Below, piece after piece: positions 1 through 64,000 of a stretch of DNA of 64,000 bases (within the stretch, counting starts at the first letter, position 1; every line of letters begins with the position of its first letter). The DNA lies in the NCBI RefSeq assembly GCF_024972735.1, contig NZ_CP087723.1, forward strand, positions 62,001 through 126,000, in the 5' to 3' direction. This stretch comes from Halalkaliarchaeum sp. AArc-CO. Its GTDB lineage: Archaea; Halobacteriota; Halobacteria; Halobacteriales; Haloferacaceae. The position numbers and the translations under genes are program-made. The notes beneath the pieces were generated by a model, which saw only the letters and a program-made list of their open reading frames with translations, ran no database searches and had not been told where the DNA came from.

Positions 1-612
1 CCGTCGCTGCAGCGGGAGCACGAACGGCGGCTGGAGGCCGAATCGGACGAGGCGTTCGACGAGGACGTCACGTTCGACCGCACCGCCGAGGAGTGGTTCG
101 ACGACCTGACTGAACTCGAACGGAACGCAATGGAACGGACGGTCGACCCGGAGTACGACGCGATCGTCCTCGCGGAGGCGGGCCTGCGCCGGAGCGGCCT
201 GTTCGACGACGTCGAGACGGAGCGGCTCGAACGCTCGCAGTTCGTCCCCGCCCCTGGACAGGGAGCGATTGCGGTTACCGCCGCCGACCCGGACGTGATC
301 GACCTGGTTCGGTCTCGCATCGACCATCCCCCGACGAGGATCACGACGACAGTCGAACGGACCGTCCTCGCGGAGCTGGGTGGCGGCTGCATCGCGCCAA
401 TCGGCGTCAACGCCATCCTGCAGGGCGAGTACGTCCACGCGCGGGCACAGGTGTCGAGCACCGACGGGGAGACGGTCATAAACGACACCCGGGATCTCCC
501 GGTCGAATCACACGCGGAGGCGGCTGCAGAGTTCGCCGACGACCTCGCAGATCGGGGCGCAGCCGACCTCATTGACGAGGCCCGCGAACGCGCCGAGGGG
601 GGAGACGCGTGA
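1..612 (+). CDS. hemC: Hydroxymethylbilane synthase (porphobilinogen deaminase), C-terminal part
   Basis: The enzyme polymerises four porphobilinogen units into hydroxymethylbilane in tetrapyrrole (heme, siroheme, cobalamin) synthesis. The frame is open to the left edge, so the N-terminus is missing; about 203 codons are visible. Seen: the AIVLAEAGLRR segment, the PAPGQGAIAV segment typical of the family, and GGGCIAPIG, whose Cys (codon 388-390) should carry the dipyrromethane cofactor. The stop overlaps the next gene's GTG start (GTGA), so it is translationally coupled to hemD, the next pathway step. hemB lies about 24 kb away in the same window. Confidence 0.95.
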   Translation, partial: PSLQREHERRLEAESDEAFDEDVTFDRTAEEWFDDLTELERNAMERTVDPEYDAIVLAEAGLRRSGLFDDVETERLERSQFVPAPGQGAIAVTAADPDVIDLVRSRIDHPPTRITTTVERTVLAELGGGCIAPIGVNAILQGEYVHARAQVSSTDGETVINDTRDLPVESHAEAAAEFADDLADRGAADLIDEARERAEGGDA

Positions 613-1376
613 GCCCGCCGTCCCGAGTCGCGGTGTTTCGTCCGGACGACGACCGCATCCGGACGGCAGTCGATCTGCTCGAGGAGCTGGGAGTCGAGCC
701 GATCGCCGATCCGATGCTGGCCGTCGAGCCGACCGGCGCCGCTCCGGCGTCGGCGGAACTCGTCGTCCTCACGAGCAAGACCGGCGTCGAACTCGCCGCC
801 GAGGCGGGTTGGTCGCCCGAGGAGGCCGGTCCGGACGGCAAGGCGGTCACCCTCGTCGCGATCGGTCCGGCGACGGCGGCGGCGGCCCGCGAGATGGGCT
901 GGGCTGTCGACGTCGTCCCCGACGAGTACACCTCTTCGGGGCTCGTCGAGGCGCTCGACGGGCGGGTCGACGGCCGTACTGTCGAGGTCGCGCGCAGCGA
1001 TCACGGCAGCCCGGTGCTTCTGGAGGGACTCCGGGAGGCGGGCGCCGACGTCAACGAGACGATTCTTTATAAACTCGTCCGGCCACCAGCGTCCGGGCAG
1101 TCCGCCGAACTCGCCGCCCTCGGCGACCTCGACGCGGCGGCGTTCACGTCGTCGCTGACTGTCGAACACTTCCTGGAGGCGGCCGAGGAGCGGGGCGTTC
1201 GCGAGGACGCCCTCTCGGGACTCGATCGTGCAGTCGTCGGTGCGATCGGCGAGCCGACACGGAACACGGCCGAATCCCGCGGGATCGACGTCGACGTCGT
1301 GCCCGAGGACGCCACCTTCGAGGCGCTCGCCCGTGCGGTCGTCGAGGAAGCGACACGCCGGGCGGAGTCGGAATAG
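609..1376 (+). CDS. hemD: Uroporphyrinogen-III synthase
   Basis: It cyclises hydroxymethylbilane with inversion of ring D to give uroporphyrinogen III. 255 residues, the usual size. HemD proteins are poorly conserved; supporting features are the two-lobe alpha/beta pattern, a segment with TSKTGVELAAE near residue 55, AFTSSLTVEHFLEA near residue 180, and VVGAIGEPTRNTAES near residue 208, the usual phosphate/substrate-binding region. The GTG start overlaps the hemC stop by four bases, which fixes the start and supports the assignment through context. Confidence 0.9.
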   Translation: MSPPSRVAVFRPDDDRIRTAVDLLEELGVEPIADPMLAVEPTGAAPASAELVVLTSKTGVELAAEAGWSPEEAGPDGKAVTLVAIGPATAAAAREMGWAVDVVPDEYTSSGLVEALDGRVDGRTVEVARSDHGSPVLLEGLREAGADVNETILYKLVRPPASGQSAELAALGDLDAAAFTSSLTVEHFLEAAEERGVREDALSGLDRAVVGAIGEPTRNTAESRGIDVDVVPEDATFEALARAVVEEATRRAESE

Positions 1377-1394
1377 CTGCCGAGAGACGGGTAG

Positions 1395-2048
1395 TTACCG
1401 GTCGTCTCGGGCCGAAAGCAGCCCTCGTTCCTCGAACACGCGCGCCAGCCGGGACATCGAGGCGACGACGACGTCACAGGCCGGACGGACCGCATCCTTC
1501 GGGAGATACCCCACCGAGAGCCCGGCGACCTCCAGCATCGGAAGGTCGTTCGCGCCGTCGCCGACCGCGACGGTTCTCGCCATCGGGACGCCGATCTCCT
1601 CGGCGAGGTCCTCGAGTGCCTCGTCTTTCGTCCCTTCGACCAGCGGACCGCCGACGTTCCCGTTGAGCTGACCGCCGCGGATCGGCAGCCGGTTCGCGAT
1701 CACGTGGTCGACGTCGACGCCAGCCGAGTCGAGTGCGGCTTCGACGCCCCGATCGAAACCCCCCGTGAGAATTGCTACTTCGTGACCCTCCTCTCGGAGC
1801 CGTTCGATGAGCCGCCCGGCACCCGGGCGAAGGGTCACCTCGCCGTAAGCCGCCGTCACGTCCTTCTCCGGGAGCCCCTCGAGCAAGGCGGCGCGCTCCC
1901 GGAGGCTCTCGGCGTAGCTCAACTCGTCGTTCATCGCCCGCTCGGTGATCTCGGCCACTTCCGATTCGACGTCCGCTCGTCGAGCCAGCAACACGGTCAT
2001 TTCCGAATCCGAGAGGGTTCCATCGAAGTCGAACGCGATGAGTCGCAT
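1395..2048 (-). CDS. serB: Phosphoserine phosphatase (HAD superfamily)
   Basis: It hydrolyses O-phosphoserine to serine, the last step of the phosphorylated serine pathway. 217 residues. HAD motif I is FDFDGTLSDS at the N-terminus (nucleophile Asp7, acid/base Asp9), motif II ILTGGFD near residue 94, the motif III Lys in EGTKDEA, and motif IV VGDGANDLPML near residue 163. The gene converges with hemD and stands alone. A TATA-like box sits about 29 bases before the ATG, so the message is probably leaderless. A related HAD phosphatase activity cannot be fully excluded. Confidence 0.9.
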   Translation of the reverse strand: MRLIAFDFDGTLSDSEMTVLLARRADVESEVAEITERAMNDELSYAESLRERAALLEGLPEKDVTAAYGEVTLRPGAGRLIERLREEGHEVAILTGGFDRGVEAALDSAGVDVDHVIANRLPIRGGQLNGNVGGPLVEGTKDEALEDLAEEIGVPMARTVAVGDGANDLPMLEVAGLSVGYLPKDAVRPACDVVVASMSRLARVFEERGLLSARDDR

Positions 2049-2072
2049 GTTCGACAGTGGTGTCCCGATCCC

Positions 2073-2081
2073 TTTTATATC
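2073..2081 (-). promoter_or_regulatory. TATA box of serB
   Basis: On the minus strand the box reads GATATAAAA, centred about 29 bases upstream of the serB ATG at 2048. This spacing fits a leaderless haloarchaeal transcript starting at or next to the ATG. Confidence 0.7.
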
Positions 2082-2115
2082 GGGGTGGTCGCGGTCGCGG
2101 ACGCGGTTCGGCCGG

Positions 2116-3387
2116 TCACGACTCCGACCGGGTTCGCTCGATCCTGACCCGAAGAACGCGGGTCGGCGAGGCGGAAAGCACCGTCACCGTCGCGTCTCCG
2201 AACTCGAACCGTTCGCCTTCCTCGACGAGCCGTCCCGCGTGGGCGGCAAGGAGGCCGGCAACCGTCTCGTAGACGTCGGCGGTCGGAAGCGAGATGTCGA
2301 GTGACTCGTTTGCGTACTCGACGGTGGTCCAGCCACGGACGACCGCCGTCGTCGCGTCGACCACCTCGATCGGCTCGGATTCGTGGACGTCGACGATCTC
2401 CCCGACAACTTCCTCGAGAACGTCCTCGAGGGTCGCCAGCCCGTCGACGGAGCCGAACTCGTCGACCACGAGCACCATCCGCCGTCCGTCCCGTTGCATC
2501 TCCGCGAGCAGATCGTCGACGGACATCGTCGCCGGCACGAACCGGGGTTCCTCCATGGCGTCTGCGAGCGATCCTCCGGCCCGACGTGCGGCAAGCACGT
2601 CCCGAACGTCGACGATTCCACGGACGTCGTCGCGATTGTTGCCGTACACCGGAACACGGGTCACCGTCGCGTCGACGCAGGTGTCGATCACGGTGTCGAG
2701 TTCGGCGTCGACGGGGACGGTCACCATGTCGCGTCTGGGCACCATCACAGCCTTGACTGGCGTCTCCTCCAGGTCGAGCACCGACCGGATGATGGATCCC
2801 TCGTCGGAATCGAGTGCGCCGGTCCGTTCCCCCGTCGTCACGATGGTTTCGATGTCCTCCCGGGTCAGGTACGTCTCGAACTCCGAACTGCCGCCAGTGA
2901 GTCGGTTTACGGCCCTGGTTGCGACCTCGAAGACGTAGACGACGGGATACATGACCCGGGTTGCAAGCGCGAGCGGACGCGAGACGCGAAGCGCCCACGG
3001 TTCCGCGTTGGTCACCGCGTAGGATTTGGGAGCGATTTCCCCGAGAATGAGCACGAAGAAACTGGTGAAGACTGTCGACACCGCAACGGCCTCCCCCGAA
3101 GGCAGCGTCCTGACCAGCACCGCGGTCGCGATCGACGCCGCGGCGATGTTGGCGACGTTGTTGCCGACGAGTACGGTTACCAGCAGCCGGTGAGGGTCAT
3201 CCCGTAACCGGGCGACGACCGCGCCGGCCCTGCTTTCGGCTTCGAGGGCGTCGACCCGGTGTTGGGCGAGCGAAAACAGCGCGAGTTCGCTGCTCGAGAA
3301 GAAGGCGCTCACGCCGATCAGTACGAGGATGCTCGCGAGGCCGGCGAGGAAGGTGCCGTCGATCGCGGCCAGAAGCGGTTCGGCCAT
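2116..3387 (-). CDS. CNNM/HlyC-type DUF21 membrane protein with CBS pair and CorC_HlyC domain
   Basis: Family members are linked to divalent cation (Mg2+/Co2+) efflux or homeostasis; the substrate here is not shown by sequence. From the chosen ATG the protein is 423 residues: an N-terminal DUF21 domain with about four hydrophobic segments (first at residues 8-30, then FVLILGEIAPKSYAV), two CBS domains (roughly residues 200-320) containing MVPRRDMVTVPVD and VVDEFGSVDGLATLEDV, and a C-terminal transporter-associated CorC_HlyC domain. An ATG nine codons upstream is possible, but MAEPLLAAIDG fits the family N-terminus better. Confidence 0.88.
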   Translation of the reverse strand: MAEPLLAAIDGTFLAGLASILVLIGVSAFFSSSELALFSLAQHRVDALEAESRAGAVVARLRDDPHRLLVTVLVGNNVANIAAASIATAVLVRTLPSGEAVAVSTVFTSFFVLILGEIAPKSYAVTNAEPWALRVSRPLALATRVMYPVVYVFEVATRAVNRLTGGSSEFETYLTREDIETIVTTGERTGALDSDEGSIIRSVLDLEETPVKAVMVPRRDMVTVPVDAELDTVIDTCVDATVTRVPVYGNNRDDVRGIVDVRDVLAARRAGGSLADAMEEPRFVPATMSVDDLLAEMQRDGRRMVLVVDEFGSVDGLATLEDVLEEVVGEIVDVHESEPIEVVDATTAVVRGWTTVEYANESLDISLPTADVYETVAGLLAAHAGRLVEEGERFEFGDATVTVLSASPTRVLRVRIERTRSES

Positions 3388-3446
3388 AGCTGCACAGACG
3401 GCCAACGAGCACAAAGGATCTAGGGGAGCGGGGACGAAACCAGTCC

Positions 3447-5198
3447 ATGAGCCGAAACGACGAAATCGCCCGTCGTCTCGAGGAGTTCGCGGACCTGTTG
3501 GAGGCGCAGGGCGTCGAGTACAAGCCGAACGCCTACCGGCGCGCCGCCGAGAACGTCCGGGAGTACCCCGAACCGGTCGAGGCGCTGGCGAAGGCCGGCG
3601 AGGACGCCGTCGCCGAGATCGATCGGGTCGGCGACGCCATCGCGGCGAAGATCGTTGAGTACGTCCAGACCGGCGGGATCGAGGAACTCGACGAGCTTCG
3701 GGAGGAGCTTCCTGTCGACATGGCGGCGCTCACGAGCGTCTCCGGGGTCGGGCCCAAAACCGTCGGTACGCTGTACGAGGCGCTCTCGATCACGACACTC
3801 GAGGAGCTGGAGGCGGCCGCCGAGGCGGGCGAAATCCGGGAGGTGAGGGGATTCGGCGCGAAGACCGAGGAGAACATCCTCGAAAACATTCCGTTCGCCC
3901 GGAAATCCCAACAGCGGTCACGGCTCGGGAACGCCCGTCCAGTCGCAGACGACCTGCTCGCGACGCTTCGGGAGTCGCCAGCGGTCGAGACCGCCGAAAC
4001 AGCCGGATCGATCCGGCGGTGGCGCGAGACCGTCGGCGACGTCGACGTCCTCGTCGCGAGCACGGACGGACCGGCGGTGCTCGAGGCGTTCACCGAGTGG
4101 GACGCCGTCGACGCGGTGATCGAGTCGGGCACCTCGAAGGGGAGCGTTCGCGCCGACGGCATGCGGGTCGACCTCCGGGTCGTCGATCCCGACGAGTTCG
4201 GATCGGCGCTCCAGTACTTCACCGGAAGCAAGGACCACAACGTTCACCTCCGAAACCTCGCGATCGATCGCGGCCTCAAGATGAACGAGTACGGCGTCTT
4301 CGACGTGAGCGACGTCGAGGATCCCGACGCCGACCAGCGGATCGGCAAGCGGATCGCCGGCGAGACGGAGGCGGAAATGTACGACGTGCTCGACCTCCCG
4401 CTCGTCCCGCCGGAACTTCGGGAGGATCGCGGCGAGATCGAGGCCGCACAGGCGGGTGACCTCCCGAACCTCGTCGATCTCGACGACGTACGAGGTGACC
4501 TCCACACTCACACGGACTGGTCCGACGGGAGAGACGACCTCGAGACGATGGTCGCGGCGGCAGTGGAACGTGGTTACGACTACTACGCGGTCACCGACCA
4601 CGCCGAAGGGCCGGGCGTGTTCGGCAACGCGGGACTTTCGGACGCTGAGATCCGCGAGCAAGCCGAGGTCGTCGCGTCGGTCGCCGAGAGCGTCGACCTC
4701 GAACTGTTCCACGGGATCGAAGCGAACATCGATTCGGACGGGGTCGTCACGACGGACGACGACGTTCTTGCGGAGTTGGACCTCGTGATCGCCTCGCCAC
4801 ACAGCGCGCTCGACCAGGCTGGCGAAAGGGCGACTGAACGCCTCTGCCGGGCGATCGAGCACCCTCACACCGACGTGATCGGCCATCCCACGGGTCGGAT
4901 CATCAACAGCCGCCCCGGGCTCGACGTCGACGTGAGCCGCGTCGTCGAGGCGGCTGCCGACCACGACGTTGCGCTCGAGGTGAACGCCAACCCCGCTCGG
5001 CTCGACCTGGCGGACGAACCGATCCGCCGCTGCATCGAGGCGGGCGTCCCGATCGTCGTGAACACTGACGCCCACAGTCCCGGCGAGTTCGACTACGTCC
5101 GATACGGGGTGCACACGGCCCGGCGGGGATGGGCCGAGGCGGCGGACGTGCTCAACACGTGGGAGGATTCCGCAGTACGGTCGTTCCTGGAGTCGTGA
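3447..5198 (+). CDS. polX: DNA polymerase X family protein with PHP domain (PolX)
   Basis: A repair polymerase of the bacterial/archaeal PolX type. 583 residues. Domain order: N-terminal helix-hairpin-helix lyase-like domain (about 1-155, hairpins SVSGVGPKTVGTLYE and EVRGFGAKTEENI), a nucleotidyltransferase core with AGSIRRWRETVGDVDVL (residues about 185-203, Gly-Ser plus the metal-binding Asp pair DVD), then a PHP domain from about residue 350 starting DLHTHTDWSDG. In characterised PolX proteins the PHP domain gives 3'-5' exonuclease or AP endonuclease activity and the protein acts in base excision repair. The last codons overlap the GTG of the Mut7-C gene. Confidence 0.93.
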   Translation: MSRNDEIARRLEEFADLLEAQGVEYKPNAYRRAAENVREYPEPVEALAKAGEDAVAEIDRVGDAIAAKIVEYVQTGGIEELDELREELPVDMAALTSVSGVGPKTVGTLYEALSITTLEELEAAAEAGEIREVRGFGAKTEENILENIPFARKSQQRSRLGNARPVADDLLATLRESPAVETAETAGSIRRWRETVGDVDVLVASTDGPAVLEAFTEWDAVDAVIESGTSKGSVRADGMRVDLRVVDPDEFGSALQYFTGSKDHNVHLRNLAIDRGLKMNEYGVFDVSDVEDPDADQRIGKRIAGETEAEMYDVLDLPLVPPELREDRGEIEAAQAGDLPNLVDLDDVRGDLHTHTDWSDGRDDLETMVAAAVERGYDYYAVTDHAEGPGVFGNAGLSDAEIREQAEVVASVAESVDLELFHGIEANIDSDGVVTTDDDVLAELDLVIASPHSALDQAGERATERLCRAIEHPHTDVIGHPTGRIINSRPGLDVDVSRVVEAAADHDVALEVNANPARLDLADEPIRRCIEAGVPIVVNTDAHSPGEFDYVRYGVHTARRGWAEAADVLNTWEDSAVRSFLES

Positions 5199-5698
5199 CC
5201 CGACAGCCGGGGTCCGGGGACGAACGCCCCCTCCTGCTGGACGCCATGCTGGGCAAGTTGGCGACGTACCTCCGGATGTGCGGCTACGACGCCGCGTACG
5301 TCCTCGATCGCGGGATCGAAGGCGACGAGGAACTGCGCGCAGCAGCCAGCGAAGAAAACCGGATCCTCCTCACCAGGGACCGCTCGCTCGCCGACCGCAC
5401 GGCAGCCGAGCCGAACGGCGAGACGCCACCGGGGTCGGTGCTACTGGTCGAACGCGAGGTGACAGACCAGCTCCGAGAGCTTCGCGACGCCGGTTTCGAC
5501 CTCTCGATTTCGGATCCACCGGCGCGGTGTGGCCGGTGTAACGGGCGTCTCGAGACACCGGCCTCCGACGCGTCTCGACCCGAGTACGTCCCCGACCAGG
5601 ATCCAGTCTGGCGGTGTCGCGACTGTGGGCAGTGGTTCTGGAAGGGGAGTCACTGGGCCGATGTCGAAGCGAGACTCGCGGACGTTCGAACCGGGTGA
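5195..5698 (+). CDS. Mut7-C RNase domain protein
   Basis: 167 residues from a GTG that overlaps the polX stop as GTGA; an upstream ATG at 5129 would lie deep in polX and is less likely. Seen: an N-terminal PIN-like Mut7-C fold start (DAMLGKLATYLRMCGY), acidic residues in LTRDRSLADR, and a C-terminal zinc ribbon of two Cys pairs (RCGRCNG and WRCRDCGQWFWKGSHW). Mut7-C domains are predicted RNases. The four-base overlap implies coupled translation with polX; whether the two act together is not known. Confidence 0.85.
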   Translation: MTRQPGSGDERPLLLDAMLGKLATYLRMCGYDAAYVLDRGIEGDEELRAAASEENRILLTRDRSLADRTAAEPNGETPPGSVLLVEREVTDQLRELRDAGFDLSISDPPARCGRCNGRLETPASDASRPEYVPDQDPVWRCRDCGQWFWKGSHWADVEARLADVRTG

Positions 5699-5712
5699 TC
5701 GCAGAGTGGAAG

Positions 5713-6765
5713 TCAGCGACCCCTCGGCGTCCAGTCCTCGCAGGCGTCCATGTCGTCCATCCGCCCGTCGTGGAAGTCACAGTACGGCTGCATTCCTTCC
5801 GGGGTTCTGACGTACCGGAACTGCGTACACGAGCCGCAGTACTTGTCCGCAGTGGATTTGGACGCGCGATCGGCTCCCGCCCTCGAACTGCCTCCTCGTG
5901 ATTTCCGCGCCCCGTTCGACACATTAGTCGGGGAGTCGGTCGTCCCACCGGAGGAACTCGTCGAAGCAGCGCTCCGGGATTGGGTACTCCGGGATGGGTT
6001 GCTCCGGGAGGGGACGGTGGAGGACGTGTTGTCCGGCGAAGACGTATCCAGCGGGGATGAGATGCCCGTTGTCTCCGCGCCGCCGTCGCTCGAGGGCGCG
6101 CTCGTCGGCGATGGTCCCGTGGCCGGTCCCGATGACCGACTCGATCGGCCCCCGCCGGTTCGGTTCGTCTGCGTGTCCACGTCGCCGTCCGGGGTCGATC
6201 CCAGGAAGCCGATGCCACCGAGCCCGCGGGACCCGCGTTCGACCTCGACAATTTTCGTTTCGCCTTTCCGCGTGACTTCCATCGTCACCGTCCCACCCGG
6301 GTCGTTCCGGCGTTTGAAGTTGGCGACGCCGACGAACAGACACCAGAACGTCGTCAGCGTACCGAGGAAGTAGATACTCGAGGTAGCAAGCGTCAGGTCG
6401 GCGAGCCCCTCCCCACAGTTGGAGCCGATCCACTGGCACGGATACGCGTGGTAGAACATCGCGACGCCCAGGATGGCGACTGCGGCACCGACGGTCGCCG
6501 CGGCGCGGGTCGCCCGGCTCGCCGGTAGCACGGCGAAGATGCCCAGAAATACCGCCGGAACGCCGAGCCCGCCGAGCACGCCGCCGTACAGCCGAGCCTC
6601 GCCCAGCGAGTACCCTCTCGTGGTGAGGATCTCGGTCCCTGCCGCGAGTATCCCGGCGACGACGAGTAACACCCCCCCGAGAAACAGCCCGATCCCGAGG
6701 TACAGCCGTCGGAGGTCGACCTCCGTCCCCGGCCCATCCCCGTACGCCTCCGAGAGACTGGTCAT
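5713..6765 (-). CDS. Haloarchaeal four-helix membrane protein with C-terminal Cys/His hairpin (DUF7139-like)
   Basis: Function unknown. From the ATG chosen (MTSLSEAYGDG) it is 350 residues. Four hydrophobic segments lie in the first 150 residues, including LGIGLFLGGVLLVVAGILAA and ATVGAAVAILGVAMFYH. A long Ser/Thr/Pro-rich, low-complexity linker (about 185-300) follows, then a conserved-looking tail with KYCGSCTQFRYVR and PYCDFHDGRMDDMDACEDW: four Cys and one His that could bind a metal. The layout resembles the family NCBI labels DUF7139, recalled from memory. It converges with the Mut7-C gene. An ATG nine codons upstream is also possible. Confidence 0.7.
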   Translation of the reverse strand: MTSLSEAYGDGPGTEVDLRRLYLGIGLFLGGVLLVVAGILAAGTEILTTRGYSLGEARLYGGVLGGLGVPAVFLGIFAVLPASRATRAAATVGAAVAILGVAMFYHAYPCQWIGSNCGEGLADLTLATSSIYFLGTLTTFWCLFVGVANFKRRNDPGGTVTMEVTRKGETKIVEVERGSRGLGGIGFLGSTPDGDVDTQTNRTGGGRSSRSSGPATGPSPTSAPSSDGGAETTGISSPLDTSSPDNTSSTVPSRSNPSRSTQSRSAASTSSSGGTTDSPTNVSNGARKSRGGSSRAGADRASKSTADKYCGSCTQFRYVRTPEGMQPYCDFHDGRMDDMDACEDWTPRGR

Positions 6766-6889
6766 ACGCGCGAGTACGTGATCGTCCCCCAAAAGGATAT
6801 GTCAGACGCACGCACGACGGGAAACCGAGGCATGTCGTCGGTCGTCACGTCCCGAAAGGACTACTATCGTCGGCCGAAGAGATGCGGAC

Positions 6890-7177
6890 ATGAGCGACGA
6901 GGAATCCGAGGAGCCGGAGGAACCGACCGTCGAACTGGGAGAGGGCCCCGACGTCGAGGGGGCACCGCTTTCGCGTGTCGCCGCCCGGCTGACGTGGCCC
7001 CAGACCAAAAGCGACGTCGAGGCCCAGGAGGGTGACGCCGAGATCCGGACACCCGACGGACCGAAACTCATCTCGGAGCTGCTCGAGGAGGTCGACGAAA
7101 CGTATTTCGACTCCAGACAGGCGTTCGTCGCGGAGATCGAGGCTGTCGCCGGTCGCGGCCCCGTCGCGACCGAGTAG
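6890..7177 (+). CDS. DUF5789 family protein
   Basis: A 95-residue acidic, soluble haloarchaeal protein of unknown function. After an acidic N-terminus (SDEESEEPEEP) comes the segment RVAARLTWPQTKSDVEAQEG and then PDGPKLISELLEEVDE with YFDSRQAF, matching the DUF5789 pattern as I remember it. It stands as a single gene ahead of the DUF302 gene with its own AT-rich element about 28 bases upstream. Confidence 0.75.
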   Translation: MSDEESEEPEEPTVELGEGPDVEGAPLSRVAARLTWPQTKSDVEAQEGDAEIRTPDGPKLISELLEEVDETYFDSRQAFVAEIEAVAGRGPVATE

Positions 7178-7220
7178 CCGGCCGACGAAGACTTTTGCTC
7201 ACTCGGCCCTACCCGTCGGT

Positions 7221-7679
7221 ATGACGTTACCCTTCGATCCGGACGAGATCGACCCCGAGGAGTACGGCGAACAGCAAACGACCCTCGGGATGGGACACGA
7301 GGAAGCCATCGAGCACGTGCGGGAGGTCTGTGAGGGCGTCGGTTTCGGGATCCCCGTCGAGTTCTCGCCGTCGGAACTGCTCAACGAGAAGGTCGACGCC
7401 GACCGCGATCCCTACTACGTTCTCGGGGCGTGCAACCCGGCAGTAGCCGATCGCGCGCTGGACGCGACTGACGGCCGGATCGGCGCGCTGTTTCCGTGCA
7501 ACATGGTCGTCTGGGAGCGGGAGCCGGGGGTGCAGGTGGTGTACCACGTCTCGATCATGCGGATCGCGCGACTGCTCGGGATGGCAGTCGACGACGCGGA
7601 GATGGACCGGATCGTCGCCGACACCGCCGAACTCGTCGACACGGCCTTCGAGAAACTCGAGGCCGACCGGAGCAGGTGA
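7221..7679 (+). CDS. DUF302 domain protein
   Basis: 152 residues, DUF302 family (small alpha/beta proteins of unknown role). Seen: FDPDEIDPEEYGEQQTTLGM, then GVGFGIPVEFSPSELLNEKV, YYVLGACNPAVADRALD and GALFPCNMVVWEREPGVQVV, the usual DUF302 core (the ACNP and LPCNV-like motifs). Cys in ACNP and FPCN are conserved in the family. A TTTTG element near -28 suggests a leaderless message. Confidence 0.85.
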   Translation: MTLPFDPDEIDPEEYGEQQTTLGMGHEEAIEHVREVCEGVGFGIPVEFSPSELLNEKVDADRDPYYVLGACNPAVADRALDATDGRIGALFPCNMVVWEREPGVQVVYHVSIMRIARLLGMAVDDAEMDRIVADTAELVDTAFEKLEADRSR

Positions 7680-7682
7680 GCG

Positions 7683-7937
7683 CTACCGGTCGCTTTCATC
7701 TCGCCCCGGTTCGTCTCGCCTGGCGGCGAGTTCCGACTCGAGTTCGTCGATCCGCCGGTTCTGTTCGTCGACTTTCGCCTGCAGATCCGCGTCCGGCTGA
7801 TCCGTGGATCGATCCCCCGACCCGCGGCGCAGGAGGACCACGGCGACGATCACTGCGACTCCGACGAACGCGCCGAAAAACGCGAGCATGAGCAGGACGA
7901 CCAGCAGTTCCGGACCGCCGGGAACCTGAAGCACCAT
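7683..7937 (-). CDS. Small single-span membrane protein with coiled-coil tail
   Basis: 84 residues. An N-terminal PGGPELLVVLLMLAFF segment leads into one or two hydrophobic stretches (residues 9-35), then a polar linker and a short predicted coiled coil (DLQAKVDEQNRRIDELESEL). The PGGPEL start resembles small haloarchaeal proteins sometimes labelled TatA-like, but the TatA amphipathic helix and Phe-Gly motif are not evident, so no export role is claimed. It converges with the DUF302 gene and lies downstream of nreA. Confidence 0.6.
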   Translation of the reverse strand: MVLQVPGGPELLVVLLMLAFFGAFVGVAVIVAVVLLRRGSGDRSTDQPDADLQAKVDEQNRRIDELESELAARRDEPGRDESDR

Positions 7938-7978
7938 ACCGGGGCCACGGAGCGGAACTCAAAAAACCGTTCCGGCGG

Positions 7979-9310
7979 TCACCGTGCTCGCGAGCCGAAC
8001 TCCGCAAGCGACGTCTGTAGCCCGGCACACATTCTCGACTTTCGCCGGAGATCCGCGAGGGAAACGGGGAGGTGGGGAGCGATCCCACGGACTGCGTCGC
8101 CGAACGTCTCCGCTTCGCCCGGCTCGTCGTCGAACGCGTTCCGGACCGTCTCCCGGACCTGCCAGACCCCGGCCGGGCCCCAGTAGTCGTCGGAGACGTG
8201 CCGGAGCACGAGCGCCTTGGCCTGGCGACCGCGGTCCTGGAGATGTTCGAGGACCGCAAGCCGGGCGGCGTAGTAGGCGCCCGCAGTCTCCTCGACGTAT
8301 CCCGTTCGACCCTCCCGGCCTTCAGCGTCGGCTGCGAGCCAGACGCCCGCCTCGGGATCCGGGTTCCAGATGGACCCCGGGGCTTTCATTTCGACGAGCT
8401 CGAACTCCCAGTTCCCCGGCGCGAGCACGATCCAGAAGGCGTTTCCGAGATAGTCGTTCCGATGGACTTCCACGGTGTCGATCCCTGGGGCGTTCCGGAT
8501 CGTCCCACGGAGGAACTGTCCCACGGTGTCGTCGACGGCTGTGATCGACCACCGCGTCGGTACGAGCCGGCGGTTCTCCCGCTCGCCGAGCGCGCCGGCC
8601 GACAGGATCGTGTTGATCTCGTAGACGTCGAATCCCCGTCGGTAGAGGTAGTTCATCGCGCCGGTCGCCCGCCAGTCGTCGTCCTCGAGCGTCTTTTGAA
8701 CCGGCCGGGGGACGTGGGGGTTCTCCGTGAGGTCCGCGCGGTCGGCGGGCGCCCGCGGACCGGTCGGCGTTGACACGTCGGCGTCGCTTACGTCGAAATC
8801 GAGATCGGGCCGGTCCTCGAGACCGATTTCGACGCCGACGGGTCGGTCGGCGATTGCGACCTCCCGCTGGGTACCGAGAAATCCGTCCCAGGCGTCGTAG
8901 ACGGAGCCCCTGCCGTCTCCAGTTCCGACGCCGCCTCCGGTTTCGAACCCGGTGGAACCTTTCCTGACGTCGACGCTGCTGGTGGAGTTGAGCAGGCTCG
9001 TCCGCCGTCGAAAGACTCCTTCGATCGAAATTCCCTCCTCGTACCAGTCGGCACTGGTTGCAAAGCGGTCGGCGTCCGCCTCGCGACCGACGGGCGAGAG
9101 AATCCCGGCCGACACGTTCGGGTAGCCGGTTCGGCCGACGAAGATGGACGGAGAAACGCTCCCGACGACGGCGTCGCCCGAGACCGTCTCCTCGAAGTGG
9201 TCCTGGAACGTTTCGAGGTGGTCGAGGATCTCGTAGGACTTCTCCTCGGCGAGCCGTCGCCGACGGGCCCGGTCGTTCACCTCGAGGTCGAGATACTCGT
9301 CCAGCCGCAT
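7979..9310 (-). CDS. nreA: DNA repair protein NreA
   Basis: 443 residues, an archaeal Nre family protein; in Haloferax, Nre proteins act in repair of DNA damage together with PCNA. Seen: FVGRTGYPNVSAGILSP near residue 57, EISIEGVFRRRTSLLNS-like segment near 100, RRLVPTRWSITAVDDT near 245 and LGNAFWIVLAPGNWEFELVE near 280, all typical Nre blocks. The C-terminus ends with QTSLAEFGSRAR; QTSLAEF fits a PCNA-interacting (PIP) box. Single gene, transcribed towards the small membrane protein. Confidence 0.9.
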   Translation of the reverse strand: MRLDEYLDLEVNDRARRRRLAEEKSYEILDHLETFQDHFEETVSGDAVVGSVSPSIFVGRTGYPNVSAGILSPVGREADADRFATSADWYEEGISIEGVFRRRTSLLNSTSSVDVRKGSTGFETGGGVGTGDGRGSVYDAWDGFLGTQREVAIADRPVGVEIGLEDRPDLDFDVSDADVSTPTGPRAPADRADLTENPHVPRPVQKTLEDDDWRATGAMNYLYRRGFDVYEINTILSAGALGERENRRLVPTRWSITAVDDTVGQFLRGTIRNAPGIDTVEVHRNDYLGNAFWIVLAPGNWEFELVEMKAPGSIWNPDPEAGVWLAADAEGREGRTGYVEETAGAYYAARLAVLEHLQDRGRQAKALVLRHVSDDYWGPAGVWQVRETVRNAFDDEPGEAETFGDAVRGIAPHLPVSLADLRRKSRMCAGLQTSLAEFGSRAR

Positions 9311-9533
9311 TCACCGGTGGTTGGCCGGGGGAACGCTTCAACGTTTCTTCGGTGTCGCTCTCAGCTTCTCGGCGACATGCGGAAAGCATTCCGAAGAGTG
9401 GCGAACAGCCGGTGTATTCCCGTTTCCGCGGCGGCACACCGGACACCCGCCGGAACCGCACGCGGACCGATCGTCAGGTCACGGATCGGCTGGTTCGTGA
9501 TCGTACAAAAACGTGGACGGTGAGAGCGACCGA

Positions 9534-10502
9534 TCAGCTGTGGATCCCCATCGCTTCGATCTGTTCCTGATAGCGGTTGCGGATGGTGACTTCGGTGACC
9601 TGGGCGACGTCAGCGACTTCGCGCTGGGTTTTCTTCTCGTTGCACAGAAGCGAGGCGGCGTAGATGGCGGCGGCGGCGTAGCCGGTGGGGGATTTCCCCG
9701 AGAGGAGACCCTTCTCGGCAGTGGTTTCGATGATCTCGTTCGCCTTCCCCTGTACCTCCTCGGAGAGTTCGAGTTCCGAACAGAACCGGGGAACGTACTT
9801 TTTCGGGTCGACCGGCTTCATCTCCAGGCCCAGTTCCTGGGAGATGTACCGGTACGTTCGGCCGATCTCCTTGCGTTCGACCCGCGAAACCTCGGATATT
9901 TCCTCGAGCGATCGGGGGATCCCTTCCTTCCTGCAGGCGGCGTAAAGGGCGGCGGTGGCGACGCCCTCGATGGAGCGGCCGCGGATGAGGTCTTCATCGA
10001 GCGCGCGACGGTAGATAACGGAGGCGACCTCCCGTACCGATCGTGGGACGCCGAGCGCGGAGGCCATGCGGTCGATCTCCGAGAGGGCAAACTGGAGGTT
10101 GCGTTCGCCCGCGTCCTTGGTTCGGATGCGTTCCTGCCACTTGCGCAGCCGGTGCATCTGGGAGCGCTTCTTCGAGGAGATCGACCGCCCGTAGGCGTCC
10201 TTGTCCTTCCAGTCTATCGTCGTCGTCAGCCCCTTGTCGTGCATCGTCCGGGTCGTCGGTGCGCCGACCCGCGACTTCTCCTGTCGCTCGGAGTGGTTGA
10301 ATGCCCGCCACTCCGGTCCGGGATCGATCTGCTCCTCTTCGACGATGAGACCCGTCTCCTCGTGTATGAGTTCCCCGTCAGCCGTTCTGACTAGATCTTC
10401 CGGATCGACCTCGTCGAGGTCGATCTCCTCTTCGCCGGCGTCTTCGTCTTCTTCCTGCCACGTCCGCTCTCGTTGCTCCCGCTGACGCGTGGGCCGTGTC
10501 AT
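9534..10502 (-). CDS. Transcription initiation factor TFB, paralogue without zinc-ribbon cysteines
   Basis: TFB bridges TBP-bound promoter DNA and RNA polymerase. 322 residues from the ATG chosen. The two cyclin-like core repeats are intact ([20 protein letters not shown] near residue 120; [20 protein letters not shown] near 230), as are the B-finger/linker residues [21 protein letters not shown]. The N-terminal zinc ribbon has none of its four Cys: where canonical TFB has CxxC and CADCGLVVEE, this reads [20 protein letters not shown]. The start is placed at 10502 because a TATA box at 10532-10538 puts transcription inside an ATG eight codons further upstream (10526). Confidence 0.9.
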
Positions 10503-10531
10503 CGCATTTTTATAGTATTCCGACATTCGTA

Positions 10532-10538
10532 CTTAAAG
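10532..10538 (-). promoter_or_regulatory. TATA box of the TFB gene
   Basis: Minus-strand CTTTAAG centred at about 10535. A start site 27 bases downstream falls near 10508, between the two candidate ATGs, favouring the internal ATG at 10502. Confidence 0.5.
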
Positions 10539-10616
10539 GTTGATTCATGCGGCGGAAAATTCCGGATCTTCGGCGGCAGCCGAACCAGCTAAACGTCCAC
10601 GCCAACGACGGCAGGT

Positions 10617-11207
10617 ATGCCGGTTATCGAGGCTGATCCGGACGCCGCCCGCGAGCGTCTCGAGGCGGCTGGCGTCGACGTCACGCCGGGCAACACCGAC
10701 CACGAGGAGTGGCGCGCAAAGCGGGGGGACGCTGTCGCCGTCGCGTACGCCGACAAAATCGTCGTCCAGGGCGCCTCGCCGACAGATCTCACCCTTCTGC
10801 TCGAGGAGGGGGGTGGCCGAGCACACGTCTATTTCGACGGTGCGAGCCGGGGGAACCCCGGTCCGGCGGCGGTCGGGTGGGTGCTGGTCACGAGCGACGG
10901 TATCGTCGCCGAGGGTGGCGAGCGGATCGGGGAGGCGACGAACAACCAGGCGGAGTATCGTGCGCTCGTCAGGGCGCTGGAGGCGGCCCGGGACTACGGG
11001 TTCGACGAGGTCGATGTCCGCGGGGATTCGGAGCTCATCGTCAAACAAGTTCGAGGAGAGTGGAATGTGAACGATCCGACGCTGCGCGAACACCGGGTTC
11101 GGGTTCGCGAACTCCTGTCGTCGTTCGACCGGTGGTCGATCGCACACGTTCCGCGGGAGATAAACGACCGCGCCGACGAACTGGCGAACGAGGCGCTCGA
11201 TGGCTGA
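10617..11207 (+). CDS. rnhA: Ribonuclease HI with extra N-terminal domain
   Basis: It degrades RNA in RNA:DNA hybrids. 196 residues. The RNase H core covers about residues 68-196 with the four acidic residues: Asp in YFDGASRGNPG, Glu in NNQAEYRALV, Asp in VRGDSELIVKQ and Asp in RADELANEAL. The first 65 residues form a separate small alpha/beta domain (MPVIEADPDAARERLEAAG ... VQGASPTDLTLLLEE). The stop region overlaps the next gene by eight bases. A CTAAACG element lies near -27. Confidence 0.92.
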   Translation: MPVIEADPDAARERLEAAGVDVTPGNTDHEEWRAKRGDAVAVAYADKIVVQGASPTDLTLLLEEGGGRAHVYFDGASRGNPGPAAVGWVLVTSDGIVAEGGERIGEATNNQAEYRALVRALEAARDYGFDEVDVRGDSELIVKQVRGEWNVNDPTLREHRVRVRELLSSFDRWSIAHVPREINDRADELANEALDG

Positions 11208-11808
11208 CATAGACTCCCGCGACAACGGACAGTCGAGCGAGGAACTTCCGGAGGCAGTCGTCGACGAGGCAGAACGGCTCACCCGCCTCGCGAGACGGGC
11301 GACCGACGACGACGAGGCCGCCCTGTATCGTCGCGAGCGCGATCGACTTCTCGAGGAGTACGGGTTCGCGCCGCGGTTCCGCGAGGACGACGACACGCTC
11401 GTCTGTTATCCGTCCGAGTGGATCGAGGACGGGACTGCCCGGATAGACAGGATCGAGGAGACGGATCGGGCCAGCGAGATTCCGCTTTCCGGGCCTGGAG
11501 ATCCCGATCGCTACGACGAAGTGGAGACTCACAACGCCGAGATCGTCGAGGCAGTGGCCGACCAGTACGGCCCAGTCCACGGGGCGAACGCCCGCGCGTT
11601 CGCCGACTTCATGGGGGACCACTACGTCAAGCAAGTCGAACGGGCGACGGCAGACGAGATCGCGGAGTTCAAAACGGAATACTTCCCCCGGAACGCCTGG
11701 CCGAGCGACGAACAGCGCGATCGGATCGCCCAGTCGCTGGCGTACGTGTTCGAGGTAGCTGACGCGTCGCTCCCCCCGGGAACGCAGCTTTCGGGGGAGT
11801 CGAAGTGA
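11200..11808 (+). CDS. rnhA-operon protein (DUF7108-like)
   Basis: 202 residues, acidic, soluble, no recognised catalytic motif. It starts inside rnhA (eight-base overlap), so translation is coupled; haloarchaeal genomes commonly list this as the rnhA operon protein. Seen: a helical N-terminal part (VVDEAERLTRLARRATDDDE, YRRERDRLLEEYGF), a middle VCYPSEWIEDG segment and a helical C-terminal half containing NARAFADFMGDHYVKQVE and EFKTEYFPRNAWPSDEQ. The function is unknown. Confidence 0.75.
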   Translation: MADIDSRDNGQSSEELPEAVVDEAERLTRLARRATDDDEAALYRRERDRLLEEYGFAPRFREDDDTLVCYPSEWIEDGTARIDRIEETDRASEIPLSGPGDPDRYDEVETHNAEIVEAVADQYGPVHGANARAFADFMGDHYVKQVERATADEIAEFKTEYFPRNAWPSDEQRDRIAQSLAYVFEVADASLPPGTQLSGESK

Positions 11809-11880
11809 ACTGCCGGGGGACCGTCGTCCCGAACCGGCCGTGCCCGAGGCGGCCGATGTCGGCTCCGGTCTTGCCCGAAA

Positions 11881-12240
11881 CTACAGCTGTTCGTCGACGA
11901 GCGCCTCGATCTCCCCGGCGCGTTCCTCGTCGGTGACGAACTTCTCGAAGATCCACTCGAGCTGACTCAACACGGCGTCATGGCCCGCACGGGTCAGTTC
12001 GTACTGATTGGTTCGCTTGTCGAGTTCGCTCTTTTCGACCAGGCCGAGTTCGACGAGGTCGTCGAGGTTGGGGTACAGTCGTCCGTGATTAACCTCCGTC
12101 CCGTAGTACGCCTCGAGTTCCCGCTTGATGGCGAGCCCGTACATCGGTTCCTTCGAGAGGATGGTCAGGATATTCTGCTGGAACGCCGTGAGGTCACGCA
12201 CCACGCCTACTTCGTCCTCAACTGTTTGTGCCTCTGACAT
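11881..12240 (-). CDS. PadR family transcriptional regulator
   Basis: 119 residues. Winged helix fold of PadR type: LTAFQQNILTILSKEPMYG, the recognition region ELEAYYGTEVNHGRLYPNLD, and the wing ELDKRTNQYELTRAG. A C-terminal helix (QLEWIFEKFVTDEERAGEI) should dimerise. Divergent from ppa across a 239-base AT-rich gap; TATA box at 12262-12269. No effector-binding residues can be named. Confidence 0.88.
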   Translation of the reverse strand: MSEAQTVEDEVGVVRDLTAFQQNILTILSKEPMYGLAIKRELEAYYGTEVNHGRLYPNLDDLVELGLVEKSELDKRTNQYELTRAGHDAVLSQLEWIFEKFVTDEERAGEIEALVDEQL

Positions 12241-12261
12241 ACCTGCCTGAAGGATACCCGC

Positions 12262-12269
12262 ATATTTAA
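12262..12269 (-). promoter_or_regulatory. TATA box of the PadR gene
   Basis: Minus-strand TTAAATAT, centred about 26 bases upstream of the PadR ATG at 12240, fitting a leaderless transcript. The 240-base gap to ppa also holds further AT-rich tracts (12300-12400) that could include regulator sites. Confidence 0.65.
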
Positions 12270-12479
12270 CACTTAGTAACTGGGAACAAGTTGATGGTAT
12301 TTTTTCATTATATTTCTTCGTTGAGTGTGGTGGATTTTCCCGAAAACAACCGTTCGTAAAGAATTATCATAGGAAAAAACATCCAAAACTGTTCGATCTT
12401 TCTTCCGATCCGGACGGTTCTCCCGGCGGATCCCGCATGTCGAAAGGACTTTGCTCCCGTTGGCGGAAGCGTAGCGTGC

Positions 12480-13013
12480 ATGACGAACCTCTGGGCAGAT
12501 CTCGAGACGGGACCGAACCCGCCGGAAACGATCTACGCTGTCGTCGAGTGTCTGAAAGGCGAACGCAACAAGTACGAGTACGACAAGGATATCCCCGGCG
12601 TCGTTCTCGATCGAGTGCTCCACTCGAACGTCCATTATCCCTCCGACTACGGGTTCATTCCCCGGTCGTACTACGACGACGGCGATCCGTTCGACGTGCT
12701 CGTGCTCGTCGAGGATCAGACCTTCCCCGGCTGTGTCATCGAGGCACGTCCGATCGCACTGATGAAGATGGACGACGACGGCGAGCAGGACGACAAGGTG
12801 ATCGCAGTCCCCAGCGAGGATCCGCGGTTCGACCATCTCCAGAACCTCGAGGATATCCCCCAGCAGACGATCGACGAGATCGACGAATTCTTCGCGACCT
12901 ACAAGAACCTCGAGGAAGGCAAGGAGGTCGAGACGCTCGGTTGGGAGGGCCGCGAGGCCGCTTTCGACGCGATCGAACACGCACAGGACCTGTACGAGAA
13001 GCACTTCGGCTAG
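12480..13013 (+). CDS. ppa: Inorganic pyrophosphatase (class I)
   Basis: It hydrolyses pyrophosphate to phosphate, pulling biosynthetic reactions forward in the cytosol. 177 residues, the normal prokaryotic length. Seen: ECLKGERNKYEYDKD near residue 24, HYPSDYGFIPRSYYDDGDP near 53, and the signature DGDPFDVLVLVE with its metal-binding Asp residues; further Asp/Lys ligands in KMDDDGEQDDKV. Single gene, divergent from PadR. Confidence 0.95.
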   Translation: MTNLWADLETGPNPPETIYAVVECLKGERNKYEYDKDIPGVVLDRVLHSNVHYPSDYGFIPRSYYDDGDPFDVLVLVEDQTFPGCVIEARPIALMKMDDDGEQDDKVIAVPSEDPRFDHLQNLEDIPQQTIDEIDEFFATYKNLEEGKEVETLGWEGREAAFDAIEHAQDLYEKHFG

Positions 13014-13134
13014 TTCGAGTTCGCCAGGCGCGTATTCGGCCCGAACATCCGCTTCGGGATCGAAATAACTCCCTGTTTTGAGCATGTCCCCGAGTTATTC
13101 GACCACCGACTGGCGATGTGTTATGCGTATGGGT

Positions 13135-13143
13135 AATTTTTAG
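13135..13143 (+). promoter_or_regulatory. TATA-like box ahead of microprotein gene
   Basis: AATTTTTAG centred about 33 bases before the ATG at 13172; a start site 27 bases downstream would leave a leader of about six bases. Confidence 0.45.
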
Positions 13144-13171
13144 AGGGTGAGACACGTACGAACGACCAGAG

Positions 13172-13282
13172 ATGGCCACTACCGAATCACGCTTCGGGAT
13201 CGACCACCCGACCGTCGTGCCGACCAACTTCGATCCGGAGCAGGCCCGGCGCCTGCAGGCCGACCGGAACGGCGAGGAGTGA
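13172..13282 (+). CDS. 36-residue microprotein, unknown
   Basis: A short frame coding MATTESRFGIDHPTVVPTNF and then DPEQARRLQADRNGEE. It uses the same GC-rich codons as its neighbours, has a TATA-like element at the right distance, and ends 112 bases before the rhomboid gene. No known family is recognised. It could be a real haloarchaeal microprotein or chance; the promoter and biased third positions favour real. Confidence 0.45.
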   Translation: MATTESRFGIDHPTVVPTNFDPEQARRLQADRNGEE

Positions 13283-13364
13283 CTGCTACCCGACTGGTCA
13301 CGCAGTCGCGGTTCGCGGGCGGTCGGTCTCCGATCGGCCTGCCGACTGCGTCGAGAGGGGAATC

Positions 13365-13374
13365 CATTTTAGTG
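13365..13374 (+). promoter_or_regulatory. TATA box of the rhomboid gene
   Basis: CATTTTAGTG centred about 26 bases upstream of the ATG at 13395. This supports the ATG rather than the in-frame GTG one codon earlier. Confidence 0.6.
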
Positions 13375-13394
13375 TGACCGCGTAACGTTGGGTG

Positions 13395-14333
13395 ATGGCC
13401 ACCTGTGACGAGTGTGGGGAGTACGAGAACCTGCCGTACCAGTGTCATCGGTGTGGGCGGACGTTCTGTGCGGACCATCGGCTCCCGGAGAATCACGACT
13501 GTCCAGGACTCGACGATTGGAACGACCCCGGTGGCGTCTTCGACTCGGGCTTCGACGACAGCGTCCAGGACCGTGAGGGACGGGATACGGTCGGTTCTGG
13601 GGTCGGAACGCGCGTGAAACGGCGCGTCGAACGGGAGACGTCGACCGGCGGGTTGGTGAGCTACTTCCGCGAGAACATGACGTTCGTGTTCCTCGGGTTG
13701 ATGTGGATAACGTTTTTCCTGCAGTTCCTGGTCGCACTCCTCTTCGGGAGTGCTGTCTCCGAGAGCCTGTTCGTGCTTCGATCGGCCAATCTGGAGTACG
13801 TCTGGACGTGGATCACCTCGATCTTCGCTCACGGCGGGTTCGGACACATCGCTATAAACAGCATCGTGCTGTACTTCTTCGGCCCGCCGGTCGAGCGCCG
13901 TCTCGGCACCCGACGTTTCGTCGGACTGTTCCTCGGTGCCGGGATCATCGCGAGCGCTGCCCAGATCGGGAGCGGGTTCCTGCTCGGGGATCCGGTCGTC
14001 GGCGTCGTCGGCGCCTCCGGTGCGATCATGGCCGTGATGGGCGTACTCACGGTGCTGAACCCGAAACTGAAGGTGTATCTCTACTTTGTCCTCCCGATGC
14101 CGCTGTGGCTGCTCACCGTCGGCTTTGCGGCGTTCAGCATCTTCGCCGGCCTCGGCGCGCTCGACGACAACGTCGCCCACTTCGCCCACCTCGGCGGGCT
14201 GGTTGTCGGCCTCGCGTACGGACAGCTCCTGAAGGACAAACTCCGCGCTCCCAGCCGTCTGCAGTTCGGTGGCGGCGGTGGTCCCGGAGGCCCCGGAGGG
14301 CCCGGAGGCCCGGGCGGACCCGGCCGGTTCTGA
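13395..14333 (+). CDS. Rhomboid-family intramembrane serine protease with N-terminal AN1-type zinc finger
   Basis: 312 residues. N-terminal Cys/His zinc finger of AN1 type (ATCDECGEYENLPYQCHRCG, then RTFCADHRLPENHDCPG) covers residues 1-40. A soluble linker leads to a six-helix rhomboid domain (about 95-280): HGGFGHIAINSIVLYFFGP, the serine motif GASGAIMAVMGVL and the catalytic His in NVAHFAHLGGLVVGLAYG. The tail is a Gly/Pro repeat (GGPGGPGGPGGPG). Rhomboids cleave transmembrane segments within the membrane; the substrate is unknown. The endonuclease V gene follows nine bases after the stop. Confidence 0.92.
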   Translation: MATCDECGEYENLPYQCHRCGRTFCADHRLPENHDCPGLDDWNDPGGVFDSGFDDSVQDREGRDTVGSGVGTRVKRRVERETSTGGLVSYFRENMTFVFLGLMWITFFLQFLVALLFGSAVSESLFVLRSANLEYVWTWITSIFAHGGFGHIAINSIVLYFFGPPVERRLGTRRFVGLFLGAGIIASAAQIGSGFLLGDPVVGVVGASGAIMAVMGVLTVLNPKLKVYLYFVLPMPLWLLTVGFAAFSIFAGLGALDDNVAHFAHLGGLVVGLAYGQLLKDKLRAPSRLQFGGGGGPGGPGGPGGPGGPGRF

Positions 14334-14339
14334 GGAGGG
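14334..14339 (+). promoter_or_regulatory. Shine-Dalgarno site for endonuclease V
   Basis: GGAGGG directly after the rhomboid stop, three bases before the GTG at 14343. It supports this GTG start and translation from a shared message with the rhomboid gene. Confidence 0.55.
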
Positions 14340-14342
14340 CCC

Positions 14343-15194
14343 GTGACGCCCATTCGTCCGCAGTTCCTCCCCGAACCCGGCCTCGACCGCGAGGAGATGC
14401 TCGCTCTCCAGCGCGAACTGGCGGCGACCGCGGTCTTCGAAACCCCGCTCTCGTTTTCTCCGGCGGACGTCTCGCTCGTGGAGCCGGTTCAGTTCGGGGA
14501 ACAGGTTCGCTCCGAGGATCACACGCTCGCGTCGTTCTCGAAGGGAGACGCGCTCACGGACGTTGATCCGGACGGCCCTCCAGTCGTCGCTGGCATCGAC
14601 CAGGCCTTCCTCGACGATCGCGCGATAAGCGCGGTCGTGCTGCTTCAGGGAGGCGCCGTTGTGGGGTGGGCATACGCGGTCTCGGAACCGCCGATCCCGT
14701 ACATTCCCGGACTGTTAGCGTTCCGCGAAGGTGGGCCGATCGTCGACGCGCTCTCGCAACTACCCGTCCAGCCGGATTTACTCGTGTTCGACGGCTCCGG
14801 TCGGGTCCACTTCCGGGAGGCGGGTCTCGCGACCCACGTCGGCGTCGTCTTCGACTGTCCCGCGGTCGGCGTCGCGAAGTCGCTTTTGTGCGGGACGCCC
14901 GACGAACCGACCGACGGGCGGCCCGAGGGATGGTCGACTGCCATCCGGGTCGGTGCCGACGACGACGTCACTGCCCCAGTCGGGACTGTCATCGGGTACG
15001 CATACCAGTCCAGGCAGTACGACGGGGAACCGCGAATCAACCCGCTCTACGTGAGCCCGGGACACCGCGTGAGCGCCGAGACGGCCCGGGATCTCGTCGC
15101 GGCGCTGTCTGCGGGATACAAGCTCCCCGAACCCACCCGACTCGCCGACCGCCTGGCGGACGACCTGAAACGTGAACTTGGGGAGGACAGATAG
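14343..15194 (+). CDS. nfi: Endonuclease V
   Basis: It nicks DNA (or RNA) near deaminated adenine (inosine). 283 residues, longer than the bacterial enzyme because of an N-terminal extension. Seen: the first catalytic Asp in VAGIDQAFLDDRAIS near residue 84, the PYIPGLLAFREGGPI motif near 118 with its Glu, VFDGSGRVHFREAGLATHVG near 150 with the second Asp, and a conserved Lys in VGVAKSLLCG. Start GTG with a strong SD, coupled to the rhomboid gene. Confidence 0.92.
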   Translation: MTPIRPQFLPEPGLDREEMLALQRELAATAVFETPLSFSPADVSLVEPVQFGEQVRSEDHTLASFSKGDALTDVDPDGPPVVAGIDQAFLDDRAISAVVLLQGGAVVGWAYAVSEPPIPYIPGLLAFREGGPIVDALSQLPVQPDLLVFDGSGRVHFREAGLATHVGVVFDCPAVGVAKSLLCGTPDEPTDGRPEGWSTAIRVGADDDVTAPVGTVIGYAYQSRQYDGEPRINPLYVSPGHRVSAETARDLVAALSAGYKLPEPTRLADRLADDLKRELGEDR

Positions 15195-15245
15195 CGACCT
15201 TCCGACGAACGCAACGCTTTTTCGGCGTCCATCGAACGGACGGAC

Positions 15246-15857
15246 ATGGACGACACCCACCTCGAGGAGGGGACGGTCGCCGCGGTTCGCGGGGCAGCCG
15301 GAGCGGTCGCCGCGGGTGGGACGGTCGTCTACCCCACCGAGACCGTCTACGGCCTGGGGACCAATGCGCTCGATCCCGCCGCTGTCGAACGGGTGTTCGA
15401 GATCAAACGGCGTCCGAGATCCGAGCCGCTGTCGCTCGCGGTCCCGACCGTCGACGACGCGTCGGCCGTCGCCGAGGTCGACGACCGCACAGCGCGGTTC
15501 ATGCGTCGGTTTCTCCCGGGACCGGTGACGGTCGTCGTCCCCCGGACTGCGGCGGTCCCGGACGTCCTCACCGCCGGGCTGTCCCGGGTCGGGATCCGGG
15601 TTCCCGATCACGCCGTCGCGCTCGCGCTCCTCCGCAAGACGCCGCCGCTTACGGCCACGAGCGCCAATCTGAGCGGCGCCGGCAGCGCACGTCGGATCGA
15701 GGAGATCGACCCGGACGTACGCGAGGCCGTCGACGCGATCATTGACGGCGGGAAAACGCCAGGGGGAGCAAGCACCGTCGTCGATCCCGGCCGAAACGAG
15801 ATCATCCGTCGGGGGTTGCTCGCCGACGAGATCGAGGCGTGGCTCGACGGGAACTGA
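15246..15857 (+). CDS. L-threonylcarbamoyladenylate synthase (YrdC/Sua5 family)
   Basis: It makes threonylcarbamoyl-AMP from Thr, bicarbonate and ATP for the t6A37 modification of ANN-decoding tRNAs. 203 residues, YrdC domain only, without the Sua5 tail. Seen: TVVYPTETVYGLGTNALDP near residue 28, EIKRRPRSEPLSLAVPTVD near 57, FLPGPVTVVVPRT near 90, GIRVPDHAVALALL and LTATSANLSGAG near 135. TATA-like CTTTTTC about 28 bases upstream. Confidence 0.92.
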   Translation: MDDTHLEEGTVAAVRGAAGAVAAGGTVVYPTETVYGLGTNALDPAAVERVFEIKRRPRSEPLSLAVPTVDDASAVAEVDDRTARFMRRFLPGPVTVVVPRTAAVPDVLTAGLSRVGIRVPDHAVALALLRKTPPLTATSANLSGAGSARRIEEIDPDVREAVDAIIDGGKTPGGASTVVDPGRNEIIRRGLLADEIEAWLDGN

Positions 15858-15894
15858 TCGACAGCCGCGGTCGGACGGCCGTCCAGGACCCGTC

Positions 15895-16866
15895 TCAGTA
15901 GAATTCGGACTCGATCCGTTCGTCGAACAGCCGCGCGAGCAGCCGGGTCACCGGACCGCCGGGGTAGGTGGCGTCCGAACCCTGCGAGTCCGACCTCTCA
16001 CTCTCTGCTGGGTCGACGGGGTCGCCGTCGATCGAGGCGACGGGCCAGACTTCCCCGGTCGTGTTTGTGATGAACACCTCGTCGGCCGCGCGAACGTCTG
16101 CCGGCGAGAACGTCCCCTCGTCGACCGGGATTCCCTCTTCGCGGGCCAACTCGAGCACCACCTGGCGGGTGACGCCGGGCAGCACCGGACCCTCGAGGCT
16201 CGGGGTGTGCAGCGCGCGGTCGTCGACGAAGAAGACGTTGCTCGTCGTCCCTTCCGCGACGTTGCCTTCGACGTCACACAGGAGCGCCTCGTCGGCGTCA
16301 GTTCCCCGAAGCGCTAAGCGGGCCAGGATCCCTCCGAGATAGTTGTGCGTCTTCAGATGGGAGGGCATCACGTTCTCTGGGGGGCGCCTGACGTCGACCG
16401 TCCGGAGGGACGCGGGCCCGTCCCACCGCGGCTCACCGCCCCGATCCGGTCGGCCGCCCCGGGGGAGCGGCTTCGCGATGACGACGACCGTCGGATCGAC
16501 CTCCGGATCCGGTGTCAGCTTCCCCGGCTGGACGCCCCTGGTGATCGACAGCCGGACGTACGCCTCCTCGAGGTCGTTGGCCGCGAGCGTCTCGTCGATC
16601 CGGGCGCGCAGGTCCTCGTCGGCGAGACCGTGGTCCAGTTCCAGCGTCTCGCAGGTGTTCGCCAGGCGTTCGGCGTGATCTCCCCACCTGAAGAGGTCGC
16701 CGCCGTAGGCGCGAAGCGTCTCGAACGCCGCGTCACCGTACATAAATCCCCGATCGTTCACCGCGACTGACGCCTCGTCGGCGGAAACGAGTTCTCCGTC
16801 CACGTGGTATGTGAGCGATTCCGGTCCGCCGTCAGTTCGGGTTTCCGCGCTTCTGTCGTCACTCAT
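15895..16866 (-). CDS. pabC: Class IV aminotransferase, probable 4-amino-4-deoxychorismate lyase
   Basis: A PLP enzyme of fold type IV. 323 residues. Seen: VNDRGFMYGDAAFETLRAYG near residue 37, the lysine region PSHLKTHNYLGGILARLAL near 170 (PLP Schiff base), GTTSNVFFVDDRALHTPSLEG near 210 and VLPGVTRQVVLELARE near 228. The fold is shared by branched-chain aminotransferase and D-amino acid aminotransferase; position as the last gene of a pabB-pabA operon, with an eight-base overlap, is the reason for choosing ADC lyase, which releases p-aminobenzoate for folate-type cofactors. Confidence 0.82.
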   Translation of the reverse strand: MSDDRSAETRTDGGPESLTYHVDGELVSADEASVAVNDRGFMYGDAAFETLRAYGGDLFRWGDHAERLANTCETLELDHGLADEDLRARIDETLAANDLEEAYVRLSITRGVQPGKLTPDPEVDPTVVVIAKPLPRGGRPDRGGEPRWDGPASLRTVDVRRPPENVMPSHLKTHNYLGGILARLALRGTDADEALLCDVEGNVAEGTTSNVFFVDDRALHTPSLEGPVLPGVTRQVVLELAREEGIPVDEGTFSPADVRAADEVFITNTTGEVWPVASIDGDPVDPAESERSDSQGSDATYPGGPVTRLLARLFDERIESEFY

Positions 16867-17593
16867 TTTCCCATCTCTCGCAGAGTTTCAGGAAGTTCCA
16901 GATCATCCGTTTACCTCCCTCGGTGAGAATGCTTTCGGGATGGAACTGCACCCCGACGTGGGGTCGGCTTTCGTGTCGGACGCCCATGACGACTTCCCGC
17001 TCGTCGTCCGTTCGGGCCGTCTCGACGAGCCCGTCGGGGAGGTCGGTCCGCTCGACACACAGCGAATGGTACCGACCGACTTCGAACCGCTCGGGGAGCC
17101 CGTCGAACAGCCCCTCGCCGTCGTGGGTTACCGTCGAGGGTTTCCCGTGGACGACGTCGGGCGCGTGTCCCACGGGTGAGCCGTAGGAGGCACACATCGC
17201 CTGGTGGCCGAGACAGACGCCGAAGACCGGACGCGCGAGCGCGTCGAAAAGCGGGATCGAGATCCCCGCCGCAGCCGGCGTTCCCGGCCCCGGCGAGACG
17301 ACCACTCCGTCGGGATCGAGCTCGCGGACCTCCTCGATGTCGACGGCGTCGTTGCGAACGACGATCACCTCCGCCGCGAGTTCGCCGACGTACTGGACCA
17401 GGTTGTACGCAAACGAGTCGTAGTTGTCGACGACCAGCACCGTCGCGTCCACGTCGCGTTCGTCCGGGTCCGGCAGGTACGCGTCCTCGTTTATGGTCTC
17501 GGTCGGTTCCCCGCGGGCCGCGGCGGGAACCGTTCCGTCGCGTTCCGTTCCGTCGCGTTCCGTTGCGGGCCTTTCGGCACTCGGTTCAGTCAT
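16859..17593 (-). CDS. pabA: Glutamine amidotransferase subunit of aminodeoxychorismate/anthranilate synthase
   Basis: It supplies ammonia from glutamine to the chorismate-binding partner. 244 residues. Class I GATase motifs: [14 protein letters not shown] (oxyanion region), the nucleophile Cys in [17 protein letters not shown], and the catalytic His-Glu in [14 protein letters not shown]. The N-terminus carries a 45-residue extension absent from typical PabA/TrpG, with two copies of a short ERDGT-type repeat. Overlaps pabB and the class IV gene by eight bases each, so the three are one operon. Confidence 0.9.
17531..17560. repeat. 15-base tandem repeat inside the pabA N-terminal extension
   Basis: Two perfect copies of CGTTCCGTCGCGTTC (17531-17545 and 17546-17560), in frame with pabA, giving the repeated ERDGT residues. 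The repeat keeps frame because the unit is a multiple of three. Confidence 0.8.
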
Positions 17594-19217
17594 CGCTCAC
17601 CTCCGGCTCGTCGACGCGCATCCGGCCGGCCGCGAGCGCCTCGTCGATCGCGGTCACGAGAGCCCGTCCCTTCGCCAGCGTCTCCTCGTACTCGAAGTCG
17701 GGATCCGAATCGTGGACGATCCCCGCGCCGACCCGGAGGTGATACTCGTCTCGCCACCGCGTCAGCGTCCGGATCACGATGTTGCTCGTCGCGGTTCCGT
17801 CGAAGCCGGCGACGAACATCGAGCCGGTGTAGGGCCCCCGACGGGTCTTCTCCACCTCGTCGATGATCTCCATTGTCCGGGGTTTGGGGGCGCCGGTGAT
17901 CGTTCCGCCCGGGAACGTCGCGCCGAGGGCGTCTGCGAGATCGACGTCCGGGCGGGCGGTTCCGTCCACGAGTGACACCAGATGCATCACCTCCGAATAG
18001 CGATCGACTCTGCGGTACTCGGACACCTCCACGGTGCCGTACTCGCAGACTTTCCCGAGGTCGTTGCGCTCCAGGTCGACGAGCATCGCGTGTTCGGCGC
18101 GTTCCTTCTCGTCGACGAGGAGGTCGCGTTCGAAGTCGTCGTCCTCCTCGAGTGTGTCACCCCGCGGGCGTGTCCCTGCGATCGGTTCGGTCACCAGCCG
18201 GCGCCCGTCGCGGTGCAACAGCAGCTCGGGCGAGGCGCTCACGAGATCGACGCCGAGCGTCTCCTCTGGTCTGTCCACGTCACCTTCCCTTCCCGTTTTC
18301 CGGTCACGGGCGAACTCCAGCAGCCCGGAGTACGGGGCGGGATTCACCTCCCGGAGGGCGTCGTACGCCTCGACGGGATGGACCGCCGCCGGGGCGACCA
18401 GCCGCTGGGAGATGTTGGCCTGGAACGTGTCGCCGTCGCGGATGTACCCTTTGACCTGTCGGACCCGGTCGGCGAACGCTTCACGTCCGCAGTCGCTTTC
18501 GAACCTGGCCTCGGTCGCGTCGACCGGGGCGGGGCCGACGTCGGGTTCGCCATCGAGCGCCCGTTCGGCAAGATCTCTCGCGCGTTCGATCGCGTCGTCG
18601 TAAACGGCGTCGAGATCGTCGGAGGTAGTCTCGGCGGAGGGGTCGGCGCCGGTATCCTCGATCGTCGGACACGCCGTGACGTGGAGCGTGACGTCTCCCT
18701 CGTTGGGTTCCTTCCAGGCCGCCAGCCGGTCGAACAGTGCCGCCTGGAGTCGGGGGAGGCCTCTCTCGTCGTCGGTTTCGTCCGGCAGCGTTTCCAGCTC
18801 GCGGGCGACGTCGTACGAGAGCCAGCCGACGACGCCGCAGGGGTACGGCACCGAACAGTCCCCTCGGACGAGCGCTCCGTCGTCGAGAACGCCGGAAAGC
18901 GCCGACAGCGTCGGCGACGGGCGGCGATAGTCGGTGTACGTCTCCGCTTCGGCGTCCGCGGCGAGATCCGGATCCGCGACGACGGCGTCGGGACCGACGG
19001 TCAGTCGCTCGGCCGGATCGACGCCGAAGTAGCCCCAGCCGGACTGACCACCGGTCGTCTCGAGATAGATCCCTCCCGGGCCGTCGCGGGCGCGCCGGTA
19101 CGCCTCGTAGGGATCCGGTACGGTCACCCGGAGCTCCACCGGGACCCGTGCGCCGGGCGGGGCGTCTTCAGCCGTCGCGCGGAACGCGGCTCGGTCGGTT
19201 TCCACGGCGATGCGCAT
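17586..19217 (-). CDS. pabB: Chorismate-binding subunit (aminodeoxychorismate synthase component I / anthranilate synthase-like)
   Basis: It converts chorismate plus ammonia to aminodeoxychorismate (or anthranilate). 543 residues. Seen: [18 protein letters not shown] near residue 130, [12 protein letters not shown] near 268, [19 protein letters not shown] near 325-343, [17 protein letters not shown] near 440 and [21 protein letters not shown] near 503. The substrate loop is PIAGTRPRG; Ala after PI is typical of anthranilate synthase TrpE, while classical PabB has Lys. Operon with a pabC-like gene argues for the p-aminobenzoate role. Confidence 0.85.
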
Positions 19218-19296
19218 GGCTATCCGTTGTCTCCGGCCGGGGAAAAGATTGCGACAGGCGGCCGAAGTGTGTTGACTTGTTGTAACCTCCGAGCAA

Positions 19297-19305
19297 GGTT
19301 TATGT
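19297..19305 (+). promoter_or_regulatory. TATA box of the MarR-like gene
   Basis: GGTTTATGT centred about 27 bases before the ATG at 19328, fitting a leaderless start at the first of two adjacent ATGs. Confidence 0.6.
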
Positions 19306-19327
19306 CTCAGTACCGTTTCGATTCGTA

Positions 19328-19621
19328 ATGATGGCTGGAACCGACACGGAGGGTCTCGAGGATCTTCCCCCGAGCGCCAAACTGGTGTTCAAGGTGCTCG
19401 AATACAACGGCTCGTTGACACAGAAGGGGATCGTCGAGGAATCGATGCTCTCCGCCCGGACGGTACGGTACGCGCTCGAACGGCTCGAAGACATCGGTGT
19501 CGTGGACGAGGACGTCTACTTCGCGGACGCCCGACAGAACCTCTATCAGTTGAACGGGGCGGCCGCGGAGTTCACCGGCGACGACCCCGAAAGCGACGCC
19601 TGCACGGCGGACGCGGACTAA
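19328..19621 (+). CDS. MarR-like winged helix regulator
   Basis: 97 residues. Winged helix: [17 protein letters not shown], helix-turn-helix [20 protein letters not shown] and [20 protein letters not shown] (wing). Short C-terminal acidic tail with one Cys. No ligand-binding part, so it may sense by partner or be constitutive. Followed closely by the EMC6-like and ABCE1 genes on the same strand. Two adjacent ATGs; the first is at the leaderless distance from the TATA box. Confidence 0.8.
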
Positions 19622-19659
19622 ACGAACGGCTTTTCCCGGCGGCTACCGCACTCACCAGT

Positions 19660-19974
19660 ATGGCAACCGAGACGTCGTCCAGGTTCTCCGACCACACGCG
19701 AGGGGTGACGGTCACGACGGTCGCGTGTCTGGCGGGCATCGCGTCCGCGATCGCCGCCGCGTACCTGTTCGGAACAACGCCGGACGCTGCACAGAACACG
19801 TACGCCGTCGTCGTGATGGCGGGGTTCGTGTTGATCCAGTTCCCGGTGCTCAAGCTCATCGGGATCGACGTATCGGAGTTCGGTGTGAAGGACAACCTCT
19901 ACGTCACGTTCATGACCTTCACGCTGTGGTTCATCACGTACACCGTTCTTCTCACCTCGGAAGTGACGCTGTAG
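19660..19974 (+). CDS. EMC6-like archaeal membrane protein
   Basis: 104 residues with three hydrophobic helices: VTVTTVACLAGIASAIAAAY (residues 16-36), AVVVMAGFVLIQFPVLKLIG (50-70) and YVTFMTFTLWFITYTVLLTS (80-100). The pattern, including the polar FGVKDNLYV before the last helix, matches the archaeal EMC6-like family related to a subunit of the eukaryotic ER membrane insertase. It ends one base before the ABCE1 start, so the two are almost certainly co-transcribed. Confidence 0.75.
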   Translation: MATETSSRFSDHTRGVTVTTVACLAGIASAIAAAYLFGTTPDAAQNTYAVVVMAGFVLIQFPVLKLIGIDVSEFGVKDNLYVTFMTFTLWFITYTVLLTSEVTL

Positions 19975-19975
19975 T

Positions 19976-21787
19976 ATGGCCGACGACAGCATCGCGGTCG
20001 TGGACCTGGATCGCTGTCAGCCGGACCGGTGCAACTACGAGTGCTCGAACTACTGCCCGCCGAACCGCACCGGAAAGGAGTGTATCACGGTCCGCGGCGA
20101 GGACACCGAAGAGGGGGATCCCGATCAGATCCGTATCTCCGAGGAGATCTGTCTGGGGGAGACCTGCGGCATCTGCGTTCAGAAGTGCCCGTTCGACGCG
20201 ATCGAGATCCGCAACCTCCCCTCCGAGCTCTCGGACGATCCGATCCACCGGTACGGTGAAAACGCGTTCGCCCTGTACGGGTTGCCCCTCCCCGAACCGG
20301 GTCGGGTGACCGGGATCCTCGGCCCGAACGGGATCGGGAAGTCGACTGCGGTCCACGCGCTGGCCGGCGAACTCGTCCCGAACCTCGGCGACCACCTCGC
20401 CGATCCCGAGTGGGAGCGAGTGCTCGATCGGTTCCGGGGGACGGAGCTGCAGAACTACCTCGAACGGCTCATCGACGGGGACGTGACCGTTTCGCGGAAG
20501 CCGCAGTACGTCGACCGGATCCCGGACCAGTTTTCGGGACGGACCCGCGAGCTGCTCGAACGAACCGACGAGCGGGGCGATCTCGATCGGCTCGTCGATC
20601 GGCTCGGCATCGAGCCGGTGATGGACCAGCCGATCGAATCCATCTCCGGCGGCGAGCTCCAGCGGGTGGCGATTGCGGCGGCACTGGCCCGCGAGGCGGA
20701 TTTCTACTTCCTCGACGAGATCACGCCGTACCTCGACATCAGCCAGCGGATGACCGTCGCCCGGCTGATCCAGGAGCTGGCCGAGGAAGAGAACCGGTCG
20801 ATGCTCGTGGTCGAACACGACCTGGCGATCCTCGATCTGCTCGCCGACTCGTTGCACGTCGCGTACGGACAGCCCGGCGCGTTCGGCGTCATCACCGATC
20901 CCAAATCCGTTCGAAACGGAATCAACGAGTACCTGAAAGGCTACCTCGAAAACGAGAACATGCGGATCCGCCCCTCCCGGATCGAGTTCGAGGAGCACGC
21001 TCCCCGAACGGGGACGACCGGGAACCCGCTCGTGGAGTATCCCGACCTGTACAAGTCCTACGGCGAGGGCGAGTTCGAACTGACCGTCGAGGGCGGGACC
21101 GTCTACGAGTCGGAGGTGCTGGGCATCGTCGGTCCGAACGGGATCGGGAAGTCGACGCTGGCGAAGCTGTTCGCTGGGCGGCTCGAACCCGACGAGGGCG
21201 ATCTCGACTTCCGGCTCGACATCGCCTACAAGCCGCAGTACGTCGAGATCGATCAGCCGATGCGGGTCGACGCGTTCCTCTCGTCGATCACCGACGACTT
21301 CGGAACCTCTTTCTGGAACACGGAAATCGCTCAACCACTCCAGCTCGAACGGATCATGGAGCAGAACCTCACCGACCTCTCGGGCGGGGAGCGCCAGCGG
21401 GTGGCGATCGCGGCGTGTCTCTCCGAGGACGCCGACCTCTACCTGATGGACGAGCCGTCGGCACATCTCGACGTCGATCAGCGGGTGCAGGCGACGTCGG
21501 CGATCCGGCGGTACGCCGAGAACCACGACGCGACGGTGATGGTGATCGACCACGACATCTACATGATTGACCTCCTTTCGGATCGACTGATGGTGTTCGA
21601 CGGAGAGCCCGCCGCCCGGGGGCACGCCTCGAAGCCCCAGGAGATGCGGGCGGGAATGAACGATTTCCTCTCGGACCTGTCGGTCACGTTCCGGCGCGAC
21701 GAGCGTACGGGTCGGCCCCGCATCAACAAGCCCGGTTCCCAGAAGGACCAGCAGCAAAAGCGGGACGGCGAGTACTACTACGCCTGA
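19976..21787 (+). CDS. Ribosome recycling ATPase ABCE1 (Rli1)
   Basis: It splits ribosomes into subunits after termination. 603 residues. N-terminal Fe-S domain with two Cys clusters (CQPDRCNYECSNYCP ... KEC and CLGETCGICVQKCPF). Two ABC domains: first Walker A GPNGIGKST near residue 117, signature ISGGELQRVAIA and Walker B FYFLDEITPYLD; second Walker A again GPNGIGKST near 385, signature LSGGERQRVAIA and LYLMDEPSAHLD. Both hinge regions present. Usual length. Poly-T follows the stop. Confidence 0.97.
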   Translation: MADDSIAVVDLDRCQPDRCNYECSNYCPPNRTGKECITVRGEDTEEGDPDQIRISEEICLGETCGICVQKCPFDAIEIRNLPSELSDDPIHRYGENAFALYGLPLPEPGRVTGILGPNGIGKSTAVHALAGELVPNLGDHLADPEWERVLDRFRGTELQNYLERLIDGDVTVSRKPQYVDRIPDQFSGRTRELLERTDERGDLDRLVDRLGIEPVMDQPIESISGGELQRVAIAAALAREADFYFLDEITPYLDISQRMTVARLIQELAEEENRSMLVVEHDLAILDLLADSLHVAYGQPGAFGVITDPKSVRNGINEYLKGYLENENMRIRPSRIEFEEHAPRTGTTGNPLVEYPDLYKSYGEGEFELTVEGGTVYESEVLGIVGPNGIGKSTLAKLFAGRLEPDEGDLDFRLDIAYKPQYVEIDQPMRVDAFLSSITDDFGTSFWNTEIAQPLQLERIMEQNLTDLSGGERQRVAIAACLSEDADLYLMDEPSAHLDVDQRVQATSAIRRYAENHDATVMVIDHDIYMIDLLSDRLMVFDGEPAARGHASKPQEMRAGMNDFLSDLSVTFRRDERTGRPRINKPGSQKDQQQKRDGEYYYA

Positions 21788-21796
21788 CCACCGACC

Positions 21797-21803
21797 TTTT
21801 TTA
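21797..21803 (+). terminator. Oligo-T terminator after ABCE1
   Basis: CTTTTTT directly after the stop, followed by a perfect 14-bp hairpin at 21815-21854; archaeal termination commonly occurs at such T runs. Confidence 0.5.
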
Positions 21804-21820
21804 ACGGGGGCCTCGGAGCG

Positions 21821-21848
21821 CGAGGTTCTCGCATTCGCTCGAACCTCG
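21821..21848. repeat. 28-base palindromic repeat, copy 1
   Basis: CGAGGTTC arm, a 12-base loop TCGCATTCGCTC and GAACCTCG arm. In this copy the flanks extend the perfect stem to 14 bp (GGAGCGCGAGGTTC). An identical 28-base copy is at 22069-22096. Likely a dispersed haloarchaeal intergenic palindrome. Confidence 0.8.
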
Positions 21849-21954
21849 CGCTCCTCGACCCCCGCCAAAAAAGCTCTCGCGCAAATCCGCCGGATTTGCT
21901 GGATGCCACGGAGCTCCGCTCCGTGAGCAGACCAAAAAAGCCGATAGCTCGGGC

Positions 21955-22035
21955 CTCCGCCCCTCGCTATCGGTCCCCTCCGCCCCTCGCTATCGGTCCC
22001 CTCCGCCCCTCGCTATCGGTCCCCTCCGCCCCTCG
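21955..22035. repeat. 23-base tandem repeat, three copies and a part
   Basis: Unit CTCCGCCCCTCGCTATCGGT plus CCC repeats exactly at 21955-21977, 21978-22000 and 22001-22023, with a 12-base partial copy to 22035. There are no spacers, so it is not CRISPR. Confidence 0.85.
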
Positions 22036-22068
22036 TTCACGGCTCTCTCCGCTCACCGTTCGCGTCTC

Positions 22069-22096
22069 CGAGGTTCTCGCATTCGCTCGAACCTCG
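22069..22096. repeat. 28-base palindromic repeat, copy 2
   Basis: Identical to 21821-21848, lying just downstream of the DMT transporter stop (22109, minus strand), where it could form that gene's 3' hairpin. Confidence 0.8.
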
Positions 22097-22108
22097 CTAT
22101 GCTCGCGG

Positions 22109-23038
22109 TCACCGAACCGACGACAGGTCGAAATTCGCGATCCGTCGGAACCGGTCGTGTTTCACGAGCGCGAACCCGCCGAAGATCGTCACCAGTCCGC
22201 CCATCGTCGTGGGATCGATCAGCGACCCCAGCAACGCCCAGGAGATCGCGGTCGTCGGGACGGGTTGCGCGTAGATGACGAGGTTCAACTCCGAAGGGCC
22301 GACCCGATTCAGCAGGTAAAAGTACAGGAGGTAGGCGACGACGCTGGATCCGAGAGCGAGATACACGAGTGCGACGATCAGTGACGGGGTCCACGTGACG
22401 GCCGTCGATTCACTACTCAAGAGGCTGGCACCGTGCAGCAGGACGGCACCGACCAGCATCGCCCACGCCTGCATCGAGCGGATCGGTATCGCCGGATCCA
22501 GCGGCCGCATCCCCACGGTTCCCAGGGCCATCGACGCTGCTGCCACGAGGAGGAGCCCCACGCCGAACAGCGAGACGTCGGCGACGTGACCGGGTGAGGG
22601 CGAAACCACGATCACGACGCCGACGAACCCGAGCGCGACCCCCGAATACTGGATCGCCGAGAGGCGCTCGTCGGGGAAGACCGACGACGCGAACGTCACG
22701 GTGAGGACGGGAACGAGACTGACGACGACGGCGGCGACCGCGCCGGAGACGTACTGCTGGCCGAGATACAGGAACGCGTGGTGTGCGCCGATGAGAAGCG
22801 CACCCCCGACGAGGACTGCGAGCACGCTGTCGGCGTCACGCGGTACCCACTTGTCGGTCGTCGCCACCGCGTACGCCAGCAGCACGATCCCGGCGATGTC
22901 GTATCGAAGCGCCGCAAACAGCAACGGCGACACGTGTGGGAGGCCGATCTCGATTGCGACGAACGAACTTCCCCACAGTATCGCAAGTGCTCCGAATGCA
23001 ACCGGGATGACTGGTATTTTTCTCCAACTCGCAGCCAT
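22109..23038 (-). CDS. DMT superfamily (EamA) transporter
   Basis: 309 residues with about ten hydrophobic segments in two EamA repeats. First repeat begins PVAFGALAILWGSSFVAIE and ends AVVVSLVPVLTVTFASSVF; the second starts near LLVAAASMALGTVGM and contains YLYFYLLNRVGPSELNLV with the conserved P-V pattern of the last repeat. Members export amino acids, metabolites or drugs; the substrate cannot be read from sequence. Divergent from an Lrp regulator, which may control it. Confidence 0.88.
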   Translation of the reverse strand: MAASWRKIPVIPVAFGALAILWGSSFVAIEIGLPHVSPLLFAALRYDIAGIVLLAYAVATTDKWVPRDADSVLAVLVGGALLIGAHHAFLYLGQQYVSGAVAAVVVSLVPVLTVTFASSVFPDERLSAIQYSGVALGFVGVVIVVSPSPGHVADVSLFGVGLLLVAAASMALGTVGMRPLDPAIPIRSMQAWAMLVGAVLLHGASLLSSESTAVTWTPSLIVALVYLALGSSVVAYLLYFYLLNRVGPSELNLVIYAQPVPTTAISWALLGSLIDPTTMGGLVTIFGGFALVKHDRFRRIANFDLSSVR

Positions 23039-23077
23039 ACTTATTGGATGTAGTTCGATACAACCCGGTGACGATAT

Positions 23078-23091
23078 TATAGTTTACTATA
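23078..23091. promoter_or_regulatory. Palindromic operator candidate between DMT and Lrp genes
   Basis: TATAGTTTACTATA: 5-base arms TATAG/CTATA around TTTA in the AT-rich 166-base divergent spacer. It lies about 40 bases upstream of the DMT start and so could also include its TATA element. Confidence 0.4.
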
Positions 23092-23204
23092 GGATATTCG
23101 GGTATTTTCGGTGTGGTTTCCATTTTTTCTATCTTGGTTGAATGAGATTCTAGTACACTTCGGAGCAGCAATAGATAATTGAGGATTCGGCTATACGGGC
23201 CAGT

Positions 23205-23687
23205 ATGGACGAGCGCGACGTACGACTCCTCAAGGCGATCGCCGACCTCGGGACGGGCAGCCCGGAGAGGCTCAACGAGGAGACTGAAATCCCCGTCTCG
23301 ACTATTCACTACCGGCTCAAGCGGCTCCGCGAGCAAGGGATCATCGAGAACGACTGCTACGACTTCGATCTGGACGAACTCGGCCTCGGGGTGACTGTGA
23401 TCGTGGAGGTGTTAGCCCCGTACGGGGACGATTACGATGACCTGGCGGAGACGATCCTCGGCATCGAGGGCGTCACCAACATGTACTTCATGCTCGGGGA
23501 GATGGACTTCGTCCTCATCGCCCGCCTCAGCGACGCCGACGAGGTCGAGCGACTGGTGAAAGATCTCAACGCCGTCCCGGCGGTCGAACGAACCTTCTCC
23601 AAACTCGTTATCGACACCCACCGGGAGGACGCGCGAGCCCTCGGCAGCTACAGTCTCGAAACGCTCGAGGCAGAGCTCGTCGACTGA
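23205..23687 (+). CDS. Lrp/AsnC family transcriptional regulator
   Basis: 160 residues. N-terminal helix-turn-helix (MDERDVRLLKAIADLGTGSP, EETEIPVSTIHYRLKRLREQG) and C-terminal RAM/AsnC effector domain (about 65-150) with LGVTVIVEVLAPYGDDY, ILGIEGVTNMYFMLGEMDFV and the FSKLVIDTHRED strand. Lrp proteins bind amino acids and form octamers. Divergent from a DMT exporter, a common arrangement for an amino-acid-responsive exporter. GATAATT near -28 suggests a leaderless message. Confidence 0.9.
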   Translation: MDERDVRLLKAIADLGTGSPERLNEETEIPVSTIHYRLKRLREQGIIENDCYDFDLDELGLGVTVIVEVLAPYGDDYDDLAETILGIEGVTNMYFMLGEMDFVLIARLSDADEVERLVKDLNAVPAVERTFSKLVIDTHREDARALGSYSLETLEAELVD

Positions 23688-23729
23688 GACACACTCGAGG
23701 AGGGACGGGGGTCGGCGGAGGTCGGGTCC

Positions 23730-24305
23730 TCACGCCAGGAGCGTTTCGAACCAGAGAAACAGCGCCGCAAGGATCGACTGGAACGACAGCGTTCCGATCG
23801 CCGAGAGGACGACGAACTTCTGTCCGGACATGTCCGAGAGGCCGGCCGGGACCGTGAGCATCCCACGGGTGAAAAGCAGGGTGTTGCTCACGGGGATCAC
23901 GACCGGGCCCCACCGGTCGAACCAGCCGTCGAACCGATCGAGCGTCGACTCGGAGATCCGGAACCAGCGCTTCTGCAACAGGTACTCCCGGCCGCCGTGG
24001 TGAGCGACTCGAAACAGCGCGTACTGACCGATCGTCGCCCCGACGACGGCGACGGTCAACACTGCCGCGACGTCCTCGGGGGCCGTCCCGATCAACAGGA
24101 GGGCGCTGGGAACGACGAGTTCGCTGGGCATGAAGTACATCAGCATCGCCCCTTCGAGAACGAACACCCCCAGGAGGACCACGAGCGCCCACTCGGAGTC
24201 GAGCCACGCACGGAGCCACGGTGGCACCTCCGCGAGCTGGAGGGGGGCGATCGCGTACTCGAGGGCGACGACCGACGCCAGTCCGGGACTCATCGATACG
24301 AGCAT
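23730..24305 (-). CDS. DedA/VTT family membrane protein
   Basis: 191 residues from the ATG at 24305; an ATG at 24293 is equally possible. Seen: LVVLLGVFVLEGAMLMYFMP (helix), the SELVVPSALLLIG motif, VAVVGATIGQYALFRVAHHGGREYLLQK with the DedA-type Gly-rich turn, and a WGPVVIPVSNTLLFTRGMLT re-entrant-like segment. Members act in phospholipid flipping or membrane homeostasis. Divergent from hemB. Confidence 0.82.
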   Translation of the reverse strand: MLVSMSPGLASVVALEYAIAPLQLAEVPPWLRAWLDSEWALVVLLGVFVLEGAMLMYFMPSELVVPSALLLIGTAPEDVAAVLTVAVVGATIGQYALFRVAHHGGREYLLQKRWFRISESTLDRFDGWFDRWGPVVIPVSNTLLFTRGMLTVPAGLSDMSGQKFVVLSAIGTLSFQSILAALFLWFETLLA

Positions 24306-24396
24306 ACTGAACTGCCCGTAATGGGTCTTGCGTTCCGATCGCCCGACCGTACGGGGTGGGCGACTGTCCGCGGCGTACCCAGCGCCGAACCGGGGG

Positions 24397-24405
24397 CGTT
24401 TTTGC
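24397..24405 (+). promoter_or_regulatory. TATA-like box of hemB
   Basis: CGTTTTTGC centred about 27 bases upstream of the ATG at 24428, favouring this ATG over the upstream in-frame one at 24356. Confidence 0.5.
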
Positions 24406-24427
24406 CGCCGCGGGGCGAACCGAGGGT

Positions 24428-25444
24428 ATGGATCCAACTCCCCGATCACGGCGATCGGCCCCCACGCACCGTTCCCGCCGCCCACGGCGGCTACGGACTG
24501 ACGGCGTTCGATCGCTGGTTCGAGAGACACAACTGTCCCCCAGCGACCTCGTCGCCCCGGTGTTCGTGGACGCGACTACCGACGAGCGCGTTCCGATCCC
24601 CTCGATGCCCGGCCACGAACGCGTCCCTGTCCCGGAGGCGGTCGATCGGGTCGAGGAAATCCTCGAAACCGGCATCGAGGCGGTGATCCTGTTTGGGGTT
24701 CCGGACTCGAAGGACGATCGCGGCTCGCGGGCGTACGCCGACGACGGCGTCGTCCAGCGAGCACTCAGGGAAATCTCCGCGGAGACGGACGCGTACGTGA
24801 TCGCCGACGTCTGTCTGTGCGAGTACACAGACCACGGCCACTGTGGCGTACTCGAACCCGACGCCAGGTCGGACCCGTCGCTTACGGTCCGCAACGACGA
24901 CACCCTCGAACTGCTGGCCGAGACGGCGGTCTCGCAGGCGAAGGCGGGGGCGGACATGGTCGCTCCGTCGTCGATGACCGACGGGATGGTCGGCGCGATC
25001 AGGGCCGCCCTCGACGACGCCGGCTTCGAGGAGGTGCCGATCCTGAGTTACGCAGTCAAGTACGAGTCGGCCTTTTATGGGCCGTTCCGCGACGCCGCGG
25101 ACGGCGCACCGTCGTTCGGGGACCGACGACACTACCAGATGGATCCCGGCAACGCCCGGGAGGCGATCAGGGAGGCCCGCCTCGACGTCGAGGAGGGTGC
25201 CGACGCCCTGATGGTCAAACCCGCGTTGCCGTATCTGGACGTCGTCCACGACGTCCGCCGGGAGTTCGACGTTCCCGTGGCGGCGTACAACGTCTCCGGG
25301 GAGTACGCGATGTTACACGCCGCAGCCGAGAAGGGGTGGCTCGACCTGGAGGCGACCGCCTCCGAGTCGCTCGTGTCGATCAAGCGAGCCGGGGCGGACC
25401 TGATCGTCACCTACTTCGCCGAGGACGTCGCCCGTCGACTCTAG
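24428..25444 (+). CDS. hemB: Porphobilinogen synthase (delta-aminolevulinic acid dehydratase)
   Basis: It condenses two 5-aminolevulinate molecules to porphobilinogen, the step before HemC. 338 residues. Seen: the zinc-binding Cys segment [14 protein letters not shown] (residues about 123-137), first active-site Lys in [17 protein letters not shown], Schiff-base Lys in [17 protein letters not shown], and [16 protein letters not shown] near the C-terminus. The N-terminus has an Arg-rich stretch ([19 protein letters not shown]). Single gene here; hemCD are at the left end of the window. Confidence 0.95.
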
Positions 25445-25572
25445 TCGTGGACCAGTCGGCAGACAGAGGGCGCACCCCCGTCCACCGACCGCGCCGTGGG
25501 GCGATGATCCCGGAGCCACGTCGGCGCCAGATGGACAGGATTTTATGGGCGCCACGGCAAGAGACGGCTACT

Positions 25573-25725
25573 ATGGGCAAGAAATCGAAGGCCAAGAAGA
25601 AGCGGCTGGCCAAAAAGGAGCGCCAGAACACGCGCGTGCCCGCGTGGGTGATGATGAAGACGAACATGGAAGTGACCCGCAACCCGAAGCGGCGAAACTG
25701 GCGGCGTAGCGACCTCGACGAATAA
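25573..25725 (+). CDS. rpl39e: Ribosomal protein L39e
   Basis: 50 residues, very basic ([19 protein letters not shown], then PAWVMMKTN and [13 protein letters not shown]). This is the standard L39e sequence lining the ribosomal exit tunnel. Its stop TAA shares one base with the ATG of L31e, giving a tight operon. Confidence 0.95.
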
Positions 25726-26000
25726 TGAGCACGAGTGACTTCGAGGAGCGCGTCGTGACCGTTCCGCTCCGCGACGCCAAGAAGGCCCCCAAACAGGAGC
25801 GCGCCGACGAGGCGATGTCGATCGTCCGCGGGCATCTCGCAAAACACTTCAGCGTCGACGAGGACGCCGTCCGGCTCGACCCGAGCGTCAACGAGGCGAT
25901 CTGGGCGAACGGGCGACAGAGCCCGCCGTCGAAGCTCCGCGTCCGTGCCGCCCGGTTCGTCGAGGACGACGAGGCGATCGTCGAGGCGGAACCGGCCTGA
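25725..26000 (+). CDS. rpl31e: Ribosomal protein L31e
   Basis: 91 residues. Seen: [40 protein letters not shown] and [20 protein letters not shown], the archaeal L31e core near the exit tunnel. The acidic tail ([12 protein letters not shown]) is typical of haloarchaeal ribosomal proteins. Follows L39e with a one-base overlap and precedes aIF6 by one base. Confidence 0.96.
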
Positions 26001-26001
26001 C

Positions 26002-26664
26002 GTGCTTCGGGCTTCCTTTGCCGGGTCGTCGTACGTCGGCGTCTTCGCCCGGACGACCAACGGCATCCTACTGGTTCGCCCCGACCTCGATGAGGACCTG
26101 GTGAGCGACCTCGCCGAGGAACTGTCGGTGGAGGCCCACCCGACTACAGTCGCCGGCTCGAACACCGTCGGCGCGCTCGCAGTCGGTAACGAGAACGGAA
26201 TCTTGGTCTCCGAACGCGTCACCGAACGGGAGCGGGACGCGATCGAGGACGCCGCGGATCTTCCGGTGTTCGAACTTCCTGGTCGAATCAACGCCGCGGG
26301 CAACGTCGTGCTCGCGAACGATTACGGCGCGTACGTCCACCCCGAACTGACCGACGAGGCGGTCGAGGCCGTCGGCGACGCCCTGGCGGTGCCCGTCGAA
26401 CGCGGGAGCCTCGGGGACGTCCGGACGGTCGGCACCGCCGCCGTGGCCACCAACCGGGGCGCGCTGTGTCACCCGAAGTCCCGCGAACCCGAACTCGAGG
26501 CGCTGGAAGCCCACCTCGACGTGCGTGCGGACCTGGGGACGATCAACTACGGCGCACCGCTGGTCGGCTCCGGGCTGCTCGCCAACGACGCCGGCTACGT
26601 CGCCGGCGAGAAAACTACTGGTCCCGAACTGGGGCGCATCGAGGACGCGCTCGACTACATCTGA
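26002..26664 (+). CDS. Translation factor aIF6
   Basis: It binds the large ribosomal subunit and prevents premature joining. 220 residues from GTG at 26002 ([18 protein letters not shown]), one base after the L31e stop. The pseudo-fivefold repeats are visible as recurring patterns ([66 protein letters not shown]). An upstream ATG at 25945 would overlap L31e by 56 bases and is rejected. Confidence 0.95.
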
Positions 26665-26683
26665 GCGACCACCCCAGATTTTC

Positions 26684-26688
26684 GGAGG
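26684..26688 (+). promoter_or_regulatory. Shine-Dalgarno site of the CDF transporter
   Basis: GGAGG six bases before the ATG at 26695; it favours that ATG over the TTG one codon earlier and suggests read-through from the aIF6 message. Confidence 0.5.
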
Positions 26689-26694
26689 CTTTTG

Positions 26695-27624
26695 ATGGTT
26701 TCGACGCGTCTGGTCGTGTACGTTTCGCTGGTCGCCAGTGCGGCGATCGCCGTCGCGAAGTTCCTCGCGTACCTGCTCACCGGGAACGTGAGCATGCTGA
26801 GTCAGGTGTACTACTCGCTTTCCGACGTCGGCAACCAGCTGCTGCTGTTGCTCGGCTTTCGGTTCAGCGAACGGGGCGCCAGCCGGAAACATCCCTTCGG
26901 CCGGGGAAAAGAGCAGTTCTTCTTCGCGTTCGTGGTGACGGTGCTTTTGTTCGGGATCGCTGGTTTCGCCTCGGTTCGAGAGGGATACGCCGCGGTCGGC
27001 CAGCCGTTCGTCGACGTGGACGTCACCGTCAACTACGCGGTTCTCGGGGTCGCGCTCGTCTTCGAGTCGGCTGCCCTGTACAAGTCGTATCAGGCGATCG
27101 ACGCCGAAAAGGAGTCCGAACGGTTCCGCTCGTTCGTGAAGACGTTCCGGCACACGAAGGACACGCCTCTCTTGACCGCGGCGACGGAGAACCTTGTGGC
27201 CGTGATCGGTGTGCTCGTCGCGATCCTCGGCGTTTACCTCACAGATGCGACCGGCAACACCATCTACGACGCCGCCGCGAGCGCGATCATCGGGCTGCTG
27301 TTGATGGGATTGGCGCTTGCACTGGCCTGGGAGAGCCGCAGCCTGATCGTCGGGGAGGCCGTCACGCCGAGGGAACGGAAGAAGCTGATCGCGGCTGTCG
27401 AATCCGTCGACGGGGCCGACGAGCTCCTCGATCTCCGGACGATGCACATGGGCCCCGACACCGTGCTCGTCGCCTGCGAGATTTCGTTCGATCCCGACCT
27501 GGACACCGCCGGCGTCGAGGCGGCGATCGACGACGTCGAGGCGGCGATCCGCGAGGCGGTTCCGGAGGCGAACCGGATTTACGTCGAAGCTGAGTCCGGG
27601 TCGATGTCCGAGTCCGAGCGATGA
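26695..27624 (+). CDS. Cation diffusion facilitator (CDF) transporter
   Basis: 309 residues: about six hydrophobic helices (residues 1-210) and a C-terminal cytoplasmic dimerisation domain (215-300). Seen: the helix II motif YYSLSDVGNQLLLLLG with Asp and Asn of the metal site, the loop GASRKHPFGRGKEQFFFAF, TAATENLVAVIGVLVAI, and TDATGNTIYDAAASAII (helix V), then the ferredoxin-like tail with RTMHMGPDTVLVACEI. Members export Zn, Mn, Fe or Co. It sits 30 bases after aIF6, where other haloarchaea often carry LX, prefoldin and ftsY. Confidence 0.9.
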   Translation: MVSTRLVVYVSLVASAAIAVAKFLAYLLTGNVSMLSQVYYSLSDVGNQLLLLLGFRFSERGASRKHPFGRGKEQFFFAFVVTVLLFGIAGFASVREGYAAVGQPFVDVDVTVNYAVLGVALVFESAALYKSYQAIDAEKESERFRSFVKTFRHTKDTPLLTAATENLVAVIGVLVAILGVYLTDATGNTIYDAAASAIIGLLLMGLALALAWESRSLIVGEAVTPRERKKLIAAVESVDGADELLDLRTMHMGPDTVLVACEISFDPDLDTAGVEAAIDDVEAAIREAVPEANRIYVEAESGSMSESER

Positions 27625-27639
27625 CCGGCTGGGTTCCGA

Positions 27640-28935
27640 TCACTCGTGGGCCCGGTCGATAGCCACCTCGGCCCGTCGGCTCGCCCGCTCGCGGACCGCC
27701 TCCTCGTCGAGCACCAGGACCTCGCGGTCGCGCATGAGTACTTGCCCGTCACACACGGTGTGACGCACGTCGCTCCCCCGGGCGGCGTACGCGAGGTGGC
27801 TCACGACGTCGTGACGCGGCGTGAGATGCGGCGCCTCGAAGTCGACGACCGCGAGGTCCGCCGCCGCACCGGGTTCGATCCGACCCCCCGGGAGCCCGAC
27901 CGCGTCGGCTCCCCCGGCAGTCGCCATGCGGACCGCCGATCCGGCTGCAACCGCGCTCGCATCGGCGGCGGCAAGTTTGCCGATCATTGCAGCGTCGCGG
28001 ATCTCGTCGAACATGTCGAGGTCGTTGTTCGAGGCGGCCCCGTCGGTGCCCAGTCCCACGGTGACGCCCGCCTGCAGGAGTTTTTCGACCGGAGCCATCC
28101 CCGACGCGAGTTTCATGTTCGAGGCGGGGCAGTGGATCACGCCGGTTCCCGACTCCGACAGCAGTTCGATCTCCCGGTCGTCGACGTGAACCCCGTGTGC
28201 CAGGAAGTCCTCGGCGGCGAGCCCGAGTTCCCTCGCGTATTCGAGGGGCCGCATCCCCCGATCCTCGACGATCGGCTCGACCTCGTCGGTCGTCTCGTTG
28301 GCGTGGAGGTGGACCGGAACGTCGATCTCTCGGGCGGCCGAAAACGCCTCCTGGAGGTGCTCTTCTCCGACCGTCGTAAGCGAGTGTGGCGCGACCATCG
28401 ATCGGATCCGACCGTCTGCAGTACCGTCGAGTTCGCGGGCGATGTCGACGCTCTCCTCGAGATCCGCGAGGGCCTCAGACTCGTCCTTTCCGACAGTGAC
28501 GATTCCGTGACCCAGACGGGCCCGGAGGCCGGAGCGCTCGACGACATTGGCGATCCGGTCGACGTGAAAGTACATGTCGGCGAACGCCGTCGTCCCCGAT
28601 CTGATCATCTCGAGGACCCCCAGCTCGGCGCCGGCCTCGACGTCAGCCGGCTCGAAGGCGCCCTCGATCGGCCAGACGTCCTCTCTGAGCCACGTCTCGA
28701 GCGGCTTGTCGTCGGCGTACCCTCGCAACAGCGTCATCGCGACGTGGGTGTGGGCGTTCACCAGCCCGGGTATCACCACGCAGCCGGACGCGTCGAGCGT
28801 CTCCGTCGCGTCAGCCGCCAGTTCCGTTCCGACTTCCAGAATCGTCCCCTCCTCGCGATCGATCAGTACGTCCGCTGGTTCGACCTCCTGATCCGGACGG
28901 AGCACGGTGCCGCCGGAAACACACAGGGTGTTCAT
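27640..28935 (-). CDS. mtaD: 5-methylthioadenosine/S-adenosylhomocysteine deaminase (amidohydrolase)
   Basis: Zn-dependent deaminase acting on MTA/SAH to inosine derivatives in the methionine/SAM cycle. 431 residues from the ATG in MNTLCVSGGTVLRP. Seen: VNAHTHVAMTLLRGYADD near residue 60 (HxH metal ligands), VHLHANETTDEV near 205, FLAHGVHVDDREIELLSE near 235 (His ligand), GTDGAASNNDLDMFDEI near 285 (Asp). Divergent from phnD. A 37-codon N-terminal extension is possible but lacks homology to the family. Guanine or other amidohydrolase activity is possible. Confidence 0.88.
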   Translation of the reverse strand: MNTLCVSGGTVLRPDQEVEPADVLIDREEGTILEVGTELAADATETLDASGCVVIPGLVNAHTHVAMTLLRGYADDKPLETWLREDVWPIEGAFEPADVEAGAELGVLEMIRSGTTAFADMYFHVDRIANVVERSGLRARLGHGIVTVGKDESEALADLEESVDIARELDGTADGRIRSMVAPHSLTTVGEEHLQEAFSAAREIDVPVHLHANETTDEVEPIVEDRGMRPLEYARELGLAAEDFLAHGVHVDDREIELLSESGTGVIHCPASNMKLASGMAPVEKLLQAGVTVGLGTDGAASNNDLDMFDEIRDAAMIGKLAAADASAVAAGSAVRMATAGGADAVGLPGGRIEPGAAADLAVVDFEAPHLTPRHDVVSHLAYAARGSDVRHTVCDGQVLMRDREVLVLDEEAVRERASRRAEVAIDRAHE

Positions 28936-29081
28936 GCCGGACGCCACGGCGGCGCCGGAGGTTAATCCGTCGAAGCCCGGTGGGGCTGTCCACCGGGTCG
29001 TTTCTCCGATGACCCCACTCGCCCCAGCGACTATATATGCCACAATTCCACAGCCAACCGGAAAATCTTGGACATAGTAAA

Positions 29082-29091
29082 CAATTTAATA
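29082..29091 (+). promoter_or_regulatory. TATA box of the phn operon
   Basis: CAATTTAATA centred about 26 bases upstream of the phnD ATG at 29112; fits a leaderless phnDCE transcript. Confidence 0.6.
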
Positions 29092-29111
29092 CCGGCCCCA
29101 TATGTGGAGAT

Positions 29112-30122
29112 ATGTCCGGCAGACCGCAGTGGTCGGGGGACAGGCGCACATTCATCAAAACGACCGGCGCAGCGGGGGTCGCGGGGCTCACTGGTTTTGC
29201 GGGATGTCTCGGCGGTGAAGCAGCCGACATCCAGCTCGTGTTGAACCCTGCCGAGGCCGGGGTCGACATCCAGGTACAGTATCGTCCGCTGATCGAATAC
29301 ATCGAAGAGGAGGCAGACGTCACGATCAACACAGAGCGGACCGCAGGGTATACGGAGACAGTCACCGCGATGCGCGACGGTCAGGCCGAAATTTCCGGCG
29401 TCTCGCCCGGAGCGGTGCCGGCGACGAGTCCGGAGATCTTCGACATCATCGGGATGCGCGTGGCGTTCGGCTCCGCCCAGTACTACTCGACGATCACGAC
29501 GACGGACGACAGCCCGGTCGACGAGCTGTCGGACATCTCGGACCTCGACGAACCCGAGGTCAACTTCGCGGACGCGCTGTCGGTGTCGGGGACGCTGGTC
29601 CCGATGTCGATGCTCGTCGACGCGGGCGTCGACGTCGGGAACGCGCCCGACGGCGACCCGCCGGACTTCGACCCGAACTACTCGGACCACCAGACGTCCC
29701 GCGAACAGATGGTCCAGCGCGAGGACATCGTCGCCGCCGGACAGGGCGCGTTCCAGTCGGCGGCGTGGGTCAGTCAAGAGCAGTTCGACGACCACGATCC
29801 GGAGTTTGCGGATATCTCTTCGGAGTATCCGGATGCCGGGAGCCGAATCGGCGAGGAGCACGACGAACTCCAGCTGATCGCGCTTTCGGATCCGATCCCG
29901 CGTGCACCGATGGTTGCGCGGGCCGACTGGGACGATCCGGTCCGGGAGGACATCGAGGAGGCGATGCTGACCGCGCCCGACAGCGCGTTCCAGCACGACG
30001 AGGAGGTCGACGAGGACGAGGAGCTGTGGTTTACCGGAATCGTCGAGGCCGATCGGTCGGACTACGATCCAATTCAGGGCGTCATCGACAACCTCGAGAT
30101 CGAATTCGAGGACCTCATCTGA
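29112..30122 (+). CDS. phnD: Phosphonate/phosphite-type ABC transporter substrate-binding lipoprotein PhnD
   Basis: 336 residues. N-terminal Tat signal (RRTFIKTTGAAGVAGLTG) ends in the lipobox FAGC, so the protein is anchored outside the cell. The PhnD core includes VLNPAEAGVDIQVQYRPLIE near residue 42, MRDGQAEISGVSPGAVPATS near 87 and DLDEPEVNFADALSVSGTLV near 147. The C-terminal half is very acidic. It is first of three genes followed by phnC and phnE. Ligand is not certain. Confidence 0.88.
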   Translation: MSGRPQWSGDRRTFIKTTGAAGVAGLTGFAGCLGGEAADIQLVLNPAEAGVDIQVQYRPLIEYIEEEADVTINTERTAGYTETVTAMRDGQAEISGVSPGAVPATSPEIFDIIGMRVAFGSAQYYSTITTTDDSPVDELSDISDLDEPEVNFADALSVSGTLVPMSMLVDAGVDVGNAPDGDPPDFDPNYSDHQTSREQMVQREDIVAAGQGAFQSAAWVSQEQFDDHDPEFADISSEYPDAGSRIGEEHDELQLIALSDPIPRAPMVARADWDDPVREDIEEAMLTAPDSAFQHDEEVDEDEELWFTGIVEADRSDYDPIQGVIDNLEIEFEDLI

Positions 30123-30178
30123 GGTCACCGGCACAGCCACACAACCAGTAACTGCTCTAACCGAACTAGCTATACCGA

Positions 30179-30982
30179 ATGAGTACAATCACTGTCGACG
30201 GAGTGACAAAACGATTTGGAGAGACCGTCGCGCTCGACGACGTCTCCTTCGAAATCGACGAAGGAGAGTTCACGATCGTGATGGGGGTCTCCGGATCGGG
30301 GAAATCGACGCTGTTGCGATGCTTGAGCGGCCTTCTCGAACCGACTGAAGGAGAGATTTACATGGACGGCGAGCCGGTAACTGGGACGAACAAGGACGTC
30401 GCCCTGATCTTCCAGCAGCACAACCTCGTGGGAGAGATGAGCGCGTACGCGAACGCCCTCACCGGCTCGCTGAGTCGGAGCACTCTCGTCGAAAGCGTCC
30501 TCCAGCTCCAGGACGAAGAGGAGAAGTACCGGGCGCTGTCGGCGCTGGAAACCGTCGGACTCATCGACGAGGCACAAAAGAAGGTCCGACAGATGAGCGG
30601 CGGTCAGCAACAGCGCGTGGGCATTGCACGAGCACTCGTCCAGGAACCGCAGGTGATGCTCGCCGACGAGCCGGTTTCGAGCCTCGATCCCGGCTCCGCC
30701 CAGGAGGTGATGCGGTACCTCCGTGAAACGACCGCCCAACGGGGACTCACGACGCTCACGAGTCTTCACCAGGTAAACATCGCCCGGAAGTTCGGCTACC
30801 GGTTCATCGGACTCCACGACGGACAGAAGGTGTTCGACGGCTACCGCGACGACCTCACGATCGAGGTGATCGATCGAATCTACGGCGACATCGACACGGA
30901 GGGAATGTTCGTTTCCGACGCGGAGGCTGTCGATCGGGGGTCGAGCCCCGAAGAAATCGAGGCTGACGGTGGTCGACGATGA
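30179..30982 (+). CDS. phnC: Phosphonate-type ABC transporter ATP-binding protein PhnC
   Basis: 267 residues. Walker A GVSGSGKSTLLRCLSG (residue about 38), Q-loop IFQQHNLVGEMSAY, signature MSGGQQQRVGIARAL and Walker B QVMLADEPVSSLDPGSAQEV, H-loop SLHQVNIA. The C-terminus is acidic with DAEAVDRGSSPEEIEADG. Overlaps phnE by four bases (ATGA). Confidence 0.93.
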   Translation: MSTITVDGVTKRFGETVALDDVSFEIDEGEFTIVMGVSGSGKSTLLRCLSGLLEPTEGEIYMDGEPVTGTNKDVALIFQQHNLVGEMSAYANALTGSLSRSTLVESVLQLQDEEEKYRALSALETVGLIDEAQKKVRQMSGGQQQRVGIARALVQEPQVMLADEPVSSLDPGSAQEVMRYLRETTAQRGLTTLTSLHQVNIARKFGYRFIGLHDGQKVFDGYRDDLTIEVIDRIYGDIDTEGMFVSDAEAVDRGSSPEEIEADGGRR

Positions 30983-32154
30983 CCGACGAGCCTGAAGAGC
31001 CGGCCGACGAGTCGAACGGAGGCCCTCCCACGGCGGACGGCGGCACAGCCGAGGCAGCCGAAACCGCCGAGGCAACTGCAGCCGAGCCGGAACGCGGGGT
31101 AAGCGACTACGTCGAGCGCCAGTTCGCGGAAATCGCGATCTCTCGGAAGGCGCGCTGGCTCGGCGCGTCGATGGCGATGGTCGTCGTGGTGTATCTGTTT
31201 TTGATGTCGCTGGAAACAGTGGGCTGGTTCCGCGCGGATCTTCCGTCGTATCTCGGAACGTTCGCCGAGGCGCTGCAGGATTACTTCCCGTTCGTCGTTA
31301 TCGGAGAGACGAACTGGAACCTCGGGCTCGTCTCTATCCCGTCGGTTCATTTCAATCCGGCCGGATTCCTGGAGTACTGGGCGTTCATCTCCGAACGGAA
31401 CCTCATATACGAATCCGGGTTCTTCGCCGAGGCCGAGACCATCCTGGATTATCCGATCCTTCTGTTCACCGAGACGGGTGGACCGATCGGCATCTTCGGC
31501 GCGGCCGGTGAGACGCTCGCGATCGGGTTCGCCGGGACGATCATGGGGTTCCCGCTCGCACTGCTTTTCAGTATCCTCGGCTCCGGACGGGTGACGCCGT
31601 TCCCGTTCAACTTCCTGTTCCGGGGCGTCATGTCGTCGATTCGCGCGATCCCGGCGCTGGTGTGGGTGCTGATCTACGTCCCACTGGGCGGGATCGGCCC
31701 GACGACGGCGACGCTTGCAGTCGCGACCGACACCGTCGGCAATCTCGGACGACTGTTCAGCGACGAACTCGAAGAGATCGGCGACGGTCCCGTCGAGGCG
31801 ATGCAGACTACCGGCGCAAACAAACCCCAGATCATCGTGTTCGGGATGCTCGCACAGGTCAAACGCTCCTTTATCGCCTGGACGCTGTACGTCTTCGAGA
31901 TCAACGTCCGCATCGCCGTCGGGCTCGGCATCATCGGCGCCGGCGGGCTCGGACTCGTGCTGGACGTCCAGCAGGGGTTGTTCGCGTACACGAACATGAT
32001 GGCGACGATCATCGTCATCTTCCTGCTGGTCGTCTCCGTCGAGATGATCTCCCAGCGGACCCGGGCGTATCTCCGCTCCGACGAGGAGCCGATGGGGATC
32101 GTCCAGCTCGTCACGGGGTTCCCGCGCCGGATGATCGAGTCGATGGCGAAGTAA
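30979..32154 (+). CDS. phnE: Phosphonate-type ABC transporter permease PhnE
   Basis: 391 residues, about 50 residues of acidic low-complexity N-terminus (EPEEPADESNGGPPTADGG) followed by a membrane part. Seen: RWLGASMAMVVVVYLFLMSL, AFAGTIMGFPLALLFSIL-like helix at residue about 180, the EAA-like coupling loop GPVEAMQTTGANKPQIIVFG and the C-terminal helices VGLGIIGAGGLGLVLDVQQG and TIIVIFLLVVSVEMISQRTR. Coupled to phnC; no C-P lyase or phosphonatase gene follows. Confidence 0.88.
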   Translation: MTDEPEEPADESNGGPPTADGGTAEAAETAEATAAEPERGVSDYVERQFAEIAISRKARWLGASMAMVVVVYLFLMSLETVGWFRADLPSYLGTFAEALQDYFPFVVIGETNWNLGLVSIPSVHFNPAGFLEYWAFISERNLIYESGFFAEAETILDYPILLFTETGGPIGIFGAAGETLAIGFAGTIMGFPLALLFSILGSGRVTPFPFNFLFRGVMSSIRAIPALVWVLIYVPLGGIGPTTATLAVATDTVGNLGRLFSDELEEIGDGPVEAMQTTGANKPQIIVFGMLAQVKRSFIAWTLYVFEINVRIAVGLGIIGAGGLGLVLDVQQGLFAYTNMMATIIVIFLLVVSVEMISQRTRAYLRSDEEPMGIVQLVTGFPRRMIESMAK

Positions 32155-32250
32155 CGGGCCCCGGCCGTCCTCTCCCTGGACTGTCGGTCGTCGTCGTCGA
32201 AACCTCGCCGAAACGACAACCGACTTATTTGCTCGGACGGAGTAAAACGT

Positions 32251-32922
32251 ATGAGTCACAACGCGCCCGGGGAGACAGTCGCCGAGGAGACGACCGCCGA
32301 CGTCGTCGTCGTCGATTACGGGCTGGGGAACCTCCGGAGCGTCACGCGCGGGCTGGAACGTGCCGGCGCTGCAGTCGAGATCACCGACGATCCCGACGAC
32401 TTCGCGGCGGCCGACGGGGTCGTCCTTCCCGGAGTCGGCGCGTTCCGCGAGGGGATGGAAAACGCCGGCCCCTACCGCGAGGCGCTCGCAAGCTACGCGA
32501 AGGCTGGACGGCCGCTGTTCGGCATCTGTCTGGGGATGCAGATGCTGCTGGGCTCCAGCGAGGAGGCTCAACGTGCCGGGGAAGGGGACGCGGAAGGGTT
32601 GAACCTGGTCCCAGGAACGAACGTCCGGTTCGACGTCGACCGGAAGATCCCCCACATGGGATGGAACGAACTCGCGGTGACGCGTGACCACCCACTCGTC
32701 GAGGGCGTCGACGGCGAGTACGCCTACTTCGTCCACTCCTACTACGCGTTGCCGGACGACGGCGACGCAGTCGTGGCCGAAAGCGACTACGGAACGACGT
32801 TTCCGGCGGTCATCGCAAACGAGCGCGGAAACGTCTTCGGGACCCAGTTTCACCCGGAGAAGAGCGGCGAGACCGGTCTGCAGATACTGCGGAACTTCGT
32901 CGACTACTGTACGGAGCGATGA
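32251..32922 (+). CDS. hisH: Imidazole glycerol phosphate synthase subunit HisH
   Basis: The glutaminase half of the HisHF enzyme of histidine synthesis. 223 residues. GATase motifs: VVDYGLGNLRSVTRGLERAG at the N-terminus, VLPGVGAFREGM, nucleophile Cys in PLFGICLGMQMLLGSSEE and His/Glu in GTQFHPEKSGETGLQ. HisF is not in this window. A CTTATTT element near -24 suggests its own promoter. Confidence 0.95.
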   Translation: MSHNAPGETVAEETTADVVVVDYGLGNLRSVTRGLERAGAAVEITDDPDDFAAADGVVLPGVGAFREGMENAGPYREALASYAKAGRPLFGICLGMQMLLGSSEEAQRAGEGDAEGLNLVPGTNVRFDVDRKIPHMGWNELAVTRDHPLVEGVDGEYAYFVHSYYALPDDGDAVVAESDYGTTFPAVIANERGNVFGTQFHPEKSGETGLQILRNFVDYCTER

Positions 32923-32966
32923 ACCTGCAAACGCCCGCGCGACACCGGACATCAAATTCTCCCTAT

Positions 32967-32987
32967 CGATAATTGAACCGATTATCG
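32967..32987. promoter_or_regulatory. Inverted repeat downstream of hisH
   Basis: CGATAAT (32967-32973) and ATTATCG (32981-32987) flank a seven-base loop in the 208-base gap before the winged-helix gene. It could be a transcription-factor site or a 3' hairpin of hisH. Confidence 0.4.
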
Positions 32988-33094
32988 GATGCGAAACCCG
33001 AATATCGGCGCTGAATCCGTTGTGTTCGGCTCGGATCGGCCGATTTGTCGGTGCTGATCTCGTCGGCTGGAAAAGGGGACATTCGTCCGGTACT

Positions 33095-33108
33095 CTTATG
33101 TAAATAAG
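33095..33108. promoter_or_regulatory. Palindrome covering the TATA box of the winged-helix gene
   Basis: CTTATGTAAATAAG: arms CTTAT/ATAAG around GTAA, centred about 30 bases before the ATG at 33131. The TATA element lies inside the palindrome, so a dimeric repressor bound here would block TBP; autoregulation by the adjacent gene is plausible. Confidence 0.5.
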
Positions 33109-33130
33109 AATCAAAACTGAGAACGGTTAC

Positions 33131-33466
33131 ATGGCGTCGGAGCAGCTGATAGAGGTTCTCGGAAACAAGTACAACACCGACATCCTGTCGGCGACGACGG
33201 AGCCGAAGTCCGCTCAGGACCTGAGCGAGGAGCTCGACGTTCCGATCGCGACCTGTTATCGCCGCATCGACGAGCTGACCGACGCAGAGCTGCTCGAACT
33301 GTACGATCGACCCCTCTCGGAGGAGCACCGACGGGTGAAGGTGTATCGGCGAAACGTCGATCAGGTCGAGATCGACTTCCAGGACGGGGTGTCCGTCAAC
33401 GTCACCGAACGGACGGAAGTGAAAAACCGCCTCGACGACGTCTGGCGGACCCTCTCGGACGCCTGA
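33131..33466 (+). CDS. ArsR-like winged helix-turn-helix regulator
   Basis: 111 residues. N-terminal winged helix: EQLIEVLGNKYNTDILSATT, turn SAQDLSEELDVPIATCYRRI, wing LYDRPLSEEHRRVKVYRR. A short C-terminal part (QVEIDFQDGVSVNVTERTE) may form a strand pair for dimerisation. It has a single Cys. The gene converges with the KaiC-like ATPase; its promoter contains a palindrome. Confidence 0.82.
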   Translation: MASEQLIEVLGNKYNTDILSATTEPKSAQDLSEELDVPIATCYRRIDELTDAELLELYDRPLSEEHRRVKVYRRNVDQVEIDFQDGVSVNVTERTEVKNRLDDVWRTLSDA

Positions 33467-33513
33467 ACGCGGATCGGCCTCCAGCCGGTCCAGCCGGAAA
33501 GCAGATCAGGTCC

Positions 33514-34278
33514 TCAAAACGACGGGCCGCTGTCGGCGTCCGATCCGGACGTTCCCGGAACGCCACGTTCGCCACCCATCATCGAGAAGCCGCCCGCCTG
33601 TTCGTGCACCGTGATTCCCCCGTCGCCGATCTCCATCGGATAGATGTCGGTGTCGATGTCCTGCTTTCGCATCTTCGCCACCCAGACGTATCGGTTGACG
33701 CCGGACTCCGTCGGGGTCTGGATGAAGTAGACGTTGCCATCGGTGAGGAAGTTCTCCAGTCCGACTTCGGTCTTCGGGAAGACTGCGCCCTGCTCGTTTA
33801 TCAAAAGCGACGTCACTCCGTAATCCTTGAGAATGTCGGTGAACTTCAGCAGGTAGGTTCGCTCCTCCTGTTCGTCCTCGAAGAAGAGCTGGAACATCGA
33901 AAGTGAATCCAGCACGAGCCGTTCGTAGGAATCCTCCTCCAGCGCGTCGAGCAACTTGTCGAGCGTGGCGGAGAAGTTTCCGTTGCCCAGCATCTCTCGC
34001 TTGCCGTACACGGTGATCTTGCCGTCGTCGACGAGATCGCCCCACTCGTCGAGCCCGATCGACTCGGCGGCCTGACGGATGTCGTCTTCGTCCTCCTCGA
34101 AGGAGACGTAGATCCCGCGCTGGTCCTCCTCGATCGCGCCGTGATACAGGTACTGAATCCCGAAGATGCTCTTTCCGGTCCCGGGGTTCCCGCTCACCAG
34201 CACCGCCGACTGCGGCCTGAAGCCGCCACCCAGCAGGGAATCGAGTCCGTCGACCCCCGTCTTGACGAACGTCACCAT
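33514..34278 (-). CDS. KaiC/RAD55-like single-domain ATPase
   Basis: 254 residues, RecA-fold. Walker A SGNPGTGKSIFGIQYLYHG (residues 29-47), YVSFEEDEDDIRQAAESIGL near 56, and Walker B RLVLDSLSMFQLFF near 119. LLINEQGAVFPKTEVG follows, then a C-terminal strand KQDIDTDIYPMEIGDGGITV and a Gly/Ser-rich tail. Archaeal KaiC-like ATPases act in signalling, archaellum and repair circuits; which applies here is unknown. A second member with the same tail is at 58508-59215. Confidence 0.85.
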   Translation of the reverse strand: MVTFVKTGVDGLDSLLGGGFRPQSAVLVSGNPGTGKSIFGIQYLYHGAIEEDQRGIYVSFEEDEDDIRQAAESIGLDEWGDLVDDGKITVYGKREMLGNGNFSATLDKLLDALEEDSYERLVLDSLSMFQLFFEDEQEERTYLLKFTDILKDYGVTSLLINEQGAVFPKTEVGLENFLTDGNVYFIQTPTESGVNRYVWVAKMRKQDIDTDIYPMEIGDGGITVHEQAGGFSMMGGERGVPGTSGSDADSGPSF

Positions 34279-34318
34279 ATCAACCGTTGCGTCCTCTTGA
34301 CTTATAAAGGGTCCCCGT

Positions 34319-35731
34319 TCAGGACAGCTGTTCGCCGATCAGCTCGTCGACGGCGGCAAGGAACTCGTTTCGCATTTCGGCGGGGATCGTCGCGCCCGCG
34401 GCGACGTCGTGGCCGCCGCCGTCGCCGCCGACGCTCCGGGCAGCCTCCCGCATGACCGCAGAGAGGTCCAGTCCCTTCCGAACGAGCCGGTAGTTCCCTC
34501 GGGCGGACACTTTCAGTTCGGTTTTGTTTTTCGACGCGAACGCCACGATCGGTTTGCCGCCGTCGATCGCCGGCGTACCGATCGCCATCCCGGCGACGAT
34601 CCCGACGATCGTCTCCCGGATCCGGGTGCCGGCGTCGAACCACTGGACGTTCGACTCGACGGTGACGCCTTCGGATTTCACCCACTCGAGTCCCTCCGAG
34701 AGGTTCCGCCGGTGGTTCGAAAGCAGCGTCCGGGCCCGCTCCAGCGCGGGTCCGCGGTCGCCGAGACACACCGCGAGCCCGACGTCTGCCCGTTCGTACC
34801 GCGCGGTCGCGTTCAACAGCGTCGAGAACTCGCTTACGTCCCTGAGGGCGGTTCCGGGCTCCTCCTCGAGCAGGGTGTAGGAGGTCCCCACGAGTGTCTC
34901 CACCCGGCTCGAGGGAACGCCGCGCTCGATCGCCCGCCGGATGAGCGCGCTCGCGACCGTCTGCCGCTCCGCGGGCGACAGATCGGCCCAGACGCGCCAG
35001 TCGCCATCCCGTTTCAGGTCGACGGACAGCTCCGAGAGGAACCGCACCGCGCCCGCCTCGTCGTTCGTGATCCCGGGGATCCGGACGTCGGTGGCGTACT
35101 CGAGGAACTTCGGCAGGGGTCGCGTCTGCCTCCCGTAGATCGCCAGATCCGTGGCCGACTCGATCGCGCCCGCTTCGATTCCCTCCTCGAGGATCGCCTC
35201 GTTTGCCCCCGTGAGCCCGTCGGTACCCCCCTGCATGTCGCCGACGGCCCCGACGACTGCAAGCGCCGCGAGGTCGCGGTTGTCCACCGGTTTCCCCTCA
35301 CGTGTAGTGGCCAGCGATTCCATCGCCCGGGCGAGCACGTACGCCGCCCCCGCCCCCGACAGCTCGGCTGCGCCGTCGATCCCGAACAAAAGCGGGTTGA
35401 GGTGGTAGTCGGTTTCGGCGTCGGCCGGCTGGTGGTGGTCGGCGATCACCGGCGTGAACGCGCCCGCGGTCTCGTGGAGACGGAGCTCCTCCAGTTGCCC
35501 GGAGCCGAAGTCGGTGAACAGCACGGTGTCGTACTCGCGGGCGGCGATTCCGGCGATCGACTCGGCATCCAGCTGTTTCTCGAAGACGACCTCGTGGGGG
35601 ATTCCGGCGCGCTCGAGGGCGGTCGAGGCGATCGCGGCGCTCGTGAGGCCGTCGGCGTCGATGTGGGACGCGAGGAGAACGCGACCGGCCTCCCGCAGCT
35701 GCCTCGCGCAGGCGTCTGCACGGTCGGCCAT
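34319..35731 (-). CDS. DHH-family RecJ-like exonuclease
   Basis: 470 residues from the ATG in MADRADACARQ. DHH motifs: LASHIDADGLTSAAIASTAL (motif I), TVLFTDFGSGQLEELRLHE (motif II), PVIADHHQPADAETDYHLN (DHH motif III), AELSGAGAAYVLARAMES (motif IV). C-terminal DHHA1 with GGDGGGHDVAAGATIPAEM. Homologues in haloarchaea are called RecJ or GAN-like and act on single-stranded nucleic acid. Upstream of the KaiC-like gene with a 40-base gap, probably one operon. Confidence 0.9.
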   Translation of the reverse strand: MADRADACARQLREAGRVLLASHIDADGLTSAAIASTALERAGIPHEVVFEKQLDAESIAGIAAREYDTVLFTDFGSGQLEELRLHETAGAFTPVIADHHQPADAETDYHLNPLLFGIDGAAELSGAGAAYVLARAMESLATTREGKPVDNRDLAALAVVGAVGDMQGGTDGLTGANEAILEEGIEAGAIESATDLAIYGRQTRPLPKFLEYATDVRIPGITNDEAGAVRFLSELSVDLKRDGDWRVWADLSPAERQTVASALIRRAIERGVPSSRVETLVGTSYTLLEEEPGTALRDVSEFSTLLNATARYERADVGLAVCLGDRGPALERARTLLSNHRRNLSEGLEWVKSEGVTVESNVQWFDAGTRIRETIVGIVAGMAIGTPAIDGGKPIVAFASKNKTELKVSARGNYRLVRKGLDLSAVMREAARSVGGDGGGHDVAAGATIPAEMRNEFLAAVDELIGEQLS

Positions 35732-35791
35732 GGCGGGGACTGGTGGTGATCCGACGGAAACGCCCATGTCAGCTGGTACTCCCGCGATCGG

Positions 35792-36049
35792 TCATAAATC
35801 GTCGTCTTCGGGGTCGGAATCGCTACGGAACGCGTCGGGATCTCCACGGAGCGCGTCGATGTCCGCGTTGGTTGGCTCCCTGTCGCCGGGAAGCCGCTCC
35901 ATGCAGTCGAAACAGAGGAAGTGCTCGGTGTCGTCGGTCAGTTCGAGGGTCATCCCCTGGGTCGAAGAGAACTCGAAGTTCCAGAGGTCCGCGATCCCGC
36001 CCCCGATCCTGACGTCGTCGCCACAGACGTCACACCGCTTGGTTGCCAT
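35792..36049 (-). CDS. Small CxxC zinc protein
   Basis: 85 residues. A four-Cys zinc site: KRCDVCGDDVR at the N-terminus and HFLCFDCMERLPGD, 40 residues later. Between them are GIADLWNFEFSSTQGMTLEL. The C-terminus is acidic (DPDAFRSDSDPEDDDL). No known function; haloarchaea have many of these small zinc proteins. It stands between the DHH gene and the YkgJ-like gene. Confidence 0.75.
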   Translation of the reverse strand: MATKRCDVCGDDVRIGGGIADLWNFEFSSTQGMTLELTDDTEHFLCFDCMERLPGDREPTNADIDALRGDPDAFRSDSDPEDDDL

Positions 36050-36086
36050 CGATCGTCCTACGCGCTACAGCCCTAAAGGGGCTCCC

Positions 36087-36136
36087 TTCGGGTCGGCGGA
36101 GGTCCCTTCCAGGCGTTCGGGTCGGCAGAGGTCCCT
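36087..36136. repeat. Imperfect 21-base direct repeat
   Basis: TTCGGGTCGGCGGAGGTCCCT (36087-36107) recurs as TTCGGGTCGGCAGAGGTCCCT (36116-36136) in the spacer before the YkgJ-like gene; one mismatch. Confidence 0.6.
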
Positions 36137-36210
36137 GGCCAGCGGACGGTCGCTTCTCGGCGGTAGCGGTCGCCGGTCGGCTTTTGTCGTGCGAGTGTGT
36201 ACCATTCTGT

Positions 36211-37143
36211 GTGCGTCTCGACTGCGAGGGCTGTGCGGGCTGCTGTCTGGACTGGCGTCCGCTGGTCCCCGACGGCAGCGATCACGAACGTCGGGGGCGC
36301 CGAGAGCCGCTGGACGATCGGTACAACTTCCCGCAACTGAGCGGTCGGGAGGTCAGAGGGTTCATCGAGGCCGGATACGGGGACGCGTTGACGGTTCGAC
36401 TGTTCGAGCCGGAGGACGGCGACGACGCGGTGTGTGTCGACGGCCACGACCTGGCGGCGATACGGGGGCGCCCAGTGTTCCTCGTCGGCCTCCGCGTGGC
36501 GCCAAAGCCCGTCGCGCCGTTCGGCACCGACGCCGACACCGCCAACGGAGACGGACGCGACGCGCCCGGCCGGACGTGGCTCGACGCCTGCGTCTTCCTG
36601 GATCCCGAAACCCTGCAATGTCGGATCCACAGGGACGACCACTACCCGGAGACGTGTTCGACGTATCCGGGGACGAACCTCCGTCTCGGACGGGAAACCG
36701 AATGCGAACGGGTCGAGGACGCCTTCGGCGGCGACAGGCTACTGGACGACGATCCCCCCGACGACGCGCCAAACCCGTTCGATCCCGGCGCGCTCGGCGG
36801 CAGCGTGTTCGCCCATCCCGAGCCGGACGCGCTCGACGGGACGGTCGCTCGGATCGTCGCCGGCGATCCGCGGCGGGAACACCTGGCACCCTTTTTGAGC
36901 GTCGCGGCCGGATCGGCGCCCGGAACGCTCGCAGTCGACGACGTCCGGGTCCGGCAGGCCGAGACGGCGCTGCGGGAACCCGATGACTGCGTGGAGTCGG
37001 ACGGCTTCTGGGTCGGGGACGCGCGCTCGGCGTGGACCGAACGGGCCGAGGAACCGGGAACCCCGGTGACGGAATCGTGGCTAGACTTCGACCGGAAATA
37101 CGGTGCCCCCGCTACCCCGGGATGGAGGCAGAGTGATCAGTAG
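36211..37143 (+). CDS. YkgJ-type cysteine cluster protein
   Basis: 310 residues from GTG at 36211, giving VRLDCEGCAGCCLDWRPLVP at the N-terminus, the CxxCxxCC cluster expected for zinc/iron-chelating YkgJ proteins. A second set is ACVFLDPETLQCRIHRDDHY with YPETCSTYPGT, adding more Cys. The rest is acidic with no fold recognised. Earlier in-frame starts would add Arg-rich, poorly acidic residues and are not favoured. Confidence 0.78.
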   Translation: MRLDCEGCAGCCLDWRPLVPDGSDHERRGRREPLDDRYNFPQLSGREVRGFIEAGYGDALTVRLFEPEDGDDAVCVDGHDLAAIRGRPVFLVGLRVAPKPVAPFGTDADTANGDGRDAPGRTWLDACVFLDPETLQCRIHRDDHYPETCSTYPGTNLRLGRETECERVEDAFGGDRLLDDDPPDDAPNPFDPGALGGSVFAHPEPDALDGTVARIVAGDPRREHLAPFLSVAAGSAPGTLAVDDVRVRQAETALREPDDCVESDGFWVGDARSAWTERAEEPGTPVTESWLDFDRKYGAPATPGWRQSDQ

Positions 37144-37173
37144 CAGTGCGGAATCGGTCGGAAAAACCCGTCG

Positions 37174-37347
37174 TCACTTGCCCTGCAACTCGCGGAACTG
37201 ATCGAGCAGTTCCTCCGCAGAGTCCCCCGAATCGTAGGTGAGTGTCCCGTCGTACTCCGTCCGTTCGTCGTCGAAGTCGGCATCGACAGTCGTGGCCTTC
37301 CGTTCGCGGCGCTCGTGCTCGTCCTCGTCATAGGCACCCATTGACAT
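37174..37347 (-). CDS. DUF5786 family microprotein
   Basis: 57 residues: MSMGAYDEDEHERRERKATT, DADFDDERTEYDGTLTYDSG and DSAEELLDQFRELQGK. This matches DUF5786 proteins found across haloarchaea; function unknown. It lies in a different frame from the longer open frame covering the same bases; the acidic composition and helical C-terminus identify this one as coding. Single gene, convergent with the YkgJ-like gene. Confidence 0.85.
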   Translation of the reverse strand: MSMGAYDEDEHERRERKATTVDADFDDERTEYDGTLTYDSGDSAEELLDQFRELQGK

Positions 37348-37442
37348 AGTATGCCTTCACTTGGCAATGTTGGGTATTATATGTAACGGTCGGACACATT
37401 CACGCCCCGAAGGAGTTCCGGTCGGTTCGAGACCGCGTCACC

Positions 37443-37652
37443 TCACTGTCGCTGCCAGACCGGCGGCGCGTAGCCGAGCCGGCGAACGACCGGCGGGTAG
37501 CCGAAGCCAATGACGAACACGACCACGAGCGACTGCCAGAAGGAAAGTGTCATCACGAACGCTTCGATCACCGCGAGCACGCCGATCATGAGAATGAACA
37601 TCATCGCCCAGTGGGGCGCGAGTTGACGGATCCGCTCTTTCCAATCGGTCAT
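37443..37652 (-). CDS. Small two-helix membrane protein
   Basis: 69 residues. Two hydrophobic segments: MMFILMIGVLAVIEAFVMTL (17-36) and SLVVVFVIGFGYPPVVRRLG (41-60). Basic ends (KERIRQ, RRLGYAPPVWQRQ). No family recognised. It lies downstream of the next membrane protein on the same strand, 43 bases away, and may be co-transcribed. Confidence 0.7.
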   Translation of the reverse strand: MTDWKERIRQLAPHWAMMFILMIGVLAVIEAFVMTLSFWQSLVVVFVIGFGYPPVVRRLGYAPPVWQRQ

Positions 37653-37695
37653 ACCGGAGAGACGACGGTCCGGGGAAAGAATCTGTCGGCCGGAA

Positions 37696-38556
37696 TCAGT
37701 AGCGCGAGGGGAGATACGCGAACGAGAGCAGCGTGATCACCATGAGCCCGGCGAGGGTGGTGACGTACCACAGCCCGGTCACCTTCTGTTCGTACTGTTC
37801 GATCCCGGCGAGCTGTGCCTCGTAGCTCTCGAAGTCGGTCGTCAGCTGCAACCGGAGGTCGTCCCCCTCCCCGATGAAGTGTGCGAGATACTCCGTCTCG
37901 CCGAACGTCGTCTCCGCACCCTGCGTGAGTGTGGTCGTTCGCATCTCGTCTTCCGACCACGTCACGGTCACGCCCATTTCGTCGATCGCCTCGACGGACG
38001 CGGTGTGGTTCCCGTACTCGAACGCATCGCCCACGGCGAACTGTCGCTCCTGTGGCGCGGGGAAGTACTCGTCTGCGGGGACGAACTCGGTTTCCCCGTC
38101 CGCTTCGATCACGACGTACTCCTCGCCGTTTCGCTCGACCGTTTCGTTGTCGGCGCTCGGATCGTCGGCGAGGATCGTCTCCCTGTCGATCACCTCACGC
38201 AGGGTGAACGTCTCCGGATCGTCGCCGTCGACGAGCACCTCGTAGTCGCCGTCTGCGTGCGGGATCACGGTACCGTTCTCCCACGTCTCCTCCTGTTGTG
38301 CGTCCACCACCGTCCACTCGATCGTCGCCTCGTAGGTAATCCGAGTTTCACCCATGTCGCCCTCCTCTTCTAACCGATCGAGGGTCGCCACCGTGTACAG
38401 CTGTCCGTCGATTTCGAACTGGTCGCCTTCCGCCAGCTCGACGTCCGGATCGTCGAACTGTATTTCCGGATCCTCGGCCGTCGCGATCAGCGAGTACGAC
38501 GCGACCCCGATCAAGAGGAAAAACGCCGCGTAAATCGCTACCGTGCGTCGTTGCAT
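37696..38556 (-). CDS. Haloarchaeal membrane-anchored protein, unknown
   Basis: 286 residues, one hydrophobic helix at each end: TVAIYAAFFLLIGVASYSLI (residues 5-24) and GLWYVTTLAGLMVITLLSFA (261-280). Between them is a strongly acidic beta-rich external part with internally similar segments (GDQFEIDGQLYTVATLD near 45 and GDAFEYGNHTASVEAIDEMG near 190). Topology suggests most of the chain outside the cell. No catalytic motif is seen. Confidence 0.7.
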   Translation of the reverse strand: MQRRTVAIYAAFFLLIGVASYSLIATAEDPEIQFDDPDVELAEGDQFEIDGQLYTVATLDRLEEEGDMGETRITYEATIEWTVVDAQQEETWENGTVIPHADGDYEVLVDGDDPETFTLREVIDRETILADDPSADNETVERNGEEYVVIEADGETEFVPADEYFPAPQERQFAVGDAFEYGNHTASVEAIDEMGVTVTWSEDEMRTTTLTQGAETTFGETEYLAHFIGEGDDLRLQLTTDFESYEAQLAGIEQYEQKVTGLWYVTTLAGLMVITLLSFAYLPSRY

Positions 38557-38683
38557 GGGTTACGCATAGGACAGATCTTGTATAACGGTTACTACCGCGA
38601 ACGCTCCCCTGGGGGCCGACGTATCCCTGGGACCCGGCCGCCGTCGCCCGCCGGCTTAACACAGTCGAGACCGTACGACCCTC

Positions 38684-39793
38684 ATGGCCACCACGGAGGG
38701 AACCTGGCGGTACCGCGACCGGTTTTGCGACGCGTTCGGGCGGACGGGGTTTCGCCAGTTCGGCCCGGGCGTCGTCTCCAGTCTCGGGATCGGGACGTAT
38801 CTCGGCGAACCCACCGACGCTGTAGACGACAGCTACCGAGAGGCGATCGTCACGGCGCTGGAAAACGGCGTCAACGTGGTCGACACGGCGATCAACTACC
38901 GGTGTCAGCGCAGCGAACACGCGGTGGGCCGGGCGATCCGCGAGAGCGACGCCGATCGCGAGGAAGTACTCGTCGCGACGAAGGGGGGATTCGTCCCGTT
39001 CGACGGGAGCCGACCGGACGATCCGGGTGCGTACGTCCGACAGGAGTTCGTCGAGACGGGGCTCGCCTCGCAGGAAGACCTCGCCATGGGGAGTCACTGC
39101 ATCGTGCCATCGTTTCTGGACGCGATGATCGACCGCTCGCTCGACAACCTCGGGCTGGATCACCTCGATCTCCACTACGTTCACAATCCCGAAACGCAGC
39201 TCGCGGCACGCTCCCGGGCGGCCGTGTACGATCAGTTGGAGGCCGCGTTCCGGCTGCTCGAGCGTCGGCGGATCGCCGGCGACGTCGGCAGCTACGGGGT
39301 CGCAACCTGGGACGCGTTTAGAGTTCCGCAGGGACACGAGCGGTACCTCTCGCTTCCGGAGGTCATCTCCCGGGCGGCGTCGGCGGCCGACGCCGTCGGT
39401 GTCGCCGATCACGGGTTCGACGGCCACGGGCTGGCGGCGATCCAGCTCCCGTTCAACGTCCACATGGCCGACGCCTTCACCGAACGGGTTCACCTCGTCG
39501 ACGGGGTGGAGAAAAGCGCACTCGAGTGTGCCCGGGAGGCCGGGCTCGGCGCGTTCACGAGCGCGAGTATCGGCCAGGGGGAACTGACCACCGAGGGAGC
39601 CATCCCGCCCGACGTTGACGCCCGGCTCGCGGGCGACAGCCCGATCCAGCGGGCGATCAACTTCGCGCGGTCCGCCCCGGGCGTGACCTGCTCGCTGGTT
39701 GGGATGTCCCGACCCGAACACGTCCGGGAGAACGTCGCCGCCTGCACGTTCGATCCCCTCGGCGCGCGGGCGTTCGACGAGACGTTCGAGTGA
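38684..39793 (+). CDS. Aldo/keto reductase family protein
   Basis: 369 residues, longer than most (about 330). Seen: LGIGTYLGEPTDAVDDSYRE near residue 33, VVDTAINYRCQRSEHAVGRA near 66 (catalytic Asp and Tyr), VLVATKGGFVPFDG near 96 (Lys), and LGLDHLDLHYVHNPETQLAA near 157 (His), plus a phosphate-binding end GVTCSLVGMSRPEHVRENV. Substrate unknown. TATA-like GGCTTAACA about 28 bases upstream. Confidence 0.88.
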   Translation: MATTEGTWRYRDRFCDAFGRTGFRQFGPGVVSSLGIGTYLGEPTDAVDDSYREAIVTALENGVNVVDTAINYRCQRSEHAVGRAIRESDADREEVLVATKGGFVPFDGSRPDDPGAYVRQEFVETGLASQEDLAMGSHCIVPSFLDAMIDRSLDNLGLDHLDLHYVHNPETQLAARSRAAVYDQLEAAFRLLERRRIAGDVGSYGVATWDAFRVPQGHERYLSLPEVISRAASAADAVGVADHGFDGHGLAAIQLPFNVHMADAFTERVHLVDGVEKSALECAREAGLGAFTSASIGQGELTTEGAIPPDVDARLAGDSPIQRAINFARSAPGVTCSLVGMSRPEHVRENVAACTFDPLGARAFDETFE

Positions 39794-39829
39794 CCTGACT
39801 CGGGATGGGGGACGGCGGTCACGCGGCGG

Positions 39830-40558
39830 TCACCCTCCGTCCTGCAGTTCGGCCTCCCGGAGCGCCTCGTTGAGGTCCTCGCGGATCCGCTCGCCCGTCT
39901 CGCGGTCGGGTGCGGTCGTGACGATCCGGTTCTCCTGGACGCTCGATCCCGAGCGCAACAGCAACCGGAGGTTGCCGTTGTCGTCGGCACGGGTCGCCTT
40001 CGCCCGGAGCCCGGTCCGGGAGCCGGTGCCGCCGGCGTCGATCGGTCCGGGAATGAGCTTTTTTACGTGTGGGTGCTCCGCGACCGTCGTCACTGCCCGT
40101 CGGCCGTCGCGGCCGCCGATCAGCGTCGAGTGTCTGCCTCCGAGTTTCTCGCGGGGGGCGACGTCGACGACTTCGAGCGCCCGGTCGCCGCGCCGGTCGA
40201 GGACCCACTCGACGGGATCGTCGTCGGGGACGCGGTAGAACTCGTAGCGGAGCTGTTTGCGGGCCTCCCGAAGCGGAGCCCGCTGTCCGGCTGCGTACAC
40301 CGTCTCGGGACGCTTGCGGCGGATCTCGTCTGCGACCCGCCCGGCGAAATTGCGCAACTGGACGACCCCGACCTCCCCGCCGGATTCGGGCGTCGTCGTG
40401 ACGATCGTCTGCCCGACGATCGTCTCCTCGTCGAGCATCGACAGCGTTGCCCGTTCGGATCCGAACTCGACGACGACGGCGTCGCTGTTTCCGGTGTCGC
40501 AGGCCAGACAGTAGTCCCCCGGCTTTTCGAGGGACGTCCTACACCGCTTGCACTCCAT
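39830..40558 (-). CDS. DUF2103-type zinc protein
   Basis: 242 residues. N-terminal zinc ribbon [20 protein letters not shown] (three visible Cys plus MEC at residues 1-3). Middle: [20 protein letters not shown] with KLIPGPI, the DUF2103 core with the conserved His residues. C-terminal mixed strand. Sometimes labelled as an NMD3-like mRNA decay protein because of the ribbon; the evidence for that is weak. Start overlaps the nfo stop by 20 bases. Confidence 0.75.
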
Positions 40559-41387
40559 CGCGAAGCTCCCGGACGCGGGAGACGTTCCACTCGAACCCCT
40601 TGCCGTCTTCGGTGGGCGTCTCCAGCACGAGCGGCACGTCCGCGAGGGCGGGATGGTTGACGAACGCGCGCATGCCGTCCTCGCCGATCTCCCCCTCGCC
40701 TACGTGGGCGTGTTCGTCCTTGTTGGTCCCGCAGGCGTGCTTCGAGTCGTTGAGGTGGACACACTGCAGGTGTTCCAGCCCGATCACGTCGTCGAACTCC
40801 GCGATCGTCTCCTCGACCGCGTCGGGCGTCGAGAGGTCGTATCCGGCCGCGAACGCGTGGGCGGTGTCCAGACAGACGTCCAGATCCTGGTTCGACCGGG
40901 AGCGCACCGCCGCAAGATGCTCGAACTGGCCGCCGAGCTTCGTCCCGCTGCCGGCGTCGGATTCGACGAGGATCGTCACGCCATTCGGGACCTCCAGTTC
41001 GTCGAGCGCCGACGCGGCGTTGTCGAGCCCGGCTTCGACGCCGGCACCGGTGTGGGCGCCGAGGTGGACGTTGACGTACGGGATGTCCAACGTTGCTGCG
41101 GCGTCGAGTTCCTTCTGCATCGAGTCGATCGACTTCTCGCGGAGATCGTCTTTCGGCGTACACAGGTTCACCAGATACGAACTGTGGATCACCCACGGCC
41201 CGTCGAGGTTCGCGTCGGTGCCGTCCCGGAACGCCGTCGCCTCCTCGTCGCCGATGTTCGGGTCTTGCCACACCTGCGGGGAGTGAGTGAAGATCTGACC
41301 GCAGTTACCGCCGATCTCCAGCTGGTTCTCGACGGCGTTGTCGACGCCGCCGGCGATGGAGACGTGTGCTCCGACTTTGAGAGTCAT
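40539..41387 (-). CDS. nfo: Deoxyribonuclease IV (AP endonuclease)
   Basis: It cuts at abasic sites in base excision repair. 282 residues, TIM barrel. Seen: [115 protein letters not shown] and LETPTEDG, supplying the zinc-binding His, Glu and Asp set. Single complete gene; overlaps DUF2103. Confidence 0.96.
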
Positions 41388-41453
41388 ACAGACAACAGGT
41401 GGGTATCGCTCAAATGGACTTCGATCCCCCGCAGTCTCCGTGGCCGGTGACGG

Positions 41454-42284
41454 TCACGCCCGGGGCGCTTCCCGTTCGCGCACCCACGACTCGGCGGCGT
41501 ACTTTTCGTCGACCCGCTTTCGGGCCCGTTCGAGTTCGTCGTCGGTCCAGGAACCGGTCGTCGCGCCGACCCACTCGGTCAGGCACTCCTCGAGTGTTTC
41601 GACGGCGTCGTGCCGGGCGATCCCGTCCGACCGGTCGGTCTCGCTCGCGACGTCGGTGGTCCGTTCCCGGAACGTCGCCGCCGACGTCTCCGGGTTTGCG
41701 AACGTCTCGAGGTGGCGCCCCGGAAGCGACTCGAAGGTGATCGATCCGTGCTGGATCACGGCGTCGTGGCGGCGGTACTGGGCGTTGCCCGAGAGTTTCC
41801 GCCCGTCGACGACGACGTCGTGGGCGGGGTGTAACTCGCGGAGGTAACACGCCGGCTGGTGGATCGCTGGACGCTTCTCGTCGGCGAAGCCGGCGTCGAC
41901 GCCCATCCGCGAAAGCGCCGCCAGCACCGGCTCACACAGCAAGTGATAGCAGTCCAACAGGTCTCCCGGAACCGACTCGGCTGGCACCGCGATCGAGTAG
42001 GAGATGTCCCCCCAGCTGTCGTGGTAGATGCCGCCGCCGCCCGTCTGGCGCCGGGTGACGTCGATTCCCTCTCGTCGGCAGAACTCCCAGTCGACGGTGT
42101 CGGGATCCTGGTGGTAGCCGAGAGAGAGACAGCTCGGCTCCCAGCGGTACACCCGGACCGTACAGGGACCGCCCGCGGCTGCCGTTTCGGCGGCGGTTTC
42201 GTCGAGCGCCATCTGGAGCGGTCCCGGGCGGGACTCCTCGGAGACGAGCCGCCAGTCCAGCTGTGAAAGCTCCGGGTTGTTCAT
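41454..42284 (-). CDS. Lipoate-protein ligase family protein
   Basis: 276 residues, BPL_LplA domain. Seen: GPLQMALDETAAETAAAGGP, VRVYRWEPSCLSLGYHQDP, RRQTGGGGIYHDSWGDISYS (lipoyl-AMP-binding RRxxGGG and HD) and GRKLSGNAQYRRHDAVIQHG with the conserved Lys (GRKLSGNAQ). It could transfer lipoate to the H-protein of glycine cleavage or 2-oxoacid dehydrogenases, or act on octanoyl groups; those targets are not in the window. Confidence 0.88.
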   Translation of the reverse strand: MNNPELSQLDWRLVSEESRPGPLQMALDETAAETAAAGGPCTVRVYRWEPSCLSLGYHQDPDTVDWEFCRREGIDVTRRQTGGGGIYHDSWGDISYSIAVPAESVPGDLLDCYHLLCEPVLAALSRMGVDAGFADEKRPAIHQPACYLRELHPAHDVVVDGRKLSGNAQYRRHDAVIQHGSITFESLPGRHLETFANPETSAATFRERTTDVASETDRSDGIARHDAVETLEECLTEWVGATTGSWTDDELERARKRVDEKYAAESWVREREAPRA

Positions 42285-42323
42285 ACCCGAACGCGGGTCC
42301 GGGGGCTGAAATCGGTTGCGTCC

Positions 42324-43772
42324 TCACCGTAGCGACTCGACGAGCTCCACGCCGGCGGAAGCCAGTTCGTCGGCGCGATCGCCCGCGTCTGCCTCCGCGT
42401 ACACCCTGAGCTTCGGCTCCGTTCCCGACGGGCGCACGAGCACCCACGAGCCGTCGGCGAGCAGGAGCTTGAACCCGTCGAGCGTGACCACCCGATCGAC
42501 GGGCTCGCCCGCGATCGCCTCCGGGACGACACCTTCCAGTTTGGAGACCACGGCGGCCTTCCGGTCGTCCGGACAGTCGACGTTCCGCCGGGCGGTGTGG
42601 ATCTCCCCGTGGAGGTCGAACAGGCGATCGACCCTGGCGTCGTACGGCTCGGCCGCCGTCACCGCGGCCGCGAGCAGCGCCATCAACACGCCGTCCTTCT
42701 CCCGGACGTGACCCCGGACGCTGAACCCGCCCGACTCTTCCCCGCCGAAGATCACGTCTCGGTCGGCCATCGCCTCGGCGACCCACTTGAACCCGACCGG
42801 CACCTCACGGACGAACTCGCCGTGGGCCTCGGCGATCCGATCGATCAGGAACGTCGTCGAGACGGTTCGGACGACGCCGCGTTCGCCCGACGTCGGGGGC
42901 GTTACGACTCCCTCGTCGTCGACTGGCGAACCGAGAAGGTCCTCCGAAAGCAGCGCCTCGTAGGTCGCCGCGAAGAAGCGATTGGCGTCGAGGTGGCCCT
43001 CGGGTGTGACGATCGCGATCCGATCGGCGTCCCCGTCGTTTGCGATTCCGAGATCGGCGCCGTGCTCCCCGACGGCGGCGACCAGCCCCTCGAGCCGTTC
43101 CGGGACCGGATCCGGCGCGCCGCCGCCGAAGTCGGGGTCCTGCGAGCACCGCCGGCGGATCACCGTCGCTCCTGCCGCGGAAAGCAGCCCGTCGGTGACG
43201 TCCCGACCGCTGCCGTGCATCGCATCGTACACGACGGTGACTCCCTCGATGTCGGCGTCCACGAGCCGGCGGGCCGCGCGTCGGTGCGGTTCGATCGGAT
43301 CGAACCGCCGGATCTCTCCGCTCTCGCGTCGGTCGTCCGTTCCGTCGGATTCTCCCAGTCTGGATTCGATGTCGTCGGTGGCGTCCGGAAGCGCCGGCGC
43401 GCCGTCGCCGGGGAGGAACTTCACGCCGTTGTACTCGGGGGGGTTGTGGGAGGCGGTGATCACGACCGCGCCCGCACAGCCGCGGTCGACGACCGCGTGG
43501 GCGATCACGGGGGTTGGGACGTCCCGCTCCGGCAGCAGGACGTCGAACCCCTCGTCCGCGAGCGTCTCGGCGACGGTTTCGGCGAACCCCGGCGAGCTCC
43601 CGCGGGCGTCGTAGCCGACGGCCACGGGACCGTCCTCTCGTTCGGCCCGCAGATGGTCGGCGATCGCTCGCGCGACGAGCCGGAGCCGCCCGTCGGTGAA
43701 CTCCTCCAGAGGCGCCCGCCAGCCGTCGGTTCCAAAGGAAATCGCGTCGGCGTCTGTCCGCTCGGTGTCCAT
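42324..43772 (-). CDS. Phosphoglucomutase/phosphomannomutase family protein
   Basis: 482 residues from the ATG in MDTERTDADAISFGTDGWRA. Alpha-D-phosphohexomutase motifs: VVITASHNPPEYNGVKF (phosphoserine), ANDGDADRIAIVTP (Mg-binding), FGGEESGGFSVRG (sugar-binding) and LVRPSGTEPKLRVYAEA (phosphate-binding). It interconverts hexose 1- and 6-phosphates or a related aminosugar for cell surface glycans; exact substrate uncertain. The gene ends 39 bases before lplA's start. Confidence 0.92.
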   Translation of the reverse strand: MDTERTDADAISFGTDGWRAPLEEFTDGRLRLVARAIADHLRAEREDGPVAVGYDARGSSPGFAETVAETLADEGFDVLLPERDVPTPVIAHAVVDRGCAGAVVITASHNPPEYNGVKFLPGDGAPALPDATDDIESRLGESDGTDDRRESGEIRRFDPIEPHRRAARRLVDADIEGVTVVYDAMHGSGRDVTDGLLSAAGATVIRRRCSQDPDFGGGAPDPVPERLEGLVAAVGEHGADLGIANDGDADRIAIVTPEGHLDANRFFAATYEALLSEDLLGSPVDDEGVVTPPTSGERGVVRTVSTTFLIDRIAEAHGEFVREVPVGFKWVAEAMADRDVIFGGEESGGFSVRGHVREKDGVLMALLAAAVTAAEPYDARVDRLFDLHGEIHTARRNVDCPDDRKAAVVSKLEGVVPEAIAGEPVDRVVTLDGFKLLLADGSWVLVRPSGTEPKLRVYAEADAGDRADELASAGVELVESLR

Positions 43773-43794
43773 ACGCCGGCATGTGCGGCCGCGG

Positions 43795-44061
43795 TCAAAA
43801 ACCGTCCGGCGACTGATCACCGTCCCCGTCGACCAGCCGCTGTTTCTCCCGGCGCGAGAGCGACTTGATCTCGTGTTCCCGGGACATCGCCGCCGACCGC
43901 GTGTCGTGTTCCTCGACGTAGACCGGGCGAACGGGTGTCCGGCCTCGAGTGTACTTCGCGCCCTCGCCCGCGTTGTGTTCTGCAACCCGCCGCTCGACGT
44001 CGGTCGTGTAGCCGGTGTATAGCGTTCCGTCGGCGCACTCGAGGACGTACACGTACGGCAC
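43795..44061 (-). CDS. GIY-YIG nuclease-like protein (UPF0213 type)
   Basis: 88 residues from GTG at 44061: [59 protein letters not shown] and [15 protein letters not shown]. Single GIY-YIG domain, UriC/UPF0213 type with no DNA-binding domain. The role in archaea is unknown; some relatives cleave structured DNA. The ATG far upstream would add a long foreign segment and is rejected. Confidence 0.85.
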
Positions 44062-44177
44062 TATCGGAGACGTCGGGGCCGGAAACAAAGAGTTGTCCGG
44101 CTCCGGATGTTCACGTCGGTTTTCTGTCGGGCGGTGCGCAGTCGTCGTTCGATACGTGTGGCCGTCAGCTGGATCGG

Positions 44178-44330
44178 TCAGTTTCGCGAACGAGCGCGGT
44201 GTCGCGCCACTTCGGCGATCCCCGCGTTCGCCGAACAGGCCGGACAGGCGTTGAGCTGTCCTTGTCCGTCGGCGAACACGCGGGCGAACTGTTCGGATAC
44301 GTGCGAACCACAGTGATCGCAGGTTGCCAT
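44178..44330 (-). CDS. DUF7563-like small zinc protein
   Basis: 50 residues from the ATG in [19 protein letters not shown]. Four-Cys site: CDHC and CPAC with ADGQGQLNA between. The tail is Arg-rich ([12 protein letters not shown]). This layout occurs in many haloarchaea under the DUF7563 label. Function unknown. Confidence 0.7.
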
Positions 44331-44543
44331 TGTCTCTTTGGCCTCCTTCACAGGCTGTATCACACCCTACGTTCTCGGGGGTCATATACTCTACTATAGT
44401 CAATACCCCGATAGCTAAGGGGGACTTTTTATGTTGAACTTTCGTTCCTGGATTATCGAATGTAAAACAAACACCGCTCTCGAGGCGCAACGAGTAGTCG
44501 AATCGGGGCGATACGGGGCCGCTCGCGCCAGAATTTGGGAAGT

Positions 44544-44552
44544 CTTATTAAG
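44544..44552 (+). promoter_or_regulatory. TATA box of the histone-like DUF1931 gene
   Basis: CTTATTAAG centred 28 bases before the ATG at 44576, fitting a leaderless transcript. The wider gap (44331-44575) is AT-rich. Confidence 0.65.
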
Positions 44553-44575
44553 TACGCGTCAATATCTTCGACTGC

Positions 44576-44743
44576 ATGGCAGATCTTATCGTCAAAGCAG
44601 CAGTCAAAGAGGCGCTGGACGACAAAAACGTTGCTTCGGACTTCTACGACGCGCTCGACGAGGAAGTCGCGGAACTGCTGGAAGACGCCGCCCGCCGAGC
44701 CGAGGCGAACGACCGCAAGACGGTCCAGCCTCGCGACCTGTAA
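44576..44743 (+). CDS. DUF1931 short histone-fold protein
   Basis: 55 residues: MADLIVKAAVKEALDDKNVA, DFYDALDEEVAELLEDAARR, AEANDRKTVQPRDL. The last part (NDRKTVQPRDL) closely matches the histone loop and helix (A-G-R-K-T-V-x-x-x-D). This makes it an unusually short single histone fold. Family DUF1931. It is unclear if it binds DNA. The two T runs after the stop suit termination. Confidence 0.88.
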   Translation: MADLIVKAAVKEALDDKNVASDFYDALDEEVAELLEDAARRAEANDRKTVQPRDL

Positions 44744-44758
44744 TCCGGGCGATTTCCG

Positions 44759-44771
44759 TTTTTGATTTTTT
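44759..44771 (+). terminator. T-rich terminator after DUF1931
   Basis: TTTTTGATTTTTT: two T runs, 15 bases after the stop, between convergent genes. Confidence 0.55.
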
Positions 44772-44788
44772 CGACCGGCGAGCGACGG

Positions 44789-45511
44789 CTATCGACCGAG
44801 AACGTCGACGTCGCCGCCGTCGTCGCCGACGTACACCTCGTCTGCGATTCCGACGAACAGCCCGTGCTCGACGACGCCGGGGAGCGCCGAGAGCCGCGCG
44901 GAGAGCGCGTCGGGATCGTCAATCCGGCCGAACTCGCAGTCTAAAACCAGGTTCCCGTTGTCGGTGACGACCGGGCCGTCTTTCCGGTCGGCCGTCCGCA
45001 GCGTCGCCTCGCCGCCGAGATCGAACACGGCGTCGGTGACGGTCCCCCGGGCGTCCGGGAGCACCTCCACTGGAACCGGCGCGGCGAGCGCGTCGGCGAC
45101 TTTCGACCGGTCGACGACCACGACGAACCGGTCTGCAGCGTCGTCGACGAGTTTCTCACGAGCGTGGGCTGCGCCGCCGCCCTTTATGAGGTCGCCGTCG
45201 GCGACCTGATCGGCGCCGTCGATCGCGAGATCGATCCCGGAACCACCGGCCGCCTCACCCTGTTCGACGCCGGTGACGTCGGGAAGCTCCACCAGCGGGA
45301 TCCCGCAGTCGCGTGCGAGCTCCCGGGCCGCAAACGACGTCGCCACCCCACGGACGTCGAGTCCGGCGTCGACCCGGCGCCCGATCGCGCGGATCGCGAA
45401 CGCCGCCGTCGAACCGGTGCCGAGTCCGACGACCGTCCCGTCCTCGACGAGCTCCGCGGCCGCCTCGCCGGCGGCGCGTTTGGCCGCGTCGGTGCCGTCC
45501 GTTCGTTTCAT
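44789..45511 (-). CDS. rpiA: Ribose-5-phosphate isomerase A
   Basis: It interconverts ribose 5-phosphate and ribulose 5-phosphate. 240 residues. Seen: VGLGTGSTAAFAIRAIGRRV near residue 29 (phosphate loop), GIDLAIDGADQVADGDLIKG near 92 with catalytic Asp, KGGGAAHAREKLVDDAADR near 110, and VVVDRSKVADALAAPVPVEV. The start overlaps the sufS stop by four bases, so it is coupled to it. Confidence 0.95.
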   Translation of the reverse strand: MKRTDGTDAAKRAAGEAAAELVEDGTVVGLGTGSTAAFAIRAIGRRVDAGLDVRGVATSFAARELARDCGIPLVELPDVTGVEQGEAAGGSGIDLAIDGADQVADGDLIKGGGAAHAREKLVDDAADRFVVVVDRSKVADALAAPVPVEVLPDARGTVTDAVFDLGGEATLRTADRKDGPVVTDNGNLVLDCEFGRIDDPDALSARLSALPGVVEHGLFVGIADEVYVGDDGGDVDVLGR

Positions 45512-46785
45512 CCGAACAGTTCGGCCGCGGCGTCGACCGCCTCGAGCAGTTTGTCGACCTCGGCTGTGGTGTTGTACAGGTAAAACGACGCTCGCGCGGA
45601 CGCGGCGATCCCGAGGGTGTCGTGCAGCGGCTGCGTGCAGTGGTCGCCCGCCCGGATCGCGACCGCGTGGTCGTTGAGGATGCTCGAGAGGTCGTGGGCG
45701 TGGACGCCCTCGACGTTGAACGCCACAAGCCCGCCCCGGTCGTCACCCGGCGGTCCGTAGATCTCCACGTCGCCCCGCTCCGTGAGGCGGTCGTAAGCGT
45801 ACTCCGCGAGCAGTTCCTCGTGGGCCTGGATCGCCTCGAGGCCGACGTCCTCGAGGTAGTCGATCGCCGCCTCGAGGGCGATCCCCTGCTCGATGACGGG
45901 GGTACCCGCTTCGTACTTCCAGGGGAGGTCCTCCCACTCTGCGTCCTCGTAGGTGACCCGCCGGATCATTTCGCCGCCGTAGAGGTACGGCTCCATCTCA
46001 TCTAAGACGTGCTGTTTCCCGTACAGCACGCCGATCCCGGTCGGCCCGAGCATCTTGTGGCCCGAAAACGCCAGGAAGTCGGCGTCGATCTCGCCGACGT
46101 CGACCGGCCGGTTGGGCACCGACTGGGCCGCGTCGACGAACGAGTACGCCCCCACCTCGTGAGCCATCTCAGTCAGCTCCGTGACGGGATTGACGGTACC
46201 GAGCGTGTTCGAGACGTGGACGACGCTCACCATCTTGGTGTCCTCGTCGATCAGCTCCGCGGCGTGATCCATGTCGAGGTAGCCGTCCTCGTCGACCCGG
46301 ATGAACCGCGCTTCGGCGCCGGTCTTCTTGCACAGTTGCTGCCAGGTGACCAGCGACGCGTGGTGCTCCATCTGGGTGAGCACCACGTTGTCGCCCGGGC
46401 CGAGCTCGTTGAGCCCCCACGCGTACGCGACCAGGTTCTCCGCTTCAGTCGTGTTCTTCGTGAAGATGATCTCTTCGCGTCCCTCAGCGCCGATGAACTC
46501 CGCCACGCGGTCGTGAGCTTCCTCGTAGGCGACTGACGCCTCCTGGCTCAGCTGATGGATGCCGCGGTGGACGTTGGAGTTGTACCCTCGGTAGTAGTCA
46601 GTGATCGCCTCGACGACCGGCTCGGGGGTGTGACTCGTCGCCGCGTTGTCGAGGTACACCAGCGGTTCGGTGTCGTCCGGACTCTCACCGGGCGTCGTGA
46701 CGTCCCCGCCGACCTTCCGCTCGAGGATCGGGAAGTCGGCACGGATCGCCTCGACGTCGACTGGATACGATTCTTGGGCTCCCAT
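45508..46785 (-). CDS. sufS: Cysteine desulfurase (SufS type)
   Basis: PLP enzyme mobilising sulfur from cysteine for Fe-S clusters. 425 residues. Seen: NAATSHTPEPVVEAITDYY near residue 49, FTKNTTEAENLVAYAWG near 107, FVDAAQSVPNRPVDVGEIDA near 218 with the PLP Asp, FSGHKMLGPTGIGVLYG near 244 (PLP Lys) and RAGDHCTQPLHDTLG near 393 (persulfide Cys). The N-terminus matches class II SufS. sufBCD genes are not in the window. Confidence 0.95.
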   Translation of the reverse strand: MGAQESYPVDVEAIRADFPILERKVGGDVTTPGESPDDTEPLVYLDNAATSHTPEPVVEAITDYYRGYNSNVHRGIHQLSQEASVAYEEAHDRVAEFIGAEGREEIIFTKNTTEAENLVAYAWGLNELGPGDNVVLTQMEHHASLVTWQQLCKKTGAEARFIRVDEDGYLDMDHAAELIDEDTKMVSVVHVSNTLGTVNPVTELTEMAHEVGAYSFVDAAQSVPNRPVDVGEIDADFLAFSGHKMLGPTGIGVLYGKQHVLDEMEPYLYGGEMIRRVTYEDAEWEDLPWKYEAGTPVIEQGIALEAAIDYLEDVGLEAIQAHEELLAEYAYDRLTERGDVEIYGPPGDDRGGLVAFNVEGVHAHDLSSILNDHAVAIRAGDHCTQPLHDTLGIAASARASFYLYNTTAEVDKLLEAVDAAAELFG

Positions 46786-46902
46786 TGTCGGAACGTAGGA
46801 GCGAACGCGTAATTTCTCTTCGGTCCGTGGCGACGGTGCGTAGCCTCGCTGAGCCCGGCGAGGGGTGCGTTTCGGCTGTCGGAGAGAACAGGGGACGGGG
46901 TG

Positions 46903-47691
46903 TCAGCTCTCGCACTCTTCGGGCGGTTCGATCTCGAACGACTCGCCGAAGCTGTGGTTCCGCTGTTCGAACCGGATCACGACCGGGTTGTCCCCGTGCC
47001 CCGTCTCGTACCAGCTCTCTATCAGCAGGACGTGGCCGGTTGCCACCTCGACGGCCACCGTCATCTCTCCGTCGTGTGCGAACGTTTCGTCGGGAGTGAA
47101 CCGCCAGACGTCGACGTCCCGTCCGTCCACTACGTCCGGCCCGAGGTACTCGGCGTCGTCGTCGGTTTCGATCTCCCGGACGTCGGGGAGCCGCACGTTC
47201 GCTTCCCGGAGTTCGTCCCGCCTGATCAGCCGTCCGTCGAAACTCACGCAGCCGTCCGGACGGAGCTGATAGGTGGTCTCCCCGACGACGTAATACTCCA
47301 TTACCGGAACCTCGACCGTCTCGTCGTTCTCCATGGTGGTTTCGACACGGCGGTACACTCGATCGTTCTCCGTGTCCCACTCGGTGTACAGCTCGTTGAC
47401 GACCACTCTACCGTCCGGCTGTTCCTGGCGTACCCACGTTTCGCTGACGTGGGGGTCGATGTCGGCGGCTATCTCCACTTGCGGATCGTCGTCCTCCGCA
47501 GGGGAGTCGTCGGGGGTGGAATCGTCGTCAGACGTCGTATCGTCCTCGGGAGGGTCGTCCGCGGGATCCTCGCCGACCACGTCGTCCGGATCGGGCTCGT
47601 CGCCGGAACAGCCCGCGAGTCCCGCGACGCTCGCGACACACACTGCGTGGAGAAACCACCGCCGGGGTTCCGAGTCGGGAACTCGCGCCAT
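46903..47691 (-). CDS. Haloarchaeal lipoprotein, unknown
   Basis: 262 residues. N-terminal signal RRWFLHAVCVASVAGLAGCS with a lipobox LAGC (Cys 28). A twin-Arg start (PRRWFLH) suggests Tat export. Then an Asp-rich spacer (DDPPEDDTTSDDDSTPDD), and a beta-rich domain with repeats of the DTENDRVYRRVETTMEND type. It resembles haloarchaeal lipoproteins that follow LolA/RseB-like folds, but this is only a guess. Single gene. Confidence 0.7.
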   Translation of the reverse strand: MARVPDSEPRRWFLHAVCVASVAGLAGCSGDEPDPDDVVGEDPADDPPEDDTTSDDDSTPDDSPAEDDDPQVEIAADIDPHVSETWVRQEQPDGRVVVNELYTEWDTENDRVYRRVETTMENDETVEVPVMEYYVVGETTYQLRPDGCVSFDGRLIRRDELREANVRLPDVREIETDDDAEYLGPDVVDGRDVDVWRFTPDETFAHDGEMTVAVEVATGHVLLIESWYETGHGDNPVVIRFEQRNHSFGESFEIEPPEECES

Positions 47692-47946
47692 CTCACTCCC
47701 CCGTCACCCCGGCGTTTCGGGGTCGATACGCCGACCGACACGAGCGTTTTTCGTCGCTATCGGGCTGTTCGTCGGCCGTCCGGGCGGGTCGGACCGGCGG
47801 TCGTTTGATTGTTGATAACATTCCACATCTTACGGAAAGCCCACAAGTAGTTATGTAGCAATAAACTCTGGATAAGCTCTGCTAAGCGAATTATAATTCG
47901 AGTCGACTGGATGTGAAATCATAGGCGCTGCGTGTGTATCGCGGCG

Positions 47947-48276
47947 CTACAGCCAGAGCAACTGGGCGTGTCTGGTGTCTTCGAACTCGAGCACCGTCTC
48001 TTCGTCGACGAGCCCCGCCTCGATCGCCACGCCGACGCTCTCGGTGCCCACCAGGTTCGCCACCTGTGCGCGGTGGAGGCTCTCGACGACGGCGTCGGCG
48101 TCGGCTTCGACGGCCGCCTCCCCCCCGTAAAAGTCGGGGTCGACTTCCAGTCTCGCTTTGCCGTTGTCGTAGGTTTCGCCGAGACAGTCGGAATCACAGA
48201 CGGAGACGAGCAGCCCCTCCGGGGTTTCCCGCTCGCGGAGCAGCACGGTTCCGTCCTCGATGGGATCGTCCGTCAT
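47947..48276 (-). CDS. DUF424 family protein
   Basis: 109 residues. Seen: VLLRERETPEGLLVSVCDSD, CLGETYDNGKARLEVDPDFY and GGEAAVEADADAVVESLHRA, the DUF424 core. DUF424 is an archaeal family with a PUA-like or TBP-like small fold; its role is unknown. Its ATG overlaps the TPR gene stop by one base, so the two are coupled. Confidence 0.85.
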   Translation of the reverse strand: MTDDPIEDGTVLLRERETPEGLLVSVCDSDCLGETYDNGKARLEVDPDFYGGEAAVEADADAVVESLHRAQVANLVGTESVGVAIEAGLVDEETVLEFEDTRHAQLLWL

Positions 48277-49034
48277 CAGCTCTCGCGGCGGCCGTGCTCC
48301 TCGACGAGCTCGCGTTCCGCCTGTTCGCGCAGTTCCTGCGCCTGTTCGTGGACGGTTTCGGCCTCCTCGTGTTCGCCCTGCTCTTCGAGCGCCCTGGCCT
48401 TCTCCTCGAGGACGTCGGCGTTGCGCATCCCGAGTCGGATCGCGTTGTCGAACGCCGTGACGGCGTCCTCGGCCAGGCCCCGTTCGAGGAGGAAAAAGCC
48501 GCGGTTGTACCACGCCTGCGCGAACCGGGGATCGATCTCGACTGCGCGTTCGGCGTGTTCGAGCGCCTCCTCGGTGTGTCCCCACTCCCAGAGGGCGTAC
48601 GCGAGGTTCGTCTCCGCGGTGGCGGCGTGTTCGGAGTCGTCGTCGATGCGCAGCGCCTCCTCGTAGGCGCCGACGGCGGCGTCGTACTCCTCGAGACGGG
48701 CGTGGGCGGCCCCCTTGTTCACCCACGCCTCCTGTTTGACTCCCTCGTCGTCGGCAAACCGTGCGGCCCGTTCGAGGGTTTCCGTCGCCTCTTCGAACCG
48801 GTTGATCCCCATGTAGGAGAGGCCGATGTCGAGCAGTTCTTCGGCGTCCACCTGGTCGCTCGCCAGGTTCCGTTCGTCGAGGATGTCCGAAAGCACCCGC
48901 GAGTCGACGGGGTCGACCTTCGACGGATCGACGGAGAGCTCCGGGGGGTCGAGCGTGAACTCCTCGTACTCCTCGTCGAACCCCTGTCCCGAGGAGAACT
49001 CGTGTTCGTCGCGCTCGTCGCGCTCGTCAGTCAT
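48276..49034 (-). CDS. Tetratricopeptide repeat (TPR) protein
   Basis: 252 residues from the ATG in MTDERDERDEHEF. An acidic N-terminus (about 1-60) is followed by four or more TPR motifs (about 70-220): LLDIGLSYMGINRFEEATET, WVNKGAAHARLEEYDAAVGA, NLAYALWEWGHTEEALEHAE, WYNRGFFLLERGLAEDAVTA. Ends in a helical EQ-rich tail. A scaffold; partner unknown. Coupled to DUF424. Divergent from thpR. Confidence 0.85.
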   Translation of the reverse strand: MTDERDERDEHEFSSGQGFDEEYEEFTLDPPELSVDPSKVDPVDSRVLSDILDERNLASDQVDAEELLDIGLSYMGINRFEEATETLERAARFADDEGVKQEAWVNKGAAHARLEEYDAAVGAYEEALRIDDDSEHAATAETNLAYALWEWGHTEEALEHAERAVEIDPRFAQAWYNRGFFLLERGLAEDAVTAFDNAIRLGMRNADVLEEKARALEEQGEHEEAETVHEQAQELREQAERELVEEHGRRES

Positions 49035-49075
49035 ACCACGGGATTGGCGGTGGTCGCGGGTAAGCGTTGCGTCAC

Positions 49076-49086
49076 GTGTTTTTAGG
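49076..49086 (+). promoter_or_regulatory. TATA-like box of thpR
   Basis: GTGTTTTTAGG centred about 28 bases before the ATG at 49110, in the short divergent gap with the TPR gene. Confidence 0.55.
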
Positions 49087-49109
49087 TGCCCGCCGCCGTA
49101 CAATACCGT

Positions 49110-49697
49110 ATGAGACTCTTCTTCGCCGTCGACCTGCCGGATCGACTGGCCGACGAGGTCGCCGCCGTACAGGACCGACTACGCGACGCGGCGGGGCTCA
49201 GGTTCACCGACCCGGAACAGGCCCATCTCACGCTGAAGTTCCTCGGTGACGTCGACTCCGACCGGATCGACGAACTGGAAACGGCCGCAAACGAGGTGAT
49301 CTCGAACGCCGCCGTCGAACGCGAGGACGGTACCGTCGAACCGGTCGAACCGTTCGAAGCCGAGGTCGGTGGCCTCGGGGTGTTTCCCTCGATCGAGTAC
49401 ATAAGCGTCGTGTGGGCGGGGTTCCGGCGGGGCGAGGCGGAACTGACAGCGCTCCACGAGGCGCTGGAGGTAGAAACGACCGCACTCGGATTCGAACCCG
49501 ATGATCACGAGTTCACCCCACACGTCACGCTTGCCAGGATGGACGACGCCCGGGGAAAGGAGATTGTCCAGGAGGTCGTCCGGGAGACGGATCCGACGAT
49601 CGGCCGATTTCGAGTCGAGGACGTTCGTCTAACGGAGAGCACCCTCACACCCGAGGGACCGGAGCACGACACGGTGACACGGTTCGAACTATCGTAG
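49110..49697 (+). CDS. thpR: RNA 2',3'-cyclic phosphodiesterase (ThpR/LigT)
   Basis: 195 residues, 2H phosphoesterase. Two HxTx motifs: AHLTLKFLGDVD near residue 40 and PHVTLARMDDARG near 135. MRLFFAVDLPDRLADEV at the start is the standard family start. Opens 2',3'-cyclic phosphates of RNA ends; also called RNA ligase LigT in vitro. Confidence 0.93.
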   Translation: MRLFFAVDLPDRLADEVAAVQDRLRDAAGLRFTDPEQAHLTLKFLGDVDSDRIDELETAANEVISNAAVEREDGTVEPVEPFEAEVGGLGVFPSIEYISVVWAGFRRGEAELTALHEALEVETTALGFEPDDHEFTPHVTLARMDDARGKEIVQEVVRETDPTIGRFRVEDVRLTESTLTPEGPEHDTVTRFELS

Positions 49698-49726
49698 CGA
49701 CGGCCGATTCGGATCGGGGGCGATCT

Positions 49727-50539
49727 TCATTCGATGTACTCGCAGACGATCCAGACACACGCGAGTGCGAGGACAGTTCCAGCGACGACGTCCAGTGCCC
49801 AGTGGATTCCCAGATACATCGTCGAGAACACGACGCCGGTCGCGAGAACCCCCGACACCACCGCCCAGGAGGGGTAGACGTCGCGGGTCCGATACGCGAG
49901 CGCGGCGACGGTCACCGAAAGCGAGGTGTGCAGCGACGGGAAGACGTTGGAGTTGATGTTGATCTGGGTGGTGAGATGCTGGAAGTCGGGCGTCGTCGTG
50001 TACAAAAGCGATGTCACCAGGTCCGGCATCACGTTCCGCGGGCCGTGTGCGAACACGATGGTGTACACGACGAGCCCGATCGCGTAGTTGAGCGTGTACG
50101 CCGCAAGCAGCCGTTTGAGCTGTGTGGACTCCTCGAGCGCCGCGTACGCGACGAGGGGAAACACGAGCAGGAACGCGTAGCCGTACACGTACGTCCACGA
50201 GAGGAGACGCGTCGCTTCGTCGGTCGCGTGCGACTGGAGCCACGCGACGAACTCTCCTTCGATGGCGAAGAGTGTGCCAGTCAGATACAGCCCGTACAGC
50301 TCTGACACCGACTGGAGCGGCTCACGAGCGAACGCGCTGACGACGAGGACAATCGCGAGCGCCGCAACGTACGGGGCCACCTCCCCGAGATGTCGCGGCA
50401 CCGTTCGGACGAGTCTCCGGAGCCGCCCGGGGCCGACTATTGTCACCCCGGCGACGACGGTTCCGGCTGTGATGACGGACAGGAGAACGACGATCACCCG
50501 CGTGAGTGGAGAGAGTTCGGGAAGCATGGTGGCGGGCAT
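49727..50539 (-). CDS. PAP2 superfamily membrane phosphatase or phosphotransferase
   Basis: 270 residues from an ATG overlapping the preceding stop (ATGA). About six hydrophobic helices. PAP2 motifs: the first segment is degenerate (FAHGPRNVMPDL), NVFPSLHTSLSV carries the PSxH motif and STMYLGIHWALDVVAG the SxxxxxHxxxD motif. Similar to the Aur1/Ipt1-type PAP2 branch. Substrate could be a phospholipid or polyprenyl phosphate. Coupled with the lipoprotein upstream. Confidence 0.85.
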   Translation of the reverse strand: MPATMLPELSPLTRVIVVLLSVITAGTVVAGVTIVGPGRLRRLVRTVPRHLGEVAPYVAALAIVLVVSAFAREPLQSVSELYGLYLTGTLFAIEGEFVAWLQSHATDEATRLLSWTYVYGYAFLLVFPLVAYAALEESTQLKRLLAAYTLNYAIGLVVYTIVFAHGPRNVMPDLVTSLLYTTTPDFQHLTTQININSNVFPSLHTSLSVTVAALAYRTRDVYPSWAVVSGVLATGVVFSTMYLGIHWALDVVAGTVLALACVWIVCEYIE

Positions 50540-52347
50540 CAGGAGCCCTTCGCGAGCAGTTCCCCGTCGTCGTTGTAGCGGTACCCCGCCTCGTTGAACG
50601 CTTCGCGGGCTGCCTCCTCGTCGAACTCGCCATCGGCTCCGGCGAAGAACGGCACGACTGGGTCCTCCCCGTCCCAGAAGAGATCCGGTGGAACCCATCG
50701 TTCCTCCAGCGGTCCGGTCGCGGGCACCGCGTACCCGTCGAACACCTCCTCGACGATCTCTCCTTTGTCGAACAGCTGTGCGACCGCGACGCGGAACCTG
50801 AAGTTCGAAAGCGGCGCCTGGCGCGTGTTGAACCCGATGTGATACAGCGCCCGCGACCGATAGCTCACGAGGGACGTCGCCGACGACCGGGCTGCTCTGG
50901 GGACGGCGTCGGTTCCGAGGTTGGAAACCGTCGCGTCGGCGTCGTCGTCGGCCACCGCTTCGACGGCGACCACGTCGGAGGGGAGAACGCTCAGATGGAG
51001 CCGATCGAACGCCGGCCCTCCCTGGAATCGGTCCGGAAGATCCTCGAGGGATCCGAGTGGATGGTCGGTGACCCGCTCGAAGACGATCTCCTCGCCCGGT
51101 GTCGCCTCATGGAACCGGAGCTGCCCGGAGCCGATCGGCTCGTCGTTCGGCCGAACGAGTGCCTCCGTGGTCTCGTCGTTCACTTCGACCCCGGCGATCG
51201 TCGCCGGTCCGGTGTAGTCGCGCCAGACGTGTTCGGGCAACACGGGGACGGTAAACGCTCGGATTGCCACCTCTGGACTTCCGGTTTCGAACCGGATGTC
51301 GAACGTCTGCTCGTCGACCGACTCGATCGACTTCACGAGCGAAGATCGTCCTCGAAACCTGGAGGTGGGGATGGCTGACTCTACCCGACCCATCGACGTA
51401 TCGGCCAGAAATTCGTACGTGAACGCGACGTCCTCGGAATCGAGCGGTTCCCCGTCGTGCCAGGTGAGCCCCTCTCTGAGCTCTCCGCGCCAGAGCAGCG
51501 AGTCGTCGCTTTGTTGCTCGTCTTCGGTTCGTTCGCCGTGAGGGTGAGGTTGCCAACTTCCGAGGAGCCACGGCTGGAACTCGTCGTCGATCTGCCTGAC
51601 TAGCGGTGCATAAACCAGTGCGAGCAGGCTCCCGTGCCGCCGAAACTCCGCGGCGATCGGATTGCGGTTCTCGGTCAACCGCGGATCGGTGGTCACGAGC
51701 CGCAGGGTCGGTTCGGCATCGTCCCGGCGTGAAAGCGACAGGAGGTTCACCGGATCGGTCGGTCTGTTGTCCTGCCACTCGTAGAAGCGCGTTCCCCTGA
51801 CGGCGCTGATCTCGTCGGGAAACGCGATCGAGACGAACGGCTGTGATTCCGCGAGGTGACGCTGGAGAGCGGCCACCGCGTCCAGGCGGTCGGTGCCTTC
51901 CGTCGTTCGTTGTCTGGACAATAGTCTGTCGGTGTCCGGGTCCGCGTAGCCGAACGGGTTCTGCCACCCGGGCTCGGCCCCGTATTTCGAATGCAACAGC
52001 GGATACAGGGCGTCGGGATCGGCTGCCGTCGTTTCGGGGAGCTGACCGACGTACACGTCGAAGTTCCGGTTCAAGAGCACTTGGCGATACAGCTCTTCTT
52101 CGGTCAGCGTGTTGATCCGGGCCTCGACGCCAACCGCGTCGAGACGCCCCTCGAGGATCCGGGCGATCCGTACTGCGTTGGGATCGCTGTCGGCGGGCAG
52201 CGTCCGGATCTCCAGTTCGAGCTGGTCGGTCCTGTCGCGACCGGCAACAGTCCTGAAGTCGCGAAGACAGCCAGCCGTTCCCGACAGCGTCGCCGCTCCA
52301 GCCGCCAGAAACGTCCGCCGCGTGGTGGAGCTGAGACTCGAGCACAT
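50539..52347 (-). CDS. Family 5 (peptide/nickel-type) substrate-binding lipoprotein
   Basis: 602 residues. Tat signal RRTFLAAGAATLSGTAGCLR with lipobox TAGC. SBP_bac_5 core: VYAPLVRQIDDEFQPWLLGS near residue 243, LREGLTWHDGEPLDSEDVAF near 290, LVSYRSRALYHIGFNTRQAP near 493 and FRVAVAQLFDKGEIVEEVFD near 518. No permease or ATPase genes are next to it; the following gene is a PAP2 protein, with overlapping start/stop. Binding partner unknown. Confidence 0.88.
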   Translation of the reverse strand: MCSSLSSTTRRTFLAAGAATLSGTAGCLRDFRTVAGRDRTDQLELEIRTLPADSDPNAVRIARILEGRLDAVGVEARINTLTEEELYRQVLLNRNFDVYVGQLPETTAADPDALYPLLHSKYGAEPGWQNPFGYADPDTDRLLSRQRTTEGTDRLDAVAALQRHLAESQPFVSIAFPDEISAVRGTRFYEWQDNRPTDPVNLLSLSRRDDAEPTLRLVTTDPRLTENRNPIAAEFRRHGSLLALVYAPLVRQIDDEFQPWLLGSWQPHPHGERTEDEQQSDDSLLWRGELREGLTWHDGEPLDSEDVAFTYEFLADTSMGRVESAIPTSRFRGRSSLVKSIESVDEQTFDIRFETGSPEVAIRAFTVPVLPEHVWRDYTGPATIAGVEVNDETTEALVRPNDEPIGSGQLRFHEATPGEEIVFERVTDHPLGSLEDLPDRFQGGPAFDRLHLSVLPSDVVAVEAVADDDADATVSNLGTDAVPRAARSSATSLVSYRSRALYHIGFNTRQAPLSNFRFRVAVAQLFDKGEIVEEVFDGYAVPATGPLEERWVPPDLFWDGEDPVVPFFAGADGEFDEEAAREAFNEAGYRYNDDGELLAKGS

Positions 52348-52467
52348 CCGTTGGATGGTGGATAGCGATCCGTACGGACCGCTCAGTATCAGTCGTAAGT
52401 CGTCGTCGAACGTATAATAGTGCTGTGGTGGCGAGAACCGGATACCGGGGCCCGGCCCGGACCAGGA

Positions 52468-53187
52468 TCACCTGACTGCGTCGATCAATCGCGCACCTTC
52501 GAGGTAGACGAGCCCGTGTCGGCGGGCGTAGGCGGCAGCGTCGGCCGGCGCCAGTGCGGCACCGGACTCGTCGTCGAGCATCTCGCAGACGACGACCGCC
52601 GGAGGCAGCTCCGCCCGCTGTGCCAGCGCGAGCCCGAGTTCGGTGTGCCCCTCCCGATCCGCGAGCAGGTTCGGGGCCCCGCGCAGCAGGTGGACGTGCC
52701 CCGGGGTTCGGAACTCCTCTGCGAAATCCGCAGCGGTGTAGGAATCCGGTCCGCGGACCGCAGCGCTCGCGGCGCCGGACAGTTCCCGAATCGTCAGCGC
52801 CCGGTCCTCGTCGGTGATCCCCGTGAACGTCTCGCGGTGATTCACCGGAAGCGAGAAGGACGACCGCTCGTCGTACGCGAGATCGTGATCGCCCGCGGCC
52901 GGATGGTCGATCTCGCCGGCGAGGAACGGCAGCCCGAACGTCTCCGCGACCGAATCCGACAGCGCGACACAGACCAACCCGCCGGCGTCGTTGCGCATGC
53001 GTGCGACGTCGGCCGGTCCGACTGCCCCGGCGGGGTAGACGAGATCCGTCTCTCCCTCCCGGTCGTCGAAATCGTGGATCAGTACCGGCTTTCCTGCGGA
53101 AAACGCAGCGATCGCCTCCTCGACCGTCCCGCTTTCGAGGGGTTCCTCCCCTTCGATCGCCCCCGGGGCGTTCCGTCGACGACGCAT
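52468..53187 (-). CDS. ribB: 3,4-dihydroxy-2-butanone-4-phosphate synthase
   Basis: It makes DHBP from ribulose 5-phosphate for riboflavin synthesis. 239 residues. Seen: VLIHDFDDREGETDLVYPAG near residue 35 (acidic metal-binding loop), RNDAGGLVCVALSD near 86, FRTPGHVHLLRGAPNLLADR near 168, and EGHTELGLALAQRAELPPAV near 190. Directly follows ribK with no gap; together they form a riboflavin/FMN unit. Confidence 0.94.
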   Translation of the reverse strand: MRRRRNAPGAIEGEEPLESGTVEEAIAAFSAGKPVLIHDFDDREGETDLVYPAGAVGPADVARMRNDAGGLVCVALSDSVAETFGLPFLAGEIDHPAAGDHDLAYDERSSFSLPVNHRETFTGITDEDRALTIRELSGAASAAVRGPDSYTAADFAEEFRTPGHVHLLRGAPNLLADREGHTELGLALAQRAELPPAVVVCEMLDDESGAALAPADAAAYARRHGLVYLEGARLIDAVR

Positions 53188-53943
53188 TTACGCCACCTCC
53201 TCGCTACGGTCATCGACAGCGAAAACGCCGCCGTGGATCTCGACGGTCACCCGGTTGCCGTCTTCGAGATCGAGCTCCGTTCGGAGTTTGTCGGGAGCGA
53301 TGAGTTCGAGGTTCTCCTCGTCGTGGTGTGTCCGTTCGGGGACGATCACGTGCGCGAGATCGACGCTTCGGGCCCCGTCGGTTCGCCCCTCGTTGCTTCG
53401 CCGCACGCTCGCTGGATAACACGTCGCCGGGCCGAACGTTCGCTCCTCGTCCTCCCAGCCGTCGATCGCTACCCCGTCGATCGACCGGAGTCCCGCCCGC
53501 GACCGGGCGCTTTCCTCGTCGAGTTCGACGTTTAGAGTACCCGGAAACGGTTCGTATCCGAGCCGTTCCCGGAACTGTTCCATGTAGCCGGGCAGCGAGA
53601 TGTAGTGTCGTCCCTCGCCCATCCCGCTGATGACCTGGCCCCGAAGCGTGAGCGACCGGCGTCCCTCGAAGATCCGTCGGTAGTCGGCGTACTCGCGACG
53701 GAGTGCCGACTCCCCGTCGTCGGTAACCGTGATCCACTGTCCGTCGCTCACGACGTCGCGCTCGATGTGGTCGGCCGCCTCCAGCGCCTGGAGCCGGCGC
53801 GAGGCGGTCTGGTTCGACGCGTCGAGGCGGTCGGCGAGCTCCGAGCACGAGACTTTCACCGGTCCGACGAGGCCGCCATCGAGGGCGACGAGCTTCAGCG
53901 TCGCCAGTTCGTCCTGCCCGACGGCGGGTACTGTCCCGGACAT
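53188..53943 (-). CDS. ribK: HTH domain-containing CTP-dependent riboflavin kinase (RbkR type)
   Basis: It phosphorylates riboflavin to FMN using CTP. 251 residues from the ATG chosen. N-terminal winged helix (about 10-100; [20 protein letters not shown]), then the archaeal riboflavin kinase domain with [20 protein letters not shown] near 117, [20 protein letters not shown] near 148 and [14 protein letters not shown] near 180. RbkR proteins double as repressors of riboflavin genes, so this protein may regulate its own operon with ribB. Confidence 0.93.
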
Positions 53944-54210
53944 ACTTCGAGGTTGGCGGAGCCCGCGGAAAAGCGTATCGGATGTGGGATGCGTTCCAAA
54001 AATATGATAACACCCCCCCGGGGCGGCCTCAGAATCGCGTCGAACTGACCGCCGGTTACCGTTCGAATGTCCACTGCGGAGTGGCTTAAACGGTCCGTTT
54101 CTCCGGACGGATCCCCACTCGCGGTGGAGCCCGCCACGTCGGTTTGCGGCTACCACGGCCGTCCGGCTGGCACGGCCGCCCGGTCGGATGCAGTCGGCTT
54201 CGGAAGGGCC

Positions 54211-54216
54211 TTTACG
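54211..54216 (+). promoter_or_regulatory. TATA-like box of argS
   Basis: TTTACG centred about 26 bases before the ATG at 54238, supporting this start over an in-frame ATG 57 codons upstream. The 294-base gap between ribK and argS otherwise shows no gene. Confidence 0.5.
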
Positions 54217-54237
54217 GCCCACGGCAAACGCCCCTGC

Positions 54238-56004
54238 ATGTTCAGACAGTTCCGGTCGGACGTGGAGTCGACCCTCGAAGGGGCACTCTCGGAGCTGGGA
54301 TATCCGACCGACGATCTCGGAATCGAGGAGCCGCCGGCGGACGTCGACGCGACGCTCGCCTCGAGCGTCGCCTTCCGGCTGGCGGGGGAAGCCGGCGCGC
54401 CGCCGCCACAGGTGGCTGCGGAGGTCGCAGCGGCGGCCGAGCCGACGGGATACGTCGCGGCCGCCGCCAGCCAGGGGCCGTACGTGAACTTCACGACGAC
54501 CGACGAGTACCTCACGGACACGCTGTCGGACGCCCAGGGGGTGGATTACGGCGCGCTCCCGGATCGGGACACGTCAGTCGTGGTCGAGCACACCAGCGCC
54601 AACCCGACGGGGCCGGTCCACGTCGGCCGGGCGCGGAACCCGATCGTCGGCGACGCCGTCGCCAACGTGCTCGCGTCCGCCGGCTACGACGTCGATCGCC
54701 ACTACTACGTCAACGACGCCGGACGACAGATGGCCGTGTTCACGTGGGCCTACGAGACGTTCGACGAGAGTGATCTCGAGAAACCGCCGGCACGCGATCG
54801 GATCGAATACGATCTGGTGCGCTACTACCGGAAGGGGAACCACTTCCTCGAGACCGCCGATCCCGAGGAGGTCGAGGCCGCCGAAGCGGAGATCGCCGCG
54901 ATCCTCCAGGGGCTCGAGGAGGGCGAGGAGGCGGTCTACGAGCGGGTCGAGGAAGTCGTCGATGGCGTACTCGGTGGGATGAAGGAGTGTCTCGCCCGGC
55001 TTCCCGCGGTGTTCGACGAGTTCGTCAAGGAGACGCGGTTCATGCGCGACGGGTCAACCGACGAGGTGGCCGCCCGGCTCAAGGACACCGACCACGCCGT
55101 CTACGAGGAGGAGGCCTGGCAGCTCGAACTCGACGAGTGGGGGATCGACAAGAACCTCGTGTTCCTCCGGTCGGACGGCACGTCGCTTTACACGACCCGC
55201 GACCTGGCCCACCACGAGTGGAAGTTCGACAACTACGACCGCGCCGTCACCGTCCTCGGAGAAGACCACAAGCTCCAGGCCGATCAACTGGACGCGGCGC
55301 TCGAGCTGCTCGGCAACGACGTCGACCAGCTCGATCACGTCATCTACTCGTACGTGAACCTCCCGGAGGGGAAGATGTCCACCCGCCGGGGCACCGGCGT
55401 GATGCTGGACGACCTGCTCGACGAGTCGATCGATCGTGCACGCGAGGAGGTACAGCGCCGGATGGACGACCGGATCCGGGACGACGAGTTGACCGACGAC
55501 GACATAGAGCGGATCGCCCGGCAGGTCGGGATCGGCGCGGTCCGGTACGACATCGTCGCAAAGCAGCCGACGAAGGCGATCACCTTCGAATGGGACCGCG
55601 CGCTGGACTTCGAGGCGCAGTCGGCGCCGTACGTCCAGTACGTCCACGCCCGGTGTTGCGGGATCGAGGAGGAAGCAGCAGGAGCGGGAATCGAACTCCC
55701 CGACGCCGACGCCGAGGTGACGCCGGACCTGCTTGACACTCCCGAAGAGCGGGACCTGCTCGCCGTGATCGCCCGGTTCCCCGCCTGCATCGAGGAGGCT
55801 GCAGACGAACTGGAGCCGCATCTGATCGCCACCTACACCCGGGAGTTCGCCGAGACGTTCAACGCGTTCTACCGGGAGTGCCCCGTGGTGACCGCAGACG
55901 ACGAGGCGACCGCCAGGGCACGTCTCGCGCTCGTTCGCGCCGCCCGACACACGATCGCGAACGCGCTGTCGATACTCGGCGTGGAAGCGCCGAAATCGAT
56001 GTGA
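54238..56004 (+). CDS. argS: Arginyl-tRNA synthetase
   Basis: 588 residues from ATG at 54238. Class I signature [19 protein letters not shown] (HIGH-like HVGRA), [20 protein letters not shown] (KMSKS-like), N-terminal Arg-S additional domain (about 1-110; contains [17 protein letters not shown]), and anticodon-binding helical C-terminus ([18 protein letters not shown]). Usual length. Confidence 0.97.
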
Positions 56005-56011
56005 ACCGAAA

Positions 56012-57862
56012 TCAGACCGGAACGACGGTGATCTCCCGCCGCCTGTCGATCGCGTCCTCGAGCTCTTCTGCGATCGCGGACCCACGGGAGACCTGGATAT
56101 CGCCTCCCCGCCCCACCGTCGCCGTGAACAGGTAGTCGCCGCCGGCGCGTACCTCAACCGTCTCGCCGACGAACTCGTCGACCCTGATGACCACATGTCG
56201 GGAGGTGATCTCCGGCTGCACGACGGTCGCGTTGGGATCTGTGAGTTCCGTGCCGGAACGGTCGGCGGCGTTCGCGCCGCCCGGTCGCTCGTCGTGGGTC
56301 CGCACGTCGATGTCGATCCCGAGCCGTTCTTCGATGTCGCTGATCCGGCCGCCGCCCTTCCCGATCACGTAGGAGATGTCGTCCTCCTCGACGTAGACGA
56401 CGGCGTCGTTTTGCCCCTTCAGCTCGACCTGGACGTGGCCGCGCGCGACCGACCGGATCTCCCGTTCGATCTCCTGTTTCGCGATCCGGCTCACGCCGGT
56501 GTCCTCCCCGTCGTCGTCGGAAAGCGGCACCGTCACGACCTGCCGGTTGAACGTGTAGATCTCGTACTCGGGGCGGCCGGTCTCGAAGTCGGTCACCTGG
56601 ATCACCGGCCGGGCGAGGTCTTCGGCAGTGAGTCCCTCGGGCACTTTCACCGTCGTCTGGACGTCGTAGACGGTGTCCACCTGTCCGTCCTCGATGAACA
56701 CGACCGTGTCGACGACCTGCGGGATCATGCCCAGCTCGACCCGCCCGACGAGCCGCTGGAGCGCGTCGATCGCCCGGGTGGCGTGGACGACGCCGACCAT
56801 CCCGACCCCCGCCAGGCGCATGTCGGCGAACACCTCGAAGTCGTCGGTCTTGCGGACCTCGTCGTAGATCGTGTAGTCCGGCCGGACCAGAAGCAGCGAG
56901 TCGGCGGTCTTGGCCATCTCGCCCCCCAGCGCGCCGTACTGGGTGATGTCGGGGCCGACGTCGAGGTCGCGGGGCTTTTCCATCGTCTTGACCGCGTAGT
57001 CGTTCGCGTCGAGGAACTCCGCGACCGCCTGGGCGAACGTCGACTTCCCGGCGCCCGGCGACCCCGAGATGAGCACGCCCCGCTGGCGTTCCAGCAGCCG
57101 GCGCTTCAGCGGCTCCGCGTGGCTGTAGTCGTCGAGCTCGGTCTTGACGATCGGTCGCACGGCGGTGATCTCGATCCCGTCGGAAAACGGCGGTCGTGCG
57201 ACCGCGATCCGGAAGTCTTGGTACTGGACGATCGTCATCCCCGGCTCGGCCAGCTCGATGAACCCGTCGGGGCTAGCGCGCGCGAGCGCCTCGATCGTGT
57301 CGGCCCACTCGCGCATCTGCGCTTCGGTGGTTTCCTCCTCGGCGATCCGCTGGTAGGTCAGCTCGCCGATCCGTCCACGTTTCGCCTTCGGTCGGGTTCC
57401 CGTCTTCAGGTGAACCGACAGCGTCTCCTCGTCGAAGTACTCCCGGATCGGGAGGTCGTCGACCTGGCGGACGACCGGTTCGACGTACTCGACCTGCAGG
57501 CCCTTCGCGCGGCCCACCTCGGCCTGGACGTAGTCGCTGGTGAGCAACACCGCGTCGTGGTCGGCGGCGACGTCCCTGATGAGGGCGTCGATCTCCCCCT
57601 CGCCGGCGACGCCGTGGGTGTCGGGACCGGGACGTTCACCGACGTACTCCACTTCGATCTCTCCGTCCTCGACGAGGTCGACGAGCCGCTGGAGTTCGGC
57701 GAGGCCCTCCCAGCCGGTGTCGAGCCCCTCGTTGGCCTGCGCCTCGAGTTCGCCCACCACCGCTTCCGGGACGACGACCGTCCATCCGGCGTAGCTTCCG
57801 TCCTCGATCCGCTCGGACACGCGGCCGTCGACGACCGCGCTCGTGTCCGGAACAACGTTCAT
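56012..57862 (-). CDS. PIN-domain, VirB11-like ATPase and KH-domain protein
   Basis: 616 residues. N-terminal PIN domain (about 1-140; NVVPDTSAVVDGRVSERIED, then acidic EGEIDALIRDVAADHDAVLL), central RecA/VirB11-like ATPase (about 230-470; Walker A SGSPGAGKSTFAQAVAEFLD; Walker B LLLVRPDYTIYDEVRKTDDF), and C-terminal KH domain near 500-540 (ISYVIGKGGGRISDIEERLG). A common archaeal protein; likely RNA-related. Own TATA box at 57885-57894. Confidence 0.9.
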   Translation of the reverse strand: MNVVPDTSAVVDGRVSERIEDGSYAGWTVVVPEAVVGELEAQANEGLDTGWEGLAELQRLVDLVEDGEIEVEYVGERPGPDTHGVAGEGEIDALIRDVAADHDAVLLTSDYVQAEVGRAKGLQVEYVEPVVRQVDDLPIREYFDEETLSVHLKTGTRPKAKRGRIGELTYQRIAEEETTEAQMREWADTIEALARASPDGFIELAEPGMTIVQYQDFRIAVARPPFSDGIEITAVRPIVKTELDDYSHAEPLKRRLLERQRGVLISGSPGAGKSTFAQAVAEFLDANDYAVKTMEKPRDLDVGPDITQYGALGGEMAKTADSLLLVRPDYTIYDEVRKTDDFEVFADMRLAGVGMVGVVHATRAIDALQRLVGRVELGMIPQVVDTVVFIEDGQVDTVYDVQTTVKVPEGLTAEDLARPVIQVTDFETGRPEYEIYTFNRQVVTVPLSDDDGEDTGVSRIAKQEIEREIRSVARGHVQVELKGQNDAVVYVEEDDISYVIGKGGGRISDIEERLGIDIDVRTHDERPGGANAADRSGTELTDPNATVVQPEITSRHVVIRVDEFVGETVEVRAGGDYLFTATVGRGGDIQVSRGSAIAEELEDAIDRRREITVVPV

Positions 57863-57884
57863 ACCTGAAGATCCGACCGCGAAC

Positions 57885-57894
57885 GGTATAAGGG
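57885..57894 (-). promoter_or_regulatory. TATA box of the PIN-ATPase-KH gene
   Basis: Minus-strand CCCTTATACC centred 27 bases before the ATG at 57862, so the gene can be transcribed separately from the upstream RAD55-like cluster. Confidence 0.6.
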
Positions 57895-57951
57895 TGTTAC
57901 CTCCGAACGCAACGCCACCTCGCCTGGCGTGCTCGTCGCGCCGCTTTCCGA

Positions 57952-58494
57952 TCACTCGCGCCGTTTCGTTCCGTCCCGACGCCCCGGCCCGCCGCGGCTG
58001 CGGAGGAACTCCGGCAGCGAGAGACTCTCCGGGGGTCCGGTTTCAGTGCCGATATCGAGTGCTCTCACTCGGCCGAGGGCTCCCGGAAGCGCTTCCTCGA
58101 ACGTCCCGGTCGTCGGAACGTCGCCATCGGATGTGTCGTCGCCGACGAGCTCCGACCAGACCCCCTCGGCGTCGTCCTCGCGCCGTGCGAGCTTCATTCC
58201 GCGCGTCCGCCCCTCGTCGTAGGCGAGGTCGATCAGGCTTCGGTCGTAGGTCGAGTCGCCGGTCTCCTTGAGCCGCCGAAGCGCGCGGTCGGTGTCGATC
58301 CCGGCCAGGGCTTCGATCCGGCCCCGCGTACTCCCGGACGTGCTGTGGACCTGCTCACACGCGTCGGCCACCCCCAGCTCGAACGCCCGCTCGGTCGCGT
58401 TCTCCCCGTCGAGATCGGAGAACTCCGACAGGAGCCGCTCTTCGTCGGTCCCATTTCCCCCGTTCGTGCCTGTACCGCCGTCGTTTCCGTACAT
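57952..58494 (-). CDS. Unknown haloarchaeal protein next to RAD55-like ATPase
   Basis: 180 residues, acidic and mainly helical. Gly/Asn-rich start (MYGNDGGTGTNGGNGTDEE), a helical core (RAFELGVADACEQVHSTSGS, DRALRRLKETGDSTYDRSLI, DLAYDEGRTRGMKLARRED), a loop, then a Ser/Leu-rich end and basic tail (RSRGGPGRRDGTKRRE). No known family is recognised. It follows the RAD55-like gene by 13 bases, suggesting they work together. Confidence 0.7.
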   Translation of the reverse strand: MYGNDGGTGTNGGNGTDEERLLSEFSDLDGENATERAFELGVADACEQVHSTSGSTRGRIEALAGIDTDRALRRLKETGDSTYDRSLIDLAYDEGRTRGMKLARREDDAEGVWSELVGDDTSDGDVPTTGTFEEALPGALGRVRALDIGTETGPPESLSLPEFLRSRGGPGRRDGTKRRE

Positions 58495-58507
58495 TACTGT
58501 AAGTCCG

Positions 58508-59215
58508 TCACTGTTGGCTTCCCTGTGGTATCTTCCGCCGCTCGCCGATCCGGATGCCGTCGCTTTCGAACGAGAGCTCGTGGATGTCGGTGTCGATGTC
58601 GGTTCCCCGCATCTTCAGCACCTGGATCCCCCGCTGCATCTCCCCGTCCTCGAGGTAGTTGTGCAGGAAGACGACGCCGTGGGCAAGGAACTGCTCGGTC
58701 GCGTACGCGTCCGGTTCGGTGTTTTCCGCGACCAGAAGCGAGGTGGCGTCGGTCCGCTTGAGCGCCGACAGCACCTGAATGGTCGTCGCCTCGTCGTCGT
58801 CGAACAGGAACCCCAAAAGCATCGCCGAATCGATGACGACCCGGTCGATCCCCTGGGAGTTGATAAACGAGGTGAGTCGGTTTACGGCGTCGTTCTGCCG
58901 GCCGTTCGCGCCGGGGTTGCCGAAAAACCGGCTCCCGTTCGAGGAGAAGGCGTCGAGGAACTTGAGCCGCTCCGTCTCGATCGCGCGCTCGAACCCGAAG
59001 GAGAACCCGGACATGTCTTCCTTGATCCCCTCGCGGGTCTCGTGCATACTGATGTACAGACAGGTTTCGCCGTTCGCGACCCCCTCGGTGACGAACTGCG
59101 CGCCGAACGTCGTCTTGCCGCTGCCGGGCGGTCCCGTGACGACGCACAGCCGCCCCGCAGGCAACCCCCCATCGACGAGCCGGTCGAAGCCGTCGATGCC
59201 GCTTGACACCCTCAT
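58508..59215 (-). CDS. RAD55/KaiC-like single-domain ATPase
   Basis: 235 residues from the ATG chosen. Walker A VTGPPGSGKTTFGAQFVTEG near residue 25, ISMHETREGIKEDMSGFSFG near 56 (the KaiC-family Glu region), Walker B RVVIDSAMLLGFLF near 127, and the C-terminal strand GTDIDTDIHELSFESDGIRI. It shares the DIDTDI tail motif with the KaiC-like ATPase at 33514-34278. Lies upstream of an unknown protein in the same orientation. Confidence 0.85.
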   Translation of the reverse strand: MRVSSGIDGFDRLVDGGLPAGRLCVVTGPPGSGKTTFGAQFVTEGVANGETCLYISMHETREGIKEDMSGFSFGFERAIETERLKFLDAFSSNGSRFFGNPGANGRQNDAVNRLTSFINSQGIDRVVIDSAMLLGFLFDDDEATTIQVLSALKRTDATSLLVAENTEPDAYATEQFLAHGVVFLHNYLEDGEMQRGIQVLKMRGTDIDTDIHELSFESDGIRIGERRKIPQGSQQ

Positions 59216-59334
59216 GGCTGTTGGGAATCGTGTTGGATGAAAAAAGCTTCCCGTCCGATTTTCACCGATGATACTCTCCGATAGGGCGCTCGAGAGAGCA
59301 TGACGTCGTTTCGGCGGTTCGAATCCCATTGTGC

Positions 59335-59425
59335 GGCCTTTGACATCCTCCCCGCGCTACTCGCTTGTGCTTCCGATTGAGCATCCCAAGTACTGCGCTC
59401 CTTGAGCGCGGGCCCTCCGCCTCGT
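59335..59425. mobile_element. Possible decayed IS200/IS605-type end
   Basis: TTGACATCCTCCCCGCGCT near 59339-59358 resembles the end sequence commonly seen near haloarchaeal tnpB elements, and CCCGCGCT (59351-59358) pairs with AGCGCGGG (59405-59412). No transposase reading frame is present. This could be a relic of an insertion. Confidence 0.3.
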
Positions 59426-59497
59426 ATTGGTGACGCCGATCGAATTTAAACATGGAAACAGCAAAGTCTAATTGCCTGGATGCTGAATCGACGAGTG

Positions 59498-59887
59498 ATG
59501 CCTACCGTTGAATACCTGAACTACGAAGTGCTGGACGACCAGGGCTGGTCGATGGACGACGACGATCTGTTCGAGAAAGCCGCCGACGCCGGGCTCGGCG
59601 AAGAGGACTACGGCAGCCTCGAAGTCAACCAGGGCGAGTACGTCCTCGAGGCCGCCGAGGCGCAGGGGTATGACTGGCCGTTCTCCTGCCGCGCCGGCGC
59701 GTGTGCGAACTGCGCGGCGATCGCGGTGGAAGGCGACCTCGAGATGGACATGCAGCAGATCCTCTCCGACGAGGAAGTCGAAGAGAAGAACGTCCGGCTC
59801 ACCTGCATCGGTAGCCCGACGACAGACGAAGTCAAGATCGTCTACAACGCAAAGCACCTCGATTACCTCCAGAACCGCGTCATTTAA
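59498..59887 (+). CDS. 2Fe-2S ferredoxin, haloarchaeal type
   Basis: Electron carrier (for 2-oxoacid:ferredoxin oxidoreductases and others). 129 residues. Start ATG at 59498 gives [20 protein letters not shown], the known N-terminus of Halobacterium ferredoxin. The haloarchaeal acidic insert ([20 protein letters not shown]) is present. Cluster ligands: CRAGACANC and C in RLTCIGSP. The upstream in-frame ATG at 59480 is not favoured. Confidence 0.96.
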
Positions 59888-59922
59888 GCGATACCGCTCG
59901 GTGTCGCCAGAACCCGCGGTGA

Positions 59923-59929
59923 TTTTTTT
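59923..59929 (+). terminator. Oligo-T terminator after ferredoxin
   Basis: TTTTTTT after a GC-rich stretch, 36 bases past the stop, between convergent genes. Confidence 0.55.
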
Positions 59930-59963
59930 GGCCGCCACTCCCGTAAGCTATGGCTCCAGCCTG

Positions 59964-60329
59964 CTACTCCGACCAGTCGTCCCCCACCCGGTCGTGACCC
60001 ATCATCTGTGACCCGTCGTGTTCGGTGAAGACGACTTTCTGGTTCGACCGGGGGACGTCGAACCGCTCGGCGACCGTCTCGATGACCGCCAGGGCGAACT
60101 CGCGTTTCGTCTCGACCTCCCTGCCTGCCCGCACGTCGGCCTGTAGAATCACCCGACGCTCGCCGGTCGCCCGCCCGAGGTAGATGGTGTCGATCCTCCG
60201 GAGACTCACCGCGGTGTACTCGGTCGAGGCGTCCATCGTATCGGCGTACAACTCCGCGACGTCCGCGGTGAACTGTTCGGCTGCCGGGTCGTCGATCGAG
60301 AAGTCCACGTCGAACTGTAAGTGTGGCAT
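59964..60329 (-). CDS. Tautomerase-like haloarchaeal protein
   Basis: 121 residues. N-terminal MPHLQFDVDFSIDDPAAEQF places Pro as residue 1 after Met removal, as in the MIF/4-oxalocrotonate tautomerase superfamily. Also ASTEYTAVSLRRIDTIYLGR and TKREFALAVIETVAERFDVP, then VVFTEHDGSQMMGHDR. No substrate can be given. Convergent with ferredoxin. Confidence 0.7.
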   Translation of the reverse strand: MPHLQFDVDFSIDDPAAEQFTADVAELYADTMDASTEYTAVSLRRIDTIYLGRATGERRVILQADVRAGREVETKREFALAVIETVAERFDVPRSNQKVVFTEHDGSQMMGHDRVGDDWSE

Positions 60330-60400
60330 CTGTGTTCGGTCTCCAGTGACGTACTCGGGTTCTGTGCAGGTACCGTTTCTGGGCCGCGTCCCGACTGTGC

Positions 60401-60456
60401 GTCGATCAGCGGGGAGGACGATCAGCGGGGGGTCGATCAGCGGGGAGGACGATCAG
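60401..60456. repeat. 25-base direct repeat with 31-base spacing
   Basis: GTCGATCAGCGGGGAGGACG plus ATCAG at 60401-60425 recurs at 60432-60456; the related GATCAGCGGGG also occurs between. The second copy covers the stop codon of the antiporter gene. Confidence 0.75.
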
Positions 60457-61613
60457 AGGGGAACGACCAGTACGAGCACCTTCGCGTAGATAACCATCGC
60501 CAGAAGTGCGAAGGGGTAGGTGTTCCCGTACCCTGCGGCGACCTCGTCGGAGTCAGTGGCGTCGATCGCTGCCGCCAACCCCTTGGTGTCGGTATGACCG
60601 CCGGTGATCCCGCCGGCAGCGTGGATCCAGTCCATCTTCCAGATCAGCCGGGTGAGCAGCAGGCCACCGACGATGGCGATGACGCTGTTGAGCGCCGACG
60701 CCGCCACAACCTGGGCGCCGTACTCCGCTATCGTCTCGACGAACCCCGCCCCGGCGTCGATCCCCACGACTGCCAGGAACATCGCCAGCGTGAACGCCCG
60801 GATCTCCGAGAGCACGGTCGTGTCCATCCGCGTCGGGATGGGGCCGACTCTGCCGACGTACCCCAGTGTTAGTGCGGCGATCAGTACACCGCCGGTGGTG
60901 CCCAGGGACGCCGCGCCGATCGGACCCATCGGGATCTCTATCGCCCCGATCACGGAGCCGACGACGATCACGAGCGCGAACCCCAGCACGCTGAACGTCA
61001 CCTCGGCGACGGACGGACCGTCCTCCTCGGTCTGCCCGCTCACCTTCTCGAGGAACCGCTCCTTCTCGGAAGCGATGTCGAGTTTCCCCAGCACCGGGTA
61101 CAGCTGCTGGAACATCACGATGATCAACACGCCGACGACGTAGCCGATCGAGTGGCCGATCTGGTAGTCCGCCCGGGCGGCTTCCGGAAGTGCCTCCATC
61201 GCGGATCCCAGCCCCGGGCTACTCGTCAACGCGCCCGAGAACGACCCCATGATCAGGGCCGTCGAGGCGTCGGCGAACACGAACTGCGTCCACACGTAGG
61301 TGAACGCCAGAGCGATGGTCGGCATCACGACCGCGATGACCACGAAGTTCAACCCGTAGGTCTTGATCGTCCCCTCGATCTCGTGGGCGGCGATCAGGCC
61401 GACGGCCGCCACGAACAGCGCCAGCGTTAGGCCGCTGAAGGAGCCTGGAACGGTAAACCCGAAGTGTCCCAGAACGAGCCCGGCGAACAGCGGCCCCGCG
61501 ACTCCAAACTTGATCCCGCGTCCGAGGTTCACCCGCCCGAACGCCATCCCGATCAGCACCGCGAGGAACATCACGAATACGCCGCTGCTTACCAGCGCAT
61601 CGACGGCCGTCAC
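60453..61613 (-). CDS. AspT/YidE-type antiporter (AAE family)
   Basis: 386 residues from GTG at 61613, with SD; an earlier GTG (61658) is possible. About ten hydrophobic helices in two repeated halves; each half has the Asp-Ala exchanger duplication motif (MGSFSGALTSSPGLGSAMEA and AGGITGGHTDTKGLAAAIDA). The regulatory TrkA_C domains found between the halves in bacterial AspT are absent. Substrate unknown. Confidence 0.82.
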   Translation of the reverse strand: MTAVDALVSSGVFVMFLAVLIGMAFGRVNLGRGIKFGVAGPLFAGLVLGHFGFTVPGSFSGLTLALFVAAVGLIAAHEIEGTIKTYGLNFVVIAVVMPTIALAFTYVWTQFVFADASTALIMGSFSGALTSSPGLGSAMEALPEAARADYQIGHSIGYVVGVLIIVMFQQLYPVLGKLDIASEKERFLEKVSGQTEEDGPSVAEVTFSVLGFALVIVVGSVIGAIEIPMGPIGAASLGTTGGVLIAALTLGYVGRVGPIPTRMDTTVLSEIRAFTLAMFLAVVGIDAGAGFVETIAEYGAQVVAASALNSVIAIVGGLLLTRLIWKMDWIHAAGGITGGHTDTKGLAAAIDATDSDEVAAGYGNTYPFALLAMVIYAKVLVLVVPL

Positions 61614-61621
61614 GACTGGAT

Positions 61622-61626
61622 CCTCC
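61622..61626 (-). promoter_or_regulatory. Shine-Dalgarno site of the AspT-like gene
   Basis: Minus-strand GGAGG, eight bases ahead of the GTG at 61613. It supports that start over the GTG at 61658. A TATA-like ATATAAAAAA lies near 61695-61706 on this strand. Confidence 0.45.
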
Positions 61627-62018
61627 TCTCGAAGCGACGGTCCCCTTCGACTTTCCACCCGGTTCCTCTTCGACTCTGCGCAGCAGGTCGTATCATTTTT
61701 TATATGATTTTTGGTTCTCTAGTGGCCGTTACTACTGTTTCATTTGATAGTTTTTCGACAGCGTTCATATATGTGGCGGAGATTTTACTCGGATGAGAAT
61801 AAAAAAACTAGGACCGCCGGGCTATCCCTCATTAATGATCGGTCTATTCGAGATTATTCGACCGGACGATTTCGCCCGCCGCATGAACTACTTGATGAAT
61901 TAGGAATTATTATAAGATTTCTTACTATTAATGATTGTCCTCTATTGTAGAAATTCACAACTTTAATATATGTTCTCCCGTTCGCGCGCACCCTCGATCG
62001 CGCGTAGACGACAGTCGA

Positions 62019-62093
62019 TCGAACGCGACCTACCCCCTCACGCTCGAACGCGACCTACCCCCTCACGCTCGAACGCGACCCACCCCCTCACGC
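62019..62093. repeat. 25-base tandem repeat, three copies
   Basis: Copies at 62019-62043, 62044-62068 and 62069-62093. The unit is TCGAACGCGACCTACCCCCT followed by CACGC; the third copy has one change (CCC for CCT). There are no spacers, so not CRISPR. It lies just upstream of the hjc promoter. Confidence 0.85.
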
Positions 62094-62106
62094 GGCGACT
62101 CGGCGA

Positions 62107-62115
62107 CCTTTTTAG
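62107..62115 (+). promoter_or_regulatory. TATA box of hjc
   Basis: CCTTTTTAG centred about 27 bases before the ATG at 62139; fits a leaderless transcript. Confidence 0.6.
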
Positions 62116-62138
62116 TTCCGTGAAACAATCTCCCTTCG

Positions 62139-62561
62139 ATGTCCGCAAACCGGAAGGGAGATAGACGGGAGCGCGAACTCGTCAACGCGCTCGACGAGGC
62201 GGGATTCGCCGTAATGCGCGCGCCGGCGAGCGGCAGCGCGACCGACCGGGAACTCCCGGACGTGCTCGCCGGCAACGGCGAGGAATTCTACGCCATCGAG
62301 GCGAAGTCCAGCGCCGGCGATCCGATCTATCTCACCGGGGAGGAGGTCGAGGCGCTGGTGTACTTCGCGCGGAACTTCGGCGCCAAACCCCGGATCGGCG
62401 TCCGGTTCGACCGCGAAGACTGGTACTTCTTCCATCCAGGGGATCTCTACACCACCGACGCCGGAAGCTATCGGGTCAAAAAGGAAACCGCACTCGCGGA
62501 AGGAACTGACTTCGCGGAGTTCGTCGGCGAGTCGAAGCGGACGACCCTCGACGACCTGTGA
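62139..62561 (+). CDS. hjc: Holliday junction resolvase Hjc
   Basis: It cleaves four-way DNA junctions in recombination. 140 residues. Seen: [20 protein letters not shown] (Glu of the active site), [20 protein letters not shown] (Asp) and [18 protein letters not shown] (ExK), then [20 protein letters not shown]. The active-site acidic and Lys residues of the archaeal resolvase fold are all present. Confidence 0.94.
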
Positions 62562-62567
62562 GTCGGA

Positions 62568-64000
62568 TCAAAACACCTGCGCGTTGCCGTCCTTTCGCGG
62601 CTCGGTCGCCGCAGACAACACCCCGTCGTCGTTTCGGACCGCCTGTGCCCCGCCGAACAGCAGCGGCTGGAGGAGCCGGACGTCGTGGCCCCGCCGGACG
62701 AGCTTTGCCGCCACGTCCGAGTCGAAGTGCGGTTCGACCGCGAGCTCACCCGACTCCCGGTAGCGCCACCGCGGTCGGTCCAGCGCCGCCTGCAGCGGCA
62801 GGTCGTAGTCGACGAGGTTCGACAGCACCTGGACGTGCCCCTGTGGCTGCATGTACCCGCCCATCACGCCGAAGCCGAGCCAGTCGTCCGGCCCCAGCCG
62901 CGCGACCGCCGGAATCAGGGTGTGGAACGGGCGTTTCCCCGGCTCCAGCCGGTTCGGGTGGTCGGGATCGAGCGAGAACGACGCACCGCGGTTCTGTAAG
63001 GCGATGCCGGTGTCGCCGGCCACGAGCCCGGAGCCGAACCCCGCAAAGCGGGAGTTGATGTACGAGACGACGTTGCCCGCCTCGTCGGCGACGGTGAGCA
63101 GCACGGTGTCGGCGTCCTCGGCGTTCGCTTCGGGCACGCCGAAAGTGACGTCGTCGCTCGCCTCCTCGCCCACCGTGTCGGCCCGCTTTTTCGCCCACGA
63201 CTGCGACCCCAGCGGCGGGTGGTCCTCGTAGTCGGGATCAGTGATGTACCGGTGGCCGTCGTGGAACGCGCGCTTCATCGCCTCCGCGAAGTAGTGAACC
63301 CGCTCCGGCGAGTCGAGCGGGTGGTCGCCGGCACCCAGCTCGGCGGCGACGTTGAGCGCCTCCAGCGCGATCAGTCCCTGGTTGTTCGGCGGCAGTTCGT
63401 ACACCTCGGCGCCGTTGTACGTCGTCGAGACCGGCTCGGGCCACTCCACTTCGAAGCCCGCGAGGTCCTCGACGGTCAGGAACCCCCCACGCGACTGCAC
63501 CTCCCGTGCGATCGCCTCGCCGATTTCGCCCTCGTAGACGACGTCTGCGCCCTCCTCGGCGATTTTTTGCATCGATCGCCCGAGTTTCGGGAGCGTCACT
63601 ACCTCGCCCGTCTCGGGTGCTCTGTCGTCGACCAGGTACGCCTCCCTGGCGTTGTCCGTCCGGAAGAGCGCGTCGGCGTGGCTCCAGGAGTCGGCGATCA
63701 CCTCCGAGACCGGATACCCCTCGATCGCGTACTCGATCGCCGGTTCGAGCAGCTCCGAGAGCGGTTTCGTCCCCAGTTCCCGGGCCGTCGCCTCCCACCC
63801 TCTGGCGGTCCCGGGGACCGTCACCGTGTGGGGGCCGTGCATCGGCATCTCGACGTCGTCGGGATCGTCGGTTTCGGGCGCCCACGGGTAGTCGGTGTCG
63901 GCCGCGGGCTCCGCCTCGGCCAGCGCCGCTTTGACGCGCTCGATCGTCGCGCCCGCTGGGGCACCGCCACAGGCGCGCATTGCGCCCACCTCGCCGTCGG
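62568..64000 (-). CDS. ggt: Gamma-glutamyltransferase family protein, partial
   Basis: Runs off the right edge; about 477 codons are visible and the N-terminal part is missing. Seen: HTVTVPGTARGWEATARELG, GYPVSEVIADSWSHADALF, ELPPNNQGLIALEALNVA, the catalytic Thr region EDADTVLLTVADEAGNVVSY, and FGSGLVAGDTGIALQNRGA, GPDDWLGFGVMGGYMQPQGH. The Thr begins the small subunit after self-cleavage. It cleaves gamma-glutamyl peptides; haloarchaea contain gamma-glutamylcysteine, a possible substrate. Converges with hjc, with a six-base gap. Confidence 0.92.
   Translation of the reverse strand, partial: DGEVGAMRACGGAPAGATIERVKAALAEAEPAADTDYPWAPETDDPDDVEMPMHGPHTVTVPGTARGWEATARELGTKPLSELLEPAIEYAIEGYPVSEVIADSWSHADALFRTDNAREAYLVDDRAPETGEVVTLPKLGRSMQKIAEEGADVVYEGEIGEAIAREVQSRGGFLTVEDLAGFEVEWPEPVSTTYNGAEVYELPPNNQGLIALEALNVAAELGAGDHPLDSPERVHYFAEAMKRAFHDGHRYITDPDYEDHPPLGSQSWAKKRADTVGEEASDDVTFGVPEANAEDADTVLLTVADEAGNVVSYINSRFAGFGSGLVAGDTGIALQNRGASFSLDPDHPNRLEPGKRPFHTLIPAVARLGPDDWLGFGVMGGYMQPQGHVQVLSNLVDYDLPLQAALDRPRWRYRESGELAVEPHFDSDVAAKLVRRGHDVRLLQPLLFGGAQAVRNDDGVLSAATEPRKDGNAQVF

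Follow-up and report, generated by a model that had tools for sequence, protein, structure and literature searches.

A gap of little more than 300 bases between two convergent genes holds several palindromes and a tandem array, which raises the question of whether it is a site for dispersed repeats or a barrier to transcription, the two roles put forward in the original prediction for this locus. In the window (the whole 64,000-nucleotide stretch that was analysed), the gap between RLI, which ends at 21787 on the plus strand, and an EamA/DMT transporter gene, which ends at 22109 on the minus strand, is exactly 21788–22108.

Layout of the RLI locus

All of the parts previously described lie within this gap (Table 1), including the 14-bp perfect stem, two shorter palindromes (19-base hairpins), three exact 23-base tandem copies (21954–22022) and a second, identical 28-base palindrome; the last had been placed in the DMT gene but ends 12 nt outside it. 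Overlooked at that stage were the T6 and A6 tracts and the conserved frame linking these parts. Read from RLI, the composite element consists of the stop codon, 9 nt, T6, hairpin B, A6, A6 and hairpin A. Two layers can be told apart at the locus: a terminator-like frame that is old and conserved, and young repeats added to it.

Table 1 Features of the gap between RLI and the EamA/DMT transporter gene, in window coordinates
Feature	Position	Strand	Basis
RLI/ABCE1 gene, stop codon precedes the element	19976..21787	+	NCBIfam equivalog PRK13409 'ribosome biogenesis/translation initiation ATPase RLI', 929 bits
Conserved core, hairpin B and T6/A6 outer stem	21791..21888	+	Covariance model R1, 78.5 bits, E 1.3e-16 (genome); the window copy is one of 11 seeds
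T6 tract 9 nt past the RLI stop, candidate RLI termination site	21797..21802	+	Sequence; stop-codon placement at other sites
Hairpin B inner stem, 14-bp perfect arms 21815–21828 / 21841–21854	21815..21854		Sequence
28-base palindrome copy 1, species-specific, fills hairpin B	21821..21848	+	CGAGGTTCTCGCATTCGCTCGAACCTCG
A6 (T6 on the minus strand), right half of the hairpin B frame	21867..21872	-	Sequence, frame alignment
53-bp insert module with two hairpins (21881–21899, 21907–21925), between two A6 tracts	21877..21929		Five core-pattern copies in the genome
Second A6 (T6 on the minus strand), right after hairpin A read leftward	21934..21939	-	Sequence
Hairpin A, then T6 on the minus strand, resembling a hairpin-plus-U-tract terminator	21941..21973	-	Reading, folding
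23-bp tandem array, 3.6 copies, duplicated hairpin A loop and 3' arm	21954..22035		Repeat search, 100% match
Copy 2 of the 28-base palindrome, within degenerate sequence of the 70-bp unit	22069..22096	+	CGAGGTTCTCGCATTCGCTCGAACCTCG
EamA/DMT transporter gene, convergent	22109..23038	-	Pfam EamA, 1.4e-33

As RNA, the core folds better on the minus strand: a 101-nt core gave −51.6 kcal on the plus and −71.6 kcal on the minus strand (z-scores of −6.9 and −9.2), and none of 200 shuffles was as stable. A 20-base repeat query had two matches in the window and none in 100 dinucleotide shuffles (up to three mismatches). A simple terminator scan of 21600–22300 found no site in the element, its sole site being at 21731–21743 on the minus strand, inside RLI. 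A coding repeat was ruled out, as the region sits between two called genes and the open frames across it are mechanical. Elsewhere, the window also has tandem arrays at 62019–62093 (3.0 copies of 25 bp, 98% match) and 60401–60462 (2.0 copies of 31 bp).

A conserved frame across haloarchaea

The copies behind RLI, topA, scpA and proS, together with two promoter-facing ones, have in common, with small departures, the sequence CSACC-T6-RACGGGGGCCTCG ... CGACCCCCGYC-A6-KCTC. In most copies, GACC-A6 and a second hairpin come after this, in some cases past an insert. Along the gene strand, the order is stop codon, ~6–9 nt, T6, hairpin B, A6, ~8 nt, A6 and hairpin A, with a double A6 and fixed frame ends (CCA-NN-T6...A6-NN-TGG).

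Eleven copies from this genome, its sister species and one more genome were used to build a covariance model, R1, with 77 positions and 17 pairs. Searched against the whole genome of origin, R1 returned 12 rows at E ≤ 1; as two are second-strand echoes, this gives about ten frame copies. It matched 98 of 170 genomes of the family (E ≤ 0.01), representing 22 of 28 genera, and 146 of 293 genomes of the order (E ≤ 1e-4), representing 55 of 88 genera, with scores of up to 70–100 bits over the 77 positions; about half of the genomes searched in the family and order are without a match. Because the multi-genome searches scored 16 to 32 candidates per genome, copy numbers derived from them are lower bounds. 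In a phylum-wide sample of 148 genomes, of which 29 are identified individually, 9 matched, all 9 inside the order. The exact pattern CCACCTTTTTTNNCGGGG was found 15 times in the 293 genomes, compared with zero matches for its reversed control.

Rfam (release 15) contained no known RNA family for the locus or its relatives: a search of window positions 21500–22400 at E ≤ 5 gave six rows, all under the gathering score, and ten element loci gave no match. Nor did we find a description of the element in the literature searched, which covered few of the subscription papers. The frame is a conserved, covarying haloarchaeal gene-end element that appears to be undescribed.

Four further sites on contig C2 (L269, L270, L271 and L272, at 240, 421, 351 and 2773 kb) carry a weaker frame in which a GTCGGGTG-like sequence replaces CGGGGGCCTCG in hairpin B. 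Their T-run is similar, and three of them have CTSGASC-A5/6 to the right; they are perhaps a second subclass of the element.

Placement behind genes

We examined 72 high-scoring sites which, like the 108-copy set described below, include several orthologues of one gene and are not a random sample. At 57 of the 72, a coding-like frame ends with its stop codon no more than 20 nt ahead of the T-run (mode 6 nt), compared with 37 of 2,880 random positions at the same loci. The other 15 sites are without a stop codon at this distance, and several of them appear by eye to face promoters. Across 464 kb of the genome, a coding-like stop occurred within 40 nt before 13 of 68 T6+ runs, 4 of 68 A6+ runs and 709 of 21,000 random positions.

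The genes ahead of the element include RLI, topA, proS, menB, dnaJ, phoU and aEF-1 beta (NCBIfam), as well as scpA, a pyruvate:ferredoxin-oxidoreductase-type beta subunit, CDP-archaeol synthase and the DNA polymerase D large subunit (Pfam). The same gene carries it in different genera: menB in four (three within the window's family, the fourth in another), the CarS-like gene in three, and dnaJ and phoU in two each; aEF-1 beta is a further case. The scpA and proS sites are common to both species of the genus.

At RLI itself, the sister species keeps the T6 and the left half of the element, but the downstream sequence and neighbours differ and no DMT homologue was found at that locus, which fits the left half belonging to the gene. 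Judged from the closest named relatives of its RLI, the genome is haloarchaeal. Among named relatives, a T6 run within 60 nt past the RLI stop was found in none of the 79 readable loci (one more, L107, was unreadable), and R1 gave a single weak match (E 0.24) in the 80. An old feature of the RLI gene is ruled out by these results, and the RLI site is thus known here from this genus only.

On the right, the neighbouring gene is codirectional in 56 and convergent in 49 of 105 called cases (3 were not called), using a caller that was correct for 85 of 93 left genes. Given this mixture, hairpin B does not consistently form part of a 3' UTR, and assignment of the element to the right-hand gene's 3' UTR is not supported. 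One R1 copy (L250:1501–1573; C2 2513988–2514060 of this genome, minus strand) lies a few bases past a tRNA-like 3' end (GGTTCAAATCCCAGCGAGTCCA); the one tRNA that ARAGORN called nearby is a different one (Ala). The element may terminate stable RNA genes as well.

Stem covariation and strand asymmetry

In an alignment of 57 distinct copies fitted to R1, 96.2% of cells were paired, both sides had changed in 13 of 20 pairs, and 143 cells were double changes compared to 47.3 in shuffles. Sliding the partner by one to three columns reduced pairing to 32–55%. The outer helix (columns 2–4 with 121–123) lies outside the model and still covaries; its pair 3–122, for example, is C-G in 38 copies, G-C in 14, A-U in 1 and unpaired in 4.

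The structure is not equivalent on the two strands. The gene strand has conserved mismatches, such as AA/CC beside T6 and TC/TC at the base of the inner stem, which on the opposite strand turn into G-U steps and a tandem G-A. Among 108 copies, all retrieved with a model that itself carries this asymmetry, the opposite strand was more stable in 107 (mean −42.3 versus −32.5 kcal) and had 1.92 G-U pairs per copy compared to 0.10 on the gene strand. The TC...TC that yields the tandem G-A opposite was present in 103 of the 108 by an inner-sequence test and in 106 by a looser one, and the hairpin A region leaned the same way in 83. Inner stems alone had no strand bias (5 G-U pairs on the plus and 6 on the minus strand), so the asymmetry is a property of fixed positions. 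We make no claim of a genome-wide preference for tandem G-A hairpins beyond the repeats: 123 interrupted hairpins in 464 kb included 33 TC/TC and 4 GA/GA (2 and 3, respectively, among 54 hairpins of a Markov control), and most of the printed cases fall in the 70-bp array.

Leaving out seven of the 108 elements without a readable core, inner-stem identity was 0.609 within genomes (170 pairs), 0.516 between genera (4,363 pairs) and 0.658 between different genomes of one genus. Orthologous sites in different genera, at 0.52 (15 pairs), were no closer than any two sites, and the within-genome excess was reversed in 3 of 13 genomes, namely this genome, the sister species and G034. These figures indicate that stems turn over at fixed sites, with a modest sign of copying between sites; they argue only weakly for strong concerted evolution within genomes.

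Species-specific repeats on the frame

Across the whole 3.18-Mb genome (two contigs), the 28-base palindrome, searched for as CGAGGTTCTCGCATTCGCTC, has 18 exact copies, distributed over the window (2), the region behind topA (1), the 70-bp array at scpA (14) and a site at 543 kb (1), and 22 rows at up to three mismatches; its reversed control had no match in the genome. The idea of dispersed repeat elements thus holds for the palindrome, which occupies four loci. The 543-kb copy lies in a degenerate repeat stretch where no T6 frame was seen, and a match at 2123 kb (three mismatches) was dropped as it falls within a coding stretch. In the sister species, the one other species of the genus examined, the 26-base form of the palindrome was absent at up to three mismatches. 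The condition originally set for refuting the prediction, sequences that are single-copy and lack conservation, thus does not hold: the parts of the locus are repeated in the genome and its frame is conserved, while the palindrome itself is not.

Repeat place and number also vary between orthologous sites. Tandem Repeats Finder (TRF) identified 14.7 copies of 70 bp at scpA and 7.0 copies of 69 bp at proS in this genome, and 6.2 copies of 65 bp at proS in the sister species, the proS array being inside hairpin B in the former and after it in the latter. At up to three mismatches, the unit CTCACGGGTCGCTNCGCTCCCCGTTCGC occurs 24 times in this genome and 16 times in the sister species, and is present in 21 of 60 genomes searched. 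The core pattern of the 53-bp insert has five copies in this genome and was not found in the sister species. A CRISPR or spacer array was ruled out: the 69–70-bp arrays are identical head-to-tail units without spacers.

The repeats as such are ordinary minisatellite growth, and the best reading of the palindrome expansion, judged from sequence, is a species-specific growth upon a putative terminator. Hairpins in this species would have grown through slippage and copying between sites, from which the 28-base palindrome, the 23-base array and the arrays of 69 bp (proS) and 70 bp (scpA) may have arisen.

Several repeats nearby in kind were also seen. Behind one gene in the sister species (contig C1 514517–514708; L173/L174), two near-identical whole elements lie head to tail 119 bp apart, a recent whole-element duplication. 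At L025:1995–2225 (C2 ~543 kb of this genome) and L087:1340–1420, ...CGACAGCCTGTAAAA and a GCCCCGGGGCTTGACCCCGGGGC-type hairpin lie beside repeat stretches; we take these sequences to look like the ends of IS200/IS605-type elements. Finally, a run of GTTCACGGCTCCGAGGCCTCAC-type repeats of ~60 bp adjoins a tRNA-like gene at L090:1270–1620 (C2 ~2559.8 kb of this genome) and is a different repeat family of the same flavour.

Proposed function and alternative explanations

The usual picture of termination in archaea is a bare T-tract plus a cleavage factor. The reading we prefer, and to which we give roughly even chances, is that the region is one copy of a haloarchaeal composite gene-end element that acts as a transcription terminator and antisense barrier. 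The underlying frame is in keeping with the transcription barrier originally proposed: it lies directly after stop codons, contains T6 tracts and is kept across haloarchaea. The earlier interpretation is partly supported, each of its two suggestions holding in part. We infer each step of the mechanism from the anatomy of the element. RNA polymerase leaving the gene would halt at the T6 tract, as at known haloarchaeal T-stretch terminators. Polymerase arriving from the other side would run into hairpin A with its T6, then another T6 and finally hairpin B. The leftward RNA of hairpin B would be held by G-U wobbles and the conserved tandem G-A motif, and convergent or spurious antisense transcription would thereby be halted before entering the gene. 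In Haloferax volcanii, the termination motif of intergenic regions is a T-stretch, confirmed in vivo by reporter (PMC7237163). The 3' ends of Halobacterium salinarum mRNAs are enriched for antisense RNAs (PMC6523106), and work on Pyrococcus furiosus shows that an archaeal promoter can drive transcription in both directions (PMC6640164). The latter two findings make a barrier plausible even where the next gene is codirectional. A counterpoint is that termination at T6 would leave hairpin B untranscribed from the left, which does not account for its opposite-strand structure.

A more ambitious version, which we offer tentatively, is that the copies form an order-wide, undescribed class of structured element at housekeeping 3' ends, with a selected antisense fold (U6/A6 stem, G-U steps and conserved tandem G-A) that guards against antisense or convergent transcription and is possibly bound by a protein of its own. 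If the proposed function is correct, a covarying element kept behind menB, dnaJ, phoU, CarS and similar genes in many haloarchaea would offer a concrete way to test how closely packed archaeal genomes are punctuated and how their essential genes are shielded from antisense transcription. Some of the GC-rich palindromes in the intergenic DNA of haloarchaea would then be growths on terminators, and the origin of minisatellites in that DNA would become visible.

Three other explanations were weighed. The element could be a small mobile repeat whose T6...A6 inverted ends and hairpins, as single-stranded DNA, are moved in trans by an HUH/Y1-type (IS200/IS605-like) transposase that prefers gene ends, the arrays being by-products. 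Inverted ends, one-strand folding and differing copy numbers between genomes agree with this, as do the species-specific, multi-site palindrome and 53-bp insert, and transposase-free palindromic mobile repeats are known in Haloquadratum (PMC3119063). Inner stems are also closer within genomes than between genera, with cross-genus orthologous sites near the latter value; however, this likeness does not exceed that between genomes of one genus, and it fails in this genome, the sister species and G034. Copies in one genome are moreover not near-identical and keep their pairing through compensatory changes, and sites are common to several genera and one other family at a fixed stop-codon offset. 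We consider mobility unlikely on this balance. Somewhat more doubtful is that the leftward strand encodes a structured RNA, either as a small RNA or as a tag through which a protein binds antisense or convergent transcripts, with termination as a side effect. The near-universal stability of the opposite strand, the retained tandem G-A, the similar lean of hairpin A and the antisense RNAs enriched at H. salinarum 3' ends (PMC6523106) all favor such an RNA, but no promoter was identified for it, the right-hand gene orientation is mixed and the inner stems are without strand bias.

The least probable of the explanations is that palindromes and arrays are neutral slippage and gene-conversion debris, that the frame is an ordinary T-tract terminator and that its resemblance across genomes is convergence. 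The repeats do differ in place and number between orthologous sites and are species-specific, and simple T-tracts suffice for archaeal termination (PMC7237163). We accept slippage and gene conversion for the repeats on top but not for the frame, where the R1 scores, fixed ends, double A6 and covariation across many genera exceed what T-tract convergence would yield, and where the exact pattern CCACCTTTTTTNNCGGGG recurs while its reversed control does not.

Comparison with known systems

REP/BIME sequences usually exceed 100 copies per genome and carry a GTAG (or CGTC) tag at one palindrome end. The element resembles these and RAYT-mobilised repeats in its dispersed extragenic palindromes, one-strand folding, tandem-unit composites and contact with stop codons. 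It differs in having conserved orthologous sites; in addition, the consensus of a 45-sequence alignment contains no invariant GTAG or CGTC tag, and the copy number is lower, with about ten frame copies and 18 palindromes, 14 of them in one array.

The small mobile repeats and PATEs of Haloquadratum walsbyi are likewise short (roughly 110 bp), palindromic, transposase-free and haloarchaeal; within one type, small mobile repeats are commonly >95% identical, and their targets are other mobile elements (PMC3119063). Our copies, by contrast, differ from one another by compensatory changes and lie downstream of housekeeping genes. As for MITE-like traits in general, terminal inverted repeats are present (CCA-NN-T6...A6-NN-TGG), but copies are not near-identical, as reflected by the within-genome inner-stem mean.

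The leftward arrangement of hairpin A then T6, judged by reading and folding, and the presence of T6 on both strands resemble bacterial-type intrinsic or bidirectional terminators, although the simple terminator scan called no site in the element. On the gene strand, however, T6 precedes hairpin B and none follows the hairpin, and the element is a long conserved frame with purine internal loops. With archaeal T-stretch terminators it shares a T-run just past the stop codon (57 of 72 sites within 20 nt, against 37 of 2,880 in the control). The distance is fixed at about 6–9 nt, whereas the median 3' UTR in H. volcanii is 97 nt (PMC7237163), and the T-run forms one arm of a conserved, covarying structure that also contains another T6 pair and another hairpin.
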